Shown here: positions 1 through 64,000 of the stretch, piece by piece | Layout of the letters: each line of letters starts with the position of its first letter | Position numbering within the stretch: position 1 is the first letter of the stretch | Assembly (NCBI RefSeq): GCF_024653915.1 | Contig: NZ_JANLGY010000006.1 | Location: forward strand, 62,001 to 126,000 | Length of the DNA stretch: 64,000 nt | Direction: 5' to 3' | Source: Sulfuricaulis sp. | GTDB taxonomy: Bacteria > Pseudomonadota > Gammaproteobacteria > Acidiferrobacterales > Sulfurifustaceae | Notes under the pieces: generated by a model | What the model was told of the DNA's origin: nothing | The model's database searches: none | What the model saw: only the letters and a program-made list of their open reading frames with translations | Program-made: the position numbers and the translations under genes

Positions 1-48
1 GGATATCCCTCCACCAGTCAAACCCTCAGCCTTTGAAAGGAGGCAACC

Positions 49-678
49 ATGTCTAACCTAGCTGAAAAGTCATCCATCAGTTTGCCCGGCGACTTGCAGA
101 AACACGGCGCCGCGCTCGATGCCTGGTTCGATGAGCGTTTCTCGAAAAAACTGAAAGAGGTCGAGGAGAACAAGACCCCTTCGCTTTCGATCATCGCCAC
201 CAAGGGAACCATGGACTGGGCCTATCCACCGTTCATTCTCGCCTCCACGGCGTCGGCGCTGGGCTGGGACGTGAACGTATTTTTCACTTTTTACGGTTTG
301 GAATTATTGAAAAAGGAATTGCACCTCGAGGTCAGCGCGTTGGGCAATCCGAGCATGCCCATGAAAATGCCCTTTGGCCCGAAATGGTTCAAAGGTATTA
401 ATTGGAAGGTCCCGAATCTGGTAATGGCCGGCGTCCCGGGATTCGAGAAGGTGGCCACGGGACTGATGAAGAAAACCGTGAAAAATTGCGGTGTCGCCTC
501 GGTTCAGGAATTACGCGATGTCTGTATCGAGGCTGGCGTTAACCTGGTGGCTTGCCAGATGACAGTCGACCTGTTCGGCTACAAGCGCGAAGACTTCATT
601 CCCGAGGTCAAGGACTGGATCGGCGCGGCCACTTTCCTGCCGATTGCGCAACAGTCGGACGTCTGTCTGTTCATCTAG
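49..678 (+). CDS. dsrE2: DsrE/DsrF-like sulfur-relay family protein (DsrE2 type)
   Basis: A 209-residue protein of the DsrE2 branch, a family of proposed sulfur-carrier or sulfurtransferase partners found near rhodanese, TusA and Hdr-like genes in sulfur oxidisers. The stretch around residues 57-86 is hydrophobic, as in DsrE2 proteins proposed to be membrane-associated. Cysteines lie at about 147, 159, 169 and 206; C169 sits in VACQMTVDLFG, the family's conserved C-terminal Cys segment. The ATG is preceded by a strong ribosome site, GAAAGGAGG. The neighbouring 149-aa gene follows in the same direction. Family assignment rests on the motif and overall pattern; the function in sulfur trafficking is inferred. 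Confidence 0.8.
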   Translation: MSNLAEKSSISLPGDLQKHGAALDAWFDERFSKKLKEVEENKTPSLSIIATKGTMDWAYPPFILASTASALGWDVNVFFTFYGLELLKKELHLEVSALGNPSMPMKMPFGPKWFKGINWKVPNLVMAGVPGFEKVATGLMKKTVKNCGVASVQELRDVCIEAGVNLVACQMTVDLFGYKREDFIPEVKDWIGAATFLPIAQQSDVCLFI

Positions 679-739
679 CCAGATCAGGCGAGGCGTGAAA
701 AAATAATCTCATGAAAAAAAATCCGCGGAGATAAAGCGC

Positions 740-1189
740 ATGCCATCTGCTGCTAACGTAAAAGAAGAACCGTTCCTGTCGGCGTTCCGTGGCAATTTCA
801 CTGGTGTGCTGAGCTGGGAGGACCTTGACGCCTTCTGGGGAGTGGTAAGGAGCAATGCCGCCTCCGGCTGGTACTTGTATGCTCTCGGCGAAACTCCTCC
901 GGCCGCGCGGGCCAGCGCGGAGCAGGTCAACCTGTTCATTTCAGAAATTGATGCGTTGCTGCGCAAGGAACACCAGGAGGACTATTGCGGCATCGTCTAT
1001 GCCGACAACAAGACCGATCCGGCGTTGATCAAGATTTTTGATCCCAACAACCTTGGAGTTCAGTGCGGTTTCAGCGATAACCCGCCGCTGCCGGGCTGGG
1101 TCCTGAGCCTGTTACCACCTGTGGCGCTATACGATCGCGCGCACCACCCGGAGAATCGTAAGCGCTGGTGGCGGAAGTTGTGGGATTGA
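740..1189 (+). CDS. Conserved-looking protein of unknown function next to dsrE2
   Basis: A 149-residue soluble protein with no signal peptide, membrane segment or motif I recognise. It is rich in Trp and Pro towards the C-terminus and ends in a basic, Trp-rich tail (RKRWWRKLWD). It starts 61 nt after dsrE2 on the same strand, with CGGAG upstream of the ATG, so it is probably co-transcribed and may act with the sulfur-relay protein. Codon use and GC content match its neighbours. No function is proposed. Confidence 0.65.
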   Translation: MPSAANVKEEPFLSAFRGNFTGVLSWEDLDAFWGVVRSNAASGWYLYALGETPPAARASAEQVNLFISEIDALLRKEHQEDYCGIVYADNKTDPALIKIFDPNNLGVQCGFSDNPPLPGWVLSLLPPVALYDRAHHPENRKRWWRKLWD

Positions 1190-1213
1190 GCCAAGTCTAA
1201 CTATTGGGCGATA

Positions 1214-1633
1214 TCAGAACGGTTTGACCACGGCCAGGATAACCCCAGCAATGAGAATCACGGTCGGGAATTCGTTGAACCAGCGGTACCACACGTGATC
1301 ATGGCGGTTGCGGTCGTATTTAAAGTCGATCATCAGCTTGGCGCAGTAAATGTGGTAGGCGATCAATATGAGGACGAGTGCGAGCTTGGCGTGCAGCCAG
1401 CCGCCGGCGAATCCGTAACCCAGCCACAACCACAGCCCAAATACGATGGTGAGAATGCCGCCCGGCGTCATGATGCCGAAGAAGAGTTTGCGCTCCATCA
1501 CCTTGAAGCGCTCGACGCCTTCGCGGTCGGTGGCCGACACCATGCTGTGATACACAAACAGGCGCGGAAGATAGAAGAGCCCGGCGAACCAGGTGACCAT
1601 GAAAATGATGTGCAGGGATTTTATCCAGAGCAT
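1214..1633 (-). CDS. hemJ: Protoporphyrinogen IX oxidase HemJ
   Basis: A 139-residue membrane protein with about four transmembrane helices, the usual length for HemJ. HemJ oxidises protoporphyrinogen IX to protoporphyrin IX in haem synthesis. The N-terminal segment (MLWIKSLHIIFMVTWFAGL) with H8, the YLPRLFVYH stretch and the C-terminal YRWFNEFPT motif are characteristic of the family. It is on the same strand as tlpA-like and hemW genes, so two haem-related genes lie close together. Confidence 0.88.
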   Translation of the reverse strand: MLWIKSLHIIFMVTWFAGLFYLPRLFVYHSMVSATDREGVERFKVMERKLFFGIMTPGGILTIVFGLWLWLGYGFAGGWLHAKLALVLILIAYHIYCAKLMIDFKYDRNRHDHVWYRWFNEFPTVILIAGVILAVVKPF

Positions 1634-1665
1634 GATGGTTTGTAATTTTTTGGCGGCGATGCAGA

Positions 1666-2178
1666 TCAGGCGCCGGGAGCTTTCAGGTAGCGCGAGATGA
1701 TACGCCGGGCCTTGGCGATATCCAAACGGCCGGTGTAGTTCAGTTCGGTTTTTCCATTCGGGTCGATGATAAAGGCGGTTGGGACAAAAGGCACGCCGCC
1801 GAAGGCGCTGGTCACGACGCCTTGCACGTCGAGCGCGACGGGATAAGGAACATTATGGCGCTGCACGAATTCCTGCACCCTGATCGGCGGATCGTAGGGC
1901 ATGGCCACGGCGATCATTTCGAGCCCCTGTGGATGCCAGTCTTTGTAGAGCTGGATCAGATCGGGCAGTTCTTCCACACAGGGCGGGCAGGTGGTGGCCC
2001 AGAAACTCACCAGCACCGGCCGACCGCGCAACGACTGCAATGTCAGTTTTTTCCCGTCGAGCAGGACGAATTCGGTTTCCGGCGATATGGGCGGGGCAAG
2101 CGGAAACAGATACGTACCCGCCCAGGCGAATGCCGCCACAATGATTAGAATGACCAGCAGCTTGGTGCTTTTTTTCAT
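1666..2178 (-). CDS. TlpA/ResA-type thiol-disulfide oxidoreductase
   Basis: A 170-residue thioredoxin-fold protein with an N-terminal signal anchor (hydrophobic residues about 8-24) that places the domain in the periplasm. The active site is CPPC (C64-C67) in the context FWATTCPPC, and the cis-proline loop is VPTAF. Such proteins reduce or isomerise disulfides, often of apocytochromes c. The start codon directly abuts the stop of a 15-codon ORF that carries the only good ribosome site, suggesting translational coupling. The physiological substrate cannot be read from the sequence. Confidence 0.85.
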   Translation of the reverse strand: MKKSTKLLVILIIVAAFAWAGTYLFPLAPPISPETEFVLLDGKKLTLQSLRGRPVLVSFWATTCPPCVEELPDLIQLYKDWHPQGLEMIAVAMPYDPPIRVQEFVQRHNVPYPVALDVQGVVTSAFGGVPFVPTAFIIDPNGKTELNYTGRLDIAKARRIISRYLKAPGA

Positions 2179-2226
2179 CTACAACATCTGCGCCAGCAGC
2201 GAGACGATACTGATATAGGAATTCAT
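2179..2226 (-). CDS. Candidate 15-aa leader peptide upstream of the tlpA-like gene
   Basis: ATG at 2226 opens a 15-codon ORF (MNSYISIVSLLAQML) that ends in TAG immediately followed by the ATG of the TlpA-like gene. A strong Shine-Dalgarno, GAGGAG, lies 5 nt upstream of the leader start, while the TlpA-like start has no evident ribosome site of its own. This arrangement fits translational coupling. That the peptide is made is inference; the layout is visible directly. Confidence 0.4.
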   Translation of the reverse strand: MNSYISIVSLLAQML

Positions 2227-2330
2227 CGCGGCTCCTCGCACGATTCTTGGAGGCTTGTCATCTACAGCAAGCAATCAAGGTATGCGAACCATTGTGCCGG
2301 CGCAAGCCTGCCGGCTGAGGCGATGCAATG

Positions 2331-3476
2331 CTAGAACATGGCGACGAGATTGTTGAGAAAGCGCAAGCCGATGTCCGTCGGGCGCAGGGTTTCGATATCC
2401 CAGGCGATCAGTCCTTTTCGCTCCGCCTCCTCGAGAGGTTTTGCCGCGACAGAGATTGGCATGCCGGTGCGTTCCGCGAACAGGCGCGACGGTACACCGC
2501 GGGTGATGCGCAAGGCGTTCATCATGAATTCGGTCACGGTATGCTCGCGCGAGAGCTTCTGTTCGCCGCCGATGTTTTGTGGCGTCCCGGCGGTGCGCAA
2601 ATATTCATTCGGCTGTTTCAGCTTCCAGAGTCGCGTGATGCCTCTGGCGTCAGTGATCTTGGCGTGCGCGCCGGCGCCGATGCCGAGGTAATCTCCGAAC
2701 TGCCAGTAGTTGAGATTATGCCGGCACTCGTGGCCCGGCTTGGCATAGGCCGAGACCTCATATTGCTGGTATCCCGCAGCGGCCAGTTCCGTTTGCAGCC
2801 GGCTTTGCATGTCCCAAGTGCTGTCGTCGTCGGGCAGTGTCGGCGGCCGAGAGTGGAATAACGTGTTCGGTTCGATGGTGAGCTGATAGGCAGAAAGATG
2901 CGTGGGGTAAAGCTGAATCGCGGTACGAATATCCGCCAGTGCCTGTTCTACCGTTTGACCGGGCAGGCCGAACATCAGATCAAGATTGAAATTATCGAAG
3001 CCCGCCGCACGTGCGGATTCAGCCGCGCGCAGCGCCTCTTCACGGCCGTGGATGCGCCCCAGTGCTTTCAGTTTTTCCGGCTCGAAACTCTGGACACCGA
3101 TGGACAGGCGATTGATCCCGGCGGCGCGAAAGCCCTTGAAGCGTTCCGTATCCACCGTGCCAGGATTGGCCTCGAGCGTGATTTCGATATTCTGATCGAG
3201 TAGCAGCCGCGCGCGAATCCCGGACAACAGACGGTCAATGGCCTCGGGCGAAAACAGGCTCGGTGTGCCCCCGCCGATGAAAATGGTATGCACAATACGC
3301 CCCCACACGCGCGGCAGGTCCTGCTCCAGATCGCGCAGCAGCGCCTCGACGTATTCCTGTTCCGGAACGCCGCCGCGCGCCTCGTGGGAATTGAAATCGC
3401 AATACGGGCATTTGCGCACACACCAGGGGATGTGCACGTAAAGTGAGAGCGGCGGAAGTGAGGCAAACTGCTGCAT
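2331..3476 (-). CDS. hemW: Radical SAM haem chaperone HemW
   Basis: A 381-residue radical SAM protein. The 4Fe-4S cluster cysteines are C19, C23 and C26 in WCVRKCPYC. It carries the HNxxYW signature (HNLNYW), the haem-binding motif that separates HemW from coproporphyrinogen dehydrogenase HemN, and it lacks HemN's long N-terminal extension. HemW binds haem and delivers it to respiratory enzymes. In many gammaproteobacteria hemW directly follows rdgB; here an exporter gene and a GGDEF-EAL gene separate them. Confidence 0.92.
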   Translation of the reverse strand: MQQFASLPPLSLYVHIPWCVRKCPYCDFNSHEARGGVPEQEYVEALLRDLEQDLPRVWGRIVHTIFIGGGTPSLFSPEAIDRLLSGIRARLLLDQNIEITLEANPGTVDTERFKGFRAAGINRLSIGVQSFEPEKLKALGRIHGREEALRAAESARAAGFDNFNLDLMFGLPGQTVEQALADIRTAIQLYPTHLSAYQLTIEPNTLFHSRPPTLPDDDSTWDMQSRLQTELAAAGYQQYEVSAYAKPGHECRHNLNYWQFGDYLGIGAGAHAKITDARGITRLWKLKQPNEYLRTAGTPQNIGGEQKLSREHTVTEFMMNALRITRGVPSRLFAERTGMPISVAAKPLEEAERKGLIAWDIETLRPTDIGLRFLNNLVAMF

Positions 3477-3536
3477 GTGCGGACAGGAACCGGAACGGAG
3501 CCGCGAATTATACCGCCAGACGTTGTTTGAGCGGGA

Positions 3537-4454
3537 TCAGCTCCGCTGGTCAGGGGCTGCGATGGCCTTAGGTCGCGCGATGCTGACCAGCATGACGCCG
3601 ATCAGGATCACCACCATGCCCGCGAGCTGGTTGGCATTGAGCGTTTCCTGCAGTACCAGCCAGCCGAGCACTACGGCCACGAGTGGGTTGACGTAGGCAT
3701 AGGTGCCGAGCGCGGCGGGGCTGACTTCGTGCAGCAGCCAGATGTAGGACGCATAGCCGAAGCAGGAACCGAAAACGATCAGGAAGGCGAGCGCTGCCAT
3801 CGCCTCCGCCGACCAGCTCCAGCGCGCGGCCTCGCCGAGGGGAAATCCCAATCCGCAGAAAACGATCCCCGCTACCAATGACTGCATGGCCGCGACCATG
3901 AGCGGCGGCGTGGTCAGCCGGCCGCGCTTGGCGATCATGGAGCCGGCGGCCCACAGTGGGCACGCCGTCAGCACCGCGAGCTGCGCCCCGAAGTGCTCCA
4001 GTGAAAATCCCTTCTCCGGCAGCATCAGCATGGCCACGCCGAAGAATCCGACGGAGAGCCCCAGCACGGTGCGTGTTCCCAGCTTCTGGCCGTGCTCACC
4101 CAAGGTTCCGAAGCCCGCCAGCCACAGCGCCGTGGTGGCGACGATCAGCGCCGCCTGGTTCGACGGTACCCACTGTTCGCCCCATACGACAAGACCATTG
4201 GCACCGACCAGCATGAACAGCGCCGTGATCGCAATCGTGCGCCATTCGCGAAAATGGGTGGGAAATTTCTGTCCGCTCAACCGCGCGTAGATCGCTAACA
4301 GGATGCCAGCCACCACGAACCGCGACCCGGCAAACAGCGCCGGCGGCAATTGCTGCACCCCCACGCGGATCGCCAGATACGTCGAACCCCAGATGATATA
4401 CACCGCCGCGAAGGCGATGATGACTTTCCAGCGCCAGGCGGCGTCGTGTTCCAT
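3537..4454 (-). CDS. EamA/DMT-family transporter
   Basis: A 305-residue integral membrane protein with about ten hydrophobic helices arranged as two EamA repeats, the drug/metabolite transporter pattern. The start YIIWGSTYLAIR and the second-repeat segment GTYAYVNPLVAVVLGWL are typical of the RhaT/YedA-like branch. It probably exports a small metabolite; the substrate is unknown. It lies 60 nt upstream of hemW in the same direction. Confidence 0.85.
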   Translation of the reverse strand: MEHDAAWRWKVIIAFAAVYIIWGSTYLAIRVGVQQLPPALFAGSRFVVAGILLAIYARLSGQKFPTHFREWRTIAITALFMLVGANGLVVWGEQWVPSNQAALIVATTALWLAGFGTLGEHGQKLGTRTVLGLSVGFFGVAMLMLPEKGFSLEHFGAQLAVLTACPLWAAGSMIAKRGRLTTPPLMVAAMQSLVAGIVFCGLGFPLGEAARWSWSAEAMAALAFLIVFGSCFGYASYIWLLHEVSPAALGTYAYVNPLVAVVLGWLVLQETLNANQLAGMVVILIGVMLVSIARPKAIAAPDQRS

Positions 4455-4481
4455 CGCGCTATTCTACTTGTTATTTATCGA

Positions 4482-4496
4482 GCGGCCTTCGGCCGC
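4482..4496. repeat. Compact hairpin GCGGCC-TTC-GGCCGC
   Basis: A perfect 6-bp stem with a 3-nt loop lies between the GGDEF-EAL gene and the EamA gene. A second inverted repeat, GTGGGT/ACCCAC, follows at 4506-4522. Neither has a clear U-tract, so they are listed as small palindromes rather than proven terminators. Confidence 0.5.
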
Positions 4497-4561
4497 GTAT
4501 TACTTGTGGGTGGCTGACCCACGGCAAAAAACGCCTAACCCGCCCTACATGTACTATCTGG

Positions 4562-4581
4562 ATTCCGGCTTTCGCCGGAAT
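4562..4581. repeat. REP-like palindrome
   Basis: An ATTCCGGC arm, a short TTTC loop and the complementary GCCGGAAT arm form a near-perfect hairpin followed by GACGG. This resembles the short extragenic palindromes (GGAATGACG type) seen in many beta- and gammaproteobacteria. Only one copy was seen in the window. Confidence 0.6.
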
Positions 4582-4587
4582 GACGGT

Positions 4588-4674
4588 TTAAAGATGGGTA
4601 TGCCCCAACTCCGCAACCAACAATCTCAACACCTGCTCCCGATGGCTCAATTTATTTTTCAGTTCCGCGGCGGG
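4588..4674 (-). pseudogene. Orphan 3' fragment of an rdgB-like gene
   Basis: The minus strand reads 28 codons and a stop containing KNKLSHREQVLRLLVAEL, which matches the C-terminal end of RdgB (the intact gene nearby has KNKLSHRGQALRALV). The nucleotides at 4629-4672 align with 7875-7917 of rdgB with only a handful of mismatches. A stop codon lies in frame just upstream, so there is no intact gene. The fragment sits directly downstream of the GGDEF-EAL gene and likely marks the ancestral rdgB end displaced by insertion. Confidence 0.6.
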
Positions 4675-4683
4675 TCAGCGGGA

Positions 4684-7600
4684 TTATTTCTTGCGCGGCA
4701 ATGGCTGCCCGGCTGAATCGGTGTGTGCATTTACGGCATCAGGCCGTCCGATATGGTAGCCCTGCCCATAGTCCACCCCGATTGCATTCAGCTGGCGCAG
4801 GGATTCCTCGTCCTCCACGAACTCGCCCAGGGTTTCCTTGCCGAGCGCATGCGCGATGTCATTCATCGCCTTTACCATCGCCCGGTCCACCAAGTTGTGC
4901 CCCAGGTTCTTCACGAAGCGGCCGTCGATTTTGACAAGGTCGACCGGCAACTCGGACAGGTAGGCAAACGAGGACATGCCGCTGCCGAAATCATCGAGCG
5001 CGGTTTTGCATCCCATGGCACGCAGCTGCGCGAGGAAGGTCACGGCGGTATGCATGTCGGCGATGGCAGCGGTCTCCGTCACCTCGAAGGTGAGGGCAGA
5101 CGGGTCGAGCCCGGTCTCCTCGACCTTGCGCGTGATCAGCTCGGCAATCGCCGGCAGGGAGAGCGACTGGGCCGACAGGTTGATCGAAAAGCGCAGCGCG
5201 GGTTCCGTCGCGCGCCGGCGCGCGAGCAGGTCGATGGCATGGCGAATGACCCACTGATCGATTTCGGAGGCCAACCCGAACCGTTCTGCCGTTGACAGGA
5301 ACCCGGCAGGCATGATGAGACTGTCGTCCTCATCGAGCATGCGCACCAGGATCTCGTGACATTCGATGGCGCCGCTGCTCGTGCGCGCGATCGGCTGCGC
5401 GACGAGCGCGAAGCGGTCGTGTTCCAGCGCTTTTCGGATACGGTGCGACCAGCCCATATCGAGCGACATGGTGTCGACATTCTTGGCGTCGTTTGCGACA
5501 AAGAGGTGTACACGGTTACGGCCGCCGCGCTTGGCGAGGTGGCAAGCGAGATCAGCCTGCATCAGGGCATCCGCCGACGATGCGATGTGCGAATCGAGAA
5601 GCGTGACGCCGATGGAGCAGCCGATATCGACGTTTTTCCCCTGGTATTGGAACACAAAGCTAGCCAGCTTCAGACGGAAGGATTCGGCCACCTGCTCGAC
5701 CGTGTCCCGCGCGGTGTCGTACATCAGCACCACGAATTCGTCGCCGCCGAGCCGCACCACTAGGTCCGATTTGCGCGCGCGCCGGGTCAGGATGTTGGCG
5801 GCTTCGACGAGCAGCTGGTCGCCGGCCGCGTGTCCGAGGCTATCGTTGGTGTATTTGAAGTGGTCGAGGTCGAGGTAGAGCAGCGCGCCATTCAGTTTTT
5901 CATTGCGCTTCAGCAGGTCGACCAGGCGTTCCAGTTCGGTCAGGAAGTAGGAACGATTGTACAGGCCGGTCAGGCCGTCGTGCTCGGCGAGCTGGCGCAG
6001 ACGCTCGATCATGGCCTTGCGTTCGGCGATGTTGGCGAGCAGCGCAATGTATTTCTGCTGACCCGGCAGCGCCATGTCGGTGATCTTGATCGAAATCGGG
6101 AAGGTCGTGCCATCCTTGTGCCGCCCCAAGGCCTCGCCCTCGAGCCCCACCAGGCGCTTGATCTCCTGGCGCAGGAAGTGTTCGAGGTAGCCGTCGCGTT
6201 TCTCGCGGGATTCCGGCGCGATCAGTTGGGCGATGGAGGTACCGGCGATTTTGTCCGCGGACCAGCCGAACAACCTTTCCGCCGCCCGGTTGAAGTTCTC
6301 GATCGTCCCCCGCTGGTCGAAGGTGATGATGCCCTCGGCGGCATTGTCGAGGATGGCGCGGATGTTCTGTTCGCGCGAACGCACCTGCGTGCGCATGTTG
6401 TCGAAGGCATGCACGAGGTTGCGCGTCTCAAGGGTGTTCGTGGTCGGCAGGGCGATGCCGGTCGCTCCCTCCGCTTCGGCCTTGAGGGCTGAGGCGACGC
6501 GCGCGATCGGCCGGCGGATGTTGAACTCGAATACCAGGATGCCACCTCCGATGATCAGGAGACTGAAAAAAACCAGTGTCCATAGCGAGCCGGCCAGCCG
6601 GTCTGTGAATTGCTCCATGGCCAGAATGTTTTCATCCTGGCTTTCTGCGATTTCTTTTTGCATTCCGCGCAGCGCTTCCCAGGCGGTATTGAAGTGCGGG
6701 TAAATCGCGTCGCGCATCAATGGGATGTCTGCGCGCCAGTGGTCCGATTCGAATATCGCCACGACCTTCTGGAATCCGGATCGCCACTGTTTGACGAGCG
6801 GACGCAGTCGCCGGAGCGACTCTTCCTGCTGGAATTCAAGCGCCCCCTGACTTTCATGCGTAGCGAGTTTCTCCAGGTTGGTCTCGATGCGCGTCAGGTA
6901 CATCGCGATGTCGGACCTCTGCTTTGCCATGTCGATTTCAGGTTTGCTGCTGAATATGCCGAAGCGGTTCGTGACATACAGACGGAAGTTGGCGTTCACC
7001 GTGGACCAGGCGTAACGGCTGTCGGCGAATAGTTCGTATATATCGTCCTGTGCGAGCGTGTGTCCGGCGGTCTCGGCTTCCTCCATGGCCTGGGTCGTCA
7101 GCGTGATGACCTCAATCGTGGAAGGGTGCAGCTCATTCCTCATGATATCGATAGCGGGGAAGGTCTTGTCCGGGTCGATTCGCATATCCAGCAGGCGTTC
7201 AACCTGCTTGCGTAATTCTCCGGTTGCTCTCGTCAAGTTCTCCGCATGCTTGCGCGCCTGCGGATTTTGTTGTGTCCAGGGGTGAACCGCGATGTCCCCG
7301 GTGGACTCGATCAGGTGATCAAGCATGTCGAGGGCCTGATTGCGCGCGCCCTGTTCGGGTGTAACCAGGTAACGGTGGGTCGCGGTTTCCGCGACCCAGA
7401 TTTCGTGGCTTATTTCATTGAGTTTGTTGTGGAGGTGTTTGCGTATGTCCAGACTCTGTGCGTTGGTCTCCGCGGCGCTTTCCACCTTGCCTTGGGTAAA
7501 CCAGGCAACGCCGAGGATTCCGGCAACAAGCAGGGCGGAGGCGAGCAGGTACCGGCCAAGCAAAGTATGCAGACCGAACCAGCGGCCGAGACGTGACTCC

Positions 7601-7698
7601 GGCATGTCCGTGGATACCCTGTTGTTCGGGAGGTCTGCGCCACCCACGACGTTGGCGGGTGGCGCAGGTGGTTGAGGTGTTTTGCCCATACCCCTCAT
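4684..7698 (-). CDS. Membrane sensor with PAS, GGDEF and EAL domains (cyclic-di-GMP turnover)
   Basis: A 1004-residue protein. Order: cytoplasmic start, TM1 about 47-67, a roughly 300-residue extracytoplasmic helical sensor, TM2 about 370-390, a HAMP-like linker, a PAS domain (AILDNAAEGIITFDQRG), GGDEF (RLGGDEF, with an RKSD product-inhibition site five residues before it) and EAL. The EAL motif reads HEILVR, keeping the ExLxR glutamate; DDFGSG and KIDG are present, so both catalytic domains may be active. It makes or degrades cyclic-di-GMP in response to an envelope signal. It is flanked by a partial duplication of the rdgB 3' end, and its upstream spacer is AT-rich. Confidence 0.9.
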   Translation of the reverse strand: MRGMGKTPQPPAPPANVVGGADLPNNRVSTDMPESRLGRWFGLHTLLGRYLLASALLVAGILGVAWFTQGKVESAAETNAQSLDIRKHLHNKLNEISHEIWVAETATHRYLVTPEQGARNQALDMLDHLIESTGDIAVHPWTQQNPQARKHAENLTRATGELRKQVERLLDMRIDPDKTFPAIDIMRNELHPSTIEVITLTTQAMEEAETAGHTLAQDDIYELFADSRYAWSTVNANFRLYVTNRFGIFSSKPEIDMAKQRSDIAMYLTRIETNLEKLATHESQGALEFQQEESLRRLRPLVKQWRSGFQKVVAIFESDHWRADIPLMRDAIYPHFNTAWEALRGMQKEIAESQDENILAMEQFTDRLAGSLWTLVFFSLLIIGGGILVFEFNIRRPIARVASALKAEAEGATGIALPTTNTLETRNLVHAFDNMRTQVRSREQNIRAILDNAAEGIITFDQRGTIENFNRAAERLFGWSADKIAGTSIAQLIAPESREKRDGYLEHFLRQEIKRLVGLEGEALGRHKDGTTFPISIKITDMALPGQQKYIALLANIAERKAMIERLRQLAEHDGLTGLYNRSYFLTELERLVDLLKRNEKLNGALLYLDLDHFKYTNDSLGHAAGDQLLVEAANILTRRARKSDLVVRLGGDEFVVLMYDTARDTVEQVAESFRLKLASFVFQYQGKNVDIGCSIGVTLLDSHIASSADALMQADLACHLAKRGGRNRVHLFVANDAKNVDTMSLDMGWSHRIRKALEHDRFALVAQPIARTSSGAIECHEILVRMLDEDDSLIMPAGFLSTAERFGLASEIDQWVIRHAIDLLARRRATEPALRFSINLSAQSLSLPAIAELITRKVEETGLDPSALTFEVTETAAIADMHTAVTFLAQLRAMGCKTALDDFGSGMSSFAYLSELPVDLVKIDGRFVKNLGHNLVDRAMVKAMNDIAHALGKETLGEFVEDEESLRQLNAIGVDYGQGYHIGRPDAVNAHTDSAGQPLPRKK

Positions 7699-7824
7699 TT
7701 AGTGCATATGACGTGCCATAAATAAGGACTTTTAAGTTTAATAAGTGTATGTTTTATAATGATAATAGTGAATTAAGCTGGATATGGCAGCGAGACATTA
7801 TTAAATTAATTCTGAATTTCCCGA
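7699..7824. other. AT-rich spacer between rdgB and the GGDEF-EAL gene
   Basis: This 126-nt spacer is strikingly AT-rich compared with the GC-rich genes on both sides and must hold the promoter of the GGDEF-EAL gene. An inverted repeat TCCCGA/TCGGGA at 7819-7839 overlaps the rdgB stop. No gene is seen. The composition is consistent with foreign DNA next to the presumed insertion junction. Confidence 0.5.
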
Positions 7825-8436
7825 TTAATAAATTCGGGACCGCGGTTGCTGGAGGCTAAATACCAGTGCCCGTAGCGCCTGCCCCCGATGACTCAATTTA
7901 TTTTTCTCTTCCGCCGGCAACTCGGCAGAAGAACACTTATGCGTGGGCACGAAGAAAACCGGATCATAACCAAACCCGTTCTCGCCCCGCGGCTCCAATA
8001 AAATTCTTCCTTCCCAGGTGCCCTGACAAATCACTGGCGTGGGATCGAATTCATGCCGCAGGTACACCATCAGGCACTGGAAACGCGCCTTGCGTTCAGC
8101 ATCAGGAACGCCTTTGAGGTTGGTCAGTAATTTCTGCAGATTCTGTGCATCGCTCGCGCCCTTGCCGGCGTAGCGTGCGGAGTAAATCCCGGGCGCGCCG
8201 TTGAGGTAATCCACTTCGATGCCGGAATCGTCGGCAATGGCAGGGAGGCCGGTGTGGCGCGTGGCGTTGCGCGCTTTCAGCAGGGCATTTTCGACGAAGG
8301 TCAGGCCGGTTTCTTCCGCATCGACGACCTTGAAGTCGGATTGCGGCACGACGGTGAGATGCAGCCCGGCGAGCATCTGGTTGATCTCGCGTACCTTGCC
8401 GGGGTTACTCGATGCCAGAACAATCTGCTTGGTCAT
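7825..8436 (-). CDS. rdgB: Non-canonical purine NTP pyrophosphatase (RdgB/HAM1)
   Basis: A 203-residue protein of the Ham1 family, which hydrolyses dITP, XTP and similar nucleotides to monophosphates and so cleans the nucleotide pool. Family marks are the N-terminal SSNPGKVREI, the central ADDSGIEVDYLNGAPGIYSA and the C-terminal SHRGQAL. Its last residues (QQPRSRIY) differ from the usual ending, as expected if the tail was replaced at an insertion junction. It follows rph, separated by a palindromic element ending 16 nt before its ATG, and has no clear Shine-Dalgarno. Confidence 0.93.
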   Translation of the reverse strand: MTKQIVLASSNPGKVREINQMLAGLHLTVVPQSDFKVVDAEETGLTFVENALLKARNATRHTGLPAIADDSGIEVDYLNGAPGIYSARYAGKGASDAQNLQKLLTNLKGVPDAERKARFQCLMVYLRHEFDPTPVICQGTWEGRILLEPRGENGFGYDPVFFVPTHKCSSAELPAEEKNKLSHRGQALRALVFSLQQPRSRIY

Positions 8437-8452
8437 ATAAAGGCTGTGAATT

Positions 8453-8543
8453 GACAGGATTAACAGGATTTACAGGATTAAAAGCGAAGCAAACAAGGCC
8501 AAAGATTTTACAAAGAAATCCTGTTAATCCTGTAAATCCTGTC
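8453..8543. repeat. Inverted-arm tandem-unit element A (rph/rdgB spacer)
   Basis: Left arm 8453-8479 is three copies of a 9-nt unit, ACAGGATTW; right arm 8517-8543 is the inverted counterpart (AATCCTGTW). The 27-bp arms pair almost completely around a 37-nt loop. The element begins 13 nt after the rph stop and ends 16 nt before the rdgB start, so it makes up nearly the whole spacer. Confidence 0.85.
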
Positions 8544-8556
8544 CATTAATTCTTTG

Positions 8557-9276
8557 TTATTTCATCTCCAATGCTTCGCGTTGGCGCGCGATGAGTTCGC
8601 GGATGCCGGCTTGCGCGAGCTTGGTCATCGCCTGCATGTCTTCGAGGCTGAAGGTCTTGCTCTCGGCGGTGCCCTGGATTTCGATGAAGCCGCCGGCGTC
8701 GTCCATCACGAAGTTCATGTCGGTCCCGGCGTTGGAGTCCTCGGCGTAATCGAGATCGAGCACCGCCTCGCCGCCGAAGATGCCGCAGGAAACGGAGGCG
8801 ACCAGATGGCGCAGGGGGTCGTTGGTAATCAATCCGCGTTTGCGCACGTGGTTGATGGCATCCACCAGCGCGACACAGCCGCCGGTGATGGAAGCCGTGC
8901 GCGTGCCGCCATCGGCCTGGATCACGTCGCAGTCGATGGTGAACGTGCGCTCGCCCAGCTGCTTCATGTCCAGCGCCGAGCGCAGCGCGCGCCCGATCAG
9001 GCGCTGGATTTCCATGGTGCGCCCGCCCTGTTTGCCCTGTGCTGCCTCGCGCGCCATGCGGCTCCCGGTGGAACGCGGCAGCATGCCGTATTCGGCCGTG
9101 ACCCAGCCCTGGCCCTTGCCCTTGAGGAAGTTCGGCACCTTTTCGTCGACGCTGACGTTGCACAGCACGCGCGTCTCGCCGAACTCGATCAGCACCGAGC
9201 CTTCGGCGTGTTTGGTGTAACTACGGGTGATACGTATGTCGCGTAACTGGTCGGGTTTACGTCCGCTGGGCCGCAT
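8557..9276 (-). CDS. rph: Ribonuclease PH
   Basis: A 239-residue phosphorolytic 3'-5' exoribonuclease that trims tRNA 3' ends. Conserved family segments are the N-terminal [12 protein letters not shown], the [20 protein letters not shown] phosphate-site region and [18 protein letters not shown]. The length is normal (E. coli about 238). It precedes rdgB, a common pairing. Confidence 0.95.
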
Positions 9277-9370
9277 GAAATTCCTTGAGCTGGTCTGATG
9301 CCGGAACGCAGATTATCACCAATCCGGAATAATGTTGAACGCGGGCATTGGGGCATGAAGATCGGATTGA

Positions 9371-9399
9371 TTTCTTTGCGTCCTTTGCGTCTCAGCGGC
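9371..9399. repeat. Solo arm of a tandem-unit element
   Basis: Two direct copies of a CTTTGCGTC-type unit lie between the phosphatase gene and rph. The unit is the same as in the right arm of the gcvH/gcvPA element, but no inverted partner was found in this spacer. It may be a decayed or half element. Confidence 0.55.
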
Positions 9400-9424
9400 A
9401 AGAACTCACATAAATCTTGTTTTT

Positions 9425-10381
9425 CTATTTGGCCTCGTGCTTCTTCAGAAAATCCTCGATCTCCTGGATGCGGTCTTGCAGCGGCCTGTTCTTTTCTTTA
9501 CTGGTGTCTTCCACGACCGGGGCCGGCGGTATTGGGACCGGTCGCCGCGCGACATGCGGAAGATGGTGACGGGCCTCCTGACGCAGCATGGCCTCATCGA
9601 TCTGCACGGCCACGTTGCCTTGCAGTGGTGGATTTTTTGACATGGCATCCTGCCAACGCAGGCATACGGCGCTGACGTTGTCACAGCCGTGTTTCATCTT
9701 GCGCACCGCGGCAAAAAGCATTTCCTCCATGGCCTCATCCAGCGCCGGAGCCTTCAGATAATTCGTGATCTCTTCCGGTGTGAACGCCTCCCACAGGCCG
9801 TCGGTACAGGCGAGCAGCATGTCGCCCGGCTGCAGCAGGGTTTCTTCGCTTACGCTGATGGTGGGCGTGACCCCGCCACCGAGACAATTCAGCAGGTGAC
9901 TCTTCTGGGGGTGGTCGAGCATTTCCTGTTCCGTGAGCAAGCCGTCTTGATGCATTTCATCGATGGCGGTGTGGTCCTGTGTGCGCAGCAGGACGCGATC
10001 CTGGCGGATGACATAAAGTCGGCTGTCACCCACGTGCGCCCAGTAGGCATAGCCGTTTTGCACCAGGCAGGCGACGCAGGTGGTGCGCGGTTCGATGGGT
10101 GTCTGGCTGGCCTTGGCGCGCGCGATGATGGCGTGGTGCGCCTGCAGGATGCCGAGCGCGAGGAAGGCCGAGGGTCGATTGATCACGGGTTGGCGCAGCG
10201 ACTGGAAGCTGTGCAGCAGTGTCTCCACCAGAACTTCCGCCGCGATCTCGCCGCCGCGGTGACCGCCGAGTCCGTCGGCCACGACCAACAGCACGGCGTT
10301 GTCGCGCTCGGCATAACCCACGCGGTCTTCGTTGGTCGGGCGCGCCCCGCGCAGGGTGTATTGGGTGATCTGGTATTTCAT
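9425..10381 (-). CDS. PP2C-family Ser/Thr protein phosphatase
   Basis: A 318-residue protein whose first ~240 residues form a PP2C catalytic domain: metal-binding VVADGLGGHRGGE near the N-terminus, HVGDSRLYVIR in the middle and LLACTDGLWEAFTPEEI later. The C-terminal ~70 residues are Pro-rich then charged and probably coiled (DRIQEIEDFLKKHEAK). It starts 13 nt after the kinase gene, so the two likely form a reversible phosphorylation switch. Targets are unknown. Confidence 0.9.
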   Translation of the reverse strand: MKYQITQYTLRGARPTNEDRVGYAERDNAVLLVVADGLGGHRGGEIAAEVLVETLLHSFQSLRQPVINRPSAFLALGILQAHHAIIARAKASQTPIEPRTTCVACLVQNGYAYWAHVGDSRLYVIRQDRVLLRTQDHTAIDEMHQDGLLTEQEMLDHPQKSHLLNCLGGGVTPTISVSEETLLQPGDMLLACTDGLWEAFTPEEITNYLKAPALDEAMEEMLFAAVRKMKHGCDNVSAVCLRWQDAMSKNPPLQGNVAVQIDEAMLRQEARHHLPHVARRPVPIPPAPVVEDTSKEKNRPLQDRIQEIEDFLKKHEAK

Positions 10382-10394
10382 GGTGCCGTTGTTG

Positions 10395-11327
10395 TCACCA
10401 GGGCAATTTCTGTTTCAAGCGCTCGATCAGCGTTTCCGGGTCTGGTGCCGGCAACTCGGACGGTTCCTTGTTGAGAAAGTCCAGCAAGGCATCCACATTC
10501 TGCGGTCGCGCCATCTGATCCATTTGCAGGCACCAATCCACGGCCTCGAGCAGCTGACGCGAATAGCGCGAGGCAAATTGGCGCACCGCCGGTTTGTAGG
10601 TGTCTTTTTCGGCACGCTTGGTGGCGGTAGGCGGGGCCTTGCCGCACAGGCAGGCCCACATGGTGGCGCCCACGGCGTAAAGGTCGGTCCACGGTCCGAT
10701 GTGCCCGCGCGTGTGCTGCTCGATGGGCGCAAAGCCGCGCGTGAGTGTGTGTGGCAGCGCACGCCGTTCGTTGACGTAAGGAGACTGCGCGGCGCCGAAG
10801 TCGAGCAGCAGCGGTGAGCCGCCGGGCCGCAGATAAACATTCGCCGGCTTGATATCGAGATGCAGCAGGCGGTGGTTGTGCAGCTCACGCAGTCCGTCAA
10901 GCAACGGGGGAAAGACCGTGCGGATGAATTTTTCCGTCATGCGACCGTCGTGGCGCTTGATGTACCAGCGCAGGTCCTTGCCATCCTCGAAATTCATCAC
11001 CATGTACACGGTGTTGTTCTCGCGGAAGAAATCCGTGACGCGCACGATGTTGGGATGCTGGATTGTCGACAACGCCTTGGCTTCGTCGAAAAAACGCTTC
11101 ATGCCGGTGTTGAAGGTACTGGCGGTCGAGCCTGACAGGTTCTCCACGGTCTCGCCGTCGGCGCGCGCGACCTGCTTGTCCGGCAGGTACTCCTTGATGA
11201 CCACCCACTTTCCGGTCTGGGTGTTGCGCGCGAGGTAGACAATGCTGAACCCGCCGCCGCCGAGGGTTTTGGCGATCTTGTAATGATGCAGCATATAGCC
11301 CTCGTTGAGGGCATTGGTGATATCCAT
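10395..11327 (-). CDS. Hanks-type Ser/Thr protein kinase
   Basis: A 310-residue cytoplasmic kinase without a membrane segment or extra sensor domain. The glycine loop is LGGGGFSIVY, the ATP lysine is K45 in VVIKEYLP, the catalytic loop is HLDIKPANVYL and the metal motif is DFGAA. It is transcribed ahead of the PP2C phosphatase. The kinase-phosphatase pair between rph and yicC is a familiar gammaproteobacterial arrangement. The substrate is not evident. Confidence 0.9.
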   Translation of the reverse strand: MDITNALNEGYMLHHYKIAKTLGGGGFSIVYLARNTQTGKWVVIKEYLPDKQVARADGETVENLSGSTASTFNTGMKRFFDEAKALSTIQHPNIVRVTDFFRENNTVYMVMNFEDGKDLRWYIKRHDGRMTEKFIRTVFPPLLDGLRELHNHRLLHLDIKPANVYLRPGGSPLLLDFGAAQSPYVNERRALPHTLTRGFAPIEQHTRGHIGPWTDLYAVGATMWACLCGKAPPTATKRAEKDTYKPAVRQFASRYSRQLLEAVDWCLQMDQMARPQNVDALLDFLNKEPSELPAPDPETLIERLKQKLPW

Positions 11328-11460
11328 GACTTCCGGTTCAGTTCTGACCGGCGGGCGGGGGCACGTTCGGCGTTTCCATCTTTAGATTATATATGCCCAA
11401 TTCTGAGTGGCAGGGGATGGTTTCACCCTGATCTGATTCGGTTTACCATCCGTATCGCCC

Positions 11461-12351
11461 ATGAAATCCGGAAAAACCCCGCCCCAGACCGCCAGCATGA
11501 CCGCCTTTGCCCGGCACGAGGCGGTCGCGCATTGGGGCACGCTCACCTGGGAGCTGCGCTCGGTCAATCACCGTTATCTCGACATTTCCCTGCGCCTGCC
11601 GGAGGAGCTGCGCTCGCTCGAACCGCGCATACGCGAACTGGTCAACGCGCGCCTCGCCCGTGGCAAGGTGGACGGCACCCTGCGCTTCCAGCCGAGTGAA
11701 GCATCGGCAGGGACCATCGAGATGAATGCGGAGCAGGTACAGCGCTTGCTCGTTGCCGCCGACCACCTGCGCCATCATGCACAAGATATCGCGCAATTAC
11801 GCACCATCGACGTGCTGCGCTGGCCGGGGGTGATCAAGGCGGCGGCGCTGGATGTCGAAAGCCTGGGCGCAGCGGCACTGGAGGCACTGTCGGCCACGCT
11901 GGCGGAGCTGGTGGCGACGCGCAACCGCGAAGGCGCACGTCTGCAGGAGTTCATGCTGGCACGCTTGCAGTCCATGGAAGAAATGGCAGGGAAGGCGAAA
12001 GAGCTGTTCCCCGAAGCCACGCGGCAGTTTCGCGAACGGCTGGAGGCGCGTCTGAAGGAGGTCAAGACCCAGCTCGATCCCGCGCGCCTGGAACAGGAAA
12101 TCGTCCTGTTCGCGCAGAAGGCGGATGTCACCGAGGAAATCGACCGGCTGACCGCGCACTTCGCCGAAATCCGTCGGGTGTTCTCTCAGCCCGGCCCCGC
12201 CGGCCGGCGGCTCGATTTCCTGATGCAGGAACTCAACCGCGAGGCCAACACTTTGTCATCGAAATCCACCGACACGCGCCTGACCAATGTCGCGGTCGAG
12301 CTCAAGGTGCTGATCGAGCAGATGCGCGAGCAAGTGCAAAATATAGAATAA
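11461..12351 (+). CDS. yicC: YicC/YloC-family endoribonuclease
   Basis: A 296-residue protein of the YicC family, described as an endoribonuclease or RNase adaptor acting on small RNAs. The conserved start MTAFARHE lies at residues 13-20, so translation may begin at 11497 rather than 11461. The RSVNHRYLDI segment and the C-terminal RLDFLMQELNREANTLSSK motif are diagnostic. It precedes gmk, as in many proteobacteria. Confidence 0.9.
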   Translation: MKSGKTPPQTASMTAFARHEAVAHWGTLTWELRSVNHRYLDISLRLPEELRSLEPRIRELVNARLARGKVDGTLRFQPSEASAGTIEMNAEQVQRLLVAADHLRHHAQDIAQLRTIDVLRWPGVIKAAALDVESLGAAALEALSATLAELVATRNREGARLQEFMLARLQSMEEMAGKAKELFPEATRQFRERLEARLKEVKTQLDPARLEQEIVLFAQKADVTEEIDRLTAHFAEIRRVFSQPGPAGRRLDFLMQELNREANTLSSKSTDTRLTNVAVELKVLIEQMREQVQNIE

Positions 12352-12358
12352 GATCACG

Positions 12359-12449
12359 AAACCGCAGATGAACGCAGATTAACGCGGATAAAAACCAGTT
12401 TTACTTTTTAATCTAAATATCTGCGTCCATCTGCGTTTATCTGCGGTTC
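12359..12449. repeat. Inverted-arm tandem-unit element B (yicC/gmk spacer)
   Basis: Left arm 12359-12389 is three copies of a 10-nt unit (AACGCAGATN type); right arm 12419-12449 is its inverted counterpart with a few mismatches, separated by a 29-nt AT-rich loop. The element starts 7 nt after the yicC stop and ends 10 nt before the gmk ATG, leaving no room for an obvious Shine-Dalgarno. Confidence 0.85.
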
Positions 12450-12459
12450 CAAAATTATT

Positions 12460-13062
12460 ATGAAATGCAGACTTTTTATTTTTTCCGCGGCTTCCGGCAC
12501 CGGCAAGACCAGTCTCGCCAAGGCATTGGTGGAGCAGATGCCCGACCTGGCGTTCTCGGTTTCGCACACCACGCGCGCGCCGCGGCCGGGTGAGCAGCAC
12601 GGTGTGCATTATTATTTCGTTACCCCGCAACAGTTCGACGAGATGGTGGCGGCCGACCGCTTTCTGGAACACGCCAAGGTGTTTGGGAATTCCTACGGCA
12701 CTTCGCGCGCGACGACCGAAAGCATGCTGCGGCAGGGAAAGAACATCATCTTCGATATTGACTGGCAGGGCGCGCGCGCCATCAAGGAAAAGCTGCCGGA
12801 GGCGGTGAGCGTTTTCATCCTGCCACCCTCGCGCGCCGCTCTGGAAGAGCGTCTGACCGGGCGCGGCCAGGATTCACCCGAGGTCATTGCCCAGCGCATG
12901 CGTGCGGCGGTGTCTGAGATAAGCCACCACAAGGAATTCGACCACCTGGTGGTAAACGATGACTTCAATGCGGCCCTGGCCGATTTGAAGACCATAATCC
13001 TCGGGGACGGCAAGCCTCGGCCCGTTCGGGTGGACATGGAGGCCTTGTTAGCAGAGGTCTAG
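12460..13062 (+). CDS. gmk: Guanylate kinase
   Basis: A 200-residue P-loop enzyme that phosphorylates GMP to GDP. The P-loop is [10 protein letters not shown] near residues 9-18, followed by the GMP-binding [11 protein letters not shown] and FGNSYGTS segments and the DIDWQGAR motif. The length matches the family. It heads the gmk-rpoZ-spoT group. The start is preceded by a palindromic element rather than a recognisable ribosome site. Confidence 0.94.
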
Positions 13063-13128
13063 TCGAAGGGCCAAGTGGCAAAAACCGCCCTATATCAGTA
13101 AGATGCAATACAGCGCTTACCCCTGACC

Positions 13129-13156
13129 CGCCCCGGATCTGGCATCAGTCGGGGCG
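13129..13156. repeat. Inverted repeat in the gmk/rpoZ spacer
   Basis: CGCCCCG and CGGGGCG form a 7-bp stem with a 14-nt loop, and a small GCGGC/GCCGC hairpin follows near 13182. There is no U-tract. Possible mRNA-processing or attenuation structure ahead of rpoZ. Confidence 0.3.
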
Positions 13157-13223
13157 CGTGCTTTAGTTTAGTGTTAAACCTTGCGGCGACGCCGCGTTTC
13201 CTGTGGATGACAGAGGTATAGGT

Positions 13224-13529
13224 ATGGCTCGTATTACGGTGGAAGATTGTCTGGATAACGTCGATAACCGCTTTCAGCTCGTGCTGGTGGCCACGCGCCG
13301 CGCACGCCAGCTGATCAATGGTGCGGATCCCTTTGTGGAGCGCGGAAACGACAAGCCCACGGTACTCGCCCTGCGCGAAATCGCCGGCGGTTTTGTGACC
13401 AATGCCATCCTGGAAGAGGAAACGGCGCCAGTCGTATTTGAGGCCAATGAAAACACAGCCGACCAACCCCAAACAGGCGGGCTCGACAGCAGCCCGGCCC
13501 CCGGCAAAGAGGGCGGAACCGAAGTCTGA
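13224..13529 (+). CDS. rpoZ: DNA-directed RNA polymerase omega subunit
   Basis: A 101-residue omega subunit. The N-terminal [17 protein letters not shown] and the [13 protein letters not shown] segment match RpoZ. The ATG at 13224 follows AGAGGTAT and fits the family's start better than the upstream in-frame GTG. The last ~28 codons overlap the start of spoT in another frame, and this tail lies beyond the conserved core. Omega assists polymerase assembly and, in E. coli, (p)ppGpp sensing, matching its position before spoT. Confidence 0.93.
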
Positions 13530-15699
13530 ATCGCCGTCTGGAATCCCCGGAGAGCGTTTTCAGATCAGTGACCTGTGCGCCATTCTCGAATCCTATCTCG
13601 AGCCCCGCGACGTTGCTGATGTTTATCGCGCCTATCTGTTCGGCGCCGAGGCCCACGACGGGCAGCGGCGCGTCAGCGGCGAACCCTACATATACCATCC
13701 CATAGAAGTCGCCCGCATCCTGGCGGCCATGCGCCTCGATGCCAAGAGCATCATGGCGGCGATCCTGCACGACGTCATCGAGGACACACCCACGGCGAAG
13801 GAGCATATCGCCGAGCAGTTCGGGACGGATATCGCCGCGCTCGTCGATGGCGTTTCCAAAATCACCCGCATCGAATTCCAGTCGCAGGAAGAGGCACAGG
13901 CGGAAAATTTCCGCAAAATGCTGCTCGCCATGGCGAGCGACATCCGTGTCATCCTCATCAAGCTCGCCGACCGCCTGCACAACATGCGCACCATTGCCGC
14001 GCTCAAGCCGGAGCGCCGCCGTGCCATCGCGCGCGAGACACTCGATATTTACGCGCCCATCGCCAACCGCCTCGGTGTGCGCCAGTGGGCGGCGGAACTG
14101 GGCAATCTCGGGTTTTCCGCGCTTTATCCGCTACGCTACCGCATCATCGACGACGCGGTGCGCAAGCGTCATGGCAATCGCAAGGCCATCGTCGAAAAAA
14201 TCCGCGCCGCCATCGTCGGCCAGATGGAACGCGAGGGTTTGGCGGCCGAGGTGACCGGGCGCGAAAAAAGTCTGTATGGCGTGTACCGCAAGATGGAGCA
14301 GAAGCATCTGTCGTTTGATCAGGTATACGATCTCTACGGCTTTCGCGTGATCGTGGACAAGGCCGACACCTGCTATCGCGCGCTCGGCGCGATTCACAAT
14401 CTCTACAAACCCATCCCCGGGCGGTTCAAGGATTACATCGCCATCCCCAAGGCCAACGGTTACCAATCGTTGCACACCGTGGTGTTTGGCCCGTTTGGTG
14501 TTTCCCTGGAGGTGCAGATCCGCACACACGAAATGGATCGCGTGTCCGAGGCCGGGGTGGCCTCACATTGGCTGTACAAGAGCGGCGAGCGTGGTTCGGA
14601 CCCGGCGCAGCAGCGCGCGCTCCAGTGGCTCAAGGACCTGTTGGACACCCAGCAGAAGGCGGGCAACCCGCGGGAATTCCTGGAACACCTCAAGGTGGAC
14701 CTGTTCCCGGACGAGGTCTATGTGTTTACGCCCAACGGCGAGATCAAGAAGCTCCCGCGTGACGCCACCGTCATCGATTTCGCCTACGACGTGCACACCG
14801 ACATCGGCAACCGCTGCGTCGGCGCCAAGGTCAACCATCAACTGGTGCCGTTGCGTACCACCCTGCGCAATGGCGATCACGTCGAGATTATTACCGCGGA
14901 ATGGAACCGCCCCAGCCCGTCCTGGCTCAACTATGTCGTGACCAGCAAGGCGCGCGCGCATATCCGCAGTTTCCTGAAGAACCAGAAAACCGATGAGTCG
15001 GCCAAGCTCGGCGAACGCCTGCTGGCCACGGCGCTGGAGGACATCGGCGCCGATCTGAAGAAAATATCCGAGGAAACCCGCAACGCGCTGCTGAAAACCC
15101 TCAAGCAGAAAACCTGGAATGACCTGCTGGGCGAAATCGGTCTCGGCAACCGTCTGGCTACCGTGGTGGCACGCCAACTCGTGCCGCAAACTGAAAAAGA
15201 TGAAGCCAGCCGTTTCCTGCGGCTGTTCCGCCGCCGCAGTCAGAAGCCGAAGGAACCGGCGCTGGCCATCCACGGGACCGAAGGCGTCGTGGTCAATTAC
15301 GCACGCTGCTGCCGTCCCATTCCCGGCGATCCCATCCTGGGCTTTCTCACCGCCGGGCGTGGCATCGTGGTGCATACCGAGGATTGCCCGAACGTGGTGC
15401 GTTACCGCAAGCATCCGGAGCAGTGGATCGACGTGCAGTGGGAAAAAAACATCAAAGGGGTGTACCCGGTTTATTTCCGGGTCGAGGCAAAGAACCAGCG
15501 TGGTGTGCTCGCCTCCGTGGCGGCGGCGATTTCCGAACAGGAGGCCAACATCGACTCGGTGTCCTTCGACGAGCGTGACAGCCAGTATACCTCCATGGAT
15601 TTTACCATCGAGGTACGCGACCGCGTGCACTTGGCGCATATCATGCGCCGTATTCGCGCACTCGAATCGGTGGTGAAGATCAATCGCAAAAAAGGCTGA
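13447..15699 (+). CDS. spoT: Bifunctional (p)ppGpp synthetase/hydrolase
   Basis: A 750-residue RelA/SpoT-family enzyme controlling the stringent response. Domains in order: HD hydrolase ([12 protein letters not shown] and ILHDVIEDT), nucleotidyltransferase ([18 protein letters not shown]), TGS ([14 protein letters not shown]), a Cys-containing segment ([11 protein letters not shown]) and a C-terminal ACT domain. The intact HD motif argues for hydrolase activity. The chosen ATG at 13447 overlaps rpoZ by 83 nt; no canonical later start lies before the conserved HD region. The gene order rpoZ-spoT-ridA-recG is conserved in the class. Confidence 0.93.
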
Positions 15700-15715
15700 A
15701 CCACGGGGAAGGGAT

Positions 15716-16102
15716 ATGACCAGAACAGTGATCAAAACGGACAAGGCACCGCAGGCCATCGGCACTTATTCCCAGGCCATCAAAACCGGCAACACGGTTT
15801 ATCTTGCTGGCCAGATTCCGTTGGTGCCGGAGACCATGGTGCTGGTGGACGGCGACATGCGCGCGCAGATCCGGCGCGTATTCGAGAACCTGGTCGCGGT
15901 GGCCAAGGCGTCCGGCGGCAGCCTGCAGGACGTGGTGAAGCTCAACGTGTATCTCACCGACCTCGGACACTTCCCGTTGGTAAACGAGGTGATGGCGCAA
16001 TACTTTCGCGAACCCTATCCGGCGCGCGCGGCCGTAGGCGTGGCCGCGCTGCCCAAGGGCGCGGCGGTTGAGATGGATGCGATTATGGTTTTAGAAAAGT
16101 AA
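15716..16102 (+). CDS. ridA: RidA family reactive imine/enamine deaminase
   Basis: A 128-residue YjgF/RidA protein, which hydrolyses 2-aminoacrylate-type imines to keto acids. The [12 protein letters not shown] and [12 protein letters not shown] segments and the C-terminal [20 protein letters not shown] carry the conserved arginine and glutamate of active members. It starts 16 nt after spoT with a GGGGAAGGG ribosome site. Confidence 0.93.
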
Positions 16103-16187
16103 CAAGTGGCAAGTGACAAGTAGCAAGTAAAACTTCGATGTTTCCTTTCCTGTCTTGCTACTTGCAACTTGGAACTTGCTACTGAAG
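16103..16187. repeat. Inverted-arm tandem-unit element C (ridA/recG spacer)
   Basis: Left arm 16103-16130 is exactly four heptamers of the form CAAGTRR; right arm 16154-16181 is four heptamers of the inverted form CTTGSWA, extending partly to 16187. The period of 7 is exact on both sides. The element begins right after the ridA stop codon and ends next to the recG ATG at 16190. Confidence 0.85.
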
Positions 16188-16189
16188 TT

Positions 16190-18337
16190 ATGGACATTGC
16201 CTCGCTGCCGGTAACGGCCCTAAAAGGGGTCGGTCCGAAACTCGCGGACAAACTCAAGCGCCTCGGCCTGTATACCGTGCAGGATGTCCTGTTTCATCTT
16301 CCCCTGCGCTATCAGGATCGCACACGTCTCTTGCCCATCGGCAGCCTGCGGCCCGGCATGGAGGCGGTGGTGGAGGGCGAGATCGAACTGGCGGACGTGG
16401 TGTTTCGTGGGCGGCGCAGTCTGATCTGCCGCGTCAGTGACGGCACCGGCCACTTGCACCTGCGGTTCTTTTATTTCAGCGCCATCCAACAGCAGAACCT
16501 CGCGCGCGGCCGGCGCCTGCGACTGTTCGGCGAGGCGCGCTTCGGCCCGGCCGGGCTCGAGATGATTCATCCTGAATATGAATTCACCGATGGCGCGCAG
16601 CCGGCGAAGGTCGAGGAAAACCTGACGCCGGTGTACCCGGCGACCACGGGCGTACATCAGCTGAGCCTGCGCAAAATCGCACGCCAGGCACTGGAAAAGC
16701 ATCTCGATAAAATTCACGAGTGGCTGCCATCTGTTGTGTTGCAGGAACTGAAACTGCCGACGCTCACGGAGGCGCTGGCGCTGGTGCATCAACCGCCGCC
16801 GCACACACCGGTGGAACTGCTGGCGGAGGGCAGGCATCCCGCGGTGCTGCGCCTGTCCTTCGAGGAGTTGCTGGCGCATCACCTGAGCCTGAAGCGTTTG
16901 CGCGCACGAGTGCAGACGGAAGCCGCACCACCCATTGCAGGCGATGGCGGGCTGATGCGTCAATTGCTGGCACGTCTGCCGTTTCAACTCACGCGCGCCC
17001 AGCAACGCGTGCTCGAGGAAATCCTGCAAGACCTGCGGCAGCAGCATCCGATGCAGCGCCTGGTGCAGGGCGATGTCGGTTCGGGCAAGACCATCGTCGC
17101 GGCCTGCGCGAGTCTGGGCGCCCTCGAAAGCGGCTTGCAGGTTGCGGTGATGGCGCCGACAGAATTGCTGGCCGATCAGCATCTGAAAAATTTTTCCGGT
17201 TGGCTCGAACCGCTCGGTATCTCGGTGGTCGGCCTGTCCGGCAAGCTCAATGGCCGCGCGCGCCAGGACGTGCTCGAAAAAATCGGCTCGGGCCGTGCCG
17301 CCATTGCGGTCGGCACGCAGGCGCTGTTTCAGGAGGGGGTGGAATTCGCCGATCTGGGTCTGATCGTGGTCGATGAGCAGCACCGTTTCGGCGTGCATCA
17401 GCGCCTCGCGCTGCGCGAAAAGGGCCGCGTGGGCTTACGCCGGCCGCATCAATTGATCATGACCGCCACCCCCATTCCGCGCACGCTCGCGCAAAGCCTG
17501 TATGCCGATCTCGACGTGTCGGTGATCGACGAACTGCCGCCGGGTCGCAAGCCTATCGAAACCGTGGCGCTTCCCTCAGCGCGCCGCGCGGACGTGGTCA
17601 GCCGTGTCCGCGATGCCTGCTCCGCCAGCCGGCAGGTCTATTGGGTTTGCCCGCTGATCGAGGAAACGGACAATTTCGCCGGGAGCGAAATTGGGCGCAC
17701 TTCAGTGCGCCCCGCAGGGGCGCGCGCCAGGGATGGCGCGCGTCAAACGCTGGAACTGGAAACCGCGACGGACACGGCGCAGGCTTTGCGCGAGGCCTTG
17801 CCGGATCTGTCGATTGCACTGATACATGGGCGCATGAAACCGCTGGAAAAAGAAAAGATCATGGCGGCATTTAAACGTGGCGAGGTGCAACTGCTGGTGG
17901 CCACCACCGTCATCGAAGTCGGCGTGGACGTGCCGAACGCCACGCTTATGGTCATCGAAAACGCCGAGCGTCTGGGCCTGTCGCAATTGCACCAACTGCG
18001 CGGCCGCATCGGACGCGGCTCGGTGGAAAGTCACTGCGTGCTGCTGTATCAACCGCCCTTGTCGGAAATGGCGCGCGCCAGGCTGGCGGCCATGCGCGAG
18101 ACCAGCGATGGCTTTGAAATCGCGCGCCGCGATCTCGAAATGCGCGGTCCCGGCGAGCTGCTCGGAACGCGCCAGGCTGGCATGCCGCAATTTCACATCG
18201 CCGATCTGTTGCGCGACCGCGCATTGTTGGAACGCGTACAAAGTGTCGCCGAGCAGGTGTTAAAGGAATACCCCGAATGCGTGGAGCCGATCGTGCGGCG
18301 CTGGCTCAGTGGCGCCGAGACCTATGGTAATGTCTGA
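16190..18337 (+). CDS. recG: ATP-dependent DNA helicase RecG
   Basis: A 715-residue fork-reversal helicase. The N-terminal wedge domain includes LKGVGPKLADKLKRLGL; the helicase motifs include Walker A GDVGSGKT, DEQH (VVDEQHRFGVHQR), MTATPIPRT and the C-terminal GRIGRG and DLEMRGPGELLGTRQ. It is about 22 residues longer than E. coli RecG because of a 26-residue in-frame insertion at 17672-17749 encoded by three adjacent palindromes. The ATG at 16190 was chosen over 16169 because family members begin near LPVTALKGVGP. Confidence 0.93.
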   Translation: MDIASLPVTALKGVGPKLADKLKRLGLYTVQDVLFHLPLRYQDRTRLLPIGSLRPGMEAVVEGEIELADVVFRGRRSLICRVSDGTGHLHLRFFYFSAIQQQNLARGRRLRLFGEARFGPAGLEMIHPEYEFTDGAQPAKVEENLTPVYPATTGVHQLSLRKIARQALEKHLDKIHEWLPSVVLQELKLPTLTEALALVHQPPPHTPVELLAEGRHPAVLRLSFEELLAHHLSLKRLRARVQTEAAPPIAGDGGLMRQLLARLPFQLTRAQQRVLEEILQDLRQQHPMQRLVQGDVGSGKTIVAACASLGALESGLQVAVMAPTELLADQHLKNFSGWLEPLGISVVGLSGKLNGRARQDVLEKIGSGRAAIAVGTQALFQEGVEFADLGLIVVDEQHRFGVHQRLALREKGRVGLRRPHQLIMTATPIPRTLAQSLYADLDVSVIDELPPGRKPIETVALPSARRADVVSRVRDACSASRQVYWVCPLIEETDNFAGSEIGRTSVRPAGARARDGARQTLELETATDTAQALREALPDLSIALIHGRMKPLEKEKIMAAFKRGEVQLLVATTVIEVGVDVPNATLMVIENAERLGLSQLHQLRGRIGRGSVESHCVLLYQPPLSEMARARLAAMRETSDGFEIARRDLEMRGPGELLGTRQAGMPQFHIADLLRDRALLERVQSVAEQVLKEYPECVEPIVRRWLSGAETYGNV
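17672..17749 (+). repeat. In-frame palindromic insertion within recG
   Basis: The segment contains three consecutive hairpins: AATTTCG/CGAAATT (17672-17692), GGGCGCAC/GTGCGCCC (17693-17712) and GCGCGCC/GGCGCGC (17722-17741), plus a GCCCC/GGGGC alternative stem between them. It encodes 26 residues, from Asn-Phe-Ala to Arg-Gln-Thr, that have no counterpart in E. coli RecG between the conserved YWVCPLIEE and the region before IHGRMKP. The reading frame is kept. Confidence 0.75.
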
Positions 18338-18348
18338 AAACAGGGACG

Positions 18349-18867
18349 CTAGAAATCGCGCGCCAGCATGACTGTCAGGAAATCCTCTCCTTTGTTTGGC
18401 CCATCCCAGTTATGACGTAATGCTTTTTTACCATTTGAGTAATGGGTCTCACCGATGGATAGGTCGTATTTCCCGAATTTGCGCCCGAACACGAGACGCG
18501 CCACGAATTGCCCGTGGGTGCCCAGATGATCCGTAGTTCGGTCTACCATGCCGATACCGAGTGTGCCCGCAAAGTAATTTTTCGGCGCAAGTTTCCAGCG
18601 AAGCGTGCGCGCAACGGTAAGCGCGGTGTTGTAATTTCCTCCACTCCAGTGGGCGATGGACAGATCAAAGAGGCTTTTTTGATTGAATAATGTCGGCGCG
18701 TCTGTCTGGTAGGAGAGAAACACGGCGTTTGACCCCTGCGAATGAATGATCCCGTGCCCCACCGCGACGGCCAGCATATCGGCACCGGCAGAACACGGAT
18801 ATAACAGCATACCGGCGATAAACAGAACAGGTTTGAATCGGACGCTTGGGGCAGGTGGAATGCTCAC
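18349..18867 (-). CDS. PagL-like lipid A 3-O-deacylase family protein
   Basis: A protein of about 172 residues if started at the GTG at 18867, giving a signal peptide (VLFIAGMLLYPCSAGA) and a short outer-membrane barrel. The C-terminal HYSNG plus a nearby glutamate in NKGEDF matches the His-Ser-Glu catalytic pattern of PagL, which removes the 3-O acyl chain of lipid A. The open frame extends further upstream but without a plausible secretion signal. It is divergent from ubiC and convergent with recG. Confidence 0.7.
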   Translation of the reverse strand: MSIPPAPSVRFKPVLFIAGMLLYPCSAGADMLAVAVGHGIIHSQGSNAVFLSYQTDAPTLFNQKSLFDLSIAHWSGGNYNTALTVARTLRWKLAPKNYFAGTLGIGMVDRTTDHLGTHGQFVARLVFGRKFGKYDLSIGETHYSNGKKALRHNWDGPNKGEDFLTVMLARDF

Positions 18868-19041
18868 TTGATTCTCTCTGAACCGAATACTGTCCTGATG
18901 GGTGACCGGAGGTAGAGGTGCGCGGCCTTTCCATAATGGGTTTACCCTGAAGATTGTGCCAGCAATACAACCGTTGTTCCCGCTGACCGGATAGTTTGTT
19001 TCTGCTACGATTCGGAACCCATAACTCATTGATAACATTAC

Positions 19042-19614
19042 ATGACTATTGTGAACCCGGTACCGCCGAGGGGCTCGGAGCCGTTGTGGCGCCCGGCGCG
19101 CCGGCTGAACCACGCTAATATCCCGGAAAAATACCTGCCGTGGTTGCTCGATCAAGCTTCACTCACGGAGCGCATTATCGATCACTGCCTCGGTAATTTT
19201 TACGTGCGGCTTCTGGATCAGCGCCGTGTTCGCCCATTGCGCAACGAGGCCGAGGCCCTCGGCATGCGGGGCGGTACCCGCGCCATCGTCCGCCAGGTAA
19301 AGCTCATGTGCGGCGAGACCCCGTGGGTATATGCACGCACCATCATACCGCCACAGACGCTGGCGAGAAAATCGCATCGTTTCACGACGCTGGGCGCGCG
19401 TTCCTTGGGCGCCATGCTATTTGCCGATCCGTCCACGAGGCGAGGCGAGGTGCAGATAACATGCCTCACGCCTTTGGATCAACTTTATCATCTGGCGACG
19501 CTCGCACTGCGCGACAAGCCCGAAATGATCTGGGGACGACGCTCGTTGTTCCGGGTTGGCGGCAAACCGTTGCTGGTGTGCGAATTCTTTCTGCCCGATA
19601 TCGCCAAATTCTAA
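19042..19614 (+). CDS. ubiC: Chorismate pyruvate-lyase
   Basis: A 190-residue UbiC, which turns chorismate into 4-hydroxybenzoate and pyruvate, the first step of ubiquinone synthesis. The [14 protein letters not shown] segment, [20 protein letters not shown] and the C-terminal [20 protein letters not shown] carry the conserved Arg and Glu residues. ubiA follows almost directly. The start has no strong ribosome site. Confidence 0.9.
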
Positions 19615-19616
19615 AG

Positions 19617-20474
19617 ATGGTTCTGGCGGCACGATTCAAAGACTATGCCATGCTGATGCGGCTGCATCGGCCGATCGGTATCCTGTTGTTGCTCTGGCCG
19701 ACGCTGTGGGCGCTGTGGATCGCCGGACAGGGAAGTCCCGACGTGCAGGTCGCCATTGTTTTCGTGCTGGGCGTGGTGTTGATGCGCTCCGCCGGTTGCG
19801 TCATCAACGATTACGCTGACCGGAATTTCGATCCGCACGTGGCTCGCACGCGCGAGCGGCCGATCGCTGCCGGGCGCGTAAGTCCGCGTGAAGCGCTCGT
19901 GCTGTTTGCCGTGCTGTGCCTCATGGCGTTCGCGCTGGTGCTTGTGCTCAATCGCCTGACCGTCCTGCTTTCTTTTTTCGGCGCTTTTTTGGCCGCGACC
20001 TATCCCTTTCTAAAGCGTTATACCCATCTGCCGCAGTTTTACCTCGGCGTGGCCTTCGGCTGGGGCATACCCATGGCCTTTGCCGCCCAGACTGGAGGAG
20101 TGCCACCCCTTGCCTGGATTTTATTTGGCGCCAATGTGTTCTGGGCCGTGGCCTATGACACCGCCTACGCCATGGTGGATCGTGAGGACGACCTCAAGGT
20201 CGGGGTGAAATCCACCGCCATCCTGTTCGGTCGCTACGACCGCATGATGATTTTTTTGTTTCACATGGCGGCAATCGCCCTGCTGGCCCTGGTCGGCACG
20301 CTCGCCCATCTCGGTTTGGGGTATTATGCCGGCCTGACGGTGGCGTTCGGATTGGCCATCTATCAGCAGCGCCTGATACGTCGGCGCGATCCTGACGGTT
20401 GCTTTCGCGCCTTTCTGAACAACAACTGGCTGGGCGCGGCGGTGTTCGCCGGAATTGTGTTGAGTTATTTATAA
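19617..20474 (+). CDS. ubiA: 4-hydroxybenzoate octaprenyltransferase
   Basis: A 285-residue integral membrane prenyltransferase attaching the polyprenyl tail to 4-hydroxybenzoate. Both Asp-rich motifs are present: [19 protein letters not shown] and [13 protein letters not shown]. Eight or nine hydrophobic helices follow the family pattern. The ATG at 19617, two nt after the ubiC stop, gives the normal length; the frame is open further upstream but that part overlaps ubiC. Confidence 0.93.
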
Positions 20475-20478
20475 GTTT

Positions 20479-20569
20479 GAAACCACTGATGAACACGGAT
20501 GGACACAGATAGAAACATCTCAGTCGCGAACCACATTATCCGTGTTTATCTGTGTTCATCTGTGGTTCC
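20479..20569. repeat. Inverted-arm tandem-unit element D (ubiA/GST spacer)
   Basis: Left arm 20479-20510 is three copies of a 10-nt AACACAGATG-type unit; right arm 20538-20569 is the inverted counterpart, with a 27-nt loop. The unit is closely related to that of element B (AACGCAGAT). It begins 4 nt after the ubiA stop and ends 21 nt before the GST start. Confidence 0.85.
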
Positions 20570-20590
20570 ATTTTATTTATTCGTAAACCC

Positions 20591-21193
20591 ATGAAACTTT
20601 ACGGTTCGCTCACGTCACCATACGTACGCAAGGCCCGCATCCTCATCCAGGAAAAGAAAGTGCCGTGCGAATTCGTTGTGGCCGATGCCTGGGCCGCGGA
20701 CAGCCCGATACCCGCGCTCAACCCACTTGGCAAGGTGCCGGTGCTGGCGCTCGACAACGGCAAGGTGTTGTTCGATTCCCCGGTGATCGTCGAATACCTC
20801 GATGCGCTCAAAACCCCCGCCTTGCTCCCGACATCGGGCGAGGCGCGTTGGGAAATGCTGCGCTGGCAGGCCCTGGCCGACGGGATGCTGGACGCCGTCG
20901 TGATCCGCTTGCTCGAATCGCGTCGCCCCGCCGCGCAACAGTCAGCGGACAATATCCGGCGCCAGGAAGAAAAAATTGCACGCTCCATTGAATACGCGGC
21001 ACAGCATCTTTCCATAGGTGCCTGGCTCATGTCAGACCGTTTCACGCTGGCGGACCTGGTGATGGCCGTCGCGCTGGAATATACCGACTTCCGTTATCCG
21101 CACGACTGGCGCGGACGACATGCGCGACTGGGCCAGTGGCTGGCCGGCATCGGCACACGCCCCGCCTTCGTTGAGACCCGTCCCCCGGGATAG
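20591..21193 (+). CDS. Glutathione S-transferase family protein
   Basis: A 200-residue protein with an N-terminal thioredoxin-like GST domain (MKLYGSLTSPYVRKARILIQ, PVLALDNGKVLFDSPVIVEYL) and an all-helical C-terminal half. The Ser in SLTSPYVRK is a likely glutathione-contact residue. The substrate is unknown. The ATG at 20591 was preferred over upstream in-frame codons that fall inside element D. Confidence 0.88.
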   Translation: MKLYGSLTSPYVRKARILIQEKKVPCEFVVADAWAADSPIPALNPLGKVPVLALDNGKVLFDSPVIVEYLDALKTPALLPTSGEARWEMLRWQALADGMLDAVVIRLLESRRPAAQQSADNIRRQEEKIARSIEYAAQHLSIGAWLMSDRFTLADLVMAVALEYTDFRYPHDWRGRHARLGQWLAGIGTRPAFVETRPPG

Positions 21194-21228
21194 GGAAGAA
21201 AAAGAACCATCAACCAGGAATTCCACGC

Positions 21229-22242
21229 ATGACCATCGGCCTGCTGCTTGTTGCCCTGCTTATCATCCTGATTGGCGCGGAAACCTTTACCAACGCTCTG
21301 GAGCATCTCGGCGCGCGCCTGAAAATATCCGAGGGTGTGACCGGTTCCATATTCGCGGCGGTCGGCACCGCTCTGCCCGAGACCATGGTGCCGGTGGTGG
21401 CGATCCTCTCGACCGCGGGCACGCAGCAGGTGCGCGAGGAAGTGGGCGTGGGCGCCATCCTCGGTGCGCCGCTCATGCTCTCGACGCTGACGCTTTTTCT
21501 GATGGCGTTGTTTGCTATTCACAAGCGTGGCTGGTCGGATGAGCTGCATCCCGAACGTACCGGTATCAGGCGCGATCTATCGTGGTTCCTGTTGGCATAC
21601 GGCATGGGCACTGTCGCCATCTTCATTCCCCATACATCGATGTGGGTGCGCGCGATGATCGCGATTTCACTGGTGCTGGTGTATTTCATTTACCTCATGC
21701 TCACGATCCGCGCCTCGGCCAAGCTTGTCGCCGACGGCCATGGCACCTCCGCCAGCGAGCCGCTGTTTCTGGTGCGGTTGTTCGGCCGTATAGGGATGCC
21801 GGAAAACATGTACACGATAGTGCTGCAACTAGCCATCGGGTTGACGCTGATTATCTTCGGCGCGCACGGCTTCGTGCAGGGGGTTGAGGAACTGTCCGTC
21901 TGGATGGGGCTCTCAGCGCTGGTGCTGTCGCTGCTGATCGTGCCGGTCGCGACCGAACTCCCGGAAAAAGTGAATAGCATCCTCTGGATTCGCAAGCGCA
22001 AGGACACGCTCGCTTTTGGCAACATCACCGGCGCCATGGTATTTCAGGGCTCGCTGCTGCCGGCGCTCGGTATTTTGCTGACGCCATGGGAACCGCGGCC
22101 GGAGGTGTTGGCGGGCGTGATTCTGACGCTGGTGGCGAGCACTTATCTGCTGTTCATGATGCGCCGTGGCCACCTGCGGCCAGTGCATCTCTTTTTCAAC
22201 GGCTTCTGTTACCTATCGTTCCTGGCCTTCGTACTTTTATAA
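21229..22242 (+). CDS. Sodium/calcium exchanger-family cation antiporter
   Basis: A 337-residue membrane protein of the CaCA superfamily with about ten helices in two inverted repeats. Each repeat has the signature acidic motif: FAAVGTALPETMVP in the first and VPVATELPEKVNSI in the second. It probably exchanges Ca2+ for Na+ or H+. It follows the GST gene by 35 nt. Confidence 0.85.
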   Translation: MTIGLLLVALLIILIGAETFTNALEHLGARLKISEGVTGSIFAAVGTALPETMVPVVAILSTAGTQQVREEVGVGAILGAPLMLSTLTLFLMALFAIHKRGWSDELHPERTGIRRDLSWFLLAYGMGTVAIFIPHTSMWVRAMIAISLVLVYFIYLMLTIRASAKLVADGHGTSASEPLFLVRLFGRIGMPENMYTIVLQLAIGLTLIIFGAHGFVQGVEELSVWMGLSALVLSLLIVPVATELPEKVNSILWIRKRKDTLAFGNITGAMVFQGSLLPALGILLTPWEPRPEVLAGVILTLVASTYLLFMMRRGHLRPVHLFFNGFCYLSFLAFVLL

Positions 22243-22286
22243 GCTCGCGTGCCGTGGCGCGGGCAATAGCCTAGAATAGGCTGCGC

Positions 22287-23156
22287 ATGCAGGTTCAGGA
22301 TCGAAAAGTGGCTACCAAGGCGGAAAAAGACACAACCCCGGCGCGTTACGCGGTGATGGGCAACCCCGTTGCCCACAGCAAATCGCCCGCGATTCACAAG
22401 CAGTTCGCCCATCAGTTTGGCCACAACATCGAATACACCGCGCTGTGGGTCGATACCGACGGGTTTGCGGAAGCGGTGGAGCAGTTCCGCACCGAGGGCG
22501 GCAAGGGATTCAATGTCACCGTACCCTTCAAGATCGAGGCCTTCAAGCTGGCCGACAATCTGAGCGACCGCGCGAAACTGGCGGGAGCGGTCAATACCAT
22601 CCGGTTCGAGCCGGATGGGAAAATCTTCGGCGACAACACCGACGGCACCGGCCTGGTGCACGACCTTACCAAGAATCTGAACGTTTACCTGCGAAGCAAA
22701 AAAATTCTGGTGCTGGGCGCGGGTGGCGCCGTGCGTGGCGTGCTCGGGCCGCTGCTCAAGCAGAATCCTGCGCTACTTGTTATCGCTAATCGCACGGTTG
22801 CCAAGGCGAAGGAGTTGGCTCAGGCCTTCGCGACGTTCGGCAAGGTCGAGTCCATCGGCTATGGCGATCTCGTCGGCAAGCGTTTCGATATTGTGATCAA
22901 TGGCACAAGTGCGAGTCTCCAAGGTGAAATGCCGCCGTTGCCGGTAAATCTCTTTGCTAACAACGCCGTGGCCTACGACATGATGTACGACGACAAGCCG
23001 ACGCCGTTTCTCGAGTGGGCCATGCTGCACGGCGCGGAAACCGCTGTCGATGGTCTCGGCATGCTGGTGGAACAGGCGGCGGAGTCGTACCTGCTTTGGC
23101 GCGGCGCGCGACCCGATACCCGGCCCGTGATACAGCAGCTGCGCAAGGGAAGCTGA
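22287..23156 (+). CDS. aroE: Shikimate dehydrogenase
   Basis: A 289-residue NADPH-dependent enzyme of the shikimate pathway. MGNPVAHSKSPAIHKQF forms the substrate loop, NVTVPFKIEAF holds the catalytic lysine, DNTDGTGL binds shikimate and VLGAGGAVRG is the dinucleotide loop. The conserved start is near residue 24, so the first 23 residues may be an extension. It ends 5 nt before a convergent small HTH gene. Confidence 0.94.
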   Translation: MQVQDRKVATKAEKDTTPARYAVMGNPVAHSKSPAIHKQFAHQFGHNIEYTALWVDTDGFAEAVEQFRTEGGKGFNVTVPFKIEAFKLADNLSDRAKLAGAVNTIRFEPDGKIFGDNTDGTGLVHDLTKNLNVYLRSKKILVLGAGGAVRGVLGPLLKQNPALLVIANRTVAKAKELAQAFATFGKVESIGYGDLVGKRFDIVINGTSASLQGEMPPLPVNLFANNAVAYDMMYDDKPTPFLEWAMLHGAETAVDGLGMLVEQAAESYLLWRGARPDTRPVIQQLRKGS

Positions 23157-23161
23157 AATCA

Positions 23162-23338
23162 TCAAGGCGGGTTTAATGCCGCCAAGGCTTTCATTTCGCG
23201 CGCAACGGTTTTGCGTAGTACGTGGTAAATAGCTCCCTGAGTGACACCCAGCCGTTGTGCGATCTGGGCATTCGTCAGCCCCTGTTCTTTCAATTTCCGT
23301 ACCTTCAGCGGGTCAAGCTTGTGGTATGACTTGGCCAA
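23162..23338 (-). CDS. Small helix-turn-helix protein (58 aa)
   Basis: A 58-residue basic protein with a clear helix-turn-helix (KEQGLTNAQIAQRLGVTQGA followed by IYHVLRK). The proposed start is a TTG at 23338 preceded by GGGGGA about 5 nt upstream; an in-frame stop lies just before it. It resembles the DNA-binding part of resolvase- or invertase-like proteins but is much too short to be one, so it is either a small regulator or a remnant. It lies downstream of the Ner-like gene in the same direction. Confidence 0.5.
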   Translation of the reverse strand: MAKSYHKLDPLKVRKLKEQGLTNAQIAQRLGVTQGAIYHVLRKTVAREMKALAALNPP

Positions 23339-23395
23339 GAATTCCCCCCATTACACGCAAGGCAATCTCTTGCCCGATTCCACGAATGCGGCTTA

Positions 23396-23668
23396 TTACG
23401 AGGCGCGCCCGGTATCGCGTGTTTTTTCGTGCATGTTCGCAGCGTTAGTACGTGCTCGGCGCTTGCTTGTCTGGTAACGATCCGGGAAAAGTTTTTCCAG
23501 GGGGATGCCGATAATTTCGGAGACGCGCCGTTCCACGCGGGCGCTGATGTATTTGCGCGTCAGCACCTGCTGTATCGACTGCGGTCCGAACAACCCCAAT
23601 TCCTCGGCGACGCGCGTGAGGGTGTAGCCCTTGCGGGCCAGCGCAAACTTCAAGTCCAGGTAATCCAT
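23396..23668 (-). CDS. Ner/Nlp-family DNA-binding protein
   Basis: A 90-residue protein whose first 65 residues resemble Ner of Mu-like phages and Nlp/SfsB: a helix-turn-helix (LTRVAEELGLFGPQSIQQVL) followed by IGIPLEKLFPDRYQ, the family's characteristic ending. In Mu, Ner is divergent from the c repressor and shuts off early transcription. Here the gene is divergent from an XRE-type gene across 74 nt, the same layout. Confidence 0.75.
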   Translation of the reverse strand: MDYLDLKFALARKGYTLTRVAEELGLFGPQSIQQVLTRKYISARVERRVSEIIGIPLEKLFPDRYQTSKRRARTNAANMHEKTRDTGRAS

Positions 23669-23691
23669 TCTTGTTATTCCGTGTGTTAGGA

Positions 23692-23712
23692 TTCAGCTGA
23701 AGATCATCAGCT
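23692..23712. promoter_or_regulatory. Candidate operator between ner-like and repressor-like genes
   Basis: A perfect palindrome TTCAGCTGAA (23692-23701) overlaps a wider inverted repeat AGCTGA/TCAGCT with a 6-nt spacer (23695-23712). It sits in the 74-nt divergent control region, where binding sites for one or both regulators would be expected. Role inferred. Confidence 0.45.
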
Positions 23713-23742
23713 TTACCTTTCCATTTTCCTTTGATCTAGAGT

Positions 23743-24210
23743 ATGGGTAATAAAATTCAACCTGTCAAATCAGATAGTGTAATATATTCATCCTCCGCCA
23801 GGCTGAAGGTGGAGCGCACGCGGCTTGGCCTGAGCCAGGTGGCGCTGGGCAAGGCGCTGGGGGTGACCAAATGGACGGTGATCAATTACGAAAGGACGGG
23901 AGGACGCGGGACGCCCATCCCGGCCGATCTGCTTTCCGCCTGTTCCAAGCTCGGCATGGATGTGCAGTACATCATTACCGGTGTTTCCTCGAGTAATCTG
24001 AACCGGGTGGCGGAGGAGGCGGGCAGTTACCGGACGGAGCTGAAGCGGCCCACGGTGTTGTCGAAGGAAGAACAACAGCTTCTGGAAAAATACCGCCGTC
24101 TGAAGCCGTCCCAGCGTGCGCAGGCCCGTTCGATTGTGGAGGCCCTGGTATCAGCGGAGGGTAAAACGGCGAAAAAACCAGCGTCACGGCCGCGGCACGG
24201 GAAACGCTGA
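23743..24210 (+). CDS. XRE-family (Cro/CI-type) transcriptional regulator
   Basis: A 155-residue protein with an N-terminal HTH (ARLKVERTRLGLSQVALGKALGVTKWTVINYE) typical of phage repressors, a middle segment that could mediate multimerisation, and a basic Lys/Arg-rich tail. The QVALGKALGV and WTVINYERTG pieces are the recognition helices. It is divergent from the Ner-like gene, suggesting a repressor of a Mu-like element whose other genes are gone. Confidence 0.8.
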   Translation: MGNKIQPVKSDSVIYSSSARLKVERTRLGLSQVALGKALGVTKWTVINYERTGGRGTPIPADLLSACSKLGMDVQYIITGVSSSNLNRVAEEAGSYRTELKRPTVLSKEEQQLLEKYRRLKPSQRAQARSIVEALVSAEGKTAKKPASRPRHGKR

Positions 24211-24338
24211 AACTAAGCACATGTGGGTGAGAAAGATAGCTGCAATGCACCTGTCGTCGTAAACCGTGGTCGGCCCGAGCCACCGGGAGGAGATCAAGCT
24301 GGTCGAAAATCGATCCTGAACGAAATTAAACGAAGCAG

Positions 24339-24524
24339 TTACTTTGTGTTTACCTGTTTGAGCCGAGCAGCCAAATTTGGCGGCGACAAAAATACGAACG
24401 CACGTCCGGTCCGCTGTTTTTCCAATAACTCCACCCGCGCCAGCTTCAGCAAATCTGTGCGTGGCGTTTGGTAATTAGGAGACGAGACTGCAAAGGAGGA
24501 AGAGGGGGAGCAGTAAACTACCAA
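24339..24524 (-). pseudogene. Possible remnant of a winged-helix (Fic-like) C-terminal domain
   Basis: The last ~40 residues (TPRTDLLKLARVELLEKQRT, then GRAFVFLSPP) have the look of the winged-helix tail found at the end of Fic-family and related proteins. There is no room for the catalytic part upstream, and the N-terminal 17 residues look like random translation. Either a 3' fragment of a lost gene or a small unrelated ORF; the family suggestion is tentative. Confidence 0.35.
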
Positions 24525-24542
24525 TTTAGTATAAATTGGTAG
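24518..24542. repeat. Perfect 11-bp inverted repeat with a third half-site
   Basis: CTACCAATTTA is followed after 3 nt by its exact complement, and another ATTGGTAG lies at 24546-24553. The arrangement looks like a regulator operator with an additional half-site. It borders the decayed winged-helix fragment. Confidence 0.6.
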
Positions 24543-24665
24543 CAGATTGGTAGTTGCTGACTTTGCTTGTTATGGTCGAAAAAGCCCAGGCCTTCTCCTT
24601 GCGCGTCAGTTCCGGCATCCACTTCGCCAGCCGGCGCTCCGCAGAAAACTGTGCTTGCACTTGCA

Positions 24666-24983
24666 CTACATATCCAGCAGCATTTCCAGCGCCTTGGTAA
24701 CCGCTTTGCGGTCTTTACTTGCGAGCATGCCGCCCTTGGCGATGATGAAACGATGGTCCAGCGTGAAGAGCTTCATGCGTACCACGGAGGGCGCGGGCAA
24801 ACCGGATTGAGATAAATCGGCAATCGGTACATCGAGAGGCCACGGTGCATTTTTTGCACTGGTGATCATAGCCAGAACGCTGTGTCCGGCCATCTTGCCA
24901 AAGGCTCGATGGCTGGAGAGGACCAGAGCAGGCCGGCGCTTTACCTGGGCCCTGTTGGTGAATGGGAACGGGACGATAACCAC
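24666..24983 (-). CDS. MazF/PemK-type toxin
   Basis: A protein of about 105 residues if started at the GTG at 24983. VIVPFPFTNRAQVKRRPALV is the classical PemK/MazF N-terminal strand pair with the conserved RRPALV; HSVLAMITSA and PSVVRMKLFTLD follow the family. Such toxins cleave mRNA at specific sequences. No ATG lies in frame; the GTG is 10 nt after the antitoxin stop, consistent with coupled translation. Confidence 0.85.
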   Translation of the reverse strand: MVIVPFPFTNRAQVKRRPALVLSSHRAFGKMAGHSVLAMITSAKNAPWPLDVPIADLSQSGLPAPSVVRMKLFTLDHRFIIAKGGMLASKDRKAVTKALEMLLDM

Positions 24984-24993
24984 TTCGAAGCGG

Positions 24994-25221
24994 TCATAGT
25001 TCCCGGTAGGCCTCTTCGTCCTCGGCCGAGAGCCATTCGCTGAGCGTGCCCTCAACCGCCTTGGCGCATTCTCTGTCGAGCGCGCTCGCGCGGCGGACCA
25101 CAACGGTATTTCCCTCGATCTCGAACGCCACCGCGTCCCCTTTTTTGAGGCCCAGCACCCGGCGCACCGCCGCCGGGATGGTGACCTGAAATTTACTGGT
25201 GATCTTGGATACCTGCAGCAT
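24994..25221 (-). CDS. AbrB/MazE-type antitoxin
   Basis: A 75-residue SpoVT/AbrB swapped-hairpin protein: KITSKFQVTIPAAVRRVLGL then KKGDAVAFEIEGNTVVVRR, followed by an acidic C-terminal tail (AEDEEAY) that would bind the toxin. The ATG at 25221 was chosen because the family begins just before the SKFQVTIP motif. A double palindrome lies 10-30 nt upstream. Confidence 0.87.
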   Translation of the reverse strand: MLQVSKITSKFQVTIPAAVRRVLGLKKGDAVAFEIEGNTVVVRRASALDRECAKAVEGTLSEWLSAEDEEAYREL

Positions 25222-25231
25222 GTCACACCCT

Positions 25232-25251
25232 AATACGGTATTACGTAATAC
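25232..25251. promoter_or_regulatory. Double palindrome upstream of the antitoxin gene
   Basis: A perfect 14-bp palindrome, GTATTACGTAATAC (25238-25251), overlaps a second inverted repeat, AATAC/GTATT with a 1-nt centre (25232-25242). It ends 10 nt before the antitoxin ATG. AbrB-type antitoxins commonly bind such sites to repress their own operon. Confidence 0.7.
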
Positions 25252-25322
25252 TGTCAGAAAACGTGACTTCGGCAAGTTCTCCAGAAATCAGTGAAGGGAA
25301 AACGATGGGTGGGTCAGAGGAA

Positions 25323-25850
25323 TTACTTTAAATAATCGTTTTTCAACTTCACATAATGCATTGCCGAGTAATCAAACCAGGACTTTTCCTCTTCAGTCAG
25401 CTCACGCACCCGTTTTGCCGGCCGGCCCATCCATAAATAACCGCCTTCCAGCTCCTTACCCTCCGTGACAAGGCTACCGGCACCAAGGAAGGCGCCGGCG
25501 CGCAGGATCGCACCGTCGAGAATGGCGGAACCCATGCCGATGAGACAGCGCGACTCGACAGTGGAGCCGTGAATGATGCACTGATGTCCGATGGTGACAT
25601 CGTCGCCCACCACCACGGCCCAACCGCCCGGCACGCCCTCGTAATCGTGTGTGCCGTGAAGAATGCTGCCGTCCTGAATGTTGGTGCGTGCGCCGATGCG
25701 GATGACATTCACGTCGCCACGCACCGAGCACATAGGCCAGACGGAAGTGTCCTCACCGATGACGACATCGCCGATGATGGTCGCGGCATCGTCGATGTAA
25801 GCCCGGGGCCCGATGGTGGGGAGAATATTTTTGTAGGGGCGAATGGCCAT
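25323..25850 (-). CDS. Gamma-class carbonic anhydrase-like hexapeptide protein
   Basis: A 175-residue left-handed beta-helix protein (YrdA/PaaY group). The three metal histidines of the family are seen in ILHGTHDYEG and TIGHQCIIHG. VWPMCSVRGDVNVIRIG and IGMGSAILDGA are hexapeptide-repeat rungs. The ATG at 25850 gives the standard MAIRPYK start. Many homologues have weak or no anhydrase activity, so the role stays open. It lies downstream of srkA on the same strand. Confidence 0.9.
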   Translation of the reverse strand: MAIRPYKNILPTIGPRAYIDDAATIIGDVVIGEDTSVWPMCSVRGDVNVIRIGARTNIQDGSILHGTHDYEGVPGGWAVVVGDDVTIGHQCIIHGSTVESRCLIGMGSAILDGAILRAGAFLGAGSLVTEGKELEGGYLWMGRPAKRVRELTEEEKSWFDYSAMHYVKLKNDYLK

Positions 25851-25879
25851 GGCCGCGATTATAAGAAGAATAAGGCTGC

Positions 25880-26875
25880 CTATGCCATCCACGACAATGG
25901 GGGTTCATCCAGCGCCGCCGCCTGTTGTTTGAGCGCGAGCACCTGTTCCTCCCAATATCTCTGTGTGTTAAACCAGGGGAAGTTGCGCGGAAAAGCAGGG
26001 TCATCCCAGCGCTCGGCGAGCCAGGCCATGTAGCGCAGCATGCGCAGTGTGCGCAGCGGTTCGATCAGGCGCAGTTCGGCAGAATTGAATTCCATGAATT
26101 CGGTGTAGCCGGACAGCACGTCGGCCAGCTGGGGTTCCATTTCCTCGCGGCTGCCCGAGAGCAGCATCCACAAATCCTGAACGGCCGGGCCCGTGAGGCA
26201 GTCGTCGAAATCCACCAGATGCGGGCCGGTGCCGGTCCAGAGAATATTGCCGAGGTGACAGTCGCCATGCAGGCGTATCCAGGCGGCATCATCGGCGGCG
26301 CGGAAGGCGGCCTCGATCGGCGGAAACAGATATTCCGTGATGGTGAAGAACGACGCGCGCAGTTCCTCCGGCACGATGTCATGTTCCTTTAGATAACGCA
26401 CCGAGCGATGTCCGAATTCCTCGATGCCCAGGCGCGCGCGGTGGCGGAACGGTTCTGCCGCGCCCAGCCGATGCAGTCGGCCGAGATAACGGCCGAGCAG
26501 GGCACGGTCCTCGCGTGAGTTCAGTTCGGGCGCACGTCCCGGTTGCCACGGAAACACCGCGAAGCGAAAGCCGCCGTGGTGACTGAGCGTGCTGCCATTC
26601 TGGTGCGCCAGCGGTGCCACGGCAGGAATTTCGTGTTCGGCCAGCTGCTGCGCGAAGGCGTGCTCTTCGAGGATGGCCGCCTCTTCCCAGCGGGCCGGGC
26701 GGTAGAATTTGGCCACATAGGGCTGGCCATCCTCGGTATCCACGCGGTAGACGCGGTTTTCGTAGCTGTTGAGCGCCAGCAGGCCGCCGGTACAGCGCGT
26801 GCCGTACATCTCCACGGCCTCGAGAATGATCTCGGGCGTGAGGCTGTCATACGGGTGTGGGGCTTCGGCGGTCAC
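25880..26875 (-). CDS. srkA: Stress response kinase A (YihE/SrkA)
   Basis: A 331-residue aminoglycoside-phosphotransferase-fold protein kinase that in E. coli protects against MazF-linked death under stress. The N-terminal LTPEIILEAVEMYG and the ENRVYRVDTEDG segment are family marks; the catalytic region is RLHGDCHLGNIL with the metal motif VDFDDCLTGPA. Its closeness to a MazF-type toxin (about 0.9 kb) is noteworthy but may be chance. It is divergent from prlC. Confidence 0.9.
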   Translation of the reverse strand: MTAEAPHPYDSLTPEIILEAVEMYGTRCTGGLLALNSYENRVYRVDTEDGQPYVAKFYRPARWEEAAILEEHAFAQQLAEHEIPAVAPLAHQNGSTLSHHGGFRFAVFPWQPGRAPELNSREDRALLGRYLGRLHRLGAAEPFRHRARLGIEEFGHRSVRYLKEHDIVPEELRASFFTITEYLFPPIEAAFRAADDAAWIRLHGDCHLGNILWTGTGPHLVDFDDCLTGPAVQDLWMLLSGSREEMEPQLADVLSGYTEFMEFNSAELRLIEPLRTLRMLRYMAWLAERWDDPAFPRNFPWFNTQRYWEEQVLALKQQAAALDEPPLSWMA

Positions 26876-26885
26876 GGCTGCACGT

Positions 26886-26891
26886 TATAAT
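26886..26891 (+). promoter_or_regulatory. TATAAT -10 box close to the prlC start
   Basis: A perfect TATAAT ends 9 nt before the prlC ATG, so transcription would begin at or within a few nucleotides of the start codon. There is only a poor -35 match about 17 nt upstream, and no Shine-Dalgarno. This may give a leaderless or near-leaderless mRNA. Confidence 0.45.
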
Positions 26892-26900
26892 AGTTTCAAC

Positions 26901-28958
26901 ATGGAAAACACCTTTCTCGTCAACAACCCGCTGCTCGATCTCACGCAACCGCCGCGTTTCGGCGCCATTCTTCCGGAGCATGCCGGTCCGGCGCTGGATC
27001 ATGTGTTGGCTGAAAATCGTGCTGCCCTGGAACGTGTACTTAAGGCCGACGGCCCCCATACCTGGGACAACTTCGCCCAACCGATCGAGGACATGCGCGA
27101 ACGTCTGGTGCGCCTGTGGTCGCCGGTGTCGCACCTGCATGCCGTCATGGACAGTGAAGCGTTGCGCGCTGCTTACAATGCCGGCCTGCCGAAGCTCACC
27201 GACTATTTCACGGATCTGGCGCAGGACGAACGTCTTTACACCGGTTATAAATCCATTGCCGCGAGCCCGGAGTTTTCGCGCCTGACCCAGGCGCAGAAGA
27301 AAATCATCGAGAACACGCTGCGGGATTTCCGCCTCGCCGGCGCGGAACTGCTGCCGATGGAAAAGGCGCGTTTCAAAGTAGTGCAACAGGAAATCGCAGC
27401 CTTGCACAGCAAGTTCTCGGAGAACGTGCTCGATGCCACCCAGGCGTGGGATTTGCGTATCACCGACGCAAAGGACCTGACCGGTTTGCCCGAGTCCGCG
27501 CGCGCCATGGCGCAACAGGACGCGCTGGAAAAAAAACTGACAGGCTGGCGCTTTACCCTCGAAGCTCCGTCGTATATCGCTTTCATGACCTACGCCGACG
27601 ATCGTGAACGGCGTCGGCAGATGTACGAGGCCTTTGTTACGCGCGCGAGCGATCAGGGTCCGACGGCCGGCCGATGGGACAACAGCGAACTGATCCTGCG
27701 CCTGTTGCGGCGGCGGCGCGAGGCGGCGCAACTGCTCGGGTTCAACAATTTCGCCGAATACGCACTCCAGACGCGCATGGCCAAAAAGGTTCCGGAGGTG
27801 CTGGACTTTCTGAATGATCTTGCGCAACGCGCGAAGTCCGCGGCGCAAAAGGATTTCGATGAACTCAGACATTTCGCCCGTGACGCGCATGGTGTCGAAC
27901 GTCTCGAGGCCTGGGACATTGCGTATTACTCCGAGAAACTGCAGCAGGCCAAATACCAATTGTCACAGGAGGACCTGCGCCCCTATTTTCCAGAGACCCG
28001 GGTTGTCCCCGGCATGTTCGAGGTGGTCGAGCGATTGTATGGCCTGAAAGTTACCGAAGTAAAAGGTGTCGAAGTGTGGCATCCGGACGTGCGCTTCTAC
28101 GAAATCCGCGACGGAGCGGGCGAGGTGCGTGGCCGGTTTTACATGGACCTGTATGCGCGCGCCAGCAAGCGCGGCGGCGCCTGGATGGATGAGTGCATCA
28201 ACCGCAAGCGCACCGCGAACGGCATACAGGTGCCGGTGGCGTATCTCGTGTGCAATTTCACGCCGCCCGTGGGAGGGCGGCCGGCGCTGTTCACCCATGA
28301 TGAAGTCATTACCCTGTTTCACGAATTCGGTCACGGCCTGCACCACATGTTGACCAGAGTGGACTACGTGGGTGTCGCGGGCATCAACGGCGTGGCCTGG
28401 GATGCGGTCGAGCTGCCGAGCCAGTTCATGGAAAACTGGTGCTGGGAACGCGAGGCGCTCGATCTTGTCGCCGCGCATCACCAGAGCGGCGAAAAGATTC
28501 CAGATGACCTTTACACCAAGATGATCGCGGCCAAAAACTTCCTGTCCGGCATGCAGTTCGTGCGCCAGTTGGAGTTCTCGATGTTCGACATGCGCTTGCA
28601 CAGCACTTTCAGTCCGGACGGCTCCAAGAGCGTGCAACAGGTGCTGGACGAAGTGCGAGCCGAGGTGGCGGTGATAATCCCACCGGCGTTTAGCCGCTTC
28701 CAGAACGGTTTTTCGCACATCTTCGCCGGCGGCTATGCGGCCGGCTACTATAGTTACAAGTGGGCCGAGGTGCTGTCGGCGGATGCCTTCAGCAAATTCG
28801 AGGAGAACGGCGTGTTCGATCGTGCCACCGGCCTGCAGTTTTTGCAGAATATTCTGGAGCAGGGCGGTTCACGCGAACCGATGGAGCTGTTCGTGCAATT
28901 TCGCGGCCGCGCTCCCAAGATTGATGCGTTGTTGCGGCATTCCGGACTGGCCGCTTAA
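26901..28958 (+). CDS. prlC: Oligopeptidase A (M3 metallopeptidase)
   Basis: A 685-residue cytoplasmic zinc oligopeptidase degrading small peptides, including cleaved signal peptides. The zinc site is TLFHEFGHGLHHML, with the downstream glutamate in the WDAVELPSQFMENW segment. Residues before MENTFLVNNPLL in the longer open frame are not part of the family, so the ATG at 26901 is used. It heads a same-strand run ending with xthA. Confidence 0.93.
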   Translation: MENTFLVNNPLLDLTQPPRFGAILPEHAGPALDHVLAENRAALERVLKADGPHTWDNFAQPIEDMRERLVRLWSPVSHLHAVMDSEALRAAYNAGLPKLTDYFTDLAQDERLYTGYKSIAASPEFSRLTQAQKKIIENTLRDFRLAGAELLPMEKARFKVVQQEIAALHSKFSENVLDATQAWDLRITDAKDLTGLPESARAMAQQDALEKKLTGWRFTLEAPSYIAFMTYADDRERRRQMYEAFVTRASDQGPTAGRWDNSELILRLLRRRREAAQLLGFNNFAEYALQTRMAKKVPEVLDFLNDLAQRAKSAAQKDFDELRHFARDAHGVERLEAWDIAYYSEKLQQAKYQLSQEDLRPYFPETRVVPGMFEVVERLYGLKVTEVKGVEVWHPDVRFYEIRDGAGEVRGRFYMDLYARASKRGGAWMDECINRKRTANGIQVPVAYLVCNFTPPVGGRPALFTHDEVITLFHEFGHGLHHMLTRVDYVGVAGINGVAWDAVELPSQFMENWCWEREALDLVAAHHQSGEKIPDDLYTKMIAAKNFLSGMQFVRQLEFSMFDMRLHSTFSPDGSKSVQQVLDEVRAEVAVIIPPAFSRFQNGFSHIFAGGYAAGYYSYKWAEVLSADAFSKFEENGVFDRATGLQFLQNILEQGGSREPMELFVQFRGRAPKIDALLRHSGLAA

Positions 28959-28969
28959 GGGAAGAAACC

Positions 28970-29584
28970 ATGACTGGAAGTCTGCGTATCATTACGGCTC
29001 TGGTGTTGCTGGGAATTTTTTCCGCCGCCCAGGCTGAAACAGTTTACATTGCCGAGCGGATCCGCATCGGCTTGCGCGCCGAGATGGATGAGGCCAGCCC
29101 GGTGGTAAAAACCGTCGAGACTGGAACGCTGCTGGAGGTGGTTGAGCGCGTGGACAAGTTTGCCCGCGTGCGTGACCCTCAGGGCACGGAAGGCTGGATC
29201 GAGGCGCGTTATCTCACCCCCGACCCGCCGGCGCGTCTGCAACTTACCAAGCTCCAGGAAGACCTGGCCAAAAGCCGCACGCAGGCGACCGAGGCGCAGA
29301 CACAACTGAAGAAGGCTCAGGCGACTATCGGAGAACAGGCAGACAGAATAAAGGAGCTGGAGAAAAATCTTTCTGAAAAACCGGCGTCGGCGCCAGTTCC
29401 TGCCGCCGCGGCCACGACCAAAAAACCGCCCGTCAACCAGACTACGACGGATGCCGGTTTTCTCTTTAGTTATCTGTGGCTTGGAATTTCCTTTGCTATG
29501 CTAGGTATTGGATTCGCGGCCGGCATAAGATGGCTGCGCGAATCTATTCGCAAACGATCGGGTGGCATGTATCTGAGGGTTTGA
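28970..29584 (+). CDS. SH3-domain envelope protein (YgiM/TIGR04211 type)
   Basis: A 204-residue protein: signal peptide (ending near SAAQA), a bacterial SH3 domain about residues 25-85 (YIAERIRIGLRAE, GWIEARYLT), a coiled coil about 90-140, and a C-terminal membrane helix (SYLWLGISFAMLGIGFAAGI). The layout matches the TIGR04211 family, membrane-anchored with the SH3 domain in the periplasm. Function unknown. It starts 11 nt after prlC. Confidence 0.8.
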   Translation: MTGSLRIITALVLLGIFSAAQAETVYIAERIRIGLRAEMDEASPVVKTVETGTLLEVVERVDKFARVRDPQGTEGWIEARYLTPDPPARLQLTKLQEDLAKSRTQATEAQTQLKKAQATIGEQADRIKELEKNLSEKPASAPVPAAAATTKKPPVNQTTTDAGFLFSYLWLGISFAMLGIGFAAGIRWLRESIRKRSGGMYLRV

Positions 29585-29587
29585 CGC

Positions 29588-30148
29588 ATGAAACGCATTT
29601 ACTCCTTTCTTTTCATGGTGCTTCTTGTCGCCGGTTTTTCCGCAGCGCAGGCAGGGACATTATATAAGTGGGTGGACAGCCAGGGACGGGTGTCGTATCA
29701 CGACCAACCGCCACCCGAAGGTTCCGGCTACCGCGTCGAGGAAAAAAATCTTGGTTCCGGCAAGAAGTCGGAGTCGGATGACAATCTCGAAAAGATCGTC
29801 GAAAAATACCCGGTCATTCTTTATTCCGTTCCCGTGTGCGGTTCCTGCGATCTCGCACGCATCTATCTGCAGAAGCGCAAAGTACCGTATTCCGAGCAGA
29901 ATCTTGAGAACAATGGAGAACTGCAACAGACACTGAAAGCAAAGATCGGTTCGCTATCGGCGCCGATCGTCATGATCGGCGAGAAGGTCATGAAAGGTTA
30001 CGTGGAATCCATTCTTGAGGGTGAACTGGATGCTGTCGGCTATCCGAAGAGCGAGTCTGCCAAACCCGCCGGGGAGGAAAGCAAAGAGCAGGACGATACT
30101 TCGACTCAGGGTGATTCCGGTTACCGGCCTGCCCGCAGTCGTTATTGA
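29588..30148 (+). CDS. DUF4124-glutaredoxin fusion protein
   Basis: A 186-residue secreted protein: signal peptide (ending AAQAG), a DUF4124 segment (LYKWVDSQGRVSYHDQPPP), then a glutaredoxin-like domain with active site CGSC (SVPVCGSCDLARIYL) and the cis-proline turn SAPIVMIG. The tail is hydrophilic and low in complexity. It probably handles thiols in the envelope. It follows the SH3 protein by 3 nt. Confidence 0.82.
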   Translation: MKRIYSFLFMVLLVAGFSAAQAGTLYKWVDSQGRVSYHDQPPPEGSGYRVEEKNLGSGKKSESDDNLEKIVEKYPVILYSVPVCGSCDLARIYLQKRKVPYSEQNLENNGELQQTLKAKIGSLSAPIVMIGEKVMKGYVESILEGELDAVGYPKSESAKPAGEESKEQDDTSTQGDSGYRPARSRY

Positions 30149-30181
30149 GCCAGTCTGAAACCGGGGCTGGAGCGCCCATTC

Positions 30182-30952
30182 ATGAAAATCGCGACATGGA
30201 ATGTCAATTCCATACGCGTGCGCCTGCCCCAGGTGCTGGAATGGCTGAAAAAAGAAAACCCCGATGTGCTGTGCCTGCAGGAAACTAAAATCACAGATGT
30301 GGATTTTCCTGTCGTAGCGTTCCGCGACGCCGGTTACCAGACTGTCTACACGGGTCAGAAGACCTACAACGGCGTTGCTACCCTGAGCCGTGCGCCTGCG
30401 AATGATGTCATTGCCTCATTGCCCGGCGCCGAAGGCGACCAAAAGCGTTTACTCGCCGCAACCGTGGGCGATGTGCGCGTGGTTAACGTCTACATTCCCA
30501 ACGGCGAGGAGGTCGGATCAGAAAAGTATTCCTATAAATTGTCCTGGCTGAAGGCGCTCGAGAAATTTCTCGCGAAAGAATTGAAGGCCCATCCGCGCCT
30601 TGTGATATTGGGTGATTTCAACATCGCGCCGGATGAGCGCGATGTGCACGACCCCAAGCGTTGGGAAGGCCATGTACTTTTCAGCGACAAGGAGCGTGCG
30701 GCGTTTCAGCGTTTGGCAAAACTGGGACTGACGGACGTGTTCCGCGAGTTCGAGCAGCAGGAAAAAAGTTTCAGTTGGTGGGATTACCGCGCCGGGGCGT
30801 TTCACCGCAATCATGGATTGCGCATCGATCATATCCTGTGCAGCCCTGCGCTCACGGCGGAATGCCGCGCTTGCCGCATAGATATCGAACCGCGCAAACA
30901 TGAGCGTCCGTCAGACCATGCCCCGGTGATTGCGGAGTTCGATCTTCAGTGA
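30182..30952 (+). CDS. xthA: Exodeoxyribonuclease III
   Basis: A 256-residue AP endonuclease/3'-5' exonuclease of the ExoIII family. MKIATWNVNSIRVRLP holds the first metal-site Asn, LCLQETKI the metal Glu, VILGDFNIAPDERD the catalytic Asp-Asn pair and PSDHAPVIAEF the terminal Asp-His. Length and motifs are normal. It is convergent with a truncated binding-protein gene. Confidence 0.93.
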   Translation: MKIATWNVNSIRVRLPQVLEWLKKENPDVLCLQETKITDVDFPVVAFRDAGYQTVYTGQKTYNGVATLSRAPANDVIASLPGAEGDQKRLLAATVGDVRVVNVYIPNGEEVGSEKYSYKLSWLKALEKFLAKELKAHPRLVILGDFNIAPDERDVHDPKRWEGHVLFSDKERAAFQRLAKLGLTDVFREFEQQEKSFSWWDYRAGAFHRNHGLRIDHILCSPALTAECRACRIDIEPRKHERPSDHAPVIAEFDLQ

Positions 30953-31002
30953 TCAGGCTGGCTTATGCAGGATGATGAATACACCTCGAGTTTTCGCGCG
31001 AC

Positions 31003-31377
31003 CTAGAATCCCCACGAGTCCTTAAGCAGGATAATCAAGTCACGAAATTCGGTGTCATTGGCGGGAAGCAGATCTTTCTCTTTGCTGTAGCGATTGAAAA
31101 ACTGGGGCAGCTGTTTACGCGCCTCCGTTGAAAGCAGGGAGTCGATAATCTTGTTCTGTTCTTCCGTGGAGAAACGCATCCCCGCGGAAAACGCCTGATT
31201 TGGCACGCCGGGACTCCGGGAAATCACCCTGACAGCGTTTTTGTCCTTGTCCAGCTTGTCGAGCAATTTGTCACGCATCACCGCCCCGACACATTTACCG
31301 CTGACAACGCCCTGGTAGGCCAGTTCGAAGCTTCGTACTTCCGTGACCAGCGGCTGGCGCGAGGGATTGTTGATACG
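31003..31377 (-). pseudogene. Truncated PhnD-like phosphate/phosphonate-binding protein
   Basis: The minus strand encodes about 124 residues of the C-terminal half of a PhnD-like periplasmic binding protein (SFELAYQGVVSGKCVGAVM; then RVISRSPGVPNQAF). A TAA stop immediately precedes the conserved region and no N-terminal domain or signal peptide is found upstream, while family members run to roughly 280-300 residues. It is a 5'-truncated remnant at the left edge of the iron island. Confidence 0.65.
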
Positions 31378-31511
31378 TTAACCAGGGGAAGGCTTATTCC
31401 GCAGGACAGGGCAATCGATTAGCCGTGCAAGCCAGGTGTTCCTTGTTGGAACGGGTGCAGACAGGCCAAATGCCTGAATTCAGCCTGTTTCCTTGCTTTC
31501 GGCTCACCGGC

Positions 31512-31556
31512 TTGACATCGTGGCCTAAATGTAAATAATAACGATTCTCATTTACT
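31512..31556 (+). promoter_or_regulatory. Promoter with an overlapping Fur box
   Basis: A perfect -35 hexamer TTGACA (31512-31517) is followed at 17-18 nt by an AT-rich -10 region. Over the -10 lies ATAATAACGATTCTCATTTA (from 31535), a strong match to Fur boxes such as the one at E. coli fhuA. Iron-loaded Fur would block polymerase here. It drives the iron island rightwards. Confidence 0.8.
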
Positions 31557-31573
31557 AATTGAAGGGGACTCCG

Positions 31574-31753
31574 ATGACGGGCAACCTGCCACACGATCAA
31601 GGGCGTGCACCGCCGCACAGTTTTCTCGCCGGGCCGACCGTAGCATCGTTGTTCCGTGCCGTGCGCCGTGCCATACCGGTCTTGGAAACGCCACGGCCGC
31701 GCTTTTTTGCCGTACCGCAAAGCGTGAATCTTCCGACCGATGTAAAGATTTGA
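31574..31753 (+). CDS. Small ORF (59 aa) directly under the Fur-box promoter
   Basis: A 59-residue basic, Pro-rich ORF beginning MTGNLPHDQGRAPP, with a strong ribosome site GAAGGGGA about 6 nt before its ATG. No signal peptide, membrane helix or known motif. It is the first ORF of the Fur-controlled transcript and ends 30 nt before the cytochrome gene. It could be a small iron-stress protein or a leader ORF. Confidence 0.45.
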   Translation: MTGNLPHDQGRAPPHSFLAGPTVASLFRAVRRAIPVLETPRPRFFAVPQSVNLPTDVKI

Positions 31754-31783
31754 CCTCAACCGGAAAAATCGGAGGTATCGGTC

Positions 31784-32263
31784 ATGACGCGCGGAATACT
31801 GTCAGTATTGGTAATGATGGGAATTTCAGGAGTAACGGCAGCGGAGTCGGTGTCCGACTGGCGCAAAAGCGCCGACACACCGCAAAAGCTGGAGCGCCTG
31901 ATCGAGGCACTGCCCAACGCCGCCAATATCATGATTGAGGTGGGTGCGCGTTATCAGAATCTCTACTGGGCCGCGAAACAGGGCAAATGGGAATTTACTG
32001 CTTATCAGGCGGAAGAGCTCAAGGAGTTGATTGAAAAACTGCAGGTCGTCAGCCCCAAACGCGCTGCCACTGCAGACGGCTTCCTGGGTGCGGTATTTCC
32101 CATGCTGCCGGAGACAATCAAGATGCGCGACTGGAAAAAATTCGAACTAGCGTTCGAGCAGATGCGTCATGAGTGCATGATCTGTCACGGCAAAAATGAA
32201 ATGGGGTTTGTGCAACTGCCGGTACCCAGGCGTGCGACCAGCCCCGTATTGAACATGGAGTAA
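31784..32263 (+). CDS. Secreted single-haem c-type cytochrome (cytochrome c'-like layout)
   Basis: A 159-residue protein with a signal peptide ending near TAAES and one haem-attachment motif, CMICH, near the C-terminus. The mature part looks mostly helical. A helical protein with its only CxxCH near the end is the plan of class II cytochromes (c'). It starts after a good ribosome site (GGAGGT) and precedes fbpA by 38 nt. A role in periplasmic iron redox chemistry is inferred from context. Confidence 0.75.
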   Translation: MTRGILSVLVMMGISGVTAAESVSDWRKSADTPQKLERLIEALPNAANIMIEVGARYQNLYWAAKQGKWEFTAYQAEELKELIEKLQVVSPKRAATADGFLGAVFPMLPETIKMRDWKKFELAFEQMRHECMICHGKNEMGFVQLPVPRRATSPVLNME

Positions 32264-32301
32264 CCGGTTTTTAATTCATTTTCTTAATCCAGGAGAAAGT
32301 C

Positions 32302-33303
32302 ATGCGTACCCTGAAGTCAGTATTGCTGTCCGGCGTAATGTTGTTAAGTACTACTGTTACATTTGCCGCGGAGGAATTGGTGGTCTATTCCGCGCGCAAC
32401 GAGCAGTTGATCAAGCCGCTGTTCGACGCCTATACCGCCGAGACCGGAACTGCGATCAAGTTCATTACGGACAAGGAAGGCCCCTTGCTGGAGCGGCTCA
32501 AAGCCGAGGGCAAGAATACACCGGCGGACATGCTGATCACGGTGGACGCGGGCAACCTGTGGCTGGCGGCCAAGGAAGGGGTACTCGCCAAGGTTAATTC
32601 AAAAACGCTTAAAGCCAATATTCCGGCGTATCTGCGTGACCCGGACAATCGCTGGTTCGGACTGTCGGTACGCGCCCGCACCATCGTGTACAGCACAGCG
32701 CGCGTGAAGCCCGCAGATCTGTCTACCTACGAGGCGTTGGGCGACGCGAGTTGGAAAGGGCGGCTGTGTCTGCGCACATCGAAGAAAGTCTATAACCAGT
32801 CGCTGGTGGCGATGATGATCGCGCGCCACGGCGAAGCGAAGACGGAGGAGATCGTTAAGTCCTGGGTCGCCAATCTGGCGACGGATGTGTTCCCGGACGA
32901 TACCAAACTTATGGAAGCGATTGCCGCTGGTCAATGCGACGTTGGCATCGTCAACACCTATTACTACGGCCGATTGATGATGAAACAACCGGAATCCCTG
33001 CTGGCGCTGTTCTGGCCCAATCAGCAGGACCGCGGCGTGCACGTCAATGTCTCGGGCGCGGGGGTGACGGCGCATTCCAAGCACCGTGCGGCGGCCGTGA
33101 AATTCCTCGAGTGGTTGTCCTCGAAGAAGGCGCAGAACCTGTTTGCGGACGAGAACATGGAATATCCGGCCAACCCGAAGTTCAAGCCGCACGCGGGCGT
33201 CGCGGCCTGGGGTACGTTCAAGCCGGACACCATCAATGTCTCGAAGGCCGGCAGCCTGCAAGCCAAGGCCGTCATGCTGATGGACCGGGCGGGATACAAA
33301 TAA
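32302..33303 (+). CDS. fbpA: Ferric iron ABC transporter substrate-binding protein
   Basis: A 333-residue periplasmic binding protein of the FbpA/FutA/IdiA group. Signal peptide (ends FAAEE), [16 protein letters not shown] at the start, and the triple tyrosine in [13 protein letters not shown] supplies the Fe3+-ligand Tyr pair. Its likely permease partner, fbpB, is about 9 kb to the right; no ATPase gene is in the window. It is followed by bfd. Confidence 0.93.
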
Positions 33304-33326
33304 AGGCAGAGGTTGGGGTAACGGAT

Positions 33327-33524
33327 ATGTATGTGTGCTTGTGCAAGGCTGTCACCGATTGCCAGATACGCAAAGCGGCGTGCGAAGGGATCTGCACCAT
33401 GCGCGAGCTTCGCTCGCAACTGGGGGTTGCGTCCCAGTGCGGGCGTTGCGCACAGCATGCCCAGCACGTGCTCAAGGAAACGCTGAACGCCGCGCCCTGC
33501 GAGGAAAATGACAAGGCCGCTTGA
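33327..33524 (+). CDS. bfd: Bacterioferritin-associated ferredoxin
   Basis: A 65-residue 2Fe-2S protein that delivers electrons to bacterioferritin to release stored iron. The cluster cysteines are C4 and C6 (YVCLCKAVTD) and the QCGRC pair. It lies just upstream of two bacterioferritin genes, its natural partners, and within the Fur-controlled region. Confidence 0.92.
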   Translation: MYVCLCKAVTDCQIRKAACEGICTMRELRSQLGVASQCGRCAQHAQHVLKETLNAAPCEENDKAA

Positions 33525-33578
33525 AGCCGGAGACGCTCCTGCTGAAGCGCAGACAAATACACATGATGCGGAGGGTAT

Positions 33579-34046
33579 ATGAAAGGCGACGCGAAGGTTA
33601 TCGATCATCTCAATCAACTTCTGGCTGGTGAACTCACCGCCATTGATCAGTATTTCTGTCACTCACGCATGTATCAAAACTGGGGGCTCAACAAACTCTA
33701 TGAGCGCATCGAACATGAGCGTTCCGACGAGGTCGGTCACGCCGAGGCGCTGATCAAGCGCATCCTGTTTCTGAAGGGCGCGCCGAATCTTGCAGCGCGC
33801 GAGCCACTCAGGATCGGCAAGGACGTCCCAGGCATGCTGAAGAACGATCTCGATCTCGAGCTTAGCGTGGTCGGCGCGCTCAAGGGGGCGATTGCATATT
33901 GCGAGACGGCGCGCGATTTCCAAACGCGCGAGATACTGGAGCAGATGCTCGAAGACACCGAAGCGGATCACGCGCACTGGCTCGAGCAACAGCTGTGGCT
34001 GATCGATAAGACCGGGTTGCAGAATTATTTGCAGTCGCAGATGTGA
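33579..34046 (+). CDS. bfr: Bacterioferritin subunit with ferroxidase centre, lacking the haem methionine
   Basis: A 155-residue bacterioferritin subunit. Ferroxidase ligands are kept: E18, E51, H54, E94 and an ExxH pair at E128/H131 (one-residue insertion relative to E. coli 127/130). Position 52, the haem-ligating methionine in E. coli Bfr, is valine, so this subunit should not bind haem in the usual way. It is followed 9 nt later by a second, complementary subunit. Confidence 0.92.
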   Translation: MKGDAKVIDHLNQLLAGELTAIDQYFCHSRMYQNWGLNKLYERIEHERSDEVGHAEALIKRILFLKGAPNLAAREPLRIGKDVPGMLKNDLDLELSVVGALKGAIAYCETARDFQTREILEQMLEDTEADHAHWLEQQLWLIDKTGLQNYLQSQM

Positions 34047-34055
34047 GGCCGCGCC

Positions 34056-34520
34056 ATGAAGGGTGACGTGAAGATCGTCGAACAATTGAATCGGGCGCTG
34101 GTGCATGCGCTCACGGCCATTAACCAGTTTTTCCTGCATGCCCGCATGTACAAGAACTGGGGCTTGGGCAAGCTCAACGAGCGCGTATACAAAGAGTCCA
34201 TTGGCGAGATGAAGCGCGCGGACAAGCTTATCGAGCGCGTTTTATTTCTCGAGGGACTGCCGAATATGCAGGACCTCGGGAAACTGCTGATCGGTGAGCA
34301 TGCGGGCGAGATGCTTCGGCTCGATTTGCAGCTCGAAACGGACGCGCGTGTCCAGCTTCAGGACGCCATCGCCCATTGCGAACGTGCCGGCGACTATGTC
34401 TCGCGCGATCTGTTCGAGGACATCCTCGAGGAACGGGAAGAACACATCGACTGGCTCGAGACCCAGCTAGGTCTGATCGAGAAGACAGGTCTTCAGAATT
34501 ATTTGCAATCGCAGATGTAG
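34056..34520 (+). CDS. bfr: Bacterioferritin subunit with haem methionine, degenerate ferroxidase centre
   Basis: A 154-residue bacterioferritin subunit. M52 is present for haem binding, but the ferroxidase ligands are altered: position 18 is Ala instead of Glu, 54 is Arg instead of His and 127 is Arg instead of Glu (E51, E94 and H130 remain). It should therefore be catalytically weak alone and supply haem to a mixed 24-mer with the neighbouring subunit. Heteromeric pairs of this kind are known in Neisseria and Magnetospirillum. Confidence 0.92.
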
Positions 34521-34529
34521 GAATGAAAT

Positions 34530-34748
34530 ATGTCCACGCGCAATCACTATGACGCAACCGGGAAGCAGCTGCGTGCCAGGAAGGCCGAACCGGACCGCGC
34601 GGTGGCGCTCCCGTCGGATGGTGGTCGCGCGCCGCGCGTGCGCAGCAACGAGCTGCTGAACAACGGTGAACAGCTGATCATCGAGCATGCCGGGCGCGAA
34701 TACTGCTTGCGGGTCACGAGCAACGGCAAACTTATTTTGACCGCCTGA
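34530..34748 (+). CDS. hemP: Hemin uptake protein HemP
   Basis: A 72-residue protein whose C-terminal part, LIIEHAGREYCLRVTSNGKL then ILTA, is the HemP signature, after the VRSNELLN segment. HemP proteins are iron-regulated and linked to haem uptake or its regulation; the mechanism is not settled. It starts 9 nt after the second bacterioferritin gene. Confidence 0.85.
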   Translation: MSTRNHYDATGKQLRARKAEPDRAVALPSDGGRAPRVRSNELLNNGEQLIIEHAGREYCLRVTSNGKLILTA

Positions 34749-34882
34749 AGCACCAGGCAACAAGGGAGGAGATGATTCCGACTAAATAGTTCTGATTCCC
34801 AGAAATCCCGCCAGCCAGCAAGCGCGAGCCGCTTGGGTAGCCAGCCAACTCAATCCACATCATCAACGAGAGGTTAGCTACC

Positions 34883-36079
34883 ATGAGTCATTGCAATCAA
34901 AAAAAATCGGCAACAACATCGGCGCATGCCGAGGCGACAAAATTCAGACTAAGCACATTAGCCGCCGCAACCATCGCGGTTTTGATCAGTGCGCCCGCGA
35001 TGGCCGCGCCCAGCCTGGAGCAGCAGGTCGAACAGATGGGCAAAGAGGTCGATGAGCTGAAACAGGAAGTCGCGAAACAGAAGTCAGCGCACGGAGGTAG
35101 CGGCGCGACCAGCATCGGCGGCTACGGCGAGCTGCACTACAACAATCTGGACAGCAAGGACGAGATCGACTTCCATCGTTTCGTGCTGTTTTTCGGCCAC
35201 CGCTTCAACGAGCAAATACGTTTTTTCTCCGAGCTCGAACTGGAGCACTCGCTCGTCAAGGACACGAGCAACGCTTCCGGCCCGGGCGAGGTGGAACTCG
35301 AACAGGCTTATCTCGACTTCGATCTCAACGACGCGCACACCGCGCGTGCCGGTCTGTTCCTGATCCCGGTCGGCATCCTCAACGAAACCCACGAACCACC
35401 GACCTTCTACGGCGTGGAACGTAACCCGGTGGAGACCAATATCGTCCCCACGACCTGGTGGGAAGGCGGCCTCGGACTCAACGGACGCTTCGGCACCGGC
35501 TTCGGCTATGACCTTGCGCTGACCTCCGGACTCAAGGTCCCGACCAGCGGATCGAGCGCCTACAAGGTCCGCGACGGACGTCAGAAGGTGGCCAAGGCCG
35601 ACGCCAATAACGCCGCGGTGACGGCGCGGATCAAGTGGACGGGCGCCCCGGGTGTCGAGCTTGCTACCACCGTGCAGCGCCAGGATGCCATCGCCCAGGG
35701 TACGGTCGCCGACAGTGTGTCGGGCGCGGCGACGCTGTGGGAGGCCCATGCCGTGTTCGCGCGCGGGCCCTTCGGGCTGCGGGCGCTGTATGCGCAGTGG
35801 GACCTGGACGGCACCGGCCCCCAGGCGCTCGGGCGCGATGAGCAGACCGGCTGGTACGTCGAGCCCTCGTTCAAGTTGACCCCGAAGTTCGGCGTCTTCG
35901 CGCGCTTCAACGAATGGGACAACGAGGCCGGCAACGCCACCGACAGCGAGAAGAGGCAGACCGACGTCGGCTTCAACTACTGGCCGCACGAGCAGGTGGT
36001 GCTGAAGTTCGATATCCAGCGCCAGTCCGGCGCGGCCAACGATGACGGGTTCAACCTCGGCCTCGGATACATGTTCTAA
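34883..36079 (+). CDS. Outer-membrane porin (OprP/O-like)
   Basis: A 398-residue protein: signal peptide (ends PAMAA), a short coiled coil (VEQMGKEVDELKQEVAKQK) and a beta-barrel ending in aromatic phenylalanine (LGLGYMF). The N-terminal coiled coil followed by a phosphate-selective-porin-like barrel is common in proteobacterial porins. In this context it may pass iron complexes or anions. It has a long 5' leader and strong ribosome site. Confidence 0.75.
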   Translation: MSHCNQKKSATTSAHAEATKFRLSTLAAATIAVLISAPAMAAPSLEQQVEQMGKEVDELKQEVAKQKSAHGGSGATSIGGYGELHYNNLDSKDEIDFHRFVLFFGHRFNEQIRFFSELELEHSLVKDTSNASGPGEVELEQAYLDFDLNDAHTARAGLFLIPVGILNETHEPPTFYGVERNPVETNIVPTTWWEGGLGLNGRFGTGFGYDLALTSGLKVPTSGSSAYKVRDGRQKVAKADANNAAVTARIKWTGAPGVELATTVQRQDAIAQGTVADSVSGAATLWEAHAVFARGPFGLRALYAQWDLDGTGPQALGRDEQTGWYVEPSFKLTPKFGVFARFNEWDNEAGNATDSEKRQTDVGFNYWPHEQVVLKFDIQRQSGAANDDGFNLGLGYMF

Positions 36080-36107
36080 GCATCCAACTTTTCCGGGAGG
36101 AATCACG

Positions 36108-36668
36108 ATGATGACATCAATTCGCAAAATCACCATGGGGGTGGCATTGGGTCTGGCCGCGTTGAGCGGCCATGCCTGGGCGGTGGAGTATCCGATCGGT
36201 ACGCCGCAGCAGCGCCACGGCATGGAAATCGCCGCCGTGTATCTACAACCGATCGAGATGGAGCCCGAGGGCATGATGCGCAAGGCCGCGGAGTCTGACG
36301 TGCACATGGAGGCCGACATCCGGGCGCTGGCGCAGAACCCGAACGGTTTCGCCGAGGGCGAGTGGGTCCCGAACCTGCTGGTGAAATTCGAGATCGCCAA
36401 GGCCGGGTCCGACTGGAAAATCGCGGGCGATTTCATGCCCATGGTGGCGAATGACGGTCCGCACTACGGCGACAACATCAAGCTCGCCGGCCCCGGCAAG
36501 TACCACGTGAAGTACACGATTTATCCGCCGAACGCCCCGGAGAACGCCGCCGGCAAGCACTTCGGGCGTCACACCGACCGGCTGACGGGCGTGCGTCCGT
36601 GGTTCAAGACCTTCACGGTCGAGTACGACTTCACCTTCGCCGGCATCGGCAAGAAGGGAGGGTACTGA
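36108..36668 (+). CDS. ftrA: Periplasmic iron-binding protein P19/FtrA
   Basis: A 186-residue secreted protein of the P19/FetP/FtrA family, which binds Cu and Fe and serves ferrous iron uptake. Signal peptide to about GHAWA; metal ligands expected from P19 are visible in RHGMEI (His, Glu), FMPMVANDGPHYGDN (Met, His) and GKHFGRH. The ATG at 36108 follows GGGAGG. It overlaps the next gene by 1 nt (TGATG). Confidence 0.9.
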   Translation: MMTSIRKITMGVALGLAALSGHAWAVEYPIGTPQQRHGMEIAAVYLQPIEMEPEGMMRKAAESDVHMEADIRALAQNPNGFAEGEWVPNLLVKFEIAKAGSDWKIAGDFMPMVANDGPHYGDNIKLAGPGKYHVKYTIYPPNAPENAAGKHFGRHTDRLTGVRPWFKTFTVEYDFTFAGIGKKGGY

Positions 36669-38104
36669 TGAAAACGCGGGTATTACAACGTGGCGTCCTC
36701 GCCGCCGCCATCGGTTTCGCGCTCGTCGGCGCATCTCCGGTGTTCGCGGTCGAGCCGTCGAACGCGGAGATGCTCAAGCGCATCGAGCGGCTCGAAAAGA
36801 AGAACGAGGAACTCGAGAAGGCGTTGGAGAGCGAACGCGTGAGCGAACGGGAGCCGGAGCTCGTCACGCGTCTGAAGGATATCGAGTTCCGCACCCTCTC
36901 GATGCAGAAGCAGGCGCGCACGATCGAAGCGCTCGAAGGCGTGACGGCGGGCATCTCCTTCACCACGGTCGCACAGCATGCCGGCGGCAGTGCCACCACC
37001 AATGGCAGCAGCGAGACCCAGTGGAACTATCGCGCCGACGTCTCGGTGAATCTGCCAGGCGGCGAGATCGGCAATGCCGAAGGCAATTTGTTCGCCCACT
37101 TCCGCATGGGCCAGGGCGATGGCCTGACGCGCACCCTGTCGACTTTCGGCGGCGCGAACGCCACGGGCTTCCGCGTTCAGGGCCAGCGGCCTGATGACGA
37201 CGCTACGGTGCTGCTCGCGCAGGCGTGGTATCAGCTCGATGTGCCGCTGCCGCTCGGAGGTTTCAAACCGCGGTCGCGTGAGCAGCTCAGCTTCAACTTC
37301 GGAAAGATGGACCCGTTTCTGTTCTTCGACCAGAACAGCATCGCCGACGACGAGACCACGCGTTTTCTCAACACCGCCTTCGTGCACAATCCGCTGCTCG
37401 ACGCCGGCGGCGACGTCGGCGTGGACGCCTTTGGTTTCACGCCGGGGCTGCGGCTCGCCTACCGCAACGAGACGAAAAAGCCGCTCACCTGGGACGCCTC
37501 GCTCGGCGTCTTCGGCGCGGGCAGCGGCGCCACGTTCACCAACAGCCTTGAGAAGCCCTTCGTGATCGCGCAGCTCGAGACGGCGCAGAAGTTCTTCGGC
37601 GGTCTCGACGGCAATTACCGTTTGTATTTCTGGCGCAACGGACAGGCCACTCCCTACGCCAACGAGGCCGCTACCACGACCGAGGCCCACGCCGGCTGGG
37701 GACTGAGCGTGGATCAGCGCATCGGCGACGCCACGACCCTGTTCGGACGATTCGGGCACCAAACCAAGGGCAAGGTGCGTTTCGACCAAGCAGTTACCGT
37801 CGGTGCGGAATTCGGCGGGTCCTACTGGAACCGCGGCGCCGATGCCTTGGGCGTGGCCGTCGGGCAATTGCGCACGAGCGCGGATTTCCGGCGCGACGCG
37901 CCGACGCTCGATGCCGACGCCGATGGCAATGCCGACTTCGGCTACGCGGCGAGCGGCGCCGAGCGCCTCATCGAGCTGTATTACCGCTGGCGCATTCACG
38001 CGCAGTTCGAGATTTCGCCGGACGTGCAGCACGTCCGGCGTCCCGCCGGTAACGCCGCCAAGGACATGAACCTGATCGGCCTGCGCGCCCAAGTTACATT
38101 CTGA
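36668..38104 (+). CDS. OprB-like outer-membrane porin
   Basis: A 478-residue barrel protein: signal peptide (ends VFAVE), a coiled coil at about residues 35-60, then a carbohydrate-porin-like (OprB/alginate-porin) domain with LSFNFGKMDPFLFFDQN and VDAFGFTPGLRLAYRNE, ending in phenylalanine. It is translated as one unit with ftrA. An outer-membrane channel inside a ftrABCD cluster is an unusual component and may admit Fe2+ or a complex. Confidence 0.8.
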   Translation: MKTRVLQRGVLAAAIGFALVGASPVFAVEPSNAEMLKRIERLEKKNEELEKALESERVSEREPELVTRLKDIEFRTLSMQKQARTIEALEGVTAGISFTTVAQHAGGSATTNGSSETQWNYRADVSVNLPGGEIGNAEGNLFAHFRMGQGDGLTRTLSTFGGANATGFRVQGQRPDDDATVLLAQAWYQLDVPLPLGGFKPRSREQLSFNFGKMDPFLFFDQNSIADDETTRFLNTAFVHNPLLDAGGDVGVDAFGFTPGLRLAYRNETKKPLTWDASLGVFGAGSGATFTNSLEKPFVIAQLETAQKFFGGLDGNYRLYFWRNGQATPYANEAATTTEAHAGWGLSVDQRIGDATTLFGRFGHQTKGKVRFDQAVTVGAEFGGSYWNRGADALGVAVGQLRTSADFRRDAPTLDADADGNADFGYAASGAERLIELYYRWRIHAQFEISPDVQHVRRPAGNAAKDMNLIGLRAQVTF

Positions 38105-38126
38105 CCATGACCCAGGGAGGTGACCC

Positions 38127-38351
38127 ATGAGCGCTGACAACGATGTTGCAGACAGGCAAATCCTGGCCCGCTGCGCCGTGTGCCAGGTCGAACGGTGTGT
38201 CGAATGCGACACCGTGCATCTGCATATCGGCCACACGAGCCTGCGCTTGACGATGGCTGCGTTTCTGTCTCTTGGCACCACGTTGATCGAGGCGGCGCAG
38301 GAGGCAAACCGCGCGGTGGTGCCCGCGACGCCGCACCGCGCGGCGAACTGA
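38127..38351 (+). CDS. Small Cys-rich protein in the ftr cluster (74 aa)
   Basis: A 74-residue protein with a C-x2-C-x4-C-x2-C pattern (ARCAVCQVERCVECDTVHLH) followed by histidines, then a helical segment. A strong GGGAGGTGA ribosome site supports translation. The four cysteines could bind Zn or Fe or take part in redox chemistry. It lies between the porin gene and ftrB. I do not recognise a family. Confidence 0.65.
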   Translation: MSADNDVADRQILARCAVCQVERCVECDTVHLHIGHTSLRLTMAAFLSLGTTLIEAAQEANRAVVPATPHRAAN

Positions 38352-38359
38352 GGCGCGCC

Positions 38360-38704
38360 ATGATCTGTCGTCGCACCCAGTTCATCATCGCCACCGCGCT
38401 GTGGCTGGCGGCCGGGTCGCGGGTCGCGGCGGCCGAGGAGTTGCTGACGCTCAAGCTCACGGCCCGGAACGGTCGCTTCTACCCCGAGACCGTCGAAGCA
38501 CCGTCGGGCACGCGCTTCAAGATCGTGATTACCAACGAAGGTCCGGGGCCGGAGGAGTTCGAGAGCATCGAGCTGCGCAAGGAAACGGTGCTCGCGCCCG
38601 GGGTCACGCGCTCCGTCGTGTTCGCGCCGCTTAAGCCCGGCGTGTACCGCTTCTTCGGGGAATTCCATCCGGACACGGCCCAGGGGCGCATCGTCGTCAA
38701 ATGA
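38360..38704 (+). CDS. ftrB: Cupredoxin-like periplasmic protein FtrB
   Basis: A 114-residue secreted protein: signal peptide (ends RVAAA) and a cupredoxin fold (LKLTARNGRFYPETVEAPSG; PGVYRFFGEFHPDTAQG with a ligand-type His). It matches FtrB of Bordetella FtrABCD and the cupredoxin part of EfeO; FtrB is proposed to oxidise Fe2+ for the permease. The full set of blue-copper ligands is not obvious. Confidence 0.82.
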   Translation: MICRRTQFIIATALWLAAGSRVAAAEELLTLKLTARNGRFYPETVEAPSGTRFKIVITNEGPGPEEFESIELRKETVLAPGVTRSVVFAPLKPGVYRFFGEFHPDTAQGRIVVK

Positions 38705-38719
38705 CGGAGTCGAGCCATC

Positions 38720-39547
38720 ATGATTAACACATTGTTCATCGTCTGGCGCGAAAGCGTCGAAGCCATGCTCGTAATCGGCATTCTGTACGCCTGGCTCGGA
38801 AAAAACGACGAGACCGGCAGGGGGTTGCGTTATCTCTATGGTGGGATCGGCACGGGCCTTGGCTTCGCGGGCTTGCTCGCCTGGGCGATGCTCGCCGTGC
38901 AAAGCGAGCTTTCCGGCCAGGGGCTCGAATACTTCCAGATCGGCATGGTGTTCGCGGCCGCCATCCTCATCACGCAGATGGTGCTGTGGATGCGCCAACA
39001 CGGGCGTCACCTCAAGCGTGAACTGGAAACCGGCGCGGCCCGGGCGGCGGCCGGCGCGAACTGGTTCGGCCTGCTCGCCGTCGCGGCCATTGCGGTGGCG
39101 CGCGAGGGGGCCGAGACGGTCGTGTTTCTCTACGGGATCGCGCTGGAGCGGCACGGCTTCGCGGTCCTCGAATTCGCGGCGGCGGCCGCGGCGGGGTTGG
39201 GCCTGGCCCTCCTCAGCTTCTGGCTGCTTGCCGCGGGGGGCCGTTATTTCAGCTGGCGTGTCTTTTTCCGGTTCAGCGAGGCGGTGTTGCTGCTGCTTGC
39301 CAGCGCGCTCCTGGTGAACGGCGCGGAGAAGCTGATCGGCTCCGGCGTCTTGCCTGCGCTGGTGGACCCCGTGTGGGACACCTCGTTTCTTCTCGATGAC
39401 GCCAGCCGGGCGGGCGGTCTGATCGCCGCGCTGACCGGCTATCGCGCGCAGCCGGCGTTGTTGCTCGTGTTTGCCTATGGCGCCTACTGGGCGCTCGTGT
39501 GGTTGTTGATGCGTTGGCAACGGCAGCCGGCGCTCAAGCCGGCATGA
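38720..39547 (+). CDS. ftrC: FTR1-family iron permease FtrC
   Basis: A 275-residue membrane permease with about seven helices. Two REXXE iron-passage motifs are present: RESVE near the N-terminus (FIVWRESVEAMLVIG) and REGAE in the middle (VAREGAETVVFLYG). It is the transport core of the Ftr system. Its stop overlaps the ftrD start by 4 nt (ATGA), showing tight coupling. Confidence 0.92.
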   Translation: MINTLFIVWRESVEAMLVIGILYAWLGKNDETGRGLRYLYGGIGTGLGFAGLLAWAMLAVQSELSGQGLEYFQIGMVFAAAILITQMVLWMRQHGRHLKRELETGAARAAAGANWFGLLAVAAIAVAREGAETVVFLYGIALERHGFAVLEFAAAAAAGLGLALLSFWLLAAGGRYFSWRVFFRFSEAVLLLLASALLVNGAEKLIGSGVLPALVDPVWDTSFLLDDASRAGGLIAALTGYRAQPALLLVFAYGAYWALVWLLMRWQRQPALKPA

Positions 39548-40944
39548 CAGCCCCAGCCATGGAGCTTGCATCGCCCATGCGTTCCGCACCCGCTCTTTTT
39601 TTGCAGGGGTTGGGCGACGCCATGCAACGTCACCGCCGCGTGATCCTCGGCATCCAGTGGACGGTGGTGGTGTTCTATCTCGCCCTGGTGCTGGCCCCGG
39701 CGTTCCTGCCGCTGCCGCCGCAGGCCGCGCACCTCTACGACAACCTCACGCTGTTCGCGCAGTTCATGTTTTGGGGAATCTGGTGGCCGTTCGTCATGGT
39801 CTCGATGATGCTCATGGGCCGTGTCTGGTGCGGGGTTTTCTGTCCTGAAGGGGCATTGACGGAATACGTGAGCCGTCATGGCCTGGGGCGTGCGATCCCG
39901 CGGTGGATGCGCTGGGGCGGCTGGCCGTTCATCGCCTTCGCCTCGACGACGATCTACGGCCAACTCGTGAGCGTCTACGAGTATCCGAAGGCCGTACTCC
40001 TGATCCTTGGCGGTTCCACGGTCATGGCCGTGGCGGTGGGGTTCGTTTACGGTCGCGGCAAGCGTGTCTGGTGCCGCCATCTCTGTCCCGCGAACGGCGT
40101 GTTCCGTTTGCTCGCGCGCCTCGCGCCGGTTCACTTCCACACCGATCCCGAGGCCTGGCGCGGCACGCCGCGCGGCACGCCCGCCGTGGATTGCGCACCG
40201 CTCGTCGATATCCGTCATCTCTCTTCCATGGCTGCTTGTCATGCCTGCGGGCGCTGCAGCGGTCATCGGAGCGCGGTAAAGCTCGCATCGCGCTCGCCCA
40301 ATGAGGAAATCCTCTCGTTGAAGGATACGCAGGCATCGCCTTGGGAGGCGATGCTCCTCGTTTATGGCGTGCTGGGCATTGCCATGGGCGCGTTCCAATG
40401 GAGCGCCAGTCCCTGGTTCGTGGCGCTGAAGCAAGGCGTCGCCGAATGGCTGGTGGAACGCAATTTTTTCATCTTGTTGCAGGATAACGCGCCATGGTGG
40501 TTGCTCACGCATTATCCCGAGGTTAACGATGTCTTCACCTGGCTCGACGGGCTGTTGATTCTCTTCTACATCGGCGCCACGGCGCTCGCGGTCGGAAGCT
40601 GGATCCTGCTGTGGTTGCGCGCCGCGCAGGCGATCCTGCGCCGGCCGGGATTGATGTGGCGTCTTGCCTACAGCCTGGTTCCGCTCGCGGGCACCAGCGT
40701 GTTTCTCGGATTGTCCATGCTTACGGTGACATTGCTGCGCGCTGAAGGATTTGCGCTTTTATGGGTGGCGCCGGCGCGCATCAGCCTGCTCGTGCTGGCG
40801 GCTGGCTGGAGCGGCTGGCTGGCGGCGCGCATGATCCGCACCGTGAAAGCCGCGGGTTGGCGGCGCACGCTTTCCTGGATCGCGGTTATGACGGGATCGT
40901 CCGCGACGGTTTTCGCCTGGTCTTTGATGTTTTTTGTCTGGTAG
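39544..40944 (+). CDS. ftrD: Membrane polyferredoxin-like protein FtrD (NapH type)
   Basis: A 466-residue protein with several membrane helices and Fe-S Cys motifs: WCGVFCPEGALTEY, WCRHLCPANGVFRLL and ACHACGRCSGH. It matches FtrD of Bordetella, proposed to recycle electrons from iron oxidation in FTR1 uptake. It is longer than a minimal NapH, with extra C-terminal helices. It is immediately followed by FMN-binding and PepSY genes. Confidence 0.87.
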   Translation: MTAPAMELASPMRSAPALFLQGLGDAMQRHRRVILGIQWTVVVFYLALVLAPAFLPLPPQAAHLYDNLTLFAQFMFWGIWWPFVMVSMMLMGRVWCGVFCPEGALTEYVSRHGLGRAIPRWMRWGGWPFIAFASTTIYGQLVSVYEYPKAVLLILGGSTVMAVAVGFVYGRGKRVWCRHLCPANGVFRLLARLAPVHFHTDPEAWRGTPRGTPAVDCAPLVDIRHLSSMAACHACGRCSGHRSAVKLASRSPNEEILSLKDTQASPWEAMLLVYGVLGIAMGAFQWSASPWFVALKQGVAEWLVERNFFILLQDNAPWWLLTHYPEVNDVFTWLDGLLILFYIGATALAVGSWILLWLRAAQAILRRPGLMWRLAYSLVPLAGTSVFLGLSMLTVTLLRAEGFALLWVAPARISLLVLAAGWSGWLAARMIRTVKAAGWRRTLSWIAVMTGSSATVFAWSLMFFVW

Positions 40945-40953
40945 CGAGCAGGC

Positions 40954-41490
40954 ATGGTGAAATCGACCACGAGACGATGCCTGTTTCCCATGGCGGTCAT
41001 GTTGTTTTTTGCCGCCGCGCACTCATGGGCGGCGGATATTTATCAGAGCCCGGATGCCTTTTTAACAGAGGCGTTCGCCGGCCAGCCGCCGGCGCCGAAG
41101 ACGCTTTGGTTGACCGATGCGATGCAGGAAAGGGTCGTCCGTATTCTCGGTCACAAATACCCGGCCATGCGGCTGCGCTACTGGGAACACGAGAAACGCA
41201 GCGCGTGGATTCTGGAGGAAATCGGCAAGGAAGAGCCGATCACCGCGGGTATTGTGGTGGATGCCGGGAGAATAGAGCGCATGCGCGTGCTGATCTACCG
41301 CGAGAGTCGCGGTGACGAGGTGCGTTATCCCTTCTTCACGCGTCAGTTCGAGGGCGCGGAACTCAAGTCCGACATGCGGCTCGACCGTCACATCGACGCC
41401 ATCAGTGGCGCCACCCTGTCGGTGCGCGCACTTGAACGGCTCGCGCGTCTGGCTCTGTACCTCGACGGCGAGGCACGTGGGTCCCCATGA
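40954..41490 (+). CDS. Secreted FMN-binding domain protein
   Basis: A 178-residue protein with a signal peptide (ends HSWAA) and a C-terminal FMN-binding domain whose DAISGATLS motif offers a threonine for covalent flavin attachment by ApbE. RIERMRVLIYRESRGDE precedes it. Such flavinylated proteins pass electrons across or outside the membrane. It follows ftrD by 9 nt and overlaps the PepSY gene by 4 nt. No ApbE gene is in the window. Confidence 0.85.
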   Translation: MVKSTTRRCLFPMAVMLFFAAAHSWAADIYQSPDAFLTEAFAGQPPAPKTLWLTDAMQERVVRILGHKYPAMRLRYWEHEKRSAWILEEIGKEEPITAGIVVDAGRIERMRVLIYRESRGDEVRYPFFTRQFEGAELKSDMRLDRHIDAISGATLSVRALERLARLALYLDGEARGSP

Positions 41491-42230
41491 CGCCGCGACG
41501 ACATCGGATCACGAACCGGACACTCGGCGCGTGGCATCGTCGCCTCGGATTGGGCGCCGCCGTTTTTTTGATTTTCCTCGTCGTATCCGGTTTGCTGCTC
41601 AATCACAGTCGCCTCTTGGGGCTGAACCAAAGTTACATCCAATCGTCATGGCTGCTCGACTGGTATGGCATCCACGCGCCGGAAGAACCGGCGGGAATAG
41701 CGCTCGGGGGGCGCTGGTTGAGCGGGCTCGACGGGCGGATTTATTTTGACGGACGGGAACTTTCAAACATGCGCGGCCGGCTTAACGGCGCCGTTGTCCT
41801 CGATCACGCTATCGCGGCGGCGGTGGAGAACGACATCTGGCTGCTGACTCCGGACGGAATTGTCATTGAGCGACTCGGTCTCGCACAAAGGGTACCGAGT
41901 GGATTGCGCGCTCTCGGCGTGGATCGCAAAGGGCGTTTGGTGGCGCAGACCGCAAAGGGTTTCTACGCCGCCGATGCCGAGCTGTCCCAGTGGCGGTGGA
42001 TCGTCTCGCCCGTGGCGGACTGGAGCAGGCCGATGCCAGTGCCGCCCGCATTACGCGCGGAGTTGATCCGGCAATATCGTGGACGCGGACTGAGCGCTGA
42101 ACGGATCCTGGCCGATACGCATAGTGGACGGCTCCTGGGAAAAATCGGTGTGTGGCTGGTGGATTTGACGGCCGTCGCCTGCCTGGGGCTGGCCCTGAGC
42201 GGTCTGTGGCTATGGGTTAGGCGCCGGTGA
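41487..42230 (+). CDS. PepSY-associated membrane protein
   Basis: A 247-residue protein with a membrane helix near each end (AAVFLIFLVVSGLLL; LTAVACLGLALSGLWLW) and a large periplasmic middle part. The start, GAWHRRLG, is typical of PepSY-TM proteins, many of which act as ferric reductase or siderophore-reducing partners. Its ATG overlaps the FMN-binding gene, so the two are likely a functional pair. Confidence 0.75.
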   Translation: MTPRRHRITNRTLGAWHRRLGLGAAVFLIFLVVSGLLLNHSRLLGLNQSYIQSSWLLDWYGIHAPEEPAGIALGGRWLSGLDGRIYFDGRELSNMRGRLNGAVVLDHAIAAAVENDIWLLTPDGIVIERLGLAQRVPSGLRALGVDRKGRLVAQTAKGFYAADAELSQWRWIVSPVADWSRPMPVPPALRAELIRQYRGRGLSAERILADTHSGRLLGKIGVWLVDLTAVACLGLALSGLWLWVRRR

Positions 42231-42298
42231 GAAGGCCCGGGCGACGAACTGATAAATTAGGCATACAAACACCACCAACAGCTATTATCCTTTTGGAA

Positions 42299-43975
42299 AT
42301 GACGACAAGTATCGAAACCCTGCGCGCATCTCCCGAGCGCGAGACCGGCATTTCGGACTGGCTCAACGTCAATGTCCGTCTGTGGCGTCTGGCCAGTTTC
42401 GTCGTCGCCGGCATCGTGGCGGCGCCGATTCTGGTCATCGCGCTTTCATGGTTTACGCCGGCGGGCGACGTCTGGCGGCATCTGGCCCAGACTGTCCTCG
42501 GCGAGTTGCTGTGGAATACCGTCGTGCTGATGCTCGGGGTTGGTACCGGCGTGTTCCTGCTGGGTGCCGGTCTGGCATGGCTGGTGACGGTGTACGATTT
42601 TCCCGGTCGGCGTATTTTTGACTGGGCGCTGATGCTGCCACTCGCCATTCCTGCTTACGTGCTGGCGTTCGTGGCCGTGGCGCTGCTGGATTTCAGCGGG
42701 CCGGTGCAGGGCGCCTTGCGCACGGTATTCGGTGGCAGCGGCTGGTTCCCGCCGATCCGTTCTGCCGGCGGTGTCGTCACCGTCATGGTGCTGGCATTTT
42801 ATCCCTACGTTTACATGCTCGCGCGCGCCGCCTTCCTGTCGCAGGGACGGCGCATGCTCGAAACCGGACGCGTGCTCGGGCTCTCGCCGCGCGCGGCGTT
42901 CCTGCGCGTAGCGCTACCCATGGCGCGCCCGGCGCTGGCTGCTGGTGTGGCGCTGGCGTTGATGGAGGCGCTGGCGGATTTCGGCGCGGTGGCGGTATTC
43001 AATTACGACACCTTCACCACGGCGATCTACAAGGCCTGGCTCGGGCTATTCTCACTACCGGCGGCGGCGCAGCTGGCTTCGTTGTTGCTGCTGTTTGTGG
43101 CGGTCGGACTCATCGGCGAACGGCATCTGCGCGGGCGCGCCCGTTATCATGTGACGCTCCGTCTCGGGCGCGAGCAGCGCTACCGTCTGGTCGGCGTGCG
43201 CGCGTTCTACGCCACCGCCGCGTGTGCCGTGATACTGCTGCTCGCGTTCATCATTCCGGTAGGTCAACTGCTGCACTGGGCATGGGGCAACGCGCACGTG
43301 GATCTGGATCTGCGTTATCTGCGATTCTTCTTCAATACCGTTTCCCTCGGCGTTGCCGCCGCCGCGGTCACCACGTTCTGTGCGCTGCTGTTGGCTTATA
43401 CCTATCGTCTCAAACCCGACCGGCTGGTACGTGGTGCCGTGCGTTTTGCCACGCTTGGTTATGCCCTGCCCGGTTCGGTGCTGGCAGTCGGAATCATGGT
43501 TTCATTCGTCTGGCTCGATAAGCAGTTCGCCCAGTGGCTCCAGTCATTATTCGGCGTTGCCATAGGGCCCTTGCTCACCGGCAGTCTGCTGGCGCTGCTG
43601 CTCGCTTACGGCGTGCGCTTCATGGCCGTGGCCCACGGCCCGATTGACAGCAGCTTCGAACGCATCAAGCCGTCACTCTGGCAGGCAGCGCGCAGCCTGG
43701 GCGCCAGCAATTGGGAAATCCTCTGGCGCGTGTCGATCCCGCTGCTGCGCACCGGGCTGTTGTCGGCCTCGCTGCTGGTATTCGTCGAAGTTATGAAAGA
43801 GATGCCGGCGACTCTGCTGTTGCGTCCCTTCGGCTGGGACACGCTGGCCACGCGCATCTTCGAGATGACCTCCGAGGGCCAGTGGGAACGCGCCGCGCTC
43901 CCGGCTCTGACGCTGGTGCTGGCGGGCCTGATCCCGGTCGTCATGCTGGTGCGGCGATCGTCCCCCCAGGTCTAG
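42299..43975 (+). CDS. fbpB: Ferric iron ABC transporter permease FbpB
   Basis: A 558-residue fused permease with two membrane domains, each carrying the BPD-type EAA loop (AARSLGASNWEILWRVSIPLL in the second; GRVLGLSPRAAFLRVALPMA in the first). This double-domain plan is that of FbpB/SfuB. It should work with FbpA encoded 9 kb upstream; the ATPase FbpC is not in the window. The ATG at 42299 is preferred over an upstream in-frame GTG-type start. Confidence 0.9.
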   Translation: MTTSIETLRASPERETGISDWLNVNVRLWRLASFVVAGIVAAPILVIALSWFTPAGDVWRHLAQTVLGELLWNTVVLMLGVGTGVFLLGAGLAWLVTVYDFPGRRIFDWALMLPLAIPAYVLAFVAVALLDFSGPVQGALRTVFGGSGWFPPIRSAGGVVTVMVLAFYPYVYMLARAAFLSQGRRMLETGRVLGLSPRAAFLRVALPMARPALAAGVALALMEALADFGAVAVFNYDTFTTAIYKAWLGLFSLPAAAQLASLLLLFVAVGLIGERHLRGRARYHVTLRLGREQRYRLVGVRAFYATAACAVILLLAFIIPVGQLLHWAWGNAHVDLDLRYLRFFFNTVSLGVAAAAVTTFCALLLAYTYRLKPDRLVRGAVRFATLGYALPGSVLAVGIMVSFVWLDKQFAQWLQSLFGVAIGPLLTGSLLALLLAYGVRFMAVAHGPIDSSFERIKPSLWQAARSLGASNWEILWRVSIPLLRTGLLSASLLVFVEVMKEMPATLLLRPFGWDTLATRIFEMTSEGQWERAALPALTLVLAGLIPVVMLVRRSSPQV

Positions 43976-44092
43976 CGAGTCGCATATCCTTCTGGGTTTT
44001 GCTCCACCGAGTTGGCCGTGTAATATCTCCGCGTTTTCGCCGGGACGGTCCGACCACGACCAGTTCCCAGCCCGGGGATAAAACCAGAAATA

Positions 44093-44995
44093 ATGAAATA
44101 CGCGTCGACCACAACGGGGTGCTGTGCCGCGGTGCTGCTTGTTTTGAGCCTGGTGGCTGAAGGCGCTGTTTCGTCCGCGCCCGGCGCGGTCCCCTGCGCC
44201 GACCCGGCGGCGGACATCGAACTGGCGCTGATATCGAAATCCGGGCCCGGCTCCGGCCGCGTGCGTATCACCGGCGTTGTGAAAAATCTGGGTAACGCCG
44301 CATGGACCGCGACCAGCCCGTCACATCGCTTGCAAGTCGTGCTCGCGCAGAGGAATTCCAAGGCGCGGCCGGAAGGCGAGCCGGTGCAACCCGCCATTGC
44401 GATCCAGCAATTAGCACCCGGCCAGCAGTATCGGATCGATCATCAGGTCGACTGGGAAACAGCCAAGCATGCCTCGTATCCCCGGTTCATCGTGCGCTTT
44501 TTCGACTCCGGGCAGGTCGGCGCCCGTCCCGCGGCTTACAGTCTGGATTGTCGTTCAGCCAATAATCGAAAGGAAATCACTGCCGCTGATATCAATAAGT
44601 TGTTTCAACCGGCGACGCCGGAAAAGCCCCTCAAGGCCCAGAGCTATCGCCTGCTGGGAGGCGTCGGTGTCAATTCTGTAGAAACGCAGCTTGTTTATAA
44701 TCGCAGGTCCTCCAACGCAGGCAAGCTGACGGCCTCCGTGGCGGCGCCTTATGCTGGCACGTCCGATGAAGTACCGATAAACGAGAGCAGCGGCACGGCG
44801 AAAATCCGCGTGCATATTCCGTGCGATGTGAAAGAAATATCAGATCCCAACGCGCCGCCAGTGACAATTACCTATCGACTGTGGGGTTCGCTCAGTCTCC
44901 CTGGCGGTTCGGGTTGGGTACCCAGTTTCAGCGTCGAACAATCGATCCCCTATCGCGCGCTTTGTAGCCCGGACGCCACAGGTAATACGAACTAG
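44093..44995 (+). CDS. Secreted protein of unknown function with CARDB-like segment
   Basis: A 300-residue protein with a signal peptide (ends APGAV or just before) and a segment (RVRITGVVKNLGNAAWTATS then VDWETAKHASYPRFIVRF) that resembles a CARDB or other Ig-like adhesion fold. The C-terminal half (TASVAAPYAGTSDEVPINES) is not recognised. It ends just before the glycine riboswitch promoter region. Function unknown. Confidence 0.6.
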   Translation: MKYASTTTGCCAAVLLVLSLVAEGAVSSAPGAVPCADPAADIELALISKSGPGSGRVRITGVVKNLGNAAWTATSPSHRLQVVLAQRNSKARPEGEPVQPAIAIQQLAPGQQYRIDHQVDWETAKHASYPRFIVRFFDSGQVGARPAAYSLDCRSANNRKEITAADINKLFQPATPEKPLKAQSYRLLGGVGVNSVETQLVYNRRSSNAGKLTASVAAPYAGTSDEVPINESSGTAKIRVHIPCDVKEISDPNAPPVTITYRLWGSLSLPGGSGWVPSFSVEQSIPYRALCSPDATGNTN

Positions 44996-45039
44996 TATCC
45001 GCAGTCTCAGCCAGTCGAATCGACGGGAAAAGTCCCTGC

Positions 45040-45068
45040 TTGGCGCTGCAAAGGCGCTGCGCTATAGT
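45040..45068 (+). promoter_or_regulatory. Promoter of the glycine riboswitch and gcv operon
   Basis: TTGGCG (45040-45045) and TATAGT (45063-45068) are separated by 17 nt, a good sigma-70 promoter. The predicted start at about 45075 lies just upstream of the first aptamer. Confidence 0.7.
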
Positions 45069-45085
45069 GCCGGGCCTCGACCCGG

Positions 45086-45255
45086 ACCCGCGGGAGAGAC
45101 CCCGATATAAGTAGAGATTTGGGGCGCCGAAGGCGCAATCGCCAGGAATCGCTCAGGCAAAAGGACCGCGGGAACGACAGGTCGACTCTGGAGAGCGATG
45201 GCGCACCGCCATCCACCGAAGGGGCTCAAGCTCTCAGGTTAATGGACAGAGGGGC
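45086..45255 (+). ncRNA. Tandem glycine riboswitch
   Basis: Two glycine aptamers in tandem precede gcvT. Aptamer 1 (about 45086-45172) has the conserved GGGAGAGAC start, GCGCCGAAGGCGCAA and the CAGGCAAAAGGACCG end; aptamer 2 (about 45180-45255) has CTGGAGAGC, CACCGAAGGGGC, CTCTCAGGTT and AATGGACAGAGG. The closing stem of aptamer 2 (CTCTG with CAGAG) abuts and competes with the following terminator hairpin, fitting a glycine-activated switch. Confidence 0.95.
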
Positions 45256-45288
45256 GGTGACTTTAACCAAAGTCATCGCCCCTTTTTT
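45251..45288 (+). terminator. Riboswitch expression-platform terminator
   Basis: GGGGCGGTGACTTT pairs with AAAGTCATCGCCCC (one G-U) around a 4-nt loop, followed by a run of six T. It shares its first bases with the P1 stem of aptamer 2, so glycine binding should disfavour the terminator and allow gcv expression. Confidence 0.9.
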
Positions 45289-45306
45289 ATTTTTCTTAAG
45301 AAGCTT

Positions 45307-45360
45307 AACCACAGAGGACACAAAGATGAAAAATTTTAAAACTTTGTGTCCTCTGTGGTT
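45307..45360. repeat. Inverted-arm tandem-unit element E (before gcvT)
   Basis: A perfect 19-bp inverted repeat (45307-45325 and 45342-45360) with a 16-nt AT-rich loop. The arm is an ACCACAGAGG unit followed by ACACAAAG. It lies between the riboswitch terminator and the gcvT start, ending 19 nt before the ATG. There is no U-tract, so it is not an ordinary terminator. Confidence 0.85.
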
Positions 45361-45379
45361 GGATTTCATATAGGTCTTT

Positions 45380-46474
45380 ATGGGACATCGCACACCGTTA
45401 TACGACAGCCATTTCAAGATGGGCGCCAAGATTGTGGACTTCGGCGGCTGGGATATGCCGCTGCACTACGGCTCCCAGATCGAGGAACATCACAAGGTCA
45501 GAAAAGACTGCGGCATGTTCGATGTCTCGCACATGAACGTGGTGGACGTGAAGGGCGCTGACGTGCGCAACTTCTTTCGCCTGCTGCTGGCCAACAACGT
45601 CGACAAGCTGAAAACCAAAGGCAAGGCCTTGTACAGTTGTATGCTCACTGCCAAGGGCGGCGTGATCGACGATCTCATCGTCTATTACATGGACGACCAG
45701 TGGTTCCGCGTCGTCATGAACGCCGCCACGCGCGACAAGGACATGGCCTGGGTTAATGCCGCGGCGAAAGAATATGGCGGGCTCAAGGTGATCCAGCGCG
45801 ACGATCTGGCCATGATCGCGGTGCAGGGACCGAATGCGAAAGCGAAGGTCTATCAGGCCCTGGGCGAGGCGCTGCGTGCGCCGGCCGGGGCGCTGAAACC
45901 GTTTCACGCTGCGACCGTGGGTGAACTGTTCGTCGCCACCACCGGCTATACCGGCGAGGACGGTTTTGAAATTATTCTTCCCGCCAAGGCTGCACCCTTC
46001 ACCTGGCAGATGCTCAACGAAGCCGGCGTTCCACCCATTGGATTGGGCGCACGCGATACGCTACGGCTCGAAGCCGGGATGAATCTTTATGGATCTGACA
46101 TGGACGAAACCACCACGCCGCTGGAATCTGGCTTGGCCTGGACCGTGGCGCTGGAGCCAGCTGACCGGAAGTTCATCGGACGCGAAGTGCTGGACAAACA
46201 AAAAGCCCAGGGCGTTCCACGCCAGCTTGTCGGGCTGGTGCTCGAAGGCAAGGGCGTACTGCGCAATCACCAAAAGGTAATGTGCAACGGCGCTGGCGAA
46301 GGTGAGATCAGCAGCGGCAGTTTCTCGCCGACGCTGAATCAGGCAATCGCGCTGGCGCGTGTACCAGCCTCCGTCAAGATTGGTGATCACTGCACCGTGG
46401 ATCTGCGTGGTAGACCCGCCACGGTGCGTGTCGTCAAATATCCGTTTGTTCGCAATGGCAAAAGCTGCCTCTAA
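45380..46474 (+). CDS. gcvT: Glycine cleavage system T protein (aminomethyltransferase)
   Basis: A 364-residue folate-dependent aminomethyltransferase that releases ammonia and transfers the methylene group to tetrahydrofolate. [20 protein letters not shown] at the start, [17 protein letters not shown] and [18 protein letters not shown] are family marks. First gene of the operon under the glycine riboswitch. Confidence 0.95.
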
Positions 46475-46489
46475 AGGTGAGAGAAAACC

Positions 46490-46885
46490 ATGAGCAATAT
46501 TCCAAAAGATCTGAAGTACACGAAATCACACGAATGGGTTAAACCAAATGCCGATGGCAGCGTAACCGTGGGCATCACACACCACGCCCAGGACCTCATG
46601 GGCGACATGGTGTTCGTGGATCTGCCGCCGGCCGGGACCAAAGTCACGAGTGGCAAGGAATGCGGCGTGGTGGAATCGGTGAAGGCCGCTTCGGATGTGT
46701 ATGCGCCCATCAGCGGTGAGATCGTCGAGGCCAATGCCGCGCTGGCCGACTCACCCGAGACCGTGAACAAGGACCCTTATGTTTCCGGCTGGATGTTCCG
46801 CCTCAAACCGGCGAACAAGGCTGAGCTCGATGCGCTGCTCGACGCTAAGGCTTACGAGGCGTTAGTTGCATCTGAAAAGCACTAA
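46490..46885 (+). CDS. gcvH: Glycine cleavage system H protein
   Basis: A 131-residue lipoyl carrier. The lipoylated lysine lies in [29 protein letters not shown] at the start and [15 protein letters not shown] near the end are typical. It shuttles the aminomethyl group between P, T and L proteins. The spacer to gcvPA is occupied by element F. Confidence 0.95.
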
Positions 46886-46886
46886 A

Positions 46887-46990
46887 TTCACCGCAAAGAC
46901 GCAAAGAGCGCAAAGAAAGTCAAAAGTACCAGGTTCAATATTTTTAATGTTTTATGTTTTTCTTTGCGTCCTTAGCGCCTTTGCGGTGAA
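46887..46990. repeat. Inverted-arm tandem-unit element F (gcvH/gcvPA spacer)
   Basis: Left arm 46887-46916 has three GCAAAG-type units of 8-9 nt; right arm 46961-46990 is its inverted counterpart with a few mismatches around a 44-nt AT-rich loop. It starts right after the gcvH stop and ends 22 nt before gcvPA. The unit is shared with the solo arm at 9371-9399. Confidence 0.85.
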
Positions 46991-47012
46991 AACTTCTTAT
47001 TAGGATTTTATT

Positions 47013-48413
47013 ATGCCGTTCATTCCTCATACCGACGCTGACGTGAAAGCGATGCTGAAAAGCATCGGCGTCAATGCGATTGACGATCTGTTCGATGAAA
47101 TTCCGGAAAAACTCCGTGCCGGCAAACTGACGCAAGTGCCGGAAGGGCTGAGCGAAATGGATATCGGCCGCCTGATGCAGACGCGCGCCAACCAGGACGG
47201 GGCCTATCTCAATTTCATCGGCGCCGGCGCCTACGAACACCATATCCCGGCGGCGGTGTGGGAAATCGTCACGCGCGGTGAATTCTATTCGGCTTATACG
47301 CCGTATCAGGCCGAGGCCAGTCAGGGCACGCTGCAACTGTTGTACGAATACCAGACCATGATGGCCTCGCTCACGGGCATGGATGTTTCCAATGCTTCGC
47401 TCTACGACGGCGCTTCCGGGCTGGCCGAGGCGGTATTGATGGCGGTGCGCGCACACAAGAAGGCGCGCAAGATTCTCATGCCCACCACGGTGCATCCGAT
47501 TTACCGTCGCGTGGTGCATGCCATCGTCGCGAACCAGAACATTGAGCTGGTGGAAATTCCGCTGTGCATGGAGTGCGGCAACATCATTCCGGAATCGCTC
47601 AAGCTATATGAAGGCGACGAGTTTGCCGCGTTGGTCATCCCGCAGCCCAATTTCTTTGGTGTGCTGGAAGAAGTGGACGTGCTCACCGATTGGGCGCACG
47701 CACACAACATGCTCGCCATCGGGCTCGTGAATCCGACAGCGCTGGCGCTGCTGACGCCACCGGGCCAGTGGGGCGCGAAGGGTGCCGACATCGCCGTGGG
47801 CGAAGGCCAACCATTAGGTGCGCCGCTGTCATCCGGCGGACCTTATTATGGGTTCATGTGTTGCAAGCAGGCGCTGGTGCGGCAGATGCCGGGGCGTATC
47901 ATAGGACGCACCGTGGACAAGGACGGCAAGCCGGGATTTACCCTGACGCTGCAGGCGCGCGAGCAACATATCCGCCGCTCCAAGGCGACCTCGAATATTT
48001 GCACCAACCAGGGTCTGGTAGTGGCGGCCTCGACCATCTATATGGCGTTGCTGGGACCGGAAGGGCTGGAGCGGGTCGCCGCCTCATCTCACGCCAACAC
48101 ACTCGCACTGGTAGAGAAGCTGACGGCGATCAAGGGTGTGACACGTGTGTTCAATCGCCCGGTGTTCCACGAGACAGTGCTGCGACTGGATGCGCCGGTA
48201 TCCGATACTCTGCGCGCACTCGAAGCCCAGGGCATCCTCGGCGGATACGATCTTTCCGAACATTATCCGCACCTCGGTCAGTCATTGCTGGTATGCGCGA
48301 CCGAAACCCGCACGCCGGAGGACATCAATCAATATGCGTTCCATCTGGAGCGCATCGTCAGCAAGCGCCGGCTCGATCCGCCGTGTGCCATCAAAACCAA
48401 TCCCAACGCTTAA
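47013..48413 (+). CDS. gcvPA: Glycine dehydrogenase (decarboxylating) subunit 1
   Basis: A 466-residue N-terminal-type subunit of split P protein. [15 protein letters not shown] at the start, [18 protein letters not shown] and the C-terminal [13 protein letters not shown] are conserved. With GcvPB it forms the PLP enzyme that decarboxylates glycine; the PLP lysine is on GcvPB. The two subunits' genes are separated here by two tpx genes. Confidence 0.95.
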
Positions 48414-48430
48414 CTCAAGGAGACGCGACC

Positions 48431-48931
48431 ATGGCCCAGGTATTATTCAAAGGACAACCCGCCCACACCAGCGGTGAACTGCCGAAGGTCGGAAGCAAGG
48501 CGCCGGATTTCAAACTCACGGCGGGGGATCTCTCGGATGTCACTCTCGCCAATTACAAAGGAAAGAAAAAACTGCTCAACATCGTGCATTCGCTCGACAC
48601 TGGACCCTGCGCGGCCAGCGCCAAGCGGTTCAATGAATTCGTCAAGAACCGCAATGACCTGGTCGTGCTGGTCATCTCTGCCGATCTGCCCTTCGCCCAG
48701 GGCCGGTTCTGCACCGGCGAGGGGCTCAAGAACGTGGTGACGCTGTCCATGATGCGCGACCGGCATTTCGCCAAGGACTACGGCGTGCTGCTGACAGACA
48801 CCCCGATTGCCGGACTTTGCGCGCGCGCCACCTTGGTGCTGGATGAGAACGACAAGGTGCTGTACACGCAAATGGGGCCCGAGCTGACCGTCGAGCCGGA
48901 CTACGACAAGGCTTTCGCCGTGCTGAAGTAA
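48431..48931 (+). CDS. tpx: Thiol peroxidase (Tpx), copy 1
   Basis: A 166-residue atypical 2-Cys peroxiredoxin. Peroxidatic Cys in SLDTGPCAASAKRF and resolving Cys in ADLPFAQGRFC are both present. It reduces hydrogen peroxide and organic peroxides using thioredoxin. It has an N-terminal FKGQPAHTSGELPKVGS typical of Tpx. It is followed 9 nt later by a second copy, both inside the gcv operon. Confidence 0.93.
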   Translation: MAQVLFKGQPAHTSGELPKVGSKAPDFKLTAGDLSDVTLANYKGKKKLLNIVHSLDTGPCAASAKRFNEFVKNRNDLVVLVISADLPFAQGRFCTGEGLKNVVTLSMMRDRHFAKDYGVLLTDTPIAGLCARATLVLDENDKVLYTQMGPELTVEPDYDKAFAVLK

Positions 48932-48940
48932 TGGTGATTT

Positions 48941-49441
48941 ATGGCCGATATCACCCATCGCGGAAATCCGGTTCATACCAGCGGTAACCTGCCGGCGGTC
49001 GGCAGCCGCGCGCCCGACTTCCGCCTCACGGATGCCGACCTGAAGGACGTATCGCTCGCCGATTTCAAGGGTAAGAAGAAGCTCCTGAATATTTTCCCCA
49101 GCATCGATACGCCGACCTGCGCCTTGTCGACGCGCAAATTCAACGAGTATGCCGCCCAACACGCCAACGCCGTGATCATCATGGTGTCGGCCGATCTGCC
49201 GTTCGCTCAGAAGCGTTTCTGTACTGCGGAGAACACGAACAACGTCAAGACACTGTCAATGATGCGCGACCGGAATTTCGCCAGGGACTACGGCATGCTG
49301 CTGCTGGACGGTCTGTACCAGGGCGTCACGGCCCGGGCAATTGTTGTAATCGACGAAAACGACAAGGTGATATACACCGAGCTGGTGCCGGAGATCAGGC
49401 AGGAACCGAATTACGACGCCGCTCTGGCCACGCTCAAATAA
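48941..49441 (+). CDS. tpx: Thiol peroxidase (Tpx), copy 2
   Basis: A 166-residue Tpx paralogue, same length as copy 1 and clearly related but diverged. Peroxidatic Cys in SIDTPTCALSTRKF and resolving Cys in ADLPFAQKRFC are kept. The two copies differ around the active site (DTGPC versus DTPTC) and near the C-terminus, so they may prefer different peroxides. It precedes gcvPB by 26 nt. Confidence 0.93.
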   Translation: MADITHRGNPVHTSGNLPAVGSRAPDFRLTDADLKDVSLADFKGKKKLLNIFPSIDTPTCALSTRKFNEYAAQHANAVIIMVSADLPFAQKRFCTAENTNNVKTLSMMRDRNFARDYGMLLLDGLYQGVTARAIVVIDENDKVIYTELVPEIRQEPNYDAALATLK

Positions 49442-49467
49442 CCGGCTGAGTTAATCGAGAGACGCCT

Positions 49468-50919
49468 ATGCTGATTTTTGAACAATCACAAACCAACCGC
49501 CGAAATTATTCGCAGGCCCCGCTTGCTAAAGCGGAGGTGAAAGACATTCCGGATAAATTCCGGCGCAAGCAAAAGCCGCTGCTGCCGGAAGTCTCCGAGA
49601 TGCAGGCGGTGCGGCATTACACGCGGCTGTCGCAGAAGAATTTCTCCATCGACACGCATTTCTACCCACTTGGTTCTTGCACCATGAAGTACAACCCGCG
49701 AGCGTGTAATAAGCTCGCCATGCTGCCGAATCTTTTGGGACGGCATCCGTACGCGCCGGAATCCACCGGCCAGGGCTTTCTCGCGTGCATGCACGAGCTT
49801 CAGGAAATGCTGAAGGATGTGACTGGCATGAAAGCGGTGTCACTCACGCCGCTGGCGGGCGCGCAGGGTGAGTTCGCCGGTGTCGCCATGATCCGCGCCT
49901 ATCATGAATCGCGCGGCGACAAGGTGCGCACGGAAATTCTGGTACCCGACGCGGCACATGGCACCAATCCGGCGACGGCGGTCATGTGCGGTTACGCCGT
50001 GCGCGAAATTCCGACTGACGTAAACGGCGACGTGGATATCGCATCGCTCAAAGCGGCAGTCGGGCCGCAAACAGCGGGATTGATGCTGACGAATCCCTCC
50101 ACGCTCGGTGTGTTCGAACGCAAGATCGAGGAAATCTCGAAGATTGTGCACGAGGCCGGTGGTCTGTTGTATTACGACGGCGCGAACCTGAATGCGATTC
50201 TTGGGCGTGTGAAGCCGGGAGACATGGGCTTCGACGTGATCCACATGAACCTGCACAAAACCTTTTCCACGCCGCATGGCGGCGGCGGTCCGGGCGCGGG
50301 TCCGGTGGCGGCGAATACCCGGCTTGAGCCATTCCTGCCGGTGCCGATCGTGGGTAAGGTGCAGGACAAATATCTTTGGGAAACAGAAAAAACCCGTCCC
50401 AAGACGATAGGCCGGCTTTCCGCCTACATGGGCAACGCCGGCGTGCTGCTGCGTGCCTACGTCTACGCGCGGCTGCTGGGGCGCGAAGGCATGCACCGTG
50501 TTGCTGAATTCTCCACGCTCAATGCCAACTACATCATGGCCGAATTGGCAAAACGCGGTTTCGACCTGGCCTATCCGAAGCGCCGTGCGACACACGAGTT
50601 CGTGCTGACCTTCAAGAAGCTCAAGGATGAAACCGGCGTGAACGCCATGGACTTCGCCAAGCGGCTGCTCGACAAGGGATTCCATGCGCCGACGACCTAC
50701 TTCCCGTTATTGGTACCGGAGTGTCATCTGATCGAGCCGACGGAGTCCGAAGCGAAAGAGGAGCTCGATCGTTTCATCGCCGCCATGGAGGAAATATTGA
50801 AAGAGGCGCGCGCCAATGCCGAGATCGTGAAGGGTGCGCCGCATACGCTGCCGGTAAAACGCCTGGACGACGTGCGCGCGGCGCGTGAACTCGACCTTAC
50901 ATGGAAACGGGCCGGCTGA
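49468..50919 (+). CDS. gcvPB: Glycine dehydrogenase (decarboxylating) subunit 2
   Basis: A 483-residue C-terminal-type P subunit. The PLP lysine lies in [20 protein letters not shown], and [16 protein letters not shown] and NPSTLGVFE are conserved. It completes the P protein with GcvPA. dgkA follows 3 nt later. No lipoamide dehydrogenase gene is in the window. Confidence 0.95.
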
Positions 50920-50922
50920 CGC

Positions 50923-51297
50923 ATGACGCTGCTGAAAGATTTGTTGAATTTGGGTCGCATCTGGCGTGCGGCGGGTTATTCCGCCGCCGGGTTCAGGGTG
51001 GCGTTGAAAAACGAGGCGGCGTTCCGACAGGAATTGGCGCTGTTGGTAATGCTCGCGCCGCTTGGGCTTTGGCTCGGACGCGACGGGGTGGAGCGGTCAC
51101 TGCTGGTCGGCAGTCTGATGCTGGTGCTGCTGGTCGAGTTGCTGAATTCGGCGATTGAGGTGGTGGTTAATCGAATCGGCCAGGATCGGCACGAACTGTC
51201 CGGGCAGGCCAAGGATCTGGGGTCCGCGGCGGTTTTTGTGGCGCTGTTTCTCGTGGTGGTGGTCTGGGCGCTGGTGCTGGCCGACCGTTATTTCTGA
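50923..51297 (+). CDS. dgkA: Diacylglycerol kinase
   Basis: A 124-residue three-helix membrane kinase recycling diacylglycerol to phosphatidic acid. ALKNEAAFRQELAL and VELLNSAIEVVVNRIG with HELSGQAKDLGSAAV match DgkA; the usual VVD of the catalytic segment reads VVN here. It is 3 nt from gcvPB and probably shares its transcript. Confidence 0.9.
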   Translation: MTLLKDLLNLGRIWRAAGYSAAGFRVALKNEAAFRQELALLVMLAPLGLWLGRDGVERSLLVGSLMLVLLVELLNSAIEVVVNRIGQDRHELSGQAKDLGSAAVFVALFLVVVVWALVLADRYF

Positions 51298-51315
51298 TCG
51301 ATTAAAAATAATTTT

Positions 51316-51894
51316 ATGCTCGACGCTATCCACGGTTTTTTCAATCATCCGCTCGCGCGGAAGATATTTCTCAAACTTCGCTACGTGTTGTTTCTGGGGG
51401 TGCTGGCACTGCTGGCGCTCAACGCGGATGTTTCACGGTTGCTCCCCGCCTTTCTGATTTCGCTCTTCGGCGAAGCGATCCAGCTCTGGTCTTTCGCTTC
51501 GCTGGTGAAGAACGAACAACTCACGGCGCGCGGACCTTATGTGTTGGTGCGTAATCCGATGTATCTTGGACGGTTCTTCCTGATTCTGGGTATCGTGCTG
51601 TTGTTAGGCGATAACTACATCTACATCACCCCCGCCTATGTCGTTTTTTATTACTTTTATATGGTCAACCGCGTGGGCCGCGAAGAAAAACGTCTGGCGG
51701 GTTTGCTGGGGCAGCCGTATCGTGATTACTGCGCGCGCGTGAATCGTTTCCTGCCTGCGTTCGGCCGGCTGTTTGATCCCGCCGTGAGGTTTTTTAATTG
51801 GAATGTTTTATACCGCAACAATGGCCACTGGAACCTGCTGGCCATGCTGCTGTTTTACGGGGTGTTGGCCGGGTATTTGATTTATTTTCGTTGA
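51316..51894 (+). CDS. ICMT/PEMT-like membrane methyltransferase family protein
   Basis: A 192-residue protein with several membrane helices. GPYVLVRNPMYLGRFFLILG followed by VGREEKRLAGLLGQPYRDYC is the SAM-binding signature of the isoprenylcysteine carboxyl methyltransferase/phospholipid methyltransferase superfamily. Substrate unknown; a lipid is likely given the location after dgkA. Confidence 0.75.
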   Translation: MLDAIHGFFNHPLARKIFLKLRYVLFLGVLALLALNADVSRLLPAFLISLFGEAIQLWSFASLVKNEQLTARGPYVLVRNPMYLGRFFLILGIVLLLGDNYIYITPAYVVFYYFYMVNRVGREEKRLAGLLGQPYRDYCARVNRFLPAFGRLFDPAVRFFNWNVLYRNNGHWNLLAMLLFYGVLAGYLIYFR

Positions 51895-51913
51895 AACGGA
51901 AAATTCACGGAAT

Positions 51914-52264
51914 TCAGGAACGTTTTTTCTGGCGTTGGTCCAGCCACCAGGCAACCAACGGAAGTGTAAGAGTCGTGAATGGCAGGGCCGCCATCGCCAG
52001 ATAAAGACTCAGCCGTGAAAGCCGACTCAGTTGTGTACGCAATTCCGCGCGCTCAGCCTTGGTCCATTTCAATCCATTACGTGGCTTCATTAACAGCGCC
52101 ATCAATCCGGGGATCTGCGCTATTCCCTCGCGGATGCGGATTTTCTCTCTCGATTGAAGCATTCTGGCCGCTGTGAACAAGCGGCGGGCTCTCGGAACGA
52201 AGCCAAGACTGGTCGCCGGGGCGACGTCAGCGATAGCGACTTTGGTTGAGGGTTGTGGTTCCAT
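51914..52264 (-). CDS. Small membrane protein of unknown function
   Basis: A 116-residue protein with a basic central part and one or two hydrophobic helices near the C-terminus (LSLYLAMAALPFTTLTLPLV) followed by WLDQRQKKRS. The GLKWTKAERAELRTQL segment before the helix is found in small envelope proteins of unknown role. Start and function are uncertain. Confidence 0.5.
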   Translation of the reverse strand: MEPQPSTKVAIADVAPATSLGFVPRARRLFTAARMLQSREKIRIREGIAQIPGLMALLMKPRNGLKWTKAERAELRTQLSRLSRLSLYLAMAALPFTTLTLPLVAWWLDQRQKKRS

Positions 52265-52286
52265 GCGGGGTTACTTGGATAAGAGT

Positions 52287-52302
52287 AGCTCCCTGAGGAG
52301 CT
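52287..52302. repeat. Short hairpin in the rhodanese/small-protein spacer
   Basis: AGCTCC-CTGA-GGAGCT forms a 6-bp stem with a tetraloop. No T-run follows, so a terminator role is unproven. The spacer otherwise (52265-52408) holds nothing I recognise. Confidence 0.35.
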
Positions 52303-52408
52303 CGCGTGTAAGTGATTGTTTTGCATATTCCATGCCACACGGGCTGCAGAATGACAAAAACAGGTGTAAAGACAGGTCTGTACGTGTGGGTGTTATGCTC
52401 AGGAATAC

Positions 52409-52774
52409 TTATTCTCTGACCAGCGCGAAACCTTGCGCCTCCCAGCGGTTGATTCCGCCGGCGAGGCTGTATATTTTTTCAAATCCCATTTCCTGAAGCT
52501 TGTCCGCTGACGCGGCGCTGCATGAACCGTCCTGGCTGCAGAGTACCAACGATTTTTGACGTGCCTCGAGCAATCCATCTAACCACGAGCGGTTGGCGTC
52601 ATCTGTCGCTCTTTCCAGTATTTCGCGTGAAATCTGTAGTGCGCCGGGTATATGTCCGCGACGAAATTCCGCGACTTCGCGCACGTCCAGGATCAGCAGG
52701 TCGTCGTGGTTTTCGATCATCTCGTCGAATTCCTCGATGCTGATCTCGCGCACACCGGTACGAGATTCACCCAT
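52409..52774 (-). CDS. Single-domain rhodanese-like protein
   Basis: A 121-residue rhodanese domain. LLILDVREVAEFRRGHIPGA and the active-site loop VLCSQDGSCS (catalytic Cys) are visible; GINRWEAQGF closes the domain. It could transfer sulfane sulfur, in line with the sulfur-relay gene at the left end, though it is far away. It lies 36 nt downstream of the YyaL-like gene in the same direction. Confidence 0.85.
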   Translation of the reverse strand: MGESRTGVREISIEEFDEMIENHDDLLILDVREVAEFRRGHIPGALQISREILERATDDANRSWLDGLLEARQKSLVLCSQDGSCSAASADKLQEMGFEKIYSLAGGINRWEAQGFALVRE

Positions 52775-52810
52775 GAAATTCTCCGGAGGTTATTGCCATC
52801 ACGCCAATCG

Positions 52811-54889
52811 TTATTTTAGCGCTGTTTCAAATTCTGCCAGCTCGCTGACTGGCGCGGAGCAGGCATGCCCGGCGCAGACATAGGCCGTGACGACGTTTCG
52901 GGCCGTGCGTTCGGCCAGAATACCGGGCAGATTTTCAGCGTTGGCCGGTATCGCCAGCAGCACCCGATGCGGATGATAATGCCCGCTGGCGATGGTCTGC
53001 CATGGCCGCATTGCCTCGGCCGTTCCACGCAGCACGACTGTCTGTGGCGGTGAGAGCTGTTCCTCCAGCGCCAGCAGCAGTGCCCCGTGCGTGGAAGGCT
53101 GTTGCAGCATGCCCGAATACAGCGCCTCCAGAGTGCGCTCGGCGGCATGCAGATAATTGAAATTGCCGGTCAGGTGACCGAGTCGTCCGAGCACCAGCGC
53201 GGCGACACCGTTGCCGGAGGGGATGGCGTCATCCGATACCGGCTTGGGACGGTAGACAAGTTTTTCGTGATCGTCGCCAGTGAAATAAAAACCGCCGTGA
53301 ATTTCATCCTCGAAGTGTTCGAGCACACTGTCCGCCAGCGCGATGGAAAAATCCAGAACGGAGCGGCGAAAACCGGCCTGCAGTAATTCGAGTGCCGCCG
53401 CAATCAAGAACACGTGATCGTCCAGATAGGCGTTGAGATGTGACTTGCCGTCCTTGTGAGTGGCCAGCAGACGCTGGTCGCGCCACAGCTGCGTACGGAT
53501 GAAATCCATCGCGCGCTCGGCGGAGGCGATAAAATCGGGCCGCTCCAGCGCCCGGCCGGCGTGCGCCATGGACTGGATCATGAGTCCGTTCCAGGAGGTA
53601 AGAATTTTTTCATCGCGTCCGGGACGAACGCGCTGTTCGCGCGCGGCGTACAGTTTCTCCCGCGCCGACTCCAGGCGCGCGACCACCTCGTCTTCCGGGC
53701 ACTGGAAGCGGTCGGCGATGGCGGCATGGTCGGCGCGTACGTTGAGGTGCCATTGGCCCTCGAAATTCGGCGTGTCCGGCAGACCGAAGCGCTGTTCCAC
53801 CACGTCCCATTCTGCCGGCGTCAGCAATTTCCGGATTTCATCCGCCGTCCAGACGTAAAATTTGCCCTCGTGCCCTTCGGAGTCGGCATCCAGCGCCGAA
53901 TAGTAACCGCCCTCGGGCGACTGCATTTCCCGCATCACCCATTCGGCGGTTTCGACGGCAATGCGCTGGAACAGTGATTCGCCGGTGGCCAACCAGGCAT
54001 CGACATAGAGCATCAGCAACTGCGCGTTGTCATACAGCATCTTTTCGAAATGCGGAATTTCCCAGCGCTCGTCCACTGAATAGCGGCAGAAGCCGCCACC
54101 GACCTGATCGTAGAGCCCGCCGTGGGCCATGGCCGTCAGCGTGTGCCGCGCCATGTGCAGGGCATCCTTGTCCTCCGCGCCGTTGTGGGTGCTGTGTGCC
54201 CAGCGATGCAGGCATAATTCCAACGACGTGGGGTGCGGGAACTTGGGAGCTTTCCCAAATCCTCCGTAGCGTGCGTCGAACTGGTTTTGCAATTCAGCAT
54301 GGGCCTGATCAAGCACTTCCGGGCCAAGGTGCACGCCGGGCGCGGGTCCCGGTGGTTGCAGACGCCCGAAGATATCGCGCAGGGAAAGGTTCTGTTCGCG
54401 GATGGCATCCGGTTTTTTCGCGTAGACCTCGGCCACGTGACGCAGCAGGTCGGTAAAAGCGGGCAAGCCATGCTTGGCTGTCTTGGGGAAATAGGTCCCG
54501 CCGAAAAACGGCATCTGGTCGTCGGGCGTGAGGAACATGTTGAGCGGCCAGCCGCCGGGGCGTTGCGCCAGGATCTGGTGCGCGGTCTGATAAATCTTGT
54601 CGAGATCGGGACGCTCCTCTCGATCCACCTTGATGCACACGAAAAGCTCGTTCATCACGCGCGCGACTTCTTCGTCCTCGAAGGATTCATGTTCCATCAC
54701 ATGGCACCAGTGACACGCCGAGTAGCCGATGGAAACCAGGATCGGCTTGTTTTCACGCCGCGCCCGCTCCAGCGCTTCCGCGCCCCAGGGGTACCAGTCC
54801 ACCGGGTTATGCGCGTGTTGCTGGAGATACGGGCTGGTCTCGTGAATCAACCGATTGCCGGGATGATTGGTGTGTGTGGGTGTGCTCAT
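52811..54889 (-). CDS. YyaL/SSP411-family thioredoxin-domain protein
   Basis: A 692-residue protein: N-terminal DUF255 thioredoxin-like domain ([37 protein letters not shown]) then an (alpha/alpha)6 barrel related to glycosidases and epimerases ([38 protein letters not shown]). Family members are widespread; the bacterial function is not established. The Cys pair is CHWC. Confidence 0.9.
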
Positions 54890-55027
54890 GAAACAACATT
54901 CCTGACGCTGACCTTCGACTATATCGAATAGGGCCCGGATTGTCTTATAGTGGGCGCTCTAAGCTCATGGTTATTCGCACGTCTCGATACTGGTCTCATG
55001 CCTTCATCTGACCGATAATGCTGCGCC

Positions 55028-55807
55028 ATGCTCGCACCCGATATTGATCCCGTCGCCATTCACCTCGGTCCACTCAAGGTGCACTGGTATGGACTGATGT
55101 ACCTCATCGGCTTCCTCGGCGCCTGGTGGCTGGGCGTGTATCGTGCGAAGCGCCCCAATTCCGGTTGGCAGCCACAAGAAGTCGCTGATTTCATTTTCTA
55201 TGGCGCGCTCGGCGTCATTCTGGGTGGCCGGCTCGGCTATGTCCTTTTCTACAATCTTGCCTATTACAGCAACCATCCGCTGGAGGTGTTTTACATCTGG
55301 TCCGGTGGCATGTCGTTTCACGGCGGCTTGCTCGGCGTCATCTGTGCCATGTGGTTGTATGCACGTAAAACGCGTCGCACGTTTTTTGTTATCGCTGATT
55401 TTGTTGCGCTGCTGACGCCGCTTGGTCTCGGCGCGGGTCGACTCGGCAATTTCATCAACCACGAACTCTGGGGACGTGCCACCGATGTTCCGTGGGGCAT
55501 GGTGTTTCCCGGCGCCGGGCCACTGCCACGACATCCTTCGCAACTATATGAGTTCATGCTGGAAGGGATCGCACTTTTTGTCATTCTGTGGATTTATGCG
55601 CGCAAGCCACGCCCAACGTCCGCTGTTTCAGGATTGTTTCTGCTCTGTTATGGCGGGTTCCGGTTCCTGGTGGAATTTGCCCGCGAACCGGACGCGCACC
55701 TGGGCTATCTGGCCTTCGACTGGGTGACCATGGGGCAGGTATTGAGTCTGCCGATGGTATTGTTTGGGTTCTGGCTGATGTGGCGGGCCTACCGTAACAA
55801 AGCTTAG
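55028..55807 (+). CDS. lgt: Prolipoprotein diacylglyceryl transferase
   Basis: A 259-residue membrane enzyme that attaches diacylglycerol to the lipobox Cys of prolipoproteins. The signature [16 protein letters not shown] and the N-terminal [14 protein letters not shown] (with the conserved Tyr-Gly) are present, as is FHGGLLGV. Seven helices are predicted by eye. Confidence 0.94.
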
Positions 55808-55893
55808 GCATGACACCGGTGTAACCATTTTCGGCGCCATCACCTCATGTTTTACGCAATCACCTTGAGAAGTTCAGTCGGTTATTGCTGTCA

Positions 55894-55922
55894 TTGACGT
55901 TACCGGGAACGGACGGTATTGT
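55894..55922 (+). promoter_or_regulatory. Likely promoter of the outer-membrane barrel gene
   Basis: TTGACG (55894-55899) and TATTGT (55917-55922) with a 17-nt spacer. A stable GC-rich hairpin (GCCCCGCCC-AAAA-GGG then CGGGGC, 55954-55976) lies in the predicted 5' leader, and GGAGGAGG precedes the start. Confidence 0.55.
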
Positions 55923-56028
55923 TTGCCCGTAACAATAAGGTGTCTGGCTTCCTGCCCCGCCCAAAAGGGCCGGGGCGGCGCGAGCCCTACAATTCACTTT
56001 AAATATATTCTGGAGGAGGAAGAGAATC

Positions 56029-56613
56029 ATGCGTATGCAATTTCTTGCGAAGATCGCGATCGCCGGTTTGGCAATGGCGTATCCGTTCGCATCCATGGCC
56101 AACGACTGGTATGCGGGAATCAGCTTGGGCCAGGCTGAAAACAAAACTAGGCAAGCGAAAATTACCGGCTCAAGCTTTTCCGGCACGATTGACAATGAAG
56201 ATTCAGCCTGGAAGATTTTTGGAGGCTATCGTCTGTGGGATGAGTATGTCGCGGTTGAGGTGTCTTATATTGATCTCGGCACCACGAAGGCAACAGGTAC
56301 TTCCAGCGGTTCAGCGTACACAGGTACTCATGAGCTCGAGACATTTACCCTGGGGCTCACTGGAAGGATCCCGATTACCGACCCGCTCGGCGTCATTATC
56401 CATTTGGGATTTTCCCGGAATGAATCGAAGCTCACAACCACGACGGGCAGTACCGGCACATTCGCCGGCGCGACCGATACTGAGTTTTTTGCTGGCCTCG
56501 GTTTGCAGTATGAATTTTCCGATACTATCGGGGCACGTATCGAACTAGAGCAATTTGTGGTGGACGCTTACAAAGTGAACTTTCTTAGCGCGGGAATCAT
56601 CTACCGGTTCTGA
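56029..56613 (+). CDS. Small outer-membrane beta-barrel protein
   Basis: A 194-residue protein with a signal peptide (ends ASMAN) and an eight-strand-type barrel (WYAGISLGQAE at the start, FSAGIIYRF-like aromatic ending: LSAGIIYRF). Similar to the OmpA-barrel/opacity-family porin fold. A strong ribosome site (GGAGGAGG) suggests abundant expression. Function unknown. Confidence 0.8.
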   Translation: MRMQFLAKIAIAGLAMAYPFASMANDWYAGISLGQAENKTRQAKITGSSFSGTIDNEDSAWKIFGGYRLWDEYVAVEVSYIDLGTTKATGTSSGSAYTGTHELETFTLGLTGRIPITDPLGVIIHLGFSRNESKLTTTTGSTGTFAGATDTEFFAGLGLQYEFSDTIGARIELEQFVVDAYKVNFLSAGIIYRF

Positions 56614-56638
56614 AGCAGAATTAAGTTGTTAGTAATTT

Positions 56639-56668
56639 AAACGGCCGGGATACCCCGGCCGTTTTATT
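56639..56668. terminator. Bidirectional terminator
   Basis: ACGGCCGGG and CCCGGCCGT form a perfect 9-bp stem with a 4-nt loop, followed by TTTT-rich sequence on one side and A-rich sequence on the other. It lies between the convergent outer-membrane protein and aldehyde dehydrogenase genes. Confidence 0.85.
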
Positions 56669-56672
56669 TTGG

Positions 56673-58031
56673 TTATCTGATCCAGACAGTTTTCACGTTT
56701 ACAAATTCGCGCATCCCGTGCACGGATAGTTCGCGCCCGTAGCCGGAGGCCTTTACTCCTCCGAAGGGCAGGCGCGGGTCGCTCTTGACCATGCCATTGA
56801 CGAAGCTTGACCCGGACTGAATGTGCCGCGCCAGCCGCTCGCCTTTTTTTACATCGCGCGTGAATACGCTCGCTCCCAATCCGTAACGGCTGTCGTTGGC
56901 GATGCGTACGGCGTCTTCTTCGTTCTTGGCGCGAATGACAACGGCCACCGGGCCGAATAGTTCTTCCTCGTAGGCGCGCATCCCGGGCCGGACGTGGTCA
57001 ATGATCGTCGGTTCATAGAAAAATCCCGGTCCTGCCGCCGGCCCGCCGTGAAGCGCGAACGTGGCGCCCGCCGTAACCGAATCGGTCACCTGTTTGTGCA
57101 GCTGATCGCGCAGATCGGCGCGTGCCATGGGGCCAATCTGGGTGTCTTCGCGGACCGGGTCGTCCATGCGCAAGCTGTGGGTTTTGTGCTTAAGTTTTTC
57201 AATGAAGGTCTCGGCGATCGACTCTACCAGAATAAATCGTTTGGCGGCGATACAGCTCTGACCGCAGTTGAGAAAACGTGACGCGATACCGACATCCGCT
57301 GCCTGTTCCAGATCGGCATCGGCGAGCACGATGAAGGCATCCGAGCCACCGAGTTCCAGCACGGTTTTCTTGAGCGCGGCGCCGGCGGCGCTGGCGACTT
57401 TCCTGCCAGCCGCCTCGCTGCCGGTCAGCGTCACGGCATGAATGCGCGGGTCGGCGATGATTTTTTCCGCCTGCGCGGCGGATATCATGAGCGTCTGGAA
57501 AACTCCTTTGGGACATCCGGCCTTGTGAAAAATCTCCTCGATGGCAAGCGCACACTGCGGAACATTCGAGGCGTGCTTCAGCAGTGCTGTATTGCCCGCC
57601 ATCAGGCTCGGTGCGGCAAAGCGAAACACCTGCCAGAAGGGGAAATTCCACGGCATGATGGCGAGCACAGTGCCGAGCGGCGGATAGCTGACGTAGCTTG
57701 AGCTTGCATCGGTCTGGATAATTTCCTGTCGGAGAAAGGCCTCGGCATGCTCGGCGTAGAACTCGCAGCCCCACGCGCATTTCTCGACCTCGGCGCGTGC
57801 CTCTCTGACGACCTTGCCCATTTCGAGGGTGATGATTCCGGCATAGTGTGCGCTGTTATTTCGCAGTTCAGCGGCGACGCTATGGAACAGCCGCGCGCGC
57901 TCAGCGAACGACGTTGCCTGCCAGCCCGGGTTGGCCGTCGCCGCACTGGCGAGGGCAGCTTCCACCCGCTGCTCGCTCCATGTGTCGAAGCTTTTCAACC
58001 GTTCGCCGGTGGTGGGATTGATCGTTTCCAT
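56673..58031 (-). CDS. Aldehyde dehydrogenase (succinate-semialdehyde dehydrogenase type)
   Basis: A 452-residue NAD(P)-dependent dehydrogenase. Catalytic Glu in LELGGSDAFIV, catalytic Cys in NCGQSCIAAKR, and IMPWNFPFWQVFRFAAPSLM are as in the GabD/Sad group. It oxidises an aldehyde, probably succinate semialdehyde, to the acid. The METINP start at 58031 is the family's usual one. It is divergent from slt. Confidence 0.88.
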   Translation of the reverse strand: METINPTTGERLKSFDTWSEQRVEAALASAATANPGWQATSFAERARLFHSVAAELRNNSAHYAGIITLEMGKVVREARAEVEKCAWGCEFYAEHAEAFLRQEIIQTDASSSYVSYPPLGTVLAIMPWNFPFWQVFRFAAPSLMAGNTALLKHASNVPQCALAIEEIFHKAGCPKGVFQTLMISAAQAEKIIADPRIHAVTLTGSEAAGRKVASAAGAALKKTVLELGGSDAFIVLADADLEQAADVGIASRFLNCGQSCIAAKRFILVESIAETFIEKLKHKTHSLRMDDPVREDTQIGPMARADLRDQLHKQVTDSVTAGATFALHGGPAAGPGFFYEPTIIDHVRPGMRAYEEELFGPVAVVIRAKNEEDAVRIANDSRYGLGASVFTRDVKKGERLARHIQSGSSFVNGMVKSDPRLPFGGVKASGYGRELSVHGMREFVNVKTVWIR

Positions 58032-58085
58032 GATTGATGGCAATAATCTTACCGTTCGGCGCCGCCTATTTCAGTTGTTCTTACC

Positions 58086-58091
58086 TATAAT
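58086..58091 (+). promoter_or_regulatory. TATAAT box immediately before slt
   Basis: A perfect TATAAT ends 8 nt before the slt ATG, implying transcription start at or near the start codon. No convincing -35 is at the right distance. Same layout as at prlC. Confidence 0.4.
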
Positions 58092-58099
58092 AAGGTTTC

Positions 58100-60043
58100 A
58101 TGCAGAAATACTTCCTCTTTTTTCTGGTTATGTTCGGCCTGTCCGGTGCGATTCATCCCTCTTTTGCTCAGGAAATAACCGAGGAAGAGGAAAACCGCCG
58201 CCGCGATTATCTCACCGCGCTGGAGGTTTTGAAGGCCGGACAAACCATCCGTTTCAAGACACTCTACAGCCGACTGGATGGCTACATTCTGCGCGGTTAT
58301 CTCGAATACGAATCCCTGAAAAACCGCGTGTCATCCACGCCTGCCGCGGACATACGGCATTTCCTCGCGGATAACAGCCAGGCGCCGATCAGCGACACCA
58401 TTCGCAAGAAATGGCTGCGTGTACTGGCCGGCCGCGGCGATTGGCCCACCTTTCTCATGGAGTACCAGGACATCGAGGACGAGCCGGAATTACAGTGCAT
58501 GCGACTGTCGCATCTGCTCAAGTCCAGCGAGCAGCAGGCGACACTCATGGCCGAGGCCGAGCAACTCTGGCTCACGGGCAAGCAGTTGCCGCGGGCCTGC
58601 GACCCGGTGTTCAGCGCCTGGAAAAAGGCCGGCCACATGACCTCCGAGAAAATCTGGGCGCGTATTCGCCTGGCGATGGAAGCGCGTAATCTGCGACTCG
58701 CCGGCGAGATCGCCAGCCATCTCGATCCATCCGAGAGGGTGTGGGCCCGGCGCTGGCAGGACATGCATCGCGATCCGGTGCGTGAGTTGCACAATATTTC
58801 CTATCCGGTCGAGACGCCGGTGGCGCGCATGGTGGTCAAGCATGGCATCGTGCGCCTCGCCTACCGCGACCCCGAGGAAGCGATGATCCAGTGGTACTTG
58901 CTGAAGGGCAAGTACCAGTTTTTCGGCGAGGACGATAATTATGTCATGCGTCATATCGGCATCCTGGCGGCGCAGGACCAGCTGCCCCAGGCGCTGGTGT
59001 GGTTGTCGGAGGTTTCCGCCGATCCCGCGGACGAATCGCTCCACCTGTGGCGGGTGAAAGCGGCACTGCGTGCCGGCCAGTGGGAGACGGCGAAGCGCTT
59101 CATCGCGGGGCTGAGCGAGGAGCAGCAGAGCGATAGCCGCTGGCGCTACTGGAGCGCGCGTATCCTTGAGGCCACGGGCAGCAAAAGCGAGGCGCGCAGC
59201 CTGTATAAAGGGCTGGCGCGCGACCGCAGTTATTACGGTTTCCTTGCCGCGGATCGCGTTGATGCGGATTACTCGATGCAACACGTCAGCACCGAGGCCA
59301 GCCCGGAGGAAATCAGCGCCATGCTGGCGCGTCCGGGCATCCAGATGGCGCAGGAGTTGTATCAGATGGGACAGGTTATCGATGCACGTCGTCAATGGAT
59401 CTGGACCATGCGACGCATGAACAACCGCGAACTCGCGGTGGCGGCGGTGATTGCGCGCCAGTGGGGGTGGCACGACCGCGCCATCCTCACGGTGGCGAAG
59501 AGCGATCATCAGGACGATCTCGAGCTGCGCTTCCCCATTTTGTACCGGGACGCCATCGAGGCCAACGCCTCCGAGGCCGGCATCGATCCCAGCTGGGTCT
59601 ATGGCGTGGTGCGCCAGGAATCCGCCTTCGTGGTCGATGCCCGTTCCTCCGCCGGGGCGCTCGGCCTGATGCAACTGATGCCGGCCACCGGCCGGCTTAC
59701 GGGGCGCAAGATCAAAATGCCCATCCACAACAACCGCGCGATCCTGAACGTCGAGAACAATCTGCGCCTCGGCGCGAGCTACCTCAAGGAAGTGCTGGGT
59801 CGCAATAATGGCAACCAGGTGCTGGCCACGGCCTCCTACAATGCCGGCCCGAACCGCGTCAACAGTTGGGTGCCGGAGCACAACATGGAGGCTGATATCT
59901 GGGTCGAGTTGATTCCGTACAGCGAGACACGCGACTACGTGAAAAACGTCATGTCCTACACTACCGTGTACGACCATCGTCTGGGCAGTCGCCCGGTGCG
60001 CCTGCGCCAGCGCATGATGGATATCGAGCCGCGGGATAAATAA
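58100..60043 (+). CDS. slt: Soluble lytic murein transglycosylase
   Basis: A 647-residue periplasmic Slt70-type enzyme that cleaves peptidoglycan glycan strands. Signal peptide (ends SFAQE), a long alpha-superhelical U-domain and a C-terminal catalytic domain with the ES motif (VRQESAFVVDARSSAGALG), LMQLMPAT and SYNAGPNRV. Length matches E. coli Slt (about 645). Confidence 0.93.
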   Translation: MQKYFLFFLVMFGLSGAIHPSFAQEITEEEENRRRDYLTALEVLKAGQTIRFKTLYSRLDGYILRGYLEYESLKNRVSSTPAADIRHFLADNSQAPISDTIRKKWLRVLAGRGDWPTFLMEYQDIEDEPELQCMRLSHLLKSSEQQATLMAEAEQLWLTGKQLPRACDPVFSAWKKAGHMTSEKIWARIRLAMEARNLRLAGEIASHLDPSERVWARRWQDMHRDPVRELHNISYPVETPVARMVVKHGIVRLAYRDPEEAMIQWYLLKGKYQFFGEDDNYVMRHIGILAAQDQLPQALVWLSEVSADPADESLHLWRVKAALRAGQWETAKRFIAGLSEEQQSDSRWRYWSARILEATGSKSEARSLYKGLARDRSYYGFLAADRVDADYSMQHVSTEASPEEISAMLARPGIQMAQELYQMGQVIDARRQWIWTMRRMNNRELAVAAVIARQWGWHDRAILTVAKSDHQDDLELRFPILYRDAIEANASEAGIDPSWVYGVVRQESAFVVDARSSAGALGLMQLMPATGRLTGRKIKMPIHNNRAILNVENNLRLGASYLKEVLGRNNGNQVLATASYNAGPNRVNSWVPEHNMEADIWVELIPYSETRDYVKNVMSYTTVYDHRLGSRPVRLRQRMMDIEPRDK

Positions 60044-60063
60044 TCCGTTTTCGCCGCTACACC

Positions 60064-60086
60064 CCGGAAAAAGCCTGATTTTCCGG
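60064..60086. repeat. Hairpin after slt
   Basis: CCGGAAAA and TTTTCCGG form an 8-bp stem with a 7-nt loop 21 nt after the slt stop. There is no following T-run beyond the stem, so a terminator role is possible but unproven. Confidence 0.45.
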
Positions 60087-60194
60087 CGCCGATCACACAC
60101 TACAGCCGCCGTTTCCTGATCTACACTTTTCCTACAGGTTGTACTCCATGAATCCGTCCAGACAAGCCGGGGCGGCCCAGGGCAGGGGTCTACA

Positions 60195-61373
60195 TTGAAA
60201 AAGGAAAGTCAAATATTTCTGCTGGAAAGCCAGCTACGCGATCGCGAATTCGAGATCGCCATGCTGCGAGAAACCGCCGAGGCCATCAGCGGCGAGCTCA
60301 GTCTTGATAATGTGTTTCAAGTGGTCGCCGACCATGCGCGCAAGCTCATCCTCGCCGAGACCGTGCTGATCCCGGTGCTGGACGAGAAACTCGCCCAATA
60401 CACCTACCGCGCCGGCTGTGGAAAAAACGCCGATGAGATTGTGGGCCAGTCTCTGCCGCTGGACACAGGCGTCTGCGGCTGGGTGTGGCGCAATAAGCGT
60501 CCCTGGTGGCACGGCGTACTCAAAGAGCTGAGCGAGGAAGAACGAAACCGGTGGGAGAAAGAGGCGGGCACTATCATTCTTGTGCCGCTCATCGGCAAGC
60601 GCCATTTTCTCGGCGGCATCGCCGGCATCAACAAGATCGGCAGCAAGGACTTCACCCAGCGCGACCTCGACCTGCTCACGCTCTTTGCCCACCAGGTCAG
60701 TTACACGATCGAGAATGCCGAGCTGTTCGATCAACTGACCAAATCCAAGTTGCAGTCCGACGAATACCAGCGCGAACTGCAGGCCCTCAATACCGAACTG
60801 GAGCGGCGCGTCGCCCAGCGTACCACCGCTCTGGCTGACGCCGTGAAGGAGCTCGAGCACTTGGCGATGCACGACATGCTGACGGACCTGCCGAACCGTT
60901 CGCTGGTTGAGGACCGCTTGCAACAGGGAATCCATATCGCCAAGCGCGAGAAGAAAGTCATCTCGCTCATGATGATCGACCTCAATCGGTTCAAGGAGGT
61001 CAACGACAAGCACGGGCACGACGCGGGGGACAGCCTGTTGAAGCAGGTCGCCATGCGACTGCGGCGCATATTGCGGCAGTCGGACACCGCCGGCCGGCTG
61101 GGCGGCGACGAATTCGCTATCGTGCTGCCCTCGACGGACGCGGCCGGCGCCATGAAGGTGGCTGAAAAGTTGCTGAAGGTCATGGAATCGCCTTTCAAGG
61201 TCGGCGAAAACTCGCTCAGCATTGCTTGCAGCGTCGGTATCGCCATGTATCCGCAGCACGGGGGGGACGTCGCCGGTCTGTGCCGTAACGCCGACGTGGC
61301 CATGTACGCGGCCAAACGCAGCGGACGCGGATATGCCATCTATCGCCCGGGCGATGAAAAAAACATGATGTAA
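60195..61373 (+). CDS. GAF-GGDEF diguanylate cyclase
   Basis: A 392-residue cytoplasmic protein: GAF domain about residues 20-180, a coiled linker about 180-225 (ELERRVAQRTTALADAVKEL) and a GGDEF domain with RLGGDEFAIVLPS and an RQSD inhibitory site. It makes cyclic-di-GMP in response to a small ligand or redox signal. The start is TTG with GGGG upstream; the nearest ATG is out of frame. Confidence 0.9.
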   Translation: MKKESQIFLLESQLRDREFEIAMLRETAEAISGELSLDNVFQVVADHARKLILAETVLIPVLDEKLAQYTYRAGCGKNADEIVGQSLPLDTGVCGWVWRNKRPWWHGVLKELSEEERNRWEKEAGTIILVPLIGKRHFLGGIAGINKIGSKDFTQRDLDLLTLFAHQVSYTIENAELFDQLTKSKLQSDEYQRELQALNTELERRVAQRTTALADAVKELEHLAMHDMLTDLPNRSLVEDRLQQGIHIAKREKKVISLMMIDLNRFKEVNDKHGHDAGDSLLKQVAMRLRRILRQSDTAGRLGGDEFAIVLPSTDAAGAMKVAEKLLKVMESPFKVGENSLSIACSVGIAMYPQHGGDVAGLCRNADVAMYAAKRSGRGYAIYRPGDEKNMM

Positions 61374-61625
61374 TCCAGTTGGTTTTCCCGCCCCAGGAAA
61401 GTCAGCAATTCTTTGTAAGAATCCATAACAAAAGAATTCAAACCACGGGGCACGCAGGGAAAGGCAGGTAAAAGGGTAAGAACGTCTTCTGTTTTTCCAA
61501 TATTTTTCACTCCCCGTGCTCCCCGTGGTTTAAGATTTCATCTTTTTTATTTTGATAAGACTCTATATATCTCGCGCGGACGCGAGCCACTGGTTTTGGC
61601 CACCGAGGCAGCGCAGAATGACCCG
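61374..61625. other. Spacer between the cyclase and SDR genes
   Basis: About 250 nt containing element G and otherwise no ORF or RNA that I recognise. The right part (61532-61625) is open in the SDR frame from 61596 and may hold its ribosome site. Confidence 0.5.
61440..61531. repeat. Inverted-arm tandem-unit element G (cyclase/SDR spacer)
   Basis: Left arm about 61440-61460 (CCACGGGG then CACGCAGGG units) and right arm 61511-61531 (CCCCGTG and CCCCGTGG units) form an imperfect inverted repeat with a 50-nt loop. Unlike A-F it lies 66 nt from the upstream gene and about 95 nt from the downstream start. Confidence 0.75.
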
Positions 61626-62537
61626 ATGACCCTGCGCAAGATCTGTCTTCTCGGTGGCACCGGTTTTGTCGGTAGGCGTCTCGTCGCGCGCTTGTCCAAG
61701 GCCGGACATGACGTCGTCATCCTGACGCGCCACCGGGAGCGGCACCGCGATTTTCTGGTGTTACCCACAGTACGGTTGGTGCAAGGCGACGTGCATGACA
61801 CGGGTTTTCTGCAACAACAACTCGAAGGCCGTGATACCGTCATCAATCTGGTCGGCATCCTGAACGAGAAGGGACGTTCGGGAAAAGGCTTCGCGCGGGC
61901 GCATGCCGAATTGCCGGAAAAAATAGTAATGACGTGCCGCGAAACAGGGGTACAGCGCCTGCTGCACATGAGCGCGCTGCACGCCACGCGTATGGCGCCG
62001 AGCCACTACCTGCGCACCAAGGCGCTCGGGGAAGAGGCGGTACTCCGCGCCGAAAGCCCGGATTTTCACGTCACCAGCTTTCGCCCCTCAGTCGTCTTTG
62101 GCCCCGGCGACGGTTTTCTGAACCGCTTCGCCGGTCTGCTGCGCCTGATGCCGGGCGCGTTCCCGCTCGCCTGCCCCCATGCGCGCTTCCAGCCGGTGTA
62201 TGTCGAGGACGTGGTGCAGGCCTTTGTAAAATCGCTCGACAACCACAAAACCTTCGGGCAGCGCTATGACCTGTGCGGCCCGCAGGTCTATACCCTGCGC
62301 GAGATCGTGGAATACGTGGCAAGACTGATTAACAAGCGTGTATGCGTTGTAGGTCTTCCCGATGGCCTGTCTTTCCTGCAGGCCGCGATGCTGGAATATG
62401 TTCCGGGCAAGCCGTTCTCGCTCGACAACTACCGCTCGCTGCAAATCGACAGTGTGTGTGAAAAAGGTTTCCCCGAGGTTTTTGGAATTACCCCGGCAAG
62501 CCTGGAGGAAATCGCGCCTGGTTATTTGCGCCATTAA
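61626..62537 (+). CDS. NDUFA9-like SDR/NAD-dependent epimerase family protein
   Basis: A 303-residue atypical short-chain dehydrogenase of the complex I NDUFA9 group. The dinucleotide loop is LLGGTGFVGRRLV, and HYLRTKALGEEAV holds the Tyr/Lys-type pair; PSVVFGPGDGFLNRF is typical. Role in bacteria unclear. The ATG at 61626 fits the family; an upstream in-frame ATG at 61596 adds 10 residues. Its 3' end overlaps the convergent aminopeptidase gene by 50 nt. Confidence 0.85.
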   Translation: MTLRKICLLGGTGFVGRRLVARLSKAGHDVVILTRHRERHRDFLVLPTVRLVQGDVHDTGFLQQQLEGRDTVINLVGILNEKGRSGKGFARAHAELPEKIVMTCRETGVQRLLHMSALHATRMAPSHYLRTKALGEEAVLRAESPDFHVTSFRPSVVFGPGDGFLNRFAGLLRLMPGAFPLACPHARFQPVYVEDVVQAFVKSLDNHKTFGQRYDLCGPQVYTLREIVEYVARLINKRVCVVGLPDGLSFLQAAMLEYVPGKPFSLDNYRSLQIDSVCEKGFPEVFGITPASLEEIAPGYLRH

Positions 62538-63576
62538 GGCTTTTCCGGAGTACCGTCGCGCGCTCGGCTTTTGGGAGTTTCGCGATTTCTTCCACTGCAC
62601 GATAGAATGTTGTTAGATCGCCTTGCTGTTGTGCCAGCAGTTTCTGAAACGCCGTGACATATTTACTGTACATTCCGATCGCCGCGAGATGGGCATTGTT
62701 CAGGTCCTGAGAAAACCATTTGTCGTAGTCGGTATAACCGCCCCAGCTTGCTTTCAGTATCGCGTAATCATTTCGCAGTTCTCCGAATACCCGGGTCTTC
62801 GCCGCTCGTTTTTCTGTAGCGCTTAAATTTGTAATATAGGTTTCTGTGAGACGGGTTTTGTGTTGCAGTACCAGCGCGGTGAATTGATCGCGCCGCTGAA
62901 TCTTCTGCCGATAGGCTTGTGCCTGTTGCGACGTACCGTGGCGCTCGAACCAGCGTTTCACGCCTTCCAGTTCCACCACGGTCGCGAAGGATTCGTTAAA
63001 GGCAGTGTCGCCGCTGACGTATAGCACCTGATGCGCCAGCTCATGGAACAGCAACCCGGCGAGATCGGCCTCGGAGCGGTGGATGAAGGTATTGAGCAGC
63101 GGGTCGTTGAACCAGCCGAGCGTGGAATAGGCTGGCACGCCACCGACATAGATGTCATGTCCTTCCTGTTTCATGTTGGCGGCGAATCTTTCTGCCTTGT
63201 CGCGCGCAAAGTAGCCACGGTAAGACACACAGCCGGCGAACACGAAACACCATTGTTTCGGCTCCAGTGACAACTCTGGCGTGGCGAAAACGTTCCAAAC
63301 CACAAAAGGCCGTTCCAGATCGGCGTAAGTTCGATAACTGCGATTGTCCGGTAGCCCCAGCTCGCTGCTGGCAAAGTCACGCAGGCACTGGACCAGCTTA
63401 AGCTGCTGTCGGGTCTGCGGAGTAGTGACCGGGTCATTCAGTACTTCTTCGACCGGCCGGCGCTTGTTGAGGATTTCTATCTGCCCTGATATCGCATGCA
63501 AGTAATAGCCCGGATTGGCGCAGCCGGTGACAAAGGCGAGCAGTAATAGAGTGGTTGGCCGGAGGTAATAATTCAT
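62488..63576 (-). CDS. Lipoprotein zinc aminopeptidase (Aminopep family)
   Basis: A 362-residue putative aminopeptidase. N-terminal lipobox VTGC with Cys19 predicts a lipoprotein. The zinc motif HELAH lies in LLFHELAHQVLYVSGDTAF with the downstream Glu in FNESFATVVELEG. RGYFARDKAERFA precedes it. Family members are secreted peptidases of unknown substrate. It is divergent from cca. Confidence 0.85.
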   Translation of the reverse strand: MNYYLRPTTLLLLAFVTGCANPGYYLHAISGQIEILNKRRPVEEVLNDPVTTPQTRQQLKLVQCLRDFASSELGLPDNRSYRTYADLERPFVVWNVFATPELSLEPKQWCFVFAGCVSYRGYFARDKAERFAANMKQEGHDIYVGGVPAYSTLGWFNDPLLNTFIHRSEADLAGLLFHELAHQVLYVSGDTAFNESFATVVELEGVKRWFERHGTSQQAQAYRQKIQRRDQFTALVLQHKTRLTETYITNLSATEKRAAKTRVFGELRNDYAILKASWGGYTDYDKWFSQDLNNAHLAAIGMYSKYVTAFQKLLAQQQGDLTTFYRAVEEIAKLPKAERATVLRKSLNGANNQARFPPGLPG

Positions 63577-63621
63577 AAATCCTGCTTGGCGTCGGTGGCA
63601 TCAACACATTAGCATGGCATT

Positions 63622-64000
63622 ATGAAAACTTATCTCGTCGGCGGCGCGGTGCGCGACAAGTTGCTGGGCCTGCCGGTCCAGGACCGTGATTATGTCGTGG
63701 TCGGTAGCACTCCGGATGAAATGGTGGCCAAGGGCTTCAAGCCCGTGGGCGCCGATTTTCCCGTATTCCTGCATCCGGAAACGAAAGAGGAATACGCGCT
63801 GGCGCGTACTGAGCGCAAGTCGGGCCACGGCTACAAGGGCTTCAAGGTGTACGCCGCCCCGGACGTGACGCTGGAAGAGGACTTGCAGCGGCGCGATATC
63901 ACCATCAATGCCATGGCCGAGGATGGGCAGGGCAATCTGATCGATCCCTTCAGGGGCGCGGAGGATTTGCACAACGGCGTGTTGCGCCATGTCTCGCCCG
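63622..64000 (+). CDS. cca: CCA tRNA nucleotidyltransferase (5' part, cut by window edge)
   Basis: The first 126 residues of an enzyme that adds or repairs the tRNA 3'-CCA end. [20 protein letters not shown] and [10 protein letters not shown] hold the nucleotidyltransferase metal Asp pair (DRD), and [14 protein letters not shown] matches the next motif. The gene runs off the right edge. Confidence 0.94.

Follow-up and report, generated by a model that had tools for sequence, protein, structure and literature searches.

The recG gene in the window (the whole 64-kb stretch of DNA that was analysed) carries a 75-bp in-frame insert, which is very probably a copy, itself probably recent, of a non-autonomous, non-coding mobile palindrome of three hairpins, dispersed in this gammaproteobacterial order. 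On the same reading, RecG gains a flexible loop of 25 residues and is probably active. We observed a dispersed element family, empty sites in relatives, an insertion rule, covarying hairpins and in-frame insertions in three genes.

A three-hairpin insert in recG

The encoded RecG is 715 aa long, compared with 690 aa in six relatives of the same genus. The original prediction placed 26 extra residues at positions 17672-17749. Extra residues are present, but the same-genus empty sites (genomes G001, G003, G005, G006, G007 and G008) give a net insert of 75 bp, or 25 residues, with different edges and a one-base edge ambiguity. The features are listed below, with a slash marking the point of insertion in an empty site.

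16190-18337, plus strand: recG, 715 aa, with Pfam domains RecG_wedge, DEAD, Helicase_C and RecG_dom3_C; supported by alignment and the solved RecG structures 9wm0 and 1gm5
17667-17669, plus strand: left target flank CGG (empty site CGG/AAACG)
17670-17744, equally 17671-17745, plus strand: palindromic element within recG, 75 bp and 25 net residues, delimited by empty sites in relatives
17671-17693, plus strand: hairpin 1, 9-bp stem, CAATTTCGC-CGGGA-GCGAAATTG; loop CGGGA, with CNGGA kept across the family
17693-17712, plus strand: hairpin 2, 9-bp stem, GGGCGCACT-TC-AGTGCGCCC; loop varies in the family
17719-17744, plus strand: hairpin 3, GGCGCGCGCCA-GGGA-TGGCGCGCGTC, 11 pairs including one G.T; strong covariation in the family
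17745-17747, plus strand: right target flank AAA (empty site CGG/AAACG)

The insert had been described as three back-to-back perfect hairpins. The three perfect hairpins are present; hairpins 1 and 2 have one base in common and a 6-nt linker lies between hairpins 2 and 3. The surroundings of the hairpin 3 loop, CANGGATG, are kept in the family. Perfect stems of at least 9 bp with a loop of 2-6 nt occur at nine places in the window, three of which are neighbours in the recG insert. The folding z-score of the insert is -4.75, and none of 200 shuffles was equally stable.

In the numbering of the solved RecG chain 9wm0 the insert falls between 497 and 498, and the Pfam domains are complete on either side of it. 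These domains and the comparison with solved structures bear out the claim that the reading frame is kept and the helicase domains are intact. No frameshift or stop was found elsewhere in recG. An Rfam match to Ysr141 on the minus strand at L001 845-1099, about 17004-17258 of the window, stays below threshold (61 bits against a gathering score of 196); it overlaps conserved helicase coding sequence and probably reflects coding conservation.

A dispersed family with covarying hairpins

When the 96 bases around the insert were compared with their own genome, 27 matches were obtained, nine of them with E < 1e-8, and a covariance model (R1) was built from these nine. The model, against which the recG insert scores 95.5 bits, identified 26 copies in the same genome, so the further copies anticipated by the original prediction do exist, and 1 to 58 copies in each other genome of the genus. 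The family is thus present in nine of nine genomes of the genus, and strong copies were found in 19 of 57 genomes of the order, spread over five families.

Across 76 aligned copies 93.3% of the structure cells are paired, and both-sided changes number 308, compared with 75.6 in shuffles. The shuffle control ignores relatedness; the slid-partner control does not, and when partners were slid by one to three columns the covariation signal was gone. Part of the covariation could stem from hairpin-templated repair during replication. The loops of hairpins 1 and 3 keep NGGA (GG in 75 and 72 of the 76 copies, respectively), whereas the loop of hairpin 2 is variable. With two odd pairs set aside, there are 23 G.T and 22 A.C mismatches. 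This balance is consistent with neutrally decaying DNA palindromes and argues against constraint on single copies at the RNA level.

This last result bears on the idea that the element is a CsrA/RsmA-binding RNA unit, in which two ANGGA-like loops would turn every transcribed copy into a site for CsrA, thereby explaining its spread. The idea draws on the retention of NGGA in two loops while the third varies, on the presence of csrA, on a weak RsmW match (22.1 bits, E = 0.81) and on the GGA-type loops (CAGGGATG, CAGGATG) of an unrelated repeat in the MAG SW_26. Yet by the mismatch counts no RNA-level constraint is seen in single copies, and GGA loops could equally be recognised as DNA. Assignment to the CsrA/RsmA-binding sRNAs of the RsmW clan was rejected because the score is far under the Rfam gathering threshold of 52 bits, although GGA does occur in two of the three hairpin loops, as in that clan. 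In our search of the literature, nothing on point was found about repeats linked to CsrA or with GGA loops, or about palindromes inserted in frame in gammaproteobacterial genes. We consider a CsrA-binding unit very unlikely and favor a mobile DNA palindrome.

Two larger arrangements were seen among the copies. Head-to-head inverted pairs of elements about 12 bp apart occur at L226 646-816 and L229 1501-1670, with a palindromic spacer in both, and similar pairs occur in genomes G011, G020, G034, G038 and G055; they may be larger composite elements. At L245 1501-1622 and L249 1501-1623 the first hairpin is enlarged by a GGA-rich hairpin of about 43 bp (CGGCACAGGGATGTGCCG).

Insertion rule and copies in other genes

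The flanks of 73 copies follow a common pattern. The left flank is G or C followed by A (70 of 73 at each position) and the right flank is A, A, A (68, 66 and 53 copies). The target rule is (G or C)A/AA(A), with at most one base duplicated, and the inserted length is usually 72, 73 or 75 bp. Copies that landed in other repeats obey the same rule, for example with CCGCAAAGACGC to the left and AAAGAGCGC to the right of the insertion point.

Two relatives have copies in frame within priA and a cytochrome-d1 gene, and the matching empty sites elsewhere are precise. The empty site is CGG/AAACG in recG, CAG/AAG or CAG/AAA in priA, and CGG/AAACGG, on the element's strand, in the cytochrome-d1 gene (exact bases from the relative L274). 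Net inserts of 75 bp in recG and 72 bp in each of the other two genes imply that at most one base, an A, was duplicated. The inserted length is divisible by three in 41 of 74 copies, and 34 of these 41 lack stops in five or six frames, which means that an insertion in a gene would often be readable. No more than three of the 74 copies were found to lie clearly within genes; most hits in genes have therefore presumably been lost. Long open frames across the copies in L224, L230, L178, L009 and L242 seem antisense or spurious and were not counted, nor was the ruvC copy (L232), which lies upstream of the RuvC domain.

We propose that the element enters after (G or C)A inside a short A run, duplicating at most one base. 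As over half of the copies have inserted lengths divisible by three and these are mostly open in five or six frames, a gene that is hit could gain a short peptide without a stop, and in-gene copies would persist only where the protein tolerates it. The tolerated spot in recG would be the loop that follows the motif-IV strand and leads into the next helix. Movement would proceed via a folded single-stranded DNA form, with an enzyme acting in trans.

A specific version of this mobilization is that the element is a REP/REPIN moved by a RAYT (Y1 HUH) transposase that recognizes its hairpins as single-stranded DNA. The hairpin anatomy and the little or no target duplication agree with this, and the genome has four Y1_Tnp matches. 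Against it, the element is without a GTAG tag and its two ends are unlike each other. Of the 19 genomes with the element 15 have Y1_Tnp genes, as do 27 of the 38 without it (p = 0.75); no such gene was found in G015, which has 38 copies and is 95% complete, or in G001. No element was found within about 1.5 kb on each side of the tested Y1 genes. We therefore regard RAYT mobilization as unlikely. A strong IS200-type Y1 transposase gene (G000:C6:129408-129764, E = 8.6e-36) lies about 3.4 kb beyond the window end, and no element was found in its locus.

RecG with the insert

The insert is missing from seven RecGs of the same genus and from about 75 other gammaproteobacterial RecGs that are readable at this position. 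Within the genus, the RecGs of G001, G003, G005, G006, G007 and G008 were read and that of G004 was judged from two contiguous matches. Aligning relatives, as had been suggested, thus showed the insert residues to be absent and the same-genus sites to be empty. Neither result named as refuting the original prediction, residues shared with distant RecGs or a lack of further copies in the genome, was obtained. The one exception among the RecGs read is L058 (MAG SW_26, G041), which carries an insert of 17 residues at the same codon. An AlphaFold2 model based on 33 aligned RecGs has a mean pLDDT of 81.6, with residues 491-517 below 50, between the strand at 483-488 and the helix at 511-537. In this model the insert lies in a disordered loop that joins the motif-IV strand to the helix following it in the second helicase domain.

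Upstream and downstream of the insert alike, recG has dN/dS values of 0.06-0.14 against insert-free relatives, which is within the span shown by pairs that lack the insert. As the copy is pristine, much or most of this purifying selection may pre-date the insertion, which is probably recent; by the same token, RecG function may have been lost despite the intact frame. From the intact frame and motifs, the ordinary dN/dS and the modelled loop position, we infer that RecG is probably still functional; the insertion would be near-neutral for it.

An alternative is that the insert is absent from mature RecG or lethal to it, being spliced out or bypassed by the ribosome, or that recG is decaying. 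Ribosome bypass of hairpin inserts is known in some mitochondria, and an insertion in the helicase core domain could do harm. However, each of the three intragenic copies is stop-free and has an inserted length that is a multiple of three, which bypass would not require; moreover, recG has ordinary dN/dS and no frameshift or stop outside the insert. This alternative is very improbable, and a translated, tolerated loop is the reading that we retain.

Comparison with known palindromic elements

Rickettsia palindromic elements (RPEs) measure 105-146 bp and have long stem-loops as well as terminal inverted repeats; a guanylate kinase bearing one is reported to be translated and active (PMC2229807). 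Like RPEs (PMC2229807), the recG element is dispersed, non-autonomous hairpin DNA found in frame in conserved protein genes; it is multi-copy, and its in-frame sites in recG, priA and the cytochrome-d1 gene are empty in relatives. Unlike them, it measures 72-75 bp, has three independent hairpins and a (G or C)A/AA target, and occurs in another bacterial class. It is not an RPE proper, as there is no 105-146 bp unit closed by terminal inverted repeats, and the likeness to Rickettsia elements that had been proposed holds as an analogy, not as membership, given the differences in size, architecture and host.

Some GTAG/CGTC REPs are also inserted in frame in genes, many of which serve replication and repair, and REPs occur at about the same recB site in two Xanthomonas species; the main text on intragenic REPs in that study names neither recG nor priA (PMC3733652). 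Such REPs and the recG element are alike in being short dispersed palindromes, partly in frame in genes (PMC3733652), and differ in that the latter is a three-hairpin unit with no GTAG tag and no unpaired CGTC. A GTAG REP/REPIN was rejected because the ends are ACAA... and ...TCAA, the aligned family has no GTAG and there is no co-occurrence with RAYT. A CGTC REP, with an unpaired tag, an 8-9 bp stem and a 4-5 nt loop, was rejected because the right-end CGTC (often CATC or GGTC) is in the hairpin 3 stem and the unit has three hairpins.

Bacterial MITEs such as ERIC, Correia/NEMIS and YPAL (PMC2229807) are likewise small, non-autonomous, structured and sometimes fused in frame to genes, whereas the recG element has neither terminal inverted repeats that pair its ends nor a target duplication reaching 2 bp. 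It is not a classical MITE, since the net inserts at its three empty sites are 75, 72 and 72 bp and no more than one A is duplicated. As it is neither an RPE proper, a GTAG REP, a CGTC REP nor a classical MITE, we place it among the palindromic elements that can become protein-coding, as RPE-like. The recG insert, RPEs and intragenic GTAG/CGTC REPs belong to one kind of phenomenon. In the literature we found no description of this family, of its insertion rule or of the repeated use of the RecG spot.

Protein-coding palindromes were first regarded as a Rickettsia peculiarity; to these can now be added a covarying three-hairpin gammaproteobacterial family whose insertion rule is defined and whose empty sites are clean in three genes. 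Genes decorated by palindromes serve as natural insertion experiments on conserved proteins, and they make the mobilizer question testable.

A different repeat at the same recG codon

The 17-residue insert in the SW_26 RecG belongs to a different palindromic repeat, for which 40 good matches were obtained in the same genome. This repeat (L058, L138-L152) is about 50 bp long (GCACAGGGATGTGC..GTCGCGGGAGGCAGGATGCCGGGAGCGACC). Both it and the recG element are palindromic, carry GGA in hairpin loops and lie in frame at the same recG codon. They differ in that their sequences are unrelated and the SW_26 repeat is mostly intragenic in our sample: 10 of 15 sampled copies are in frame within genes, in both orientations. 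The hosts assigned by Pfam are recG, recN, rsmB, trmD, purD, dnaQ, gltX and an OtnK-like kinase; the others are rmlD (L140), assigned from reading the sequence, and an open frame that has no Pfam match. The same recG codon is thus used by a second family, from another lineage, which also decorates a range of other conserved genes.

A far-reaching interpretation is that GGA-loop hairpin elements are an unrecognized class of protein-invading mobile DNA with its own mobilizing system, two unrelated families of which arrived independently at the same recG codon in distant Gammaproteobacteria and left copies in priA, recN and dnaQ, perhaps exploiting CsrA. We give it little credence. A second, similar insert is seen by alignment in the N-terminal wedge domain of the SW_26 RecG.

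The window holds other intergenic inverted repeats at 46887-46990, 45307-45360 and 8450-8542 (CACCGCAAAGACGCAAAG, CCACAGAGGACACAAAG and AGGATTTACAGGATTAA, respectively). Repeats of the 46887-46990 and 8450-8542 kinds are landing sites of the recG element in relatives. There is also a 117-bp direct repeat, 78% identical, with copies 510 bp apart at 48677-48793 and 49187-49303.
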